From Litomosoides sigmodontis (taxonomy: Eukaryota; Nematoda; Chromadorea; Rhabditida; Onchocercidae): 64,000 bases of DNA. The stretch spans positions 1,662,772-1,726,771 of the forward strand of contig OY718804.1 of NCBI GenBank assembly GCA_963070105.1, given 5' to 3'. Of the stretch, positions 1 through 64,000 are shown piece after piece. Below the pieces are notes generated by a model. The model saw only the letters and a program-made list of their open reading frames with translations. It was not told where the DNA came from and made no database searches. The position numbers and the translations under genes are program-made. Each line of letters opens with the position of its first letter. Position 1 is the first letter of the stretch.

Positions 1-836
<836 letters not shown>

Positions 837-3540
837 ATGGTAATAATGGTAATAAAAGATGCGAAATTTAGTGGGACAAGGGAATAATTAGAAGTGTTAT
901 CAATTTAAAGACAATATAAGGTCTTAAATTTGTATTTAATTCCTATTCAAAAATTAACTGACAGAATTATCAGTATACAAATAAAATTTTATTTATATTA
1001 AATTAAATTAAAAAAAGAGTTGATTTATTTGTTTGTCATTTTTTGTTGAATTTAATTTTCTAACTAATGTTTGTGTTTTGTTTTTCTGTGTGAATGAATT
1101 ACTCAACTGATTTGAATAGCAAATTTGTTTTGTTTAAATGAAAATTTTAAATTGAAATTCTTGTAGCATTACAATCAGCTAATATCTAAACGCTTGCAAA
1201 ATCATCACAATTGCACGCAATCATTTAAGCAATGACCAATTTGCTTTAGCAACAATAACAACAATAGCAACAACAACGGCAACAACAACGACAACTGCGC
1301 CTGCGACAACGTTCGCAAATTGTATTGCTCAAGTTTGAAACTCACACTGAAATGAAAGCATTTCTTTTTTTCCTCCTAATTTTTTATTTCAACATTTCAA
1401 TGATTTGAACACGAAGAATTGGAATATTTTCAAATGCAATTTAACTTTCGTATTAAAATAAGTGCTATGATGAAGTAAATTGTGCAACAAGTAATTACTA
1501 ATTCGGTAATTTAAGCCTAAAAAAAATGATAAATTAGTGGTATAACCAGTAATTGATTGTATTCAAATTATTAATTCAGAGGATGAAATTTGTTTCAAAT
1601 CCACGTTTGCTATTTTAATAAATTAAGTTCAAAATTATAACTTAGTTATAATTTTAATAATTTGAAATTTGAATGCAAAAATCCAACTATAATTTCACGT
1701 ACAATTTAAAACTTTAAATTACAACGTGCAGCATAGTCAGATGAATATATGCTTATCGCACAAATCAGCTTCAATTTCCACAATTAGCTGTCGAAAGTTG
1801 TAAGAGTAAACAAACGGAGAAGTCGTATTTTAAATCTCAAAATTAAAACAAACGTTAGCAGTGATGATTCATGCGTTAACTATTCATTGATATGTGTATT
1901 GTATGAATATTCATACTTTGTTTAGTTCTTTTTTTTAAACAAACAAAATTTATTAGTAATATATTTTCGTTTACACAATGAATGCACAGGTAATACAGCC
2001 AAAAATTTTACCTTATTGTGTTTACCTTTCCTCTTTGATCGCAAATAATCATTGTTTCAAAATTCAAATCAATCCTTAATCATTCTCCACTCCTTTCCTC
2101 TCATTCCACATTACTTCTTGTTTACTTGCTTACTGTGAGGGAAAAAAATTTTTCAATTTTTTCCTCAACGATTTTTTCCTCAGCATTATAAATGCCGCCC
2201 TCTTGCTTTTTGTTTTTAAATTTATATTCGAAATTAACAAGTGCCAATGGTAGTAGTAGTAGTAGTAGTGGTGGTAGTAGTAGTGCGACAATGAAGTTGG
2301 AATCATATCTCTCTTATCATCAAGTATACTACTTTTGTAGGAATAATAACTATTACAAAATTGAAATACTGAATACTTAAATTGAATTTTACTTATTGAT
2401 AGTTATTTTATTACCATTATTTTGTTATTACTATTATTGTTTTTGACTGATTATTTCAGTAGGTATTTATATCATTAATAATTTTTTGAAAGTTTAAGAA
2501 TGAATTTAACAAAAATTTCTATTTGCTACTTTTATCTAAATCTTTTAAGTTTTTAATACTTCAATTCATCTATTTCACTTCACAAATTTTGCATTATTTC
2601 ATTTAAAAGCATAAATGAGTGATCATTTATTTTAATTGACCTTTTTCATTAAGTTTTTTTTCTCCGACAATTATTGTCTTTCTCATGTAACTATGAATTT
2701 AAATTGTAATTAGTCATTCGTCTTAATGATCTCACATATTTTTGTTAAAAAACAAAAGCGAAAAAAAAAACACGAAATTATTCAAATGTTGTGCCTTACG
2801 TTATCAGTGATGAGTGTTGTATTGAGAAAAGTGAAAAGTAAAATTTTTGATATAATAAATATTAGTTTCTACTCGTTGCTTCCTAATTCCTCAATGCTTA
2901 TGCTTACGGTACGCCACAATATTACATCAATTAATTTCTGCTGCTTAATTAGCTGATGCGATAAACCTAATTGATATTCAATAGCAGCGGATGATCTTAG
3001 AAATTGCACTAATTGATTTCAAGTTTTTTTACGGTAAAGTGTAAGACGTGGCTGAAAATCATTTTACGTTGAAATAGAAGCAATTTCGAATTCATTCCTC
3101 ACGTCCTCTCAAATTTCATTATCGGTAAGATTACATACACAGCATTCATTCATTTCATATTTCTTTTCCTTTCTTCAAAAATTAATAAATCATCTCTGAC
3201 TGATGAAATGAATTCAGCAAATTTTAGCATGAACACCTGTTTCGCCCATTCCTAGTGCAAATCGTTTGCTATCGGTGATGTGTTTGAAATGCTAATGATG
3301 TACATTAATTATTAAAAATAACTGAGGAACCGCTTCCAAGCATATATTTTATTTCCGTACTATTTCATAAGTGATAATATGAATATTAATTACTGATATT
3401 AGAGTTTCCTGATTTAACGAAAGTGCTCAATAAATTAAAATGTTTATTTTTGTGTGGTTGCATTTTTCTTTTCAAAATTTTAAGTAATTTAAGAAAGATA
3501 ATTGAAATTGAGAGAAAAAAAAACTCAATAATTTAATTGT
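837..3540. other. Non-coding upstream flank of the orphan membrane-protein gene
   Basis: AT-rich sequence with no frame resembling a known protein. It contains an imperfect CAA-rich stretch at about 1250-1301 and a short TAG/GTG run near 2250-2285. A four-codon stretch at 1979-1990 (ATG AAT GCA CAG) is followed by GTAATA and would join in phase to the ATG at 3543, so it could be a small first coding exon, but this is a weak guess. Confidence 0.5.
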
Positions 3541-3542
3541 AG

Positions 3543-5228
<1,686 letters not shown>

Positions 5229-5499
5229 TTGCCTCAATGCCAACAATGTTCATTTATGCTTAATGATAAAAGCACGTAATAATCAAATTTTGAAAAAAAA
5301 AATGTGATTAAAATGTGAGAAAATTTTTTGAAATGAAACGTAGAGCCACAGCTAATTTCCGCTTCTTGTATTGTAAAATTTACATCTTGAAAATTTCATG
5401 TTTAAATAATCTAATTTAAGTTTAATTTCATCTGCTTCTATTGTAAAATTTATATGCAAAAAAATTCAAGTTTAAATAATCTTGTGTTTTCCGTTTTGC

Positions 5500-5505
5500 A
5501 ATAAA
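5500..5505 (+). terminator. Candidate polyadenylation signal AATAAA
   Basis: AATAAA about 270 bases after the stop codon at 5226-5228, in AT-rich sequence with TG-rich stretches further on (5580-5600). It is the best canonical signal on the plus strand after this gene; cleavage position not determined. Confidence 0.35.
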
Positions 5506-6654
5506 TTATCGAATTGTAATTGTCGTCCCATCATTTAATGTAAATTGAAATATTTCAAAAATATATTTATTGAAATGATATGGCTTTTGTTGTTATCACT
5601 ACATGTATTGCTTGAAATCATAATTTTTATCTGATCACTGACTGATACTGTACGATGAATTATTCTGATATTGTATGATGAATTATCTTGTGATACTGTA
5701 CGACGAATTATTGTCTAACAACAATGTTTTCACGTTTTGAAATCAGTACGTGCCGCGTGACTAACTTGAAATAACAAGTGCAGTAATTCAAGTTAGTGAA
5801 TAGGTGCTGTAATTGGTATTTGTGTGTAAATTTAAGTTTCATTTTCATTCTTTTTACAAAATTAATATTTCTTAGATCGTTGTATGAGATGAACTCGCGA
5901 AATGTATGCTACATAATTGACACTAATGAATGAATTAATTTCGTTTTTCATTCCTTAAAACTATGAGTCATCTCAGTGAATAATTTCTTGCCTTATATGT
6001 GTAACATTTATATCGTAAGTGAGGCTTAATCGTTTATTCATTTCCTATTTTCATTAATTTTCCATTCACTCATTCCTCATTTCCATTTACTATTAAATTT
6101 TCATTCATTCATTCGCGGTATGTCTTTTGACAAGTTTAGTAATAATTTGCACAATTCTTTTTTCCACCTTTCCCTTTTTTTCTTTGTAAAAATTTCTTTG
6201 GTCCTCAAGTCGTTTCGCATTTTAAATATTGTTATATTGAAAACAAAAAAAAAGGAAAATAAAGAAAGAGTTTTCTGTTGCAAAAACACATTAAAAGCAA
6301 AAGTGATCATATAGCAAATAAAATTAGAAATTAATTAATGATTACTCAATTCAATATTTTATAGTAATGATTGCGACAATTCTTGTTATAATCCAATTTA
6401 CTTCCAATTATCTACTTCTTTCACATCACTCAAATCAAATTTTGCTATGAATTTCATACAGAAAAAAACTGAAAAATTACCATTTTAAGGAATTTAAATC
6501 ATTTAATTCAAAATCATTTAATTCAAAACTACAATATTAAAAAATTTCTTGCAAAATATTTCTGCTAAAACTTTTTTAATTTTCACCACAGAAAAATGTG
6601 TGTTCGTACTGAGGAAACAAAAAAGAAACTTAATAATAATAAGAATTAAAAATT
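5506..6654. other. Intergenic region between converging genes
   Basis: Separates the plus-strand gene ending at 5228 from the minus-strand annexin ending at 6655. The only structure seen is three degenerate tandem copies, about 28 bp each, of a GATACTGTACGATGAATTAT-like unit at about 5643-5712. No coding similarity was seen. Confidence 0.6.
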
Positions 6655-10750
<4,096 letters not shown>

Positions 10751-10778
<28 letters not shown>

Positions 10779-11468
10779 AAACTCTTTTAATAATTTTTCA
10801 ATTAATGATTTTAGACGAAAAAAATAAAAAACAATTAGCATTGCTAGGAATGCTCGACGTACGCTAGCCGTTGCGGACATAAACTCTTTTAATAATTTTT
10901 CAATTAATGATTTTAGACGAAAAAAATAAAAAACAATTAGCATTGCTAGGAATGCTCGACGTACGCTAGCCGTTGCGGACATAAACTCTTTTAATAATTT
11001 TTCAATTAATGATTTTAGACGAAAAAAATAAAAAACAATTAGCATTGCTAGGAATGCTCGACGTACGCTAGCCGTTGCGGACATAAACTCTTTTAATAAT
11101 TTTTCAATTAATGATTTTAGACGAAAAAAATAAAAAACAATTAGCATTGCTAGGAATGCTCGACGTACGCTAGCCGTTGCGGACATAAACTCTTTTAATA
11201 ATTTTTCAATTAATGATTTTAGACGAAAAAAATAAAAAACAATTAGCATTGCTAGGAATGCTCGACGTACGCTAGCCGTTGCGGACATAAACTCTTTTAA
11301 TAATTTTTCAATTAATGATTTTAGACGAAAAAAATAAAAAACAATTAGCATTGCTAGGAATGCTCGACGTACGCTAGCCGTTGCGGACATAAACTCTTTT
11401 AATAATTTTTCAATTAATGATTTTAGACGAAAAAAATAAAAAAAACAATTAGCATTGCTAGGAATGCT
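10751..11468 (-). repeat. 102-bp tandem repeat, seven units, spanning the annexin B start codon
   Basis: Units begin at 10751, 10853, 10955, 11057, 11159, 11261 and 11363, exactly 102 bp apart and nearly identical. Read on the minus strand, each unit holds the ATG, eight further annexin codons (MSATASVRR) and about 75 bp of upstream sequence. Because 102 is a multiple of three and no unit contains an in-frame stop, the frame stays open from 11390 into the annexin. The outermost unit has two extra A residues and then runs into unique sequence (AACAGCG), marking the ancestral upstream edge. Each unit contains the short inverted repeat AGCATT-CCTAGC-AATGCT. The proximal unit alone continues into the annexin body. 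Confidence 0.95.
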
Positions 11469-14211
11469 AACAGCGAAAACACATCAAAAAAAGATTTTTT
11501 TTTAGCATTAAATTGTATTATGATTTTTGTATAGAAAAAAATTTTATTGATTATCATAGAAGTTGCTTGAAACCATAACTTATCAAAAAAAGTTAGCAAA
11601 TTAACTGATAAATAGCTAACGAAAAATATTTTCTTTCAATAATGTTTTGTAAATTTTTTAAAAAAAAAAAGAAATGAAAAAGAAAACTAATAGGCCGTAA
11701 ATGAAGCCAAAAAAAAAAATATTAAGACAAGGAGAACATGATCATCGAAATACTAGCACGAAAAAAATGAAAAACTTCATTTTTTAAATTAACAAAGAGT
11801 TTCAATGAATTTTTGAAAAATCATTAATGAAATAAAAGAAAAATTGAAAAAGAAAAAGTGAAATTGAGAAGAATTGGGAAAAAATAGGATTTTACTTCTA
11901 CTAAAATACAAAAAGGCTATCAATAACACCGTAACTGAGAAATTCTCATTTTTTCCCTCATATCTCTCTCCCTCTCGCCTCCTCTCTCTCTCTCTTTCGA
12001 CCTTTCTCTCCCGCCTTTTTTCTTTCCCATAAAATTTCCTTTATCCAAAAAAAAAAGGGAAAAAGCGAAATTGTTTTTCTAGCGAATCTCTTTCCTTCCT
12101 TTTTTTTCCATTTGAATTCATTCATCTTGTGAAATTCAATTCGACAAAAATGCAAAAAGTGGAAGAAGGAGGAGGAGGAAGTGAAAATCGGAAAATGGGA
12201 AATTTATTGTTATCGAAATGATTTTTTTCGTCCATTTTTTTCTTTTCCTTTATTGTTTAATGAAAAAAAAAAATGTTCAATGTCAATGACATCTGAATGT
12301 CTCTCTCTCTGTCTCTCTCCGTCTCTCTCTCTCTTTTCCTGTCTTTTTTTTACTTTATTTTTCGTTGTTTTTTTTTCTTTTGTATAATAAATTTTTGTGA
12401 AATGATGAGAGAAATGGGATCAGGATGAGAAGCAAACGATCAGAAGCATTGATTTATATTTAATAGGTTTTTTTTAAAAGTTTTAGAATTTGAAATGAAA
12501 GAGCAAAATAGTGTTGCTCAGTGCAAATGGACGATGAACGGATTGCGTGAATTGATGGAGGAAAAAATTTCAATGTAAGGCAGTATTTTGTGCTATTTAA
12601 AAATTATTTAATAATTTCATTTTCATTTAATATTTTTTGTATTTTTGTTTAAATTTGAAAATATTTAGAATTGTACTTGTATGGTTATGTCGTTGTTTTT
12701 TTTTTGAATTGAAATTGAATTAAATTGATAGTGCTAATTCCTATGCAAAGAGCTGTTATCAGAGTGATGGAATAATCCAGAAGTTTAGAGAGTGCTTGAA
12801 TTCTGATTTTCATTTAAATTACGTGCGTGAATGAATGTCTTTTCAAGGAGCGCAAAAAAAAGCAGAACAAATGCTAAATTAGATATTAAATTCAGTTTAA
12901 TGTCAAAATATCATTTAATTTTCTTTTAAATCACCGCCGCACAATTTACATATTTTAACTGGTAATGCAAATTTAGCCATTGAAAACTCCACGTGGTACT
13001 ATTTACAAAATGTATTCTATGACATTTGTGAATTTTTTTTTGTGAATTTTAAATTGCATTGAAATTATTTTTAAGTGAAAAAAAAATGAATGCGGAAATT
13101 TGAGCACTTGCTTTTTTTTCACACACACACGAAAAAAAAAAGCTTTATCTAAAAAGCAATCGTAAAAAACAGGTTGTAAAATTTAAATTGATCAATTGAT
13201 ATGACATGACATATGCAAATTACAGCCCAAAAATGAAGAGAAAAATGCAAAAAGAGCTAAGTGATAGCAACAGGTGTGATAATGGTAGTGATTTAATGGC
13301 GATAATCAATAGTAGTGACCAGTGGTAGTAGTACTGATAAGAGTTAATAATCACTGACAGTTACTGTCAAACTACGAGACATGCGAACATAATGATAAGT
13401 TTAGTGATACGCTATCATCATAAACTTGTAGGAGCAGATAAAAGGGTGCAACAGGTTAGAGATGAGATAATTTTTTTTTAATTAAAAATTCTAAAGCATT
13501 TAAAATGTGAAATGGTAACATTGATCAATCCATCAAATTAGTTATTTAATGAGTTTTGTTCATTGATTATTATTTTCTTTTCAAAAGAGCATTGAGTAGA
13601 TATTGAGATTTGTAATACTAATTATTACGTGTTAACAGAAATTGAAAACTAACTGTACGGTACGATTGAAGTAATTTTCAAAAAAAAAAAAAGAAAAAAA
13701 ATTGAAATTTCAAATTTGTTATCTCAAACATCTTACATACATTATGAAAAAATAATATGAAATTTTAATTTATAATATGAATTATACTTCTTCGTACTAT
13801 AAAATTACATTTGATAAAGATGAAAATATAATCCACGTAACTCACGTATTAATCGTATAATGTACAAACGTAACGCTGTTTTTAATGCTATCAGTGAGTG
13901 AAGGAAAAATTTGCTGAAAAAGATAAGATTAAATTTGTATTACTGTAATCCCTCCGTAACATATTTCTTTTCTCTTTCTTCTTTTTTCCCACGTTAAACT
14001 CGTCCAATGCTATTTGCGTGTAACTACGTGTACTTTGTAACTACGTGCAAACGTGCCAATGCACAATTGAAATTATTAACGAAACATAGCGGTTGTTGTT
14101 AGTTTTCTTATCCATTGAATGTGTTCAATGCTATTATATTACTACTATTAGCTTTAAGCTTAGAAGCTGAGGTGGCAGCAACGAGTTACATTGTGTTATA
14201 AATTGCAGTGA
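11469..14211. other. Non-coding spacer between the annexin genes
   Basis: AT-rich with several poly-A/poly-T runs, CT-rich tracts at 11955-12015 and 12297-12345, and no frame resembling a known protein. It presumably includes the annexin B promoter. Nothing more specific was seen. Confidence 0.6.
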
Positions 14212-14219
14212 ATTATGGA

Positions 14220-14486
14220 TGATAGCGAATTGAGAGTGATAGCGAATTGCGAGTGATAGCGAATTGCGAGTGATAGCGAATTGAGAGTGATAGCGAATTG
14301 CGAGTGATAGCGAATTGCGAGTGATAGCGAATTGCGAGTGATAGCGAATTGCGAGTGATAGCGAATTGAGAGTGATAGCGAATTGAGAGTGATAGCGAAT
14401 TGCGAGTGATAGCGAATTGCGAGTGATAGCGAATTGCGAGTGATAGCGAATTGAGAGTGATAGCGAATTGAGAGTGATAGCGAATT
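14220..14486. repeat. 17-bp minisatellite, about 15.5 copies
   Basis: Tandem units of GATAGCGAATTGMGAGT, where M is A or C. The order of the variable base over the 15 full units is A C C A C C C C A A C C C A A. The array lies about 490 bp downstream of the stop codon of the annexin at 14971-19065. The open frame across it (17-residue period) is a repeat by-product. Confidence 0.97.
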
Positions 14487-14970
14487 ATGAATTACAAATG
14501 ATAAGTTAACGGAATTATAGTGAATTATAACAAAGTGCTGATAATGAATTACGATTGAATGATACGAAATTACGACGAAATTGTAAATGAAAAATTTCAC
14601 GGTGACGATAATCAGAAGTGATGTTGTAAGAAATGAAAAAAAAAGCAATTTTAATAATATTACAATTATTAAAATTCTAACTAAATTCATTCATATTTTT
14701 TGTTCCTTTTGTCCTTCTAAATTTGACAACAATCTTATCGTTCAATTCCAATATGAAATTATCAATTCCAATTCCAATACAAGTGCAAAATTTTCACTTT
14801 TGAATACTTAACGCAGCGGTAAATGTGTTTGCAAATGGAAAAAAAATGTGATGACTATTAGTGAAAAGGTGAAAATTGAGAGTTTTTTTTTGTTTTCTTC
14901 TGTCTTCCGAAAATTACAAAAATTCAATGAAATTATCAATGCTATTATCATTAATAAATCATTGAAATTT

Positions 14971-19065
<4,095 letters not shown>

Positions 19066-20266
19066 TTTTTTTTTGAAAATATCCTCTCTCTCTCTCTCTC
19101 CCTCTCTTTTTCTTTCAATGATATATCTAAAATGATAGGATTATCATTGTTTATATTTTTTGGGCGACAAAAATGAATAAAATTGTTAAGCGAATGATTG
19201 AAAATGGAATGCAAATTCGTTTTTTTTATAAAATTCATTGTTGCGTTTGAAATGCATAAATTAGCTGTAAATTGTTAAAAATTTACACATCATACATTTA
19301 CTCCTAACCAAAATAGCTACTTTTAATTGAAGTAATCAATTTAAATGGTATATTTGATGAAGTAGTATCTCGTACATTCGGAAATCGAACTCAAAGATTT
19401 AACTTAAATACACTGAAATATTAAAAAATTCGATTCAATTGCTACGAATATTAATATTTACATCAATATCGTCGTCGTCATTATTGTTTATCCAGTTTAG
19501 TAAATGATATTCATTACATCCGGTATAATAGAATGAAATGGGAATTCGAAAGGGAAAATAATTTAAGAAATTTGAAATTATAAAATGAATTAATCAATAT
19601 TGCTTCTCGAAATCTACACATTCGACGATACATTTGTGAGTAAAATGTTAAAAAAATTCGAATTAAATTTAGGCATTGAAAGAATTAATTAAATTTAATT
19701 TTCCTAAATGGCAAAATTATCTTTCAGAAGTGAAAGAGAAGCAAAAAAAAGATGAATTTGAAAAATCTAAATGAACAGCACCATTTCAACGTTTAGCAAA
19801 TTAATATTAAATGAAATAGCTAGCGAAGAAGAAGAATAATACTCTTTCATTTACAATTTTATCTGAAATTTGGAGGCACAGAAATTTACAATTTAATCTG
19901 AAAAAAAAAAGAAGCTATTAGCGGAATTGTTAATGATTTGAAACAGCAATTTTTATATTTTGCACGTAAATTTCGTTTTAATAATAAGAAAATTTTAATT
20001 ATACATATATGCATATGCATGTAAATATATACAGGAATTAATATCAGTATAATTATATATGTAAATATATGTATGTATAGAAATTAGCAGAAAAACTAAA
20101 ATGCTCGAAAAACTGAATTCTATTTGGAAATTTAAACAATTTAAACAAAGTAATATTATATGCACAGCATATGCTTGAAAAAATTTTTCAAAAATGAAAT
20201 TTTAAGGGAAAAAAGGCATTTGCTTTTTCTTTCTCTTTTTGCGATTAAAACTCAATACAACGAGAA

Positions 20267-20267
<1 letters not shown>

Positions 20268-20330
<63 letters not shown>
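20268..20330. repeat. (CA)n microsatellite
   Basis: About 31 uninterrupted CA dinucleotides in the gene-free stretch upstream of annexin A. Confidence 0.97.
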
Positions 20331-20336
<6 letters not shown>

Positions 20337-20521
20337 ATGCAATAGCTAAGGCATGCAATTTCATCAGATAAACTTTAGCGAAGAGAAAGGGAAAGAAAAA
20401 TAGAAGTTATGTGTTTAACAATTAAAATTCTCACTTCTCCAAATTTCCATTTCAATGCATTGATTGAAGTGAACAATTTGTGGCAAATTAAAATTTCCAT
20501 TTACAGGAATGAAAATGAGAC

Positions 20522-20565
<44 letters not shown>

Positions 20566-20844
20566 AAGAGGATGAAGGAGTAGGAAAAGTCGATCGGTAG
20601 TTTTTAAAAAACCAGCAATGCCTTTTTTTTGGCTTTGCATTAAAACGTTCGTTTTGCGTAGAAGTGCACTGAAAGAGCCCACTCTGAAAATGTTCGCTCA
20701 AAGAGCAAACAACCGTCCTGCACGCCTTCTTTTTCAGGACATCCTAAATGATCGAATTTCAGGACATGCTAAGTTTATTGTAGCAAAAAATTTTTGCTAA
20801 TAGCGCAACATTTATCACTCATTACAAAATACTACTCTAATAAG

Positions 20845-20927
20845 GTAGGTGGTGGATAAGTGGGTGAGTAGGTAGGTTGGTAGGTAGGTAACTAGCTAGG
20901 TAGGTAGGTAGGTAGGTAGGTAGGTAT
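20845..20927. repeat. (GGTA)n microsatellite, imperfect
   Basis: Tetranucleotide GGTA units interrupted by TGG, CTA and AGC variants; ends in a pure run of six to seven units. Confidence 0.9.
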
Positions 20928-23900
20928 GCAGACAGGTATGATTTGTAGGTGCACGTAGCCTATGATAATTGCAACATAAATCTACAACAACAAACTTCTC
21001 CAGTTACACATTTCATAGCCTAATAATTCAAAAGCATTATTATCAAATTTCTTTCAGCATATGTGAACTATTTATACTAAATGAAATGAATTTTAATTTG
21101 TGAGATTTGATAAACTGCATACCATAGGAAGTCAAATTTAAAAGTATCACACTACAAAACCTTCTAGTATTGCTTGCTTTGAAACTACCATACGTGGAAT
21201 AATCCTGCTAAATAAAATAAATTTAAATTTGTGAAACTTTATAAATTGCAAGACGTGCAATTGCAACGGATCATGGAAATCTCCGCTCTATCCTAGTGCA
21301 AATGCATAAAGTTAGAATTTGTTTAACTTTAGGCAAAAACCAATCTGCCAAATGGGCAGCGGAAGATTTGAGGAACGATGAAGAGGAGGAGGGGGGGGGA
21401 GCGGGGGAGGGAGCGAACAGTTTGCTCACAAGTGAAATTGATAGAAAATGGTTGTGTGTGCGCTCAGCGGTGATTCATCGTTCATCGTCACTGGTCGTCT
21501 CGTTTCGTCCATCGAGGAAGGGAATGTACTTAAATGCAAAAAATCGATTTGCAATTTCATTTCATGTCATTTTTGAGCTCTTCCTTATTATCACTTTTTT
21601 GAAATGCAACAAAATGGAGCTATATGAGTGGTCACGTACACGTTCTTGTACACACGTGATGTACGTTGTATTGGATGGAAAAGCTTGCTTTTATGGGTGA
21701 ACAGTGCTTGAGAGATTTGAATTACTACGTGCTACTGTTCTTTGTAAAAATGTTGAATTTGCTTCAAATTAGTAATGGCTTTATGAACTAATGCATTCTC
21801 TTGTATATGCGAAAAAAAATTCAGATGACAGCAATAATCACGATAATTATAATATTTGTAATGGAAATGATGATTTTAGCAATCTTGACAATTATGATAT
21901 TAGTAATGGAAATGATGGTTTTATGGATAATGATGATAATAATGATAGGACCGTAAAGGAAAAAAACCATTAGTGGTAACGAATAATGATTGTAAAATGA
22001 CGGAAGTGATAGAGATGATGTTGATGATGATGATGATGATGATGATGATAAACAATATTAGTGATAATGATGATAAATTAATGATAAATTATAATTTAAA
22101 ACAGCCATGCAACACTTCTACTAGCATTAGCATTTACTGTAGCAATGATGAAAGCGAAATGATCGTAGCAGCAATGATAGCATGAAAAATCAGTAGTCAT
22201 ATTTACACAGCAGATGATGATCACCAAAGCGATCTCAATATGAAATTGCCATCAAAAGTGGTAAAAATTAAAAGCGGCTGAAAATTGTCATCATCCTTTC
22301 TCATTTCAGTCAACAAATTCTTCATTTTTTTTTAATTTTGAAAAAAAAAATCAATCAATCAATCAACAATGCTACAGTTTCGAAGATCGAAAGAAATTTT
22401 TTTTTTTTGCATTTACGCATTTATACAGTATGCTTGTTATACAAATACAGTGTGCCTATCGGCATAATATGGAAATACAATATGCTTATAAACGCTATTT
22501 CTTATATCATATTTAGATTGAAAGAAATTAGAAATTGTAAAATTACAGCAGCTCATGTTACTGCTTAATTTTTTCCAAAAAGCATAAATAATTCTAGGGA
22601 AAATTATTAATTTAATTAAATTGTTTTGTTTTAGTTTTAGTTTGTGTGTTTTTTTTGAAAAAACCAGCACAAACACATATGCGCGGAAAGAACTGGTCAC
22701 CACTCATCAACGTGTAAAATAATTTGAAACAAAAAAAAAAACTAGACAAATTTTAAAATAGAAGGAAAACGTTAGAAATGAATTCTTTTCATGATTTCAT
22801 TCAAATAATTAAGCGGCACAAGTATTTATTTCAATCGATGGAAATGGATGCAAAGTGGAAAAAAAAAAGTAATTTCCCACTTCGCTACCATCAGTATCCG
22901 TCAATTTTTGCAGTGGAATGGAATTGACTGAAATGATTCATTAATTAGAAATAAATGTAGAAAAAAAAATGTAGAATGTGAGTCATACATAGAATAAGTT
23001 AAATGAGTAGGAAGGATTACGTATCGATTATAAAATTAATAAATTAAGTTGAAATTTGTAAATAAAACAAATAAATAAATAAAATTCAACGTAAACAAAT
23101 GAATAAAGCGTTCATAAATAAAGTAATTAAATAAACGAAACACAAAATAACGTAAAAAATAAATACGCAAAAAGCGCAAATTTTGCTTATTTTTATTTGC
23201 TAAATATTTCAACAAAAAAAAAACGAAATTTTTACAAAGACAAAAACAATCAATTAATTATAATTTACGAGAAAGATAAACAGTGGAAAGTACACATTGT
23301 TAAACAGTTCAATTTTAAATAAAAATTTTTTAGTATAAAAAATTGCTTTCGTTTTAAAAATTGAAAATGCTATTTTATTTTTTCATTTCCCATTTAAGTA
23401 CTAATATGATTGAATTAAACCTGGAAGAATAGAACTTTAATGTCATCATTTTTTTTCAGTAAAATAAATTAATAGGTTCCATTATTTACTCTATCACATG
23501 TGAAAATTAATTACATCGCATGCTGCTTGCTTATATGAGCAATGAAAAAATTAAATTAAATTCTCACTTTTCCTCTCGTTAGGAATTACGTGATTACGCT
23601 AGCTTACGTGTTGCAAGTGTTACATGTACATTTCTTCTTTCCATATCAGCAGTACACGTATATTTAAATTTAGCTTTTTTTTTGCAAGCAATCAATCGAT
23701 AATGAGTGCAGCATGCGCGCACCACAAATTCATTTTAGTTAACTTACTCGCACTAAAATTCAAGCAGTTGCTTCATTTTCAATTTCACAACTGTATTATT
23801 TTAACTCTAAGTGATGATCACCATTGCTCTATTATTATCATAATCATTATTGCTGTTAATGAATAACGATTATTAGGATTATTAGAATTTACTATTACTA

Positions 23901-25009
23901 TCATTAATTATTAAATTATCGATACTTATAATATGACAGTTCTGGTGTAATTTCAATTTACGAAATTTAGTTCAATTTCAGCGAAAATTCTTATTTTGGT
24001 TTCAACTACCTGACAACAACATATTTCAAAACAACTACGTAGTGTAATAATGTACCTTACAATTATTTTTTTTGTGAAATGAACAAGAGAAAAAAAACAG
24101 TAATTAATGAAATTTACATGCAGAGGTAATAAGTCAAAATTTACTTTGCACTAACAATATTTTAGGATGAAATAATAAAAATTAAACTGTTTAAATGACT
24201 TTTCCTACGAAGCCACGTACTACGTGAAAAAAAAAACCAAAATATTCATTTCAATTTCTTTCATCAAATAAATTTCTTTTTTTTTTGTTCGTTTTATGAA
24301 AACTTGCGAGAAAATGTAATTGCGCAATAATTGTGGAAGAAAATTTTCCTCAACTTACTTACCTTCAAATTGCATCATTCATTTTTTACACTTAACTCAC
24401 TCAAACATTTCACTTTTTTTTTTTGATGATTTAAGCGCCATTTTTACTTGTTTCATTAACCCAGAAAAAAAAGAAGCACAAAACTTGAGTGAATATTATT
24501 ATCGATCGATAAAAAAATTAATTACTTAGGAGTAAAACAAAAAAAAAGAAGAGAGGAATGGATGAACAATTTATTTCAATGACAATAAGCTTTGCTAAAA
24601 AAAAATATCAAAATTCAATTATACATATATGCATATGACAATAACTTTACAGCAATACCGATAGGATTATCCTGAAACATTCATTTCATTTTTCTTTTTC
24701 CTAATTTTATCGCTTTTTATTTTACCAAAAAAAAGTCATTTTTCGTTTCAGCTAGCATTTTTCAATTATTCCACATCTCTTATCGCTCATTTCATTCATT
24801 TTAAAATTCCATAATTTCATAACTTTTCCATTTTTTGAACTCTTTTCTTTTCAAATACAAAAATGTTACATCAATATGAAGACATTCATTCAGTGAACAG
24901 CTCCAAAAGATAATTAATTTCCGTGAAAAATACGCATTTAAGCATTCAACGGAAAACAGAAATCATTTTTAAATTATTCCTCATCACTTGCGGAAATACG
25001 CCGACGCAA

Positions 25010-28000
25010 CTAAAGGACAATTGGTATTTGTTGATCGCTGTTAGCTATCGTCGACTGATTGTCATTTAAAATTGAATTAGCTGATGGTGAAGCACCACCA
25101 ATACCTAATGCTTGATGAACAGCTTGAGCTGGAATATTACCATATCGAATTGGTTGCGTATTATTCTGAAATTTAATGAAAAAAAAATTCAAAATTACAA
25201 AAAAAAAAGATATGGAAAATTGTGAGTGCAAAGCAAAACATTTTCATTTTCACATTAAACGCTCTCTTCCCATTTTCTTTCCAGCCAATATATGGTAAGG
25301 AAAAAAAAACAAATATTTTAAAACAAATAAAAAAATGCAAAATGAATAAATTCAAAAAAAAAACAAAATATTTAACAAAGTCATCCAGTGGTTGTGATCA
25401 AAGAGAGGAACCTGATTTGTTGCTGGTAGTGGTACCATAGCTAATTTTCCATTCCTATAACAATCCACAAATTCAGCAACAATTTCAGCGCTAACATCCG
25501 GCTTCTCACAAATGCACATTCGGCTAACCGTTGCATCCAAAATAACAATAAGTGGTAGTTCCGCATTACTAAGTCCTAAGCCTTCCAGTATGAAATCGCA
25601 TAACGGATCCTCACCAGTGTAAAACATTTGCAATGGATCAGCCCATGATGGTACTGATAAATCGGATGAGATTGAGCTAAATTAATTTAATTAAAAAGTT
25701 TAAATTTTTCAAAAAAAAAGTGAGAAAAATTCTAATTTTCGCAGCAGATCTCCCCTCCTCTCCCGCATCGCCCAGCCTCCTCCCATTTAATCACTGCTAT
25801 GACGTAATGTCACTTAACTTAAAAATGTAATTTAAGTAATTTTAAAATTCAAAAACAAAATTGTAAATTTCATACCTATTTACCGAATTAGTAGAGTATC
25901 CTAAATTATCCTTATCGTTGTTTCCATTAGCATTGGTATTGCTATCAGTGCTAACAATTTCCTTTGACGATGAACGCTTCATTGATTCTTGTCGCTCTCG
26001 AAACAGCGATTCAGCGGTTGTTCGTAATACTTCCAGCGAAAAATTAACATCATCTGGTGAACCTTCTAAAATTTCATTATTAATTAATAAAATTGAATGA
26101 TGGAAGAGTGGTAGGAAGAAGAGCAATAACTTAAAATAATTTTAATTAACAAATGAGAAATAATCAATTGAACAATTAACAAAAGGAAAAGAGGAAAAAA
26201 AACACAATAATTCCTCGTCGAAATAATTCAAATAATAATCAAATCAAAAATGCATTAATTAAATTACCTGTAAATAATACTAATGATGGTTCATCTCTTA
26301 GTTGACATAATGTATTCTCATTTAATTCATATAGCGGTAATGGACCCCACGGAAATAAACTACCGCACGGATCACTAAGTAATACGTTACGACCATGCCT
26401 TGTTATGAGCCGATTTTCCTCATTCAATAAGAGAAATGCCGGAATGCCTAAATATTTATTTGTTGCAATCGAGTAATTGATTATTTTAATCAGTTACTGT
26501 TTGACGTAAATTTTTTGCAAAATTAAAGTCAAATTTGTAAAATTTAAGGAATTAAATCGCAATTAAAAAGTGTTAAGAATTAAAATGACTAAAATTTTAT
26601 TTCAATACTTATTTTGAAAATCTGAGCGTAATATGCGGACAAAATAACATTGCATTCAGTAATTCCTATTTTTACTGCTGATATTTCAGGCAGAACATTC
26701 GTGAATAAATGATATGCCCAGCTCACGGAGAAACACGCTTTTCATGTCACGTACGGATGGAATTGATACGTGTAGCTGAAATAAACATACCATTTACGCT
26801 ATACAAACGTGTTAATTGAGTTGTTCTTTGTGGGTCATATGGAAATGCCAACCATGGCATTGTTGAAAAATGTTGTTCAAATGATTCTTTCGATCTGAAA
26901 TACCATCTATTTTGGTTGAAATCGTTAATTAATTGAATTAAATGCTCACTTCTATTTCAATTTCAATTCTTACCACAAACATTTCTCGCAAATCGTTGCA
27001 TTCAACACTGCTAACTCTTTCACAACGCACAATATGAGAGAATTAATTATCACATAGGTAAAATGAATTTTAAGTTGAGAGCAAAACAATTTACGCTTTC
27101 ATATTTCACAAATAATTTAAATTAGAAATGTTTCGCTTGAAAAAATTTTACTAAATTATTACAACTGATAAATTTGTTGATGAGAAACTGTGGCAAATTT
27201 ATGATTTTCTCAAATAACTTCAATCACTCCGCCAATTAATTAATTATACTTGGAAATATTGCTGGAAAAAAAAGGCGCAAACAAACAAAAAAAAAAAAAT
27301 TAACCTATCCGATGAGCAAAAAAATATTTCGAACGGAATACCGGCATTTTTCAATGATTCATAACAGGAAATTAATTGTTGTGAAAACGATCGGCATGGC
27401 GGACACTGCAACAACTGAAGTGGTGTTCACAGAAAAAAAAAAAAAGAAAAAAAAATTTTCCATTTCTCCTCATCTAGCAGCAATCGATCAAGGAAGCAAG
27501 TGAATTCAAAAATGGTTTTAACTAAATAAAAATCGGAAAGAGAATGCACACTACTACTACTACTAGCTCTAAGTGTTACCTACTACTGCTATATCACTCA
27601 CCCAATTAGCACCAAAATACAATCCTTTAACAGTTGGTTTTAAATTTTGAAAGTTTTCCATTACTAGCTTTTTTGTACCATCCATTTCCTTACAATTCCT
27701 CAAAACAGCTCCTTGAAATAGCTCTTCCGCTGTCGCATTACACCTTTAAAATAGACAAAAATTATATCTTTAAAAAAAAAAAAAGAAATTTTTTTTAATA
27801 TTTCATTCTTACTACTTATGTAAAATTTATAAAATGCATGAATGCATTTGCCAATTTAAATTAATAAACGACAAGCAGTAGCATGTTCATTTTTTTATGA
27901 CAAAATTGAAATTATTTACAAAAATTTTTAAACATTGAAAAATTAATTCCACACTTCATTATTAACTTACTTTGTACTTTGTATTTGCATCTGCATAAAT

Positions 28001-31000
28001 AATGCTATGATTTTTGTAATGATTTTGTACAATGCTATGATTTTTGCAATGATTTTCTATAATGCTATGATTTTTGTAATGATTTTTTTATTTTGATTTT
28101 CGTAATGATTTTGTTAAGTAGTATGTAATTTAGCCTGATCAAATTTAAAATAATTAAACTCAAACTTGCGAATGATTAAAACACTTTTACGTATACTAAT
28201 GGAAATTTAAAATCAGTAATTTTAGGCTAAATTTGTTGAAACACCAATTTTACCATGGAAAATTTACACCATTCGGATCATCTTGCAACAGACGTCGACC
28301 ATCATCCGTGATAATTTGCCTACTTGACGCATCAACGACAATCAACGATGGAGTTGAGCAGTAACGTAATGCTCGTAGCAAACGACTCTAAAATTGGAAT
28401 AATTTTACAGAAGAAAACTTAAAATAAAATAAAGTTAAATTTGAGTAAAAATTAAATTATAGCAATAATTGCTAGTAAGCATGATCAAAAAAAAAGCAAG
28501 GAAAAAATTACAATTTTGCAAAAAATACTAATTTAAAAAAAAAATTTTTTTGAAATTCATTCCTGCAAAACTTTTTCCTAGTATTTTTTGAGCGTTGAAA
28601 ATTTAACTCTTTTTCATCTTATGTAAAATCAAAATTATTCAAATAACCGTTTCTTTTTGTTTTCCACTTTTCCTTTCGAAATTCAAATGCATTCCTAAAT
28701 TAGTGGCTTTTCTTTTTCATCCCTTCTCCTCTGGGATTTTTTCATTTTCCTTTTTTCTTCTCTTTTTTTTTTTGAAATTTTATTTCAAATACAAAGAAGA
28801 GAAATATTCGGCGCTAACTTTAGCCATGATATTGAGAGGTACGAGGATATACCATCCTGATTCACCGATAGCAGCAGCATGCGGTCGTTCATCACCATCA
28901 CCATCACCATCATCATCATCATCATTAAGATCCAAATCAAAGATTACCACATTTACATCGTCCACTTCAATCATCCGTTTTTTCTTGCTCTTTTTATTTA
29001 CACCAAAAAAGCGACGTAATCGAGTGGGACTTCTGTAGGACAGGGAAGAGTGTTTAAATTAGCTCAAAAAATCAATGCAATTTTAGCAATTGGAAAATGC
29101 ATTAAGCAATAAAACATGAGATATCAACGAAAGTATTTGTAATTTGAATTTAATTTTTATTTTTTAAATTTTAACTTCGCTTTTCTTCCCTATAAAATTC
29201 ATTGGATGTAACAAAATGAGGAGGAGAGGAGACGTGAGGAAGCATGTGTGGAAGACGAAAAAGTTGCAAAATTTTGGTATTAAAAATTAAAATTGTCGTT
29301 AATTCCATAGAGAAATTAAATTTAGAAATTGAACATTTTATTAAGTCAATTTAAAAAAAAAAATAAATAAAGATGAACATATTCATTCTTCTACCGAAAA
29401 ACACATTTACAAGAGAAATAAAATGTTATAAACAAAAAAAAAAATGAATAATGGTAGAAAGGGAAGGAGAAAGATAGAGAGAGAGTGAGGGAGAGAGAAT
29501 AAATAATAGATATTGGAGAGAGATAACAGCTATCTCGATAAATGATAATTCATAAAATTTGTGCTGAAGAATAGCAAAAATCAAAGAGAAACCGCGAATC
29601 GTGTGACTTTTACCCTTGAGAAGGTTGACCAAATGAATAGCTATAAAAAATGAAAAAAAAAAGGTAACTTCAAAGAATGAAATTCTTTCTCCTTCGGTTA
29701 TCGTATGCAACAGGTATGATATACTTTATGATAGCGTATATTGTATGTTAATTAGCAATTTAATTAAATTTGAAATATGAGCAATATGAACGTCTTAGAA
29801 CAATGAATGAGTAATGTGGAGCTAAAAATATTTATGATTATTATGCCAGTACTAGAAAAAAAAAATTAAAAAGAATTGGAAAAAAAAGCCTTAAAAATCA
29901 ATCGTTATAATCATTGTACCAATTGAATTCCATCCTTCCATGAATGCAATATTTTATTGAAATTACGGGATGATATAATCTCATCGAAATTAAATTTTCT
30001 TCTGATGTTATTAACTTTTTATGAGAAAAAAAGGGAAATAGATATATGTGATTATAGCCAAACTTAATTATAAAATTCCATTAAAGAAATACAATGATTA
30101 AAATTGCCCCGTAAAAATTTTGAAAAATTGATACATTTCAAATTAAATGATGCATCATTCCATCCATTCTCTCTCTCTCTCTCTCTCTTGCTCCTTCGCA
30201 TTGCTTCTTTGTCATCTCAAAATCACTTTCCAATCTCACTTAAATTAATATTTGCATAAATTAGCATAAAATGATTAATTCATGAACAAATTAACTCTTC
30301 TAATTGTTCACCATTTTATTCAATTTTAAATTGATACTTTCGGACACAAAAACGTAAAAACAATTTCTCTTGTTAAAAATTGTCAAAATGAATGTAGGAA
30401 ATAAATGCAACTTTTAAGGAATTGCGCATTCAAGGAGATTTCAAGTGATATGCAAGAGAAACAGAATCGAAGAGACAAGAGAGAGGAAGGGCAGAGGCGA
30501 AAAGGTTTAATTCGATCAATAGTTTCAAATATAATTTCAACTGTGTAATTTAAGAATGTAAATTGAAGCAGTAAGAAAGCGAAGGAAAAGCTACAACAAT
30601 GGATGGGTAGATGACGAATTAGTGAGTGGTGCAACAATGCGTAAATGTTTTCGTTCTTTCCGTTTTTCTGTTCCGGAAATAAAATCGGAAAAATTTTACG
30701 ATTACTTAAGAAAGCGATAAAGTAGATGAGGATTAGTAAATATTGACCAAAAACAACTTCAGTGTTAAATTTATCGCAAAACATTTAACGCTAATGAAGA
30801 ATTGTTTCATAAGGTAATGATTGAAGAAACAATTGAGAGTATTTTTCATTTAATTTAATTACTTAAAATTAATTTTTTGTTTCAATTTCCGTCCTTGAAT
30901 ATACATCGCATAATAATAGTTCACTTGAAATACATTGATTTATTAAGTCAAATTATTTATAACTATTATACTAATAAGTATTTCTTTCAATAGAATGATA

Positions 31001-31716
31001 TAACTTTCTTGCACTTCGAGATATTTAAAATTATGAAAATTGTGATTATTTTACCGTTTTCCCCTCTTATAATTAATTTTTAATCAACTAATCGATAACG
31101 ATCACTAAATCGCCTATCGAAGATAGTATGATGCGTGAAAAGTTTGAATTAAATCAAACGATCAAAGTTATATAATTTAAATATGCATGCTCAAAATTAA
31201 GCAATCATAAATAATACACAATGAATTTTCATTTGTTTTTTTATTGTTCTCCAAATTCCACCATTTCCACTAACTTTTCACTCTGTCAAAATTTCAAAAT
31301 GGATATTTGCAAAATGAAATACAAAAGAAAAAAAGGCAGAAGAACTTACTCTCTTGAACAACTGGAAAAAGTACTATTTCGCTGTTGGACAAGTTTTTTC
31401 AACGATGAAACAGGTTCCAACGATCGAGTACAGGTAGAATTGATCAAGTAAAAAATTACATAGCGAGAGCTTGCAAATACTGTATCCAGTGTTGTCAACT
31501 CATTCGACTCCTCATTACCACCTGAAAATTAATTAAAATGGTAAAATGCGCAAAACTTCCGATAGTTTTTTTTTGTTCGCATCAAAATTTAAATTTAAAT
31601 TTAAAATATGAAATAAATGAAGAGTGATGGTGTAAACCTTTGGTGGAAGCCGAATGATTGAGATGTATCACACCGATATTTCGAAAGCAATAATCGTAAA
31701 GACCCTCAAATGACAT
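25010..31716 (-). CDS. nxn: Nucleoredoxin-like thioredoxin-fold protein
   Basis: Eleven exons, 5' to 3' on the minus strand: 31638-31716, 31350-31521, 28819-29032, 28254-28387, 27602-27743, 27305-27405, 26791-26894, 26268-26447, 25876-26065, 25412-25676, 25010-25165. They join in frame to 578 residues; vertebrate nucleoredoxin is about 435. A first thioredoxin-like segment (about 30-200) lacks CxxC: its active-site position reads STCTRS. The second (about 235-340) has an intact WCPPC at 247-251, with the intron between W and C, followed by CSSDRSKESF and MPWLAFPYD. The FPWGPLPLYEL block and a third, catalytically empty fold (about 445-520) follow the nucleoredoxin order. Family role: thiol-disulfide control of partners such as Dishevelled. 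An Asp/Gly run (about 120-132) is coded by a GAT microsatellite at 28898-28926. The last 55 residues are an unrecognised Asn/Gln/Ser-rich tail. The ATG lies six bases after TTTCAG. Confidence 0.87.
28003..28110. repeat. 33-bp tandem repeat, three degenerate copies
   Basis: Units resemble AATGCTATGATTTTTGTAAT followed by GATTTT and a variable tail. They lie in the intron 27744-28253 of the nucleoredoxin-like gene. Confidence 0.8.
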
Positions 31717-31721
31717 AACCA

Positions 31722-31728
31722 ACTGAAA
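31722..31728 (-). other. Candidate spliced-leader acceptor of the nucleoredoxin-like gene
   Basis: On the minus strand TTTCAG is followed by TTGGTT and then the ATG at 31714-31716. A strong acceptor six bases before the start, with no in-frame upstream exon recognised, fits nematode trans-splicing. Confidence 0.5.
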
Positions 31729-31870
31729 TGAGTGAATAATTTCAATGAATGAAATTTGTTAGCATTCAATCATTTAACAGCCGTTGTATGTGATCGTCCA
31801 TTGCCTTCACAATCAACTAATGAATTGATGTTAGGTTGTGTGTATGTGTGTGTGCGTGTGTGTGTGTGTG

Positions 31871-31908
<38 letters not shown>

Positions 31909-34189
31909 TCAGTCTGTCAATAATTTAAATGGTGAAATTATCAGAAATGAAATTGTAGAACAGAACACGGATTGAATTATGAACTTATCACACAGAGACG
32001 AACATCATATTATATTCATGCTAATTGATGATATATGATTATTAACTGAGGATACAGATCTCTCCCTCTCGCTCACCCACTCCCTCCCTCTCTCTCTCTT
32101 TCTCTCTCTCCTTCTAACTCTCTAATCAGTTTCACACTTTTATACAAACAAAGTACATCACTATTATTATTATGCTTGAATAGCCAAGAAATTGGCATCT
32201 AAACTTTATAATTGTTAACTAAGTGAATTTTGAATTCAAAAAGACGAAAAAAAAACTTAATTTTTTTAAACAAAAATTACCATTGTGTATGTTCATTATC
32301 AAGCACTTTTACCGCTAAGTTAAGTTTTTTACCGCTAAGTTCTTAATTAAATAAATGGCGATAAATTTTTATAGTATAATGAGGGAGAGGTGGAGAGACA
32401 GAGAAAAGCAGAAGGAGAGAAATTACATTTCACCAAAAAAAAATACCAAACTTTCATATTCAAAAATTGAGAAAGGAATTCAATAGTATTAGATGTCGTC
32501 GAATTGAATGTCGGGAAAAAAGAATTAGAAGAGAATTGAACTAGGAAAAAAGTTGCAGTTTTGCTCATCCCATATACTATTATTACGTTTCCAATTAATT
32601 CGGCAATTAATTAGTAAATGAAAACCTTCGACGAAAAAAAACCTCCTCCCACTCACTAACTCGAGAAGCTAAAAACAGACAAAAAAAAACAAACAAAAGA
32701 AAGACATTTGAAAATGTTAATTACTGTTGTAGTTGAAGCAAAATAAAAGCGCCTATATTTTTTAAATATTGAAATTATAAAAAAAATTCAAAAAAAATCA
32801 ATGTTAGAATTTTTAATTAAAAAATTTGCCGTTTTTCCCGGCTTTGTTGATATTATTAAATTAATAATCAAAAATTTTTTGGAAATGAAAAGAGTAAATT
32901 TATAATTTTTGGTATACTCTAAAAAAAAGTTTAAAATAAAACTGTAAAGTGAACAAATAGAGAAAAGAAAAAAATTTCGTTTTCATTTTTAATGAAATTT
33001 AAAGAAAAAAAATTTGCTTAGTAAGATCTTGACAAAGCATAAGAAGATGACGAAATAAATCAATCGGTGGAGGAACAGAAACAAACGAGAACAGAAAGAG
33101 AGAGAGAGAGAGATAGAGGGAGAGAGAAATGTGAAAAAAAAAGCTTTCCTTCGTTTTCAAAGCAATCGGTAAAAATATGAAATAGAACGACAAACAGTTC
33201 ACAATACTTTTTCTCTCACTCATAGTGATCAGAGAAATTTCAACTTTTTGTCGCACAGTCCTTTCGGCATCTACAAAGTGGAATTTCTTTAAATTCAACA
33301 AAAAAATTGCTTTTTCTTCCTTCCTTTCCTTTAGATTGATTCTTTTTTTTTGAATGCTGCCATTTATGATCTAGCAATGACTTGAAATTGTTTAACGGAT
33401 GAATGAAATTACAAGAATTGCTAAAGATGAATGAAATTACAGGAATTGAAATTATTGAATGATCGATTTAACTCACACATATGGAAATCATGTAGGTATC
33501 CAACGATACATGTAGAAATAGGAAAATATGCAAATTGCTAGGAATTAACGTGTATGGAAATTACGCACAAATCTCTAACGTATGTGGAAATCACGTAGGA
33601 ATCTGCGATACGCTATATTAATTATGCAAAAAATCTCTACCATACGTAGAAATTTACGTAGCAATATAGAAAGTCACGTAATGTTACGAGTGAATATGAA
33701 AATTATGTTGAAATTGTTAGCGTTATAAAAATTAGGCAGGAATTTACGCCTTTTTCTACGTATTTTATGTAAAATTTTACGTAAAAGCACACGTGTACGC
33801 ATGTTGGTTAAGTAACAACGTAGAAGCTATGTAACATGTTGAATAAATATAAAAATCATACAGAACACACGTACGTACGTACGTAGAAATAAAGGTACGA
33901 GAATGCAGTGAAGATATGCTTTGTGACCGTTCCCTTAAATACATCTGACCATTTCATTGATGCAACGAAATAGCAAAGAAGCATGGAGGCATGAAATTGA
34001 ATGGAAATGAATTAAAAATACGCGGGAGCAATTACAGGTGCGGAAGAAGGTAGCGGAGGAGAAGCGGGAAGTGAAGAGAGCGAATTGTACTTGTTGCAGC
34101 GAAATCAATTCGACAACACCGAAATGACCAATCAATCGATCGATCAATCAATCAATCAATCAATCAATACATAGATTTTTCTTTTACAT
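31729..34189. other. Gene-free stretch with microsatellites
   Basis: Upstream flank of the nucleoredoxin-like gene. It contains (GT)n at 31842-31907, CT-rich tracts at 32059-32112 and GA-rich tracts near 33097-33127. The stretch 33470-33900 is unusually dense in ACGTA-containing words, often in ATGGAAATCACGTAGGAATC-like contexts, ending with ACGTACGTACGTACGT near 33869-33884. No coding frame is supportable. Confidence 0.6.
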
Positions 34190-34200
34190 GCAAAAATGAT

Positions 34201-34465
34201 CGCTTTAAAAAATACCTATTTTACTTCAGTACTTTAATTACTCGCTTACCTAATTGATAAATTCAAAATTACACTTACCCTTACTTCATTTATTTCGTTA
34301 CCTTTCATATGCAAATTGATCACTTCAAAAAATACCTATTTTACTTCAGTACTTTAATTACTCGCTTACCTAATTGATAAATTCAAAATTACACTTACCC
34401 TTACTTCATTTATTTCCTTACCTTTCATATGCAAATTGATCACTTCAAAATTACACTTACCTACT
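34201..34465. repeat. 120-bp tandem duplication plus a partial third copy
   Basis: 34201-34320 and 34321-34440 are nearly identical at an exact 120-bp period; a truncated third copy starts at 34441 (CACTTCAAAATTACACTTAC). No coding content. Confidence 0.93.
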
Positions 34466-35928
34466 TTACTTTTTTTACTTACTTACTTTCAATCCACTTC
34501 CATATCATGCATATTTTCCATGATTTCCATCGAGTAACGACAGTGGTAAATTTGTTTATAAAAAAAAAAAATTTGCAAATAAAAAATTATGCAAAACAGT
34601 AAATTCATTCACTCCACAAAAAAAATGGATCATTCTTTTCTCACTAGTCTATTAAAAAATTTTTTTTCAAAAAAAAGAAGCGGAATGAAATCGTCACTAA
34701 GCATTAATTGAATAAATTTCAAATTTCACGCCTTAAATTCTTAAATTTAAATTTGATATTTTATTATTCATTCCACATCTTTCTCCCCGCACTTGTTTAT
34801 GCATTTTTATTTTACGCGTTTATTTATACATGTTCCTATTTTATACATTTTATTTTTATTTTTTGAATTTATCTTACACGTAGATCGTTGACAAACGAAA
34901 TGAGAATGTATTTTTTTTTCAAATAAGAATTTATTTCAAATATTACTGGAAAATTTCATAATTGTTAGCAATGAACCGAAAATCATTTTAATAGGAATTT
35001 AAATAGGAATAGGGGAGGTGTGAATGGTAACAAAAAAAATGTACGCATCAATTACTCCAAGTTCTAACAATTATTTCGTAAACTTTTTAATAACCTTTAC
35101 TTTTTCGCTTCAAAATGTACATTTCCTAATGAGCATTAATTAACTAATTAATTAATCACATTAGCAACAATATCACGTTGTTAACTTAAAGATCCAAATG
35201 TAAATTAGTTGGAGTTGTTCGTTGTAATTGTGCTAATAATTCGAAATAGTCTACGAGTAACGAAAACAAAACACTCCATTACTATGCTAATTAGTTTACA
35301 ACGTGAAAAAAAAACCTAATTGCTCAATTTTTCTTTTTCTCTTTAAAATTCAACCATCACTACTGGAATTGCTGGAAGGAAATTTGAAAGAAGAAAAAAA
35401 AGTAATAGTTAATTTCTAAGAAAGAGTTTTGTTTTTTAATTAAAAGAAATTAGTTGTATAAAATTGCAAGAAAAAAAAAGTTAACGAGTGTGATTTCAAC
35501 AAATTTCACATAATTGAATTAATGGAAATTTGAAATAAACATTAGCACGTATGCATTTATTGTTTCAATGAAGTTTCGGAGTAAATGTTTCCCGCCGAAA
35601 TTCGTCCCACATTAATCAAACAAACCGAACTGCTGGGGCGGTTAATTTAAACAAATTCCAATTTCCACTAACTATTTCAATTTCAAATATGGAATTTTAA
35701 TTTCAAATTATGCACATATAGAATAGAATAGAAGGGAAGAGAGTTAATGCATTAAAATGGATGAATGAAATAGAAGATAAAGTGAGGAATAGTTTTGAAG
35801 TTGAAATTTTGTTGAAATTGGTAGAGAGGATGAAATTACCGCGATGAGTGATGATGTCGTTCGTCGTTTTAAAGTGAAGAGGACAAGAAGAAATGAGTGT
35901 AGAAGGAAGGACAGAGGATATTTTCTAC

Positions 35929-35964
<36 letters not shown>

Positions 35965-38756
35965 ATGGGTGTGTCTATCTCTTTCACATTTATAATTTAC
36001 TGAAATAATGAATGATAAACTAAAGAGGTTTATTCTCTCACAAGGAAAACTAAGCGTAACAAAAGAAGAGAAAGAGGCGGCAATGGAGAGAAGAAGAGGG
36101 AGAGGGAGAGGGAGAGGGAGAGGGCGAGGGCGAGGGTGAGGAAGAGGGAGAGGGAGAGGAAGAGGGGGAGGGGGAGGGAGATGGAGAGGGAGAGGGCGAG
36201 AGGGAGGGAGAGGGAGCGGGTTATTTAAAGTACGAGATGACAACAGATCGTAGCCATTTATTATAACGCATGATTGATAGACTAAGGGCATTGTAAATTG
36301 TCCTGTTGGATGGAAGGAATATTCGATGTGACAGGACGGATAGATAAGGGGATGTAAGTAAGGAGGGAAAGATGAAAGAGATGAAAGAGATAATTGTTAT
36401 CTTATTTTTAAGACAAAAGTAAATTTCAAATATATACAGTTATTTGCAGTTACTAGCCATAGGAAGATTTCATTTATATAATTAAATCATTTATGATATT
36501 ATTATCGTTATCATTCCCTATCATTATTATCATTTGCAGCAGTAGTACAAGTATTAGCATAGCATTAGCATTAGCATTAGCATTAGTATTAGTATTAGTA
36601 TTAGTATTAGTAGTAGTAGTAGTACTAGTAGTAATTACCGCTGATCACATGCCTACGTTTATCAGTACAGTTTTTTTTTTACAAAAAAAATTATTATAAT
36701 TTGCTATCATTATTATCACTCATCAGTACTATTACTATGATTTTGTTATTATTATTATTTTATTATTATTATTATTATTATCATCATTATTAATTATCAT
36801 TTATTACTATTATGGATTGTTACTATTAATTATTATTATAACTGTTAGCAGTAGTGACCTCAAAATACGTCAGTGAAATTAAAATTACTGAAATGAGTGA
36901 AGAAGTAGGTCCTTCGGACATTGGAAAATGAAATCGATGCTTGAATTAAATTCATCGTTGCATTCGATTCGATCCCTAAATTGTGCATCCTGCTTGCTTG
37001 ATCTTTAATCTGTTAGCTAATTTCACATGCTTACACTAACTAATCGATAAATTCAATGTAACCAAAATCCACCTTATCATTAAATAATCAGTAAAATGCA
37101 TCTCACTCACTCACTCGCTCCCTTCTTATTGATGATGTGGATTAGTAATTAGTACTGATAAAAAGACGTACGTACGAGAAGTACGAGTACGTACGTACGA
37201 GAAGTGATCAAGAGCAGTAAGTGGTGAAGAGAGGTTTCTTTTTTGATCAACAATGATGATAGCAAATGATAAATGACTGATGTATGATAACAGCTCAATT
37301 AGGATAGTGTCTGCTGGATACTAAATTATATAACTAGTGTTGGAGTAATATTAATAAAGATGATGATGAAATCATGATAAATGATAATAGTGATAAATCA
37401 TAGCAATAGTAATGATGATATTAATAACATTTTCATTCCTGCTATTAACACTCTTCTGTTTCCCCTCCCTCCCTCCCTCCCTCTCTCTCTCTCTCTCTCC
37501 CTCTGTCTTTCACTTTACTTAACTTATTTTTTATTAAAATCACATAAATATTGCAATGATAACCGTATGCTAATTTTTTAATTGATCGCAAAAGATGATA
37601 ATGATAATCATAGAGTTGATGATAATTATTATCAGTGATGATAGTGATAGGGGTAGTGATAGAGTTAGCAATTGCAGGGAATTGACAGTGATAGTTTCCG
37701 AATGATCTAATGAGCATTGTGAAAAAGTAACATTTGTAGACTAATGTAAAATTCAGTGTACAGCATGTGAGAGAGAGAGGAGAAAAGGAGGGGGAGAGGA
37801 AGAGGAAGAGAGAGAGAAAGAGAGAGGGAGAGAGAAAATGATAGGTATAATCATTGAAGGATAACTTTCCTTTCTTATTATTCGCCTTCAATGACCGTCG
37901 CTAATAATGGTCAATTGAGAATGAAGAACTAATCATTCAACACCTGAACTAATATTGGAAATGGAAATTTAGCAGATTGATAATGGAGATGGAAATTTAA
38001 AGAAACGATAAGAGTTATATCTGGAAGGATTATTAATCAACCACTTGTTATGGTCCTCTTTAATTCATTGTTTTAATCAATAATCTTCTATTTCTCTTTT
38101 CTCTCCTTTTTTTTTGAATTGTTGCCGAATGCATTTATAATGTGCTATTGTTTGAAAGCTGAAAGATTGAGAGGGAGAAGAGAGAGAGAGAGAGGGCGAG
38201 AGTGAGGAAGAAAAAAAGATTCGTTTTAAAACAAATACTATTTGAGAAGCCGAAAATAATGTTACAACGATAATGCATGCTCCCTCTTCAAAGGTTTAGA
38301 AAAAAGAATATCTATGATTTAATTCGAGGAGATATGGCACTCCCGAGAGATTTAAAATTGAACATATTTAAGCAGGAGGAGGAGAGAGGCAAAGTTAGAA
38401 GGGAAAAAAACCCCACCACTTCTTTCCACTGTGACACGCAATCATTCCTTATTCCATATAAATTCTTCAATCTTAAGAGTAATTGCAATTGTCGCAAAAG
38501 TTATTTCACAAAATTTCACAAACATTATCACATTTATCAAATAGCCAAATAGCTCTTAACGGCAGCGATCGTTATCATTTGATAAAACGAATGTATGCTA
38601 TTGTGTTAGCGATGCAACTGTATATGTCAGGTTATTAGTGAACTAATCATGAAACAATTATAACCACTTCCCTTAATTTATCCTGAAAATGTAATCATCT
38701 GAAAAATATTACCATAAAACATGAAAATTGATTTTAAATTGATAAATTGAAAAACT
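34466..38756. other. Gene-free stretch rich in simple repeats
   Basis: Includes (CT)n(GT)n near 35930-35962, a GGGAGA-rich polypurine tract at 36089-36219, (TTAGCA)n/(TTAGTA)n at 36555-36615, CCCT/CT tracts at 37460-37503 and GA-rich tracts at 37770-37835 and 38170-38200. Proline/leucine- or Arg/Glu-rich open frames over these tracts are low-complexity by-products. Confidence 0.6.
36089..36219. repeat. GGGAGA-type polypurine tract
   Basis: About 130 bp of almost pure purine made of GAGGGA hexamers, with GCGAGG interruptions at about 36124-36136 and 36197-36201. The opposite strand is pure pyrimidine. Confidence 0.93.
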
Positions 38757-38759
38757 ATT

Positions 38760-42640
<3,881 letters not shown>

Positions 42641-44075
42641 AATTTCTTTTTATTTTCCTAGCAGTTTCACTGTACATATAAATCAAACTATAAATGTGCA
42701 TATTATTGTTTAGCAATAGCTTTCCTACCACGTATGCTACGAAATTGATTTTGTTACGAAAGCAAATGAGTGTTACAAAATTATCGAACCAATCATTAGT
42801 CATTTGGCGGAATTGTTTTTGAACTTTATTGAAGTTTTTTGAATCCATTCATTTTACCAATTCTTTTTTGAGGATACCTTACACAACTTCATCAATTTCG
42901 CTTATCTTACTCTCCTTGCCAAACACACGAAAAAACGAGCCCAACGCTTTTTTTTTGTCTACACTCTTAATACTGAAATTTACTGCATACTTTACTCACT
43001 GTTATCACTCTGTCATCTTCTATTAGCGATTTTAGCAAAAATAATCAAAATCAGAAATTTCTTCGATAGGAAAATTTCAACTTCGCCATTGATGTTATCT
43101 TATATGGTTTTACTTTTGGGCTTAAATTTTTTGCTCAAAATATGCTATTATACGAGAGAAGTGAGAATGCCGCCGATTGCACTCTGAGGATTCTTCAATA
43201 TCTCCTCGCATCACTGAGTGATCATAACTTATCACATGATAAGTATTACATTTGCCACCGCCCACCTTTTTTACACTCCTGCACCAGCAGCTGCATGAAA
43301 ACGGACATTCATCCCACTCTCATCCTACTACATTTGCTCACTTCCACATTTTTTCATGTATTAATTTCACTTACATTCATCTACGTTATGGCGATACTTT
43401 CCAATCACCATCTTAAATTGCAAAAAATTGAGGAAATTATACAAAAATTAAGTTCCCACTTCTTTATCTGAAAATTTCCACAGAAAAAATACATACATGC
43501 ATGACCAATCATGGGTGTTAATATGGGGAACAATAAGTTGAATTAAGCTTTTTTTAACATAATATTTTAAATTTCAGACACAATAGAATCAACAATCCAA
43601 TATATTAAATAAAGTCAACAATCCAATATATCAAATAAATTCAATAATCCAACACACCACAATTTTTTCCTTGACTGGAAGAAAATTCTGTTCACATGCT
43701 AGATTCTCCGGTCTCATCGACCATCCAGTTTTTTAGAATCGCAAAACCCTACTAAGCATTTCGTGCAATGTTTACTGATTTACATGTCACCCTTATGCCA
43801 ATCAAGTCTATCCATTAGGGAGTATCAACAATGATTGAACACTTCCTACACAACAAACAGGCCACCGACAAACATTAAATGAGTACACAAACGATTGTCA
43901 GAAACAGTCAATCCTAAAATTCAGCTACCGCAAATTAGTAAACGTCCAAAAAATGTAAAAACAACAAAAAATGAGAAAGTAATGCCATCTATTTTCTCTC
44001 CTTTACTGGCTAGAATGGATAAATGATAAATGGACAGAACTGAAAACTAAATCAAAAAATGCTAATAATAAAATC
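42641..44075. other. 3' flank of the helicase gene, no gene seen
   Basis: Unique AT-rich sequence. Three copies of a 26-bp unit (TCAACAATCCAATATATTAA plus six bases) start at 43589, 43615 and 43641, the last degenerate. A 109-codon open frame at 43142-43471 shows no recognisable similarity. Confidence 0.55.
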
Positions 44076-50322
<6,247 letters not shown>

Positions 50323-50332
50323 TTGATCGAAT

Positions 50333-51629
50333 CTGTTTTGAAATTGACTACACTAAAATAATATGTTTGAAAATATTTCATTTCCAAATTCATATCGAAA
50401 GACTTCACAACATCTAAACAGCTCCAACCATCATGTAGCGAATTTTGTTTTCAGTGCAAAACACTGGTTTGAATCGAAGTGACATATGTCGTCGATGGGA
50501 TGGGATGAATTTGCAAGGTAGCGGTGGTGGTATGCTTTTCCGGGATGAGTTGTGTGTATTTCCGGAATGCGTTGGATTACTTTTGTTCCGAATTGGTGGA
50601 TGATTTCTAAATATCAAATACATACAAGAGAAATCATCAAGCTAACCCTTTAATTGGAAGAATCAAATGTGGTTGAGATTTGATTTTATAGCTTCCCACA
50701 AACGCACAACTTTCGTTGATGCATAATTCAGGCAATTGTGTAAGTAGCATCGTCGTAGCATATCCGACGTAGAATCCTATGGAATTCTACTCTATATGAC
50801 CTAGAACCTAAGACGTATATTACCAGGATGTTGCATGCAATTCTGCATAAAATAGAATAGCATATATTCTTCACGTGCATCATTTACATCGTGTGATCAA
50901 ACTATTATCGCATAATTGATGTGATGATATCATTAAAATCATTTATCAAAGGACTATTTTATTTTTAAATCTTTAATAAGTTTTTCAATCAATATTCATT
51001 CTAATCAGTTTGTTACTGTCAAGAATTTAATAAGTTTCTCAAATACTCGTCCTCAACATCCGTAATTTTCCATAAAAATAAATTAACAAAATGATTCCGT
51101 ACGCAACAGCTGTAATCGCACTGACGACACCTAATTAATAAGTTAAAAAGATATTTTCCAGTTGTTCATCAGATAGATATAAGTAAGAAAATTACATTTT
51201 TGGCCCCGAGTAGACGTTCTGTTTAGTTTTTTTGCTCGTTAAAAACTAAATTGCACTAAGTTTATTAAATTCAACTCGATCAGTCAAACTCTTACAATTA
51301 TCATTTTTTCATTTATCATTTGAATATAACTTGAATAAACGAAACCACCCCGCTTTTCTTCATTCAAGAAGATTCAGTTTTGCAAAACCTGCATTTTTTC
51401 ATCGGATTCGAGATAATTTACCATTCCCTAATAATTTCAATCTTTCATAACTCATCAAGCGCCTTTGCAGTTTATATTCTCAATGCGGTTATGTATTAGT
51501 CCTGTTTCATAAATTAATTTGTTTTAAAATGCATACAAGAAAACAAACTGAAGACCAAATTCTTTATCGTTTTTTCACTTAACGGTAAACAGTACAAAAT
51601 ACATAACAATCTCCTTATATTTCACGTCC
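50333..51629. other. Spacer between eL15 and the helicase gene
   Basis: About 1.3 kb between the eL15 stop and the helicase start, both on the minus strand. Minus-strand CAAAACAG at 50333-50340 is an acceptor ten bases before the helicase ATG and may be its spliced-leader site. No additional gene was recognised. Confidence 0.5.
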
Positions 51630-53061
<1,432 letters not shown>

Positions 53062-53070
53062 ATTTCCTGA
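53062..53070 (-). other. Candidate spliced-leader acceptor of eL15
   Basis: Minus-strand TTTTTTTCAG is followed by GAAAT and then ATG. The leaderless five-base gap is typical of nematode trans-spliced messages. Confidence 0.6.
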
Positions 53071-54816
53071 AAAAAATATAGTACGAGAATGTTCCACCAG
53101 TCCACTATGAACGAAAAAATACCGCGAAGTTATTAGCTATCAGGAAATCCTAAGGATAGTCACTGCTGCGATCATATTGAATATTGTCAGATTTTGTACA
53201 CGAAAGACAATTTTAAGCTAATAACATAGAGTCACCTTGTAGTTGACTGAAATTTCTACTTCATCTCAATCATCATCATCATCACTTACCGGATGAATTT
53301 ATCCATACTCACTATTACAACAACAAAGATGTATTCAAACTATGCTGACGCTTCCACTCTCAAATAAAAGAAAAACAAGTTCGTACGAGAGGAAAAATTT
53401 GCTACACAACGTAGGTATGACAGTCGTACGAATGCCAAATTTGCAAATAATTCAAGCAAGTACTCATTCCTCCTATGAACTATGCTCAAAATTTGGAAAA
53501 CCGAAAAGAAAATGACATTGGCATCAAAAAAAAACCCTTTTTGCTGTCAAAATCCGTCCCGCACTACCTCACGCAATCCCAACAAGCCACACGCCAACCG
53601 CCTAACCCCTTGTTAGTGGGAACTAAATTATTCTCGGGTATACGGTGCCTCCGTCTAGGAATCACAATGAGACCCAATTCGCCACTAGCAACTTCATTTT
53701 CATTTACGAGGTTTGGGTTCAATTAGCCAAAATTTAGTAAACATATGAAGTTGATTAGCCGATTCCAGCAGACTTGTCTTTAATTCGGATTAATCGGGTT
53801 TGATTCAAGTTGTAAATCCCCGGTTGTGACTTACATTTGTCTTAATGGGTAAATAAAATTTCCAAAAAAAACAGTTGCATTGAAGGAACATTGAATGAGT
53901 TGAACAGTAGAGTGAAAATTTTATTTAATTACTTTTAAAATTACTTTTAACTTCACACTTTGCGAAATTGATTTCAGTTTCAAAATTAATGGTGTCATTA
54001 AATACTTACATTCATTCACAGTAACTAAATGCATGACCGAAAACATAACTTATGCTTGTAAGAAGAAAAAAAAAGCATCTATTTATCATTATCTATTAGC
54101 AAAATTGAAGAAAATAAAATTAGCACACATATTACGAATTTAAATTAATTGCTTTTTTCGTGTACAGTAGCATACAGTAACCTTTTAGTACTGTTAGTAG
54201 TTTTATAGAAATCGTTCATTTGTGGTGGTAGTGTTTAAATTTTAGAAAAATGAAACCTGTATTACGTCTTATCAACAGCATTCTAAAATATCACTATATG
54301 AATGTTCAGACTATTTATGTAATTTAATATAAAATTCATGTTACTCTATGATTACAGAAAGGAAAGCAAAAATTTTTTCAATTAAATAGTAGGTTTTTGT
54401 CAAAATGACAGGTAGATAATTGAATCGATGATGGACACGTCTGACGTCTCATTTCGTATAAAATGTAACAGTAGGAGCATTTAAATATAATGTATACATT
54501 TCAAAAAAAAAAGTATCTTAGACTTTTCAATCATGCAATGATAAAATAATTACTTTGTAAATTATAAATTGTACTACCAATAATTTATATTCTAATTCTA
54601 TGAGGCTACTGTATTGCACTAACAAATACTTATATTCCAATTCTCTGTGACAGCAATCTCTTCCTTTCTAAATTTTACTCCTTTCAAAACTTATCCTATT
54701 TAGTTCTTTTTTTTTTTGCTATTTGGAAATTACCTTCACTTCTCACTACCACTACATCTATCATAATTTCGTCAATTTTTTTTTCTTAATTTAAAATTAT
54801 GAAATTTTAGGAGGCG
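53071..54816. other. Spacer between unc-47 and eL15
   Basis: About 1.75 kb, presumably the eL15 promoter and the unc-47 3' flank. An isolated plus-strand frame at 53475-53726 lies in a patch of higher GC but shows no recognisable similarity. Confidence 0.5.
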
Positions 54817-57800
54817 CTAGCGTTTCTCATAGCGAATTGCCTGTATTAATTCGAGTGCTGAGAAGTACAATCCAACAGTCATCAAGCAAATGCCAATGCC
54901 AACAATGAATTTGTCAAATTTTCGATCGCTTTCTTTTACGCTCGCTCCTTTCAATTTCAGATGAAACATTGCTGGCCAAATGAAACTTAGCATTGTTCCA
55001 GTGATGTTACCAATGAGACCCATTAATTCGATCAGATATGGTACTGACATTGCCATCATTAGCGTCATTAGTATTAAAATCATCCGTAAACAAAGTGCCC
55101 ATTCACGTAAGCTATGACCAAAACCGTAACAGCTAAAGTAGACATTTAGCGCTGCTACGTGTTATTACGTGTTATATTAGTCGGTTTCTTTTTTTCTTTT
55201 CTGCTACAGAACTGTTTGATTATGATTGTCTAATTTCAGTGCTCGTTTATAATTATTTAATTTCAATGCTATTTTCATTGCTAATTTTGATGGAATAAAT
55301 CATTTTGAGAGAAATGCCTACCGTAGCACCGATGATATAATATTTATAAATTCATTTTAGGAATTTTGAATTTGATAAAGTAAACAAATTTTGTTTAACT
55401 ATTAGTAATGAGAAGTACATTTTGCAATTAATCTATGTGATTAATATTAGGAGTGATTTGAGAAAAATTGAAAGAATTTACAACCGTAAGATCGTTGGAA
55501 TGTCTGCTACAGTACGTTCCGCTGTATTTTTACGTAATACTTTACCTTGTAAATAGTGTTTTCGGCGTACCCATAAATAAATTATCTTTGAGTAAGTGAA
55601 CAGCTGCATAGTACGGTAATGGATATGAGAAAAGCGCCTTTACAACGAGTACTAAATTTACTACTACCTGAAAAAGATGATATTATCATTGAGTATTTTG
55701 CAAGCATTCAAGTGATAAGAAATTCGACACATCAAACTTACCACCGTACAACAATTTCAAATTACAATTTTATTAAGATTTTACGCTATATAGTATTTTA
55801 AATTATAATTTCAAACTATGAATATATACGATTGTTTCATCGATATAAATGAATGTAAGTGAAATTTTAAATCACATGATAAAAAAAGCTTTTTTTTTTT
55901 TGAAATGGACAATAATAATGAAAGCGAATAATTTTATTCCTCTAGCCAACTAATACTTTCAAATATTAGATGACAAAATAAAAATGGAAAAATTAGAATA
56001 AAGCAAAAATTTTTGAAATGAAAAAAAACGAGACAATTAGGAAATTTTAAAATACCAAAAAGTTTTTTTTTTGTTTAAAAATTAAACCTTAAATGTTTGA
56101 TTTGGTAAGGAATTGGAAATTTCTTTTTGCGTGAGTGTGCTAAATGTTAGAAAGCCAAGAAGGCCGAAGAGAGCTTTGAACAGCGCTGCAACAATATGTG
56201 ACCATCGAAGCATCCATTTAAATTTACTCGGATCCTTCAAATTATCATGCCGATATGAAATGCATTTTTGATCATCAAAAATTTTATCTTAAAAATTAGT
56301 TTTTGGTCGAAAATTTTTGAAATAATTAAATTTTATATAAATCAAATTAATTGGAAAAACGGAAAATTTCAAGTTTTTTAAATGCGAAACATTTCAAACC
56401 TCCATTGATGCTTCTAGTGATGGAAGAAAAATGTGTGATGTGTATCCGAAGACAACCACACCGATTACCGTTGGCATTGTACGAATATCAAACGTGAATG
56501 GTACCTCACGCCACACCCAATTTGGTAACGTTAATTTTGAAAGTTAAATTTTAAATATGGTTTTCATTCCTTCTTTTTTTTTAAATTTTAGTAAACATAA
56601 AAAGAAGTTGCATTGTTTTTGATTTCAAAAATAAATGATTGCATGTTTCATCCGGAAAATGCTTCAAAATTTTCACGCGTTCGGCAAGTTTATGTAACAA
56701 ATTTGTTTATTAAGCAAAATTTTTTTAAAGTAGTTATTTAAAACAAAACAATAATCACATTTTATTGCATTATCCGAGTTAGTTAATAATGATTAAATTA
56801 TATTTAATTGCTCATTGAGCATTTTTTAATTATGTTAAAGTACTTTTTAATTGCTAAATTAATTACTAAACGTTTCTCTTTTTTAATTGCACCAAAAAAT
56901 ATCTAAGAAAAGCTTACCTGAAATAAGCAGTAGACAAATATAATAGCATTAATGATGAGATGTGAAATAGCATTTGCCAAGCTTAAATTGCTAACCACTC
57001 GAATTGAGTCGAGAAAAGCACAACCAAGAAGTGCTGTTGTCACAAGCATCATCAGAGCAGATTTATCTACATCATTTTATACGTTTTAAAATTTTACAAA
57101 ATTTACAACTTTAACTTACAAATTTCACCGTGATTATTTTTGCAATTTGGAGAATGGAAAATAATACAGTAATCATTGAACTGATACGGTAGTTATCTTC
57201 TTACCGAGAGACGGAATGCAATTTTGAAGTAGATCACCAGCAATTACAATATAGATAATACAGGTGCTGAGTAGTTCGGTCAGTTGAGCGCACACTACAA
57301 AGCGACCCATACCTGGACGATAAGCTTCTGCTACTGCTTGATATGTACTTCGTACCTATATGTAAAAAAATTTTTAAACTTTTTTAAAAAATTTAATATT
57401 TTTGCATGAATAGTATTAATTTAAACATCGCTGTTGCTTTCTTTTTGGATATTTGAAATTAATTTTTTGGAAAATTATTCATCGAATTTTAAACATTATT
57501 CAAGTATTCCTCTTGTTTGCTTCCTTTCTATTCGTTTGAACATCACCAAAAACTAGAGCATACTTTGACATCATTTTCATATAAGCAATCAATGAGTAAA
57601 ACACCAGTCCAATAGCATAAATATGCAACACCAATAATTGCTGCAATTGTCCACCATCCACCAACCTAAAATTAATTTTAAAAAAATTTGAAAGCGGAAA
57701 TTAAGTTTAATGCTGGAATTAATTTCAGAATTATAATGAACATCAGAATGAACAGTTATAAATTTGAAGTGTTGAAGCATTTGTATTTGTCTACCAGTAA

Positions 57801-58602
57801 TTGAAATTTTATTTTATTCTGTTATTACAGTTACTGTACTTTAACAGCGATCGGTAAACCGACGATAAACATTCCTTGAATTGCATTGGTAACATTCCAG
57901 GCAGCCTGTAATGCTGTAATCGATCGTCCAGATATGTGTCCATCCTCATCAACCACTTCTGACACTTCTAAAACAATCTATTTTTTATTACTCAATAATT
58001 TTATTGCACTATTTTTTACTGCTTTAAAAGCACCGATTTGAAGTAATTTATACCGTAGTATTTCACTGAGATTTTTTTCATTAAAAACTAATCAGATTAG
58101 AAGCAACTTGAACTTCCACACTTAGCAATTCATCATTACGATTGCATATAATTAAATAAATTTTGTTAAATTAGAAATTGCTAAGAGTGGAGTTAGCAGC
58201 ATGGGATTAATTTCCACACTTAATAATTATTAACAAATCTTGTTAATTAGCAATTGATAAACTTATTGATCAAGCATGTAATTAAATGAATTTTGTTTAA
58301 TTGGAAATTGACAAGATTACAATTTAAAGTAATCGTTACAATTACAATTAAAGAAATTAGTAAAATCAGAAATTTTCATAGTAATCATATGGTGATAGTG
58401 CTGATAATGATAATGATCGACCTTGCGTATTGCTGCTTTCGTTAGCAATCGTTTGCGGATTCTGATAACCGTCAATAAATACTGTTTCATCGATGGATGA
58501 CGTAAGAATATTCCTATTTGTCCAATCTTTCCATCCGTGAAATGATGCAAATTGATGTTGTCGCTCGTCTGTTGTTGCTACTGTAGCACTTAGCTCTTCC
58601 AT
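54817..58602 (-). CDS. unc-47: Vesicular GABA/glycine transporter (UNC-47/VGAT, SLC32)
   Basis: Nine exons, 5' to 3' on the minus strand: 58422-58602, 57840-57967, 57564-57665, 57205-57355, 56918-57066, 56400-56528 (upstream edge uncertain), 56088-56234, 55546-55667, 54817-55132. They give about 474 residues, close to the 486 expected for the worm protein. After an acidic, Ser/Thr-rich N-terminal tail of about 75 residues come the AWNVTNAIQGMF core of the first membrane helix, VGGWWTIA, the LLIDCLYE loop and about ten hydrophobic segments to the C terminus (SVPYLIELMGLIG). This order matches the SLC32 branch of the amino acid/auxin permeases, which load GABA or glycine into synaptic vesicles using the proton gradient. 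The start follows CAACTAG by nine bases, so it may be trans-spliced. Exon 6 has no AG acceptor where similarity predicts it. Aladin diverges upstream. Confidence 0.93.
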
Positions 58603-58611
58603 TTCCTTCCG

Positions 58612-60048
58612 CTAGTTGAAATTTGTTTATTTTCAAATAAAACATTTTCCAATATATATATATAAGAGGGAAAAAAAATTGTTTTTTTTTTAAAAATTTC
58701 AAAAAATTAAACTACACAAGAAAAGTGTAGTAAAATTATTTCACAAATATAATAGAAAATAAAATGTTTGAAAAGCAATTTTGAAAATTAACTAAATACG
58801 AAAAGTGTGGAAGAGTGAAGGGAGAGAAAAGTGAAGCAAAAAAAAAAACAAAAAAAAAAAAGCAAATAAAAATTGTTCTACCAAATCATTTCAAAGAGGA
58901 GAGCTCTCAAACATACACATACGTTTAGCATATATTTATATATATGCATACTTCTTATTGTCCATCCTAAATTTTCCAAACACTCTCGTCATTTTTAGGC
59001 CATTCTAGGCTTTTTAGGCTTTTTCCATTCTCAAACACTCTTATCTTAAGCCTTTGTCTCATTATTTGAGAGCAATTTTTGAGGACAAATAGACCAGAAG
59101 TAGCAATCAGTGCCAGCTAATAGCTAATCAATTTTGCTAATAAATACTATTAAAATTACCAATTTTATCAATGAAAAATTAGAAAAAAAGAAATGAATGT
59201 ATGAATGATAAATGAGTTTTTGAAATTTTAAATCGTTTTTTTCTTATTTCTTTTTTTTTCTTTGTTGATAAAATATAATTTATGCTCAAAAATGTTTGAA
59301 AAAAAAAAGTAGAATTAGACAAGGAAGGAGAAAGCTGTTCTTTGCTGCTTTATTGATTTATGAAATTAACATTTCAACAAAAATTAGAGGATTGGTCATT
59401 TCATTGATAAATTAGCATAAATAAAGTTTTAAAAAAATTACTTTTGATTCGAATTATTATTGAAAATTTTGAACAAATGTTTTTGGCTATTTATTTATCG
59501 ATCAATACATCAATATAGGAGAAGAATAACTATTTTAATTAATTACTTTGTAATTAATCATTTATATGAATTAATAAAATAAAAATGACGTAAATTTTAG
59601 ATGTCTTAATTTACGGGAACGATTGTAGCGTTTATGGGAATTGCATTGTGACGTGAAATTGCTTTAAGCGTGTGCGTACGATCAGTGAGTACTGCTAGTA
59701 GCTAAGGCTCCAATATTACGCAGTGAGTCCTGAAAAGAGAAATTGATGATGTGTTTTGAATGGAACGCTTTAAAGACTGTTGTGCTTGGTCATTGTTGTT
59801 GTTGTTGTTTGGTGAGGAGGGACAACGATAGGTTTAATGTTGAGGTGGCGTTGTTTCTTTCTCTTACGCTTTGTTCGAAATTTTTTATATTATTTGAAAA
59901 TTTTCAAATTTAAAAGTACTAGGAAATAATTGCTGCACAATTTGTTTCATATTTTGCATTTGAAAAATTATTTGAAGAAATTGTAAACGACTTAATGAAA
60001 TGATTACAGTGACATGTTATTTGATTAATTTTCATTTTTTTTTTTTAG
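58612..60048. other. Intergenic region between the divergent unc-47 and aladin genes
   Basis: About 1.4 kb of AT-rich sequence between head-to-head genes, so it should contain both promoters. A short TATATATATATA run lies at 58654-58665 and a (GTT)n of about six units near 59788-59809. No open frame of note. Confidence 0.55.
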
Positions 60049-60049
60049 T
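60047..60049 (+). other. Candidate acceptor for the aladin first exon
   Basis: A run of T ending in TAG at 60046-60048 precedes TCTTTCGAATG...; the first in-frame ATG follows 25 bases later at 60074. It could be a spliced-leader site or the acceptor of a second exon. Confidence 0.45.
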
Positions 60050-60073
60050 CTTTCGAATGCACCATTAATCCGA

Positions 60074-63000
60074 ATGTCATTGCATCAGTGCCAACGGATT
60101 GAATCATCAAATGATCTGCGTGCATGTTTGTATGAGAGAAATGGACGATTAGTTTACGGCACCGAGAATGAATTGCGTGAAATTGAAGGAAATGCATTGG
60201 TTTGTTAAGTATTAAAATTTTTTTTTGGTAATAAATTATTGATGAATATATTTTTTGTGCTCCTTCACTCATGTATGAGATTGTCGACAGTTTCTGTACA
60301 TTTATTTTTATTCCTGAACGGTTGTTTTTTATCATATCATAATTATCGTTAATGTGTAAATAGATGAACAAATTCGTTCACTTCCACATGCCTAGCAAAT
60401 GTGTAGAATAAATGGGTAGCGTGTACAAAATTGTTGGGAATCTATGTAAAAATTTTATATTTTGCTATGAAATTATCTTCGGTTCCTGTGGACGAAAGAA
60501 TATTTGAAAATGTGTTCACATTTTGCATTGATAAGTTTGTGGAAATACTTATAAAATTACTGATGTTTTAGTTAGGCATATTTCCGAAAATTGAAAACGA
60601 GTTGCTAAATCGATTGGAGCAATCATTATTATGTAATGGCAATCTTGGAACTTTTATAGACAATCAGCAGAGTGGACTTCAGGAAGCCGTAAGCAGTTGG
60701 TTAGTGGAAAATATTTGGAATTTGAGATGATAATTTCGTAAAATTGAGCGGAAGAAAAAATTATCATCAAGCAAATTTATGCTCCATATGATTAATGTAT
60801 AAATCGTAATTTTTCATTAATTTTTTAACTGACTTTTGAGGGCAACCAAAGGTATCGAGAATTTGGTTGATCGTGTTAAAAATGCCATGAGTAGTACTAT
60901 TCCCTACAGTGGTTGGCTTTCATCTGCAAGTCAGTTTATCAATAAAGCTCAAATCGACATCACTAATATTTTTGCTAAATCCGAAGAAAGCCTATGTGAT
61001 TCCGTTATGCAAACTTCGTCAGCGTTTAATTGGTAATGGTTTTGACTGATAAAACGTTTAATAAAAGCTTTTTTGATTAGTCAGCTTATCATTTGTTTTT
61101 CCAACCCAATGATTACAGTGAATTGTTACACATGAAGAGTAAAATCATTTTATGTGTCCTGTTTGCGGTGTGTATCAGTTGTACATTGTTAGCATGTGTT
61201 AACTTATGTTTGAATATTCTAGTTGGAAACTTAGCTGAATTTCTGTGCATGTTATAAAATTTATCATGTGATGTTTTTATTTGATTTGAAGTTTAGTTAA
61301 GCTTTATCACATTGCTTTTCAGAGCATAGCTTGTAATTTTAGGTCAAAAAATTGGGTTCGTTGCATTGCGGTGCATAATAATGGTCGTCGAATTGCAATA
61401 TGTCAAAATAACGATTGTATTAGGGTATTTTGTTGCGACTCTAATCGACTACCTATTACGCTAAAGCACCAACATCAACAAAATGTAACTGATATGGCTT
61501 GGAAGTAAATAAGTTATTTTAAGCTTACATTTTTTGTGTTGATAACTGTCTACTTTTATAAACCATTTGAATTTTAGTTTTCAACATTATGTTTTACAAA
61601 AACTGTTTTTGAGGCTTAGCCTCTGTGGTCAGTTAAATTTATAATCTCATTTAGGCCTTTTGATCGGATGGTACTAGCAGTGGCTTGCGCCCGTGCTGTG
61701 TTAATTTGGAAACTCGACAAACAAAATCTGAACATTCGGTTGGTTAAAGTGCAGTTGTGTATATCATATAACTTTTTCGAGTACAAAGTAGTTTTTGTTC
61801 TCTATTCAGGCAAGCAGTTAATTGCACTGTCATTGAAATGTCATCACTTGCTCCGGTCATACAGTGTTTGTGGGATTCTGTTTTTGATCAGGCATTATTT
61901 GTTGTTTCGGCATCGTCATCGTGTTTGCAGGTATTTTTTTTAATCATTCTAAACAGTATTTTCAGGCATCTCGAATGGCTTTTCAAATTATAACTTCATT
62001 GAAATTTTAGGTGAGAACTCTAAATTTGTTGGCTTTCCTTCTTCAGGAACATGGCATGTACTTCATATATAATTCTTTGTAGACCAATTTGACACTAACA
62101 TAGAATTAACAAAGCTATTCCCAAAACCATTCTATATGTAATTTTCTTACATAGTCGATTTTACCTGTATTTTTTTCTAAACCACAATATTCCATTTTTG
62201 CGACATTAGCGTGGAAAAATGTTTCACAGAAATTTTCGTGAAATCGTCCTTTCATTTTTTTCTTGATGAGCTTTGTTTTTCTTTTGGAGCGAGTACAGCA
62301 GCTGGATATAGTATTACTATATAGCAAAAACACTGTGTTAAACATGAGTTCCAGACTCGTAACGTATGAATTTCCCCTGCCAGCGATAAAGCAGCTGTTG
62401 CATTTGGCGAAGTCCATTATTTTTACTTAGTAAATGAATTAGGTTTGGATTCATATTACTACGCAGTAAGTACGTTAGGTTCTGGACACAAATAATGGTG
62501 AAAGCGAACTAGTTGGTTCTTGGACTGGCAGCCGTATTCGTCATGTATGGATTTCCCCTAACGGTGATAAAATAGCCATTGCATATGACGGAAATATGAT
62601 GAGGTACGAGGATTATATTGACATCTCTCAGTAGGTATAAATAAAAAAAATCAAAAATTGAGCATCTTAAAGGAGTTATTTAATTTAATTCCTCCAATTG
62701 TAAAATATTTTCCTCTTATATTTGCATAATTGTTTTTGAAGTGTTTACGATCGTCATTCTTGGCATGAAGATCGATGGAAAAAACTGAAAGGTCTTTGTG
62801 TAGCGGCAGCATGGGCTCCGTTAAGCGATGTACTTTTTTTTGCAACAAATAATGAGCCTACTATTCGTGCTGTTTATTTTGTTAAGAAACTGCAGCCACA
62901 AAGTGTGGAGAATAATCAGTAAGTGGTTTTTACATGACAATAATTCTTTAGTTTGCAAGATACTTGGAATCTTTTCAAATTTTTACTATCTTCAGAAGTT

Positions 63001-64000
63001 CACGATTCATAGTTTTGTTTGTAGTCTGAGTTTTTTTTTAATTTAAACAGTTTAAGCTTGATTTTACAATTCGCGGGCTCCATTTCTTTTAAACTTGCCA
63101 TTTTATCAGTCTTCTTGGCTGCTTTTTTGGGTTTATAAAGTTTATAAAATGTTTAAATAATATAAATTACTTGCATAGTATAGTGAAGCTACGTAAATAC
63201 AGTAAGATGTAAGATACTGAATTTTCCAAGCAATGATAGGTGATTCTAAATGTTAGAGAATATTCTGCTCTGTTTCATTTTTGGGTATAGGAATCAAAAT
63301 TTTTTTCTTGTTAATGTCTGTCCCATTTGCAGGTTTTCATATGGATCTCAAAGTACTGTTACTTTGTATGATCTTTCTGGAATAGTGCTGAAACATGCAG
63401 ATAGTGGCAGTGGTAATAGTAGCAATAGTGATAGTAAAGCATGCAAAGTCAATGAATTTATCCGTGATATGAAAATCTCTCCTGACGGACAGCGTATTGC
63501 TGTTGTTTTCAGTGGTGAAGTAATTTTGTCATTGAACTTACTCAGTTTTACCATGAATTAATCATTTTCATTATGATTGACATAGTTAAAGCATGAGTTA
63601 ATGCATATGTGCATTATGAGTTAGAAATTTCTAACTTTCTAGCGAATTTCTAACTCGCTATTCATTTAGCTATTACTTTGTAACATATGCTTTATCAGTT
63701 CCGGCGACATGAGTTTATTTCTTAGAGGTCTTTACTTTTCAGTTGGCTGCATCTTCTGTATAATTATGTTATATAGCTTTGCCAAGGTTTTCACTTCTTT
63801 CACTAATAACAACGAATATGTCGAAAATCAAAAGTCCAACATAACTTGATATAAATATAACTTAATGGAATGAAAAAATTGCAGGAATTTCGAAGATTGT
63901 TGCTCTGTTTATGGTTGAAACGACGCCATCATTCTTTTTTGCTCCATGTGGACTGATAAATGGTGCAGAAAATTTTGGATCAGCTACTGTTTTATCATTT
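60074..64000 (+). CDS. AAAS: Aladin (AAAS), WD-repeat nucleoporin, 3' end outside the window
   Basis: Exons on the plus strand: 60074-60199, 60572-60699, 60841-61032, 61343-61504, 61655-61738, 61810-61930, 62479-62603, 62742-62918, 63333-63514 and 63885 to the window edge. They give 471 residues before the cut, and all joins keep phase. Aladin-like features: an N-terminal LYERNGRLV block, then a long linker, then WD-type blades with WVRCIAVHNNGRRIAI, QNVTDMAWKPFDRMVLAVAC, LIWKLDKQNL, RHVWISPNGDKIAIAYDG and IRDMKISPDGQRIAV. Aladin sits at the cytoplasmic face of the nuclear pore; in animals it is anchored by NDC1. A Ser/Asn-rich insertion near residues 397-410 comes from AGT-type codons. The 548-bp intron 61931-62478 contains a decayed copy of the exon that follows it. 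The start could lie further upstream if 60049 is an internal acceptor. Confidence 0.88.
62351..62411 (+). pseudogene. Decayed duplicate of aladin exon 7 inside the preceding intron
   Basis: Read on the plus strand, CGTAACGTATGAATTTCCCC at 62359-62378 and what follows match 62545-62600 of exon 7. The copy translates as RNV-stop-ISPASDKAAVAFGE against RHVWISPNGDKIAIAYDG, with the tryptophan codon TGG changed to TGA. It lies in the correct orientation about 185 bp before the real exon segment. Similarity fades on both sides. An internal exon duplication that was later inactivated is the likeliest origin. Confidence 0.75.

Follow-up and report, generated by a model that had tools for sequence, protein, structure and literature searches.

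A probably young minisatellite repeats the leader and start codon of a divergent annexin gene in Litomosoides sigmodontis

How did an annexin gene come to carry its start codon seven times in one open frame, and what does such a gene make? The stretch of DNA analyzed here (the window; 64,000 nucleotides, to which all coordinates refer), from a filarial worm of rodents, contains a minus-strand array that TRF reports at 10751-11468, with a period of 102, 7.0 copies, and 99% matches. Unit-by-unit comparison resolves 10751-11466 into seven head-to-tail units, and the two approaches together confirm the seven in-frame units proposed in the initial annotation. Each unit consists of a 74-bp leader (76 bp in the outermost) followed by ATG TCC GCA ACG GCT AGC GTA CGT CGA G, and the unit ATGs lie at plus-strand coordinates 10778 (unit 1, the proximal unit, 10751-10852, joined to the annexin coding sequence), 10880 (unit 2, 10853-10954), 10982 (unit 3, 10955-11056), 11084 (unit 4, 11057-11158), 11186 (unit 5, 11159-11260), 11288 (unit 6, 11261-11362), and 11390 (unit 7, the outermost, 11363-11466). 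An exact 102-bp period with almost no divergence had been described; this holds for units 1 to 6, which are identical 102-mers, but not for the seventh, which differs by an indel and is 104 bp long, with AAAAAAAA replacing AAAAAA (two additional A residues in a homopolymer). From 11390, the reading frame runs into exon 1 without a stop. The near-identical head-to-tail units are of the 10- to 100+-bp size that defines a minisatellite or variable number tandem repeat (VNTR), and the array has both the period divisible by three and the open frame expected of a coding VNTR. The junctions read TGTTAG|CATTCC at the outer edge, GTCGAG|CATTCC between units, and GTCGAG|GCACAA at the inner edge, so the duplicated ends have only AG in common.

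An array of 718 bp fits well inside a single HiFi read. The inferred source of the window, assembly nxLitSigm11.1, is described as a PacBio HiFi assembly from one female, with 65.9 Mb in six scaffolds of 10.3-11.7 Mb plus the mitochondrion and a QV of 52.9, or one error per 194 kb (PMC10817185). Because of this data type and quality, we consider it very improbable that the seven units are an assembly artefact or a wrongly expanded repeat, even though six identical units are difficult for short reads and an older L. sigmodontis protein (P0001), from a 6-kb contig, begins at the proximal ATG. Copies and junctions are directly visible in this one assembly, and the copy number is that of one genome. 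A search of the 65,877,608-bp, seven-contig assembly with the unit, which skips very common words and therefore gives lower bounds for match counts, found no match beyond these seven at E <= 0.001.

The gene has six exons on the minus strand and encodes a 332-residue annexin: exon 1 runs from the proximal ATG (10611-10778, ending CAAATG|gtgatc), followed by exon 2 (10065-10214), exon 3 (9060-9284), exon 4 (8781-8927), exon 5 (7207-7308), and exon 6 including the stop (6655-6861). A TA/TG array (10270-10386) lies within intron 1. The protein matches Pfam family PF00191 with 143.8 bits (cut-off 25) in four stretches, the four repeats expected of an annexin, and 76 distinct sequences of solved structures match it at E <= 0.001. 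GxGT motifs mark type II calcium sites, and annexins that are independent of calcium still count as annexins. The window protein has no such motif (searched as G.G[TS]), and neither do the eight close homologues that were checked for it (P0002-P0007, P0009, and P0011; seven filarial and one Thelazia), which indicates a shared loss and no peculiarity of L. sigmodontis; elsewhere there is one in P0012 and two each in Toxocara P0019 and Steinernema P0024. The earlier description of the gene as a divergent annexin is supported.

Exon 5 is itself 102 bp long and present in most aligned filarial homologues. It is missing, in frame, from P0001 and from Dirofilaria P0010, is present in P0005 from the same Dirofilaria species, and marks the point at which Loa P0013 diverges and the partial Acanthocheilonema P0014 stops; its absence reflects either the same annotation error made more than once or exon skipping that these worms share. 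We also considered a kinship between the repeat unit and exon 5, which share their length and a passing likeness (SVRRAFLAML versus SARRALLALI), in a comparison chosen after the likeness had been noticed. We take it as chance, because at the DNA level 60 of 392 window segments align equally well with the doubled unit, and the protein score is equalled in 55 of 500 shuffles of the whole protein; when only exon 5 is shuffled, such scores are rarer (21/1000 for DNA and 21/2000 for protein), which points the other way.

The annexin has company in this genome. A tandem paralogue lies upstream in the same direction (14974-19065, minus strand), a third annexin gene is located on contig C5 near 7.21 Mb, and weak matches occur at further places, one of them near 2.04 Mb on C5. 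An operon with the upstream paralogue is not favored, because some 3.5 kb separate the array from the paralogue's end near 14974, whereas operon genes of Caenorhabditis elegans are about 100 bases apart (PMC1657053). Other repeats in the window include a minisatellite between the two annexins (14220-14486; 17 bp x 15.7, 97%), some 0.5 kb beyond the stop codon of the paralogue, and very long trinucleotide arrays with 96-100% matches at 4-831 (276 copies), 3993-4888 (299), 15916-16788 (291, within an intron of the paralogue), 38760-39358 (158 plus 43), and 41279-42641 (452).

Where the annexin itself begins is strongly indicated by its homologues. A search with the window protein returned 76, among which P0001 is identical letter for letter throughout exons 1-4 and over the greater part of exon 6 (alignment identity, 99%); it skips exon 5, has a different end, and starts at the proximal ATG. 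In the alignment of 15 sequences (the window protein and P0001-P0014), M1 is invariant and residues 2-9 vary, with the N-terminus of P0009 shorter by two residues and that of P0012 by three. A similarly short tail is found in 25 of the 27 N-termini examined (P0001-P0027), a count in which P0001 itself is included and Dirofilaria and Acanthocheilonema are each represented by a second entry; the exceptions are P0016, a fragment lacking the N-terminus, and P0027, a long-tailed annexin. The source contigs of five entries (P0012, P0015, P0017, P0018, and P0020) are about 1.0-1.4 kb long and probably represent transcripts. The repeat unit is absent from all 27 (26 with an N-terminus). Because the homologue N-termini are short and M1 is invariant, the comparison strongly supports the proximal ATG (10778-10776) as the inherited start, in agreement with the initial annotation's view that it gives a normal annexin. 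The ten filarial and Thelazia entries P0002-P0011 (from Elaeophora, Wuchereria, Acanthocheilonema, Dirofilaria, Onchocerca, Cercopithifilaria, Brugia, Setaria, and Thelazia) share the annexin core and start with the window protein and, unlike the window locus, none has an N-terminal extension or repeat.

The DNA between the repeated starts does not resemble coding sequence. In a small coding model (three annexins from the same genome, 923 codons in all, set against nearby introns and intergenic DNA), in which hydrophobic segments can score low, the 24 leader codons average -0.32 bits per codon. Of 104 overlapping coding windows left out of training, all except 1 score higher; among open non-coding windows, the leader stands at the 63rd percentile. 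The nine codons that begin with the ATG are coding-like, at +0.57 bits per codon. GC content is 19% in the leader, 38% in coding sequence, and 26% in local non-coding DNA; the leader part of the unit lacks a coding-like composition, from which we infer that it is non-coding in origin. The hydropathy threshold for a membrane helix is near 1.6. Six 34-residue repeats with a hydrophobic core had been proposed; the open frame that they require is there, but the core, AFLAMLIVFYFF, is a codon reading of the T-rich TTTTTTATTTTTTTC and its neighbors, and the extension's 19-residue Kyte-Doolittle maximum of 1.64 is borderline. Open 25-codon windows make up 1682 of 8982 overlapping windows (19%) in local non-coding DNA, and the chance that a duplication there is both open and in frame is about 6% (19% x 1/3 for the period). 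Neither the 34-residue unit nor the extension matched any of 7,997 scored database candidates, which were limited to about 295-938 residues and drawn from a database that may omit the current L. sigmodontis gene set. The idea that the extension has already been shaped by selection is thus not borne out: the leader scores as non-coding, the unit is absent from the homologues and from these candidates, and the coincidence required is of the order of 6%.

These properties bear on whether the array enters the mature message at all. The array could be a promoter or outron VNTR, with the message beginning just before 10778 and copy number affecting expression only; the leader's GC content, closer to non-coding than to coding DNA, and the short start implied by the homologues are consistent with this, and the paralogue has a homology-defined acceptor ending in AAAG, like the TTAAAAG within each unit. 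We nevertheless regard it as unlikely. The acceptor-like sites of the internal units are weak, with TTAAAAG the best at 0.3 and others at -0.3 or lower, and if one is usable then all units have it: trans-splicing or a transcription start within one internal unit would leave the remaining units carrying an identical signal. The unit also has no notable fold (z of 0.40, with 130 of 200 shuffles folding as well), and no Rfam family reaches its gathering threshold in the window, findings on which a structured RNA in the unit was rejected.

The better acceptor-like sites are at the array's outer edge or farther out, so that scanning ribosomes would meet the distal in-frame ATGs. A T-rich stretch ending in AG (GCTGTTAG; 11467-11484, minus strand) abuts that edge and is acceptor-like in a model built from 13 to 15 homology-defined sites, in which the acceptor at 11466 scores 5.2 (94th percentile of AG sites), 4.5 (91st), or 3.9 (87th) with 13, 14, or 15 training sites, respectively. 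A second acceptor-like site, with its AG just before 11457 and 9 bp inside the outermost unit, also scores 3.9. In leave-one-out scoring, the 15 homology-defined acceptors range from -4.3 to 8.1 (median, 5.2), including -4.0 for training acceptor A4, which ends TTTAAAG. Within 10700-12500, the sites at 11604, 11897, 11900, 11934, and 12038 score at least as high as 11466, with 11457 about equal, and across the minus strand 381 of 63,982 positions reach its score. We therefore take the acceptors as a hint and not as proof, the model being small, one training site scoring poorly, and so many positions scoring equally; the argument is a weak one, because the scores moved with the training set and other sites do at least as well. 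An in-unit donor (AGC|GTACGT) scores 2.4, at the 62nd percentile of GT sites and within the range of nine homology-defined donors (0.9 to 6.7); skipping through this donor is possible but not favored, the internal units having no good acceptor.

The starts available to such a message are more numerous than the seven first described. All seven unit ATGs are in one frame, but the total is 13 including the proximal start, none followed by an in-frame stop before exon 1, as each of the six internal leaders contributes one more ATG in this frame (ATGCTAATT, encoding the M of AFLAM) at 11351, 11249, 11147, 11045, 10943, and 10841. In the outermost unit, the additional 2 bp put this second ATG (11455) out of frame, and it opens a 10-codon upstream ORF (11455-11426, stop 11425-11423) that ends before 11390. 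In a message beginning just outside the array, ordinary scanning would meet 11455, then 11390, which has T at -3, and then the remaining ATGs; any in-frame ATG distal to 10778, from 11390 inward, would give an extended annexin. If the outer-edge acceptor-like sites are used, long forms would be the main product and not a side product, which counts against the explanation that we prefer below.

That the array is translated as the main product, from mRNAs beginning at or above 11457-11466 and with starts at 11390 or a later in-frame ATG, is nonetheless doubtful. The product would be an annexin lengthened by as many as six 34-residue repeats, or 204 residues, that might act as signal or membrane segments; tryptic peptides of the unit would include AFLAMLIVFYFFR, SLIEK, and EFMSATASVR. 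The two outer-edge acceptor scores against the best in the internal units, the 13 uninterrupted in-frame ATGs, and the low probability of an open in-frame array by chance all argue for it; the non-coding composition of the leader, the lack of any such extension in the homologues examined and of the unit among the scored candidates, the out-of-frame ATG and the T at -3 that attend 11390, the borderline hydropathy, and the many positions scoring as well as 11466 argue against it. This account agrees with our preferred explanation on the origin of the array and differs on its product.

The explanation that we prefer, with a probability of about 0.6, is that the array is a young minisatellite of the gene's 5' end, composed of leader and the first nine codons, and that it is tolerated rather than selected. 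A 102-bp segment (74 bp of AT-rich leader, the first nine annexin codons, and one base) would have been duplicated across the 2-bp AG match and then expanded to seven copies, probably recently, through slippage or unequal exchange. With a period divisible by three and a leader that happens to lack stops, each added unit contributes in-frame starts and leaves the gene unbroken. The identity of six units supports the suggestion that the amplification is recent or homogenized, and we infer one or the other; the repeat most likely arose by recent, ordinary expansion. Selection could instead account for the in-frame period and the open leader, which chance would give only about 6% of the time. As a likely consequence of the young minisatellite, the 5' leader would vary in length with copy number and translation would give the normal annexin, with mRNAs begun outside the array yielding additional forms lengthened by as many as six 34-residue segments.

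The initial annotation rightly left the choice between a coding VNTR and a 5' untranslated region VNTR open, and the effect of the array may be that of a mostly untranslated leader VNTR or that of a ladder of N-terminally extended annexins. As far as the sequence goes, the worm might make an annexin whose N-terminus carries a hydrophobic extension of variable length. Less probable than any of the accounts of the message given above is a stronger version, in which untranslated leader DNA, amplified together with the start codon, has become a repeated segment of the protein, with the annexin N-terminus forming a ladder of 0-6 extra 34-residue units. If true, the signal-like hydrophobic core after MSATASVRR could send a normally leaderless annexin into membranes or the secretory route, and a translated array would represent new protein sequence born of leader DNA through start-codon amplification. 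If untranslated, the array would be a start-region minisatellite and a possible length marker, and gene predictors choosing the longest frame could add 204 spurious residues.

Neither this array nor start-codon amplification appears in the titles or abstract openings of the open-license publications among the matches listed (for precedents, filarial and L. sigmodontis annexins, and filarial trans-splicing), and the closest comparisons are with two known kinds of repeat. Coding minisatellites, such as mucin-type VNTRs, lengthen proteins in whole units. Like these, the annexin array has a period divisible by three, an open frame, and near-identical units; mucin-type VNTRs sit inside coding sequence, however, whereas the annexin unit is about three-quarters leader DNA and its translation is putative. 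The second comparison is with human thymidylate synthase (TYMS), in which the repeat units end before the ATG; the annexin units, in contrast, include the ATG and nine codons, are longer, and are in frame. What the two arrays have in common is their position, for in the TYMS enhancer region, as in the annexin gene, tandem repeats (28 bp in TYMS) lie shortly upstream of the start codon (PMC7712088).
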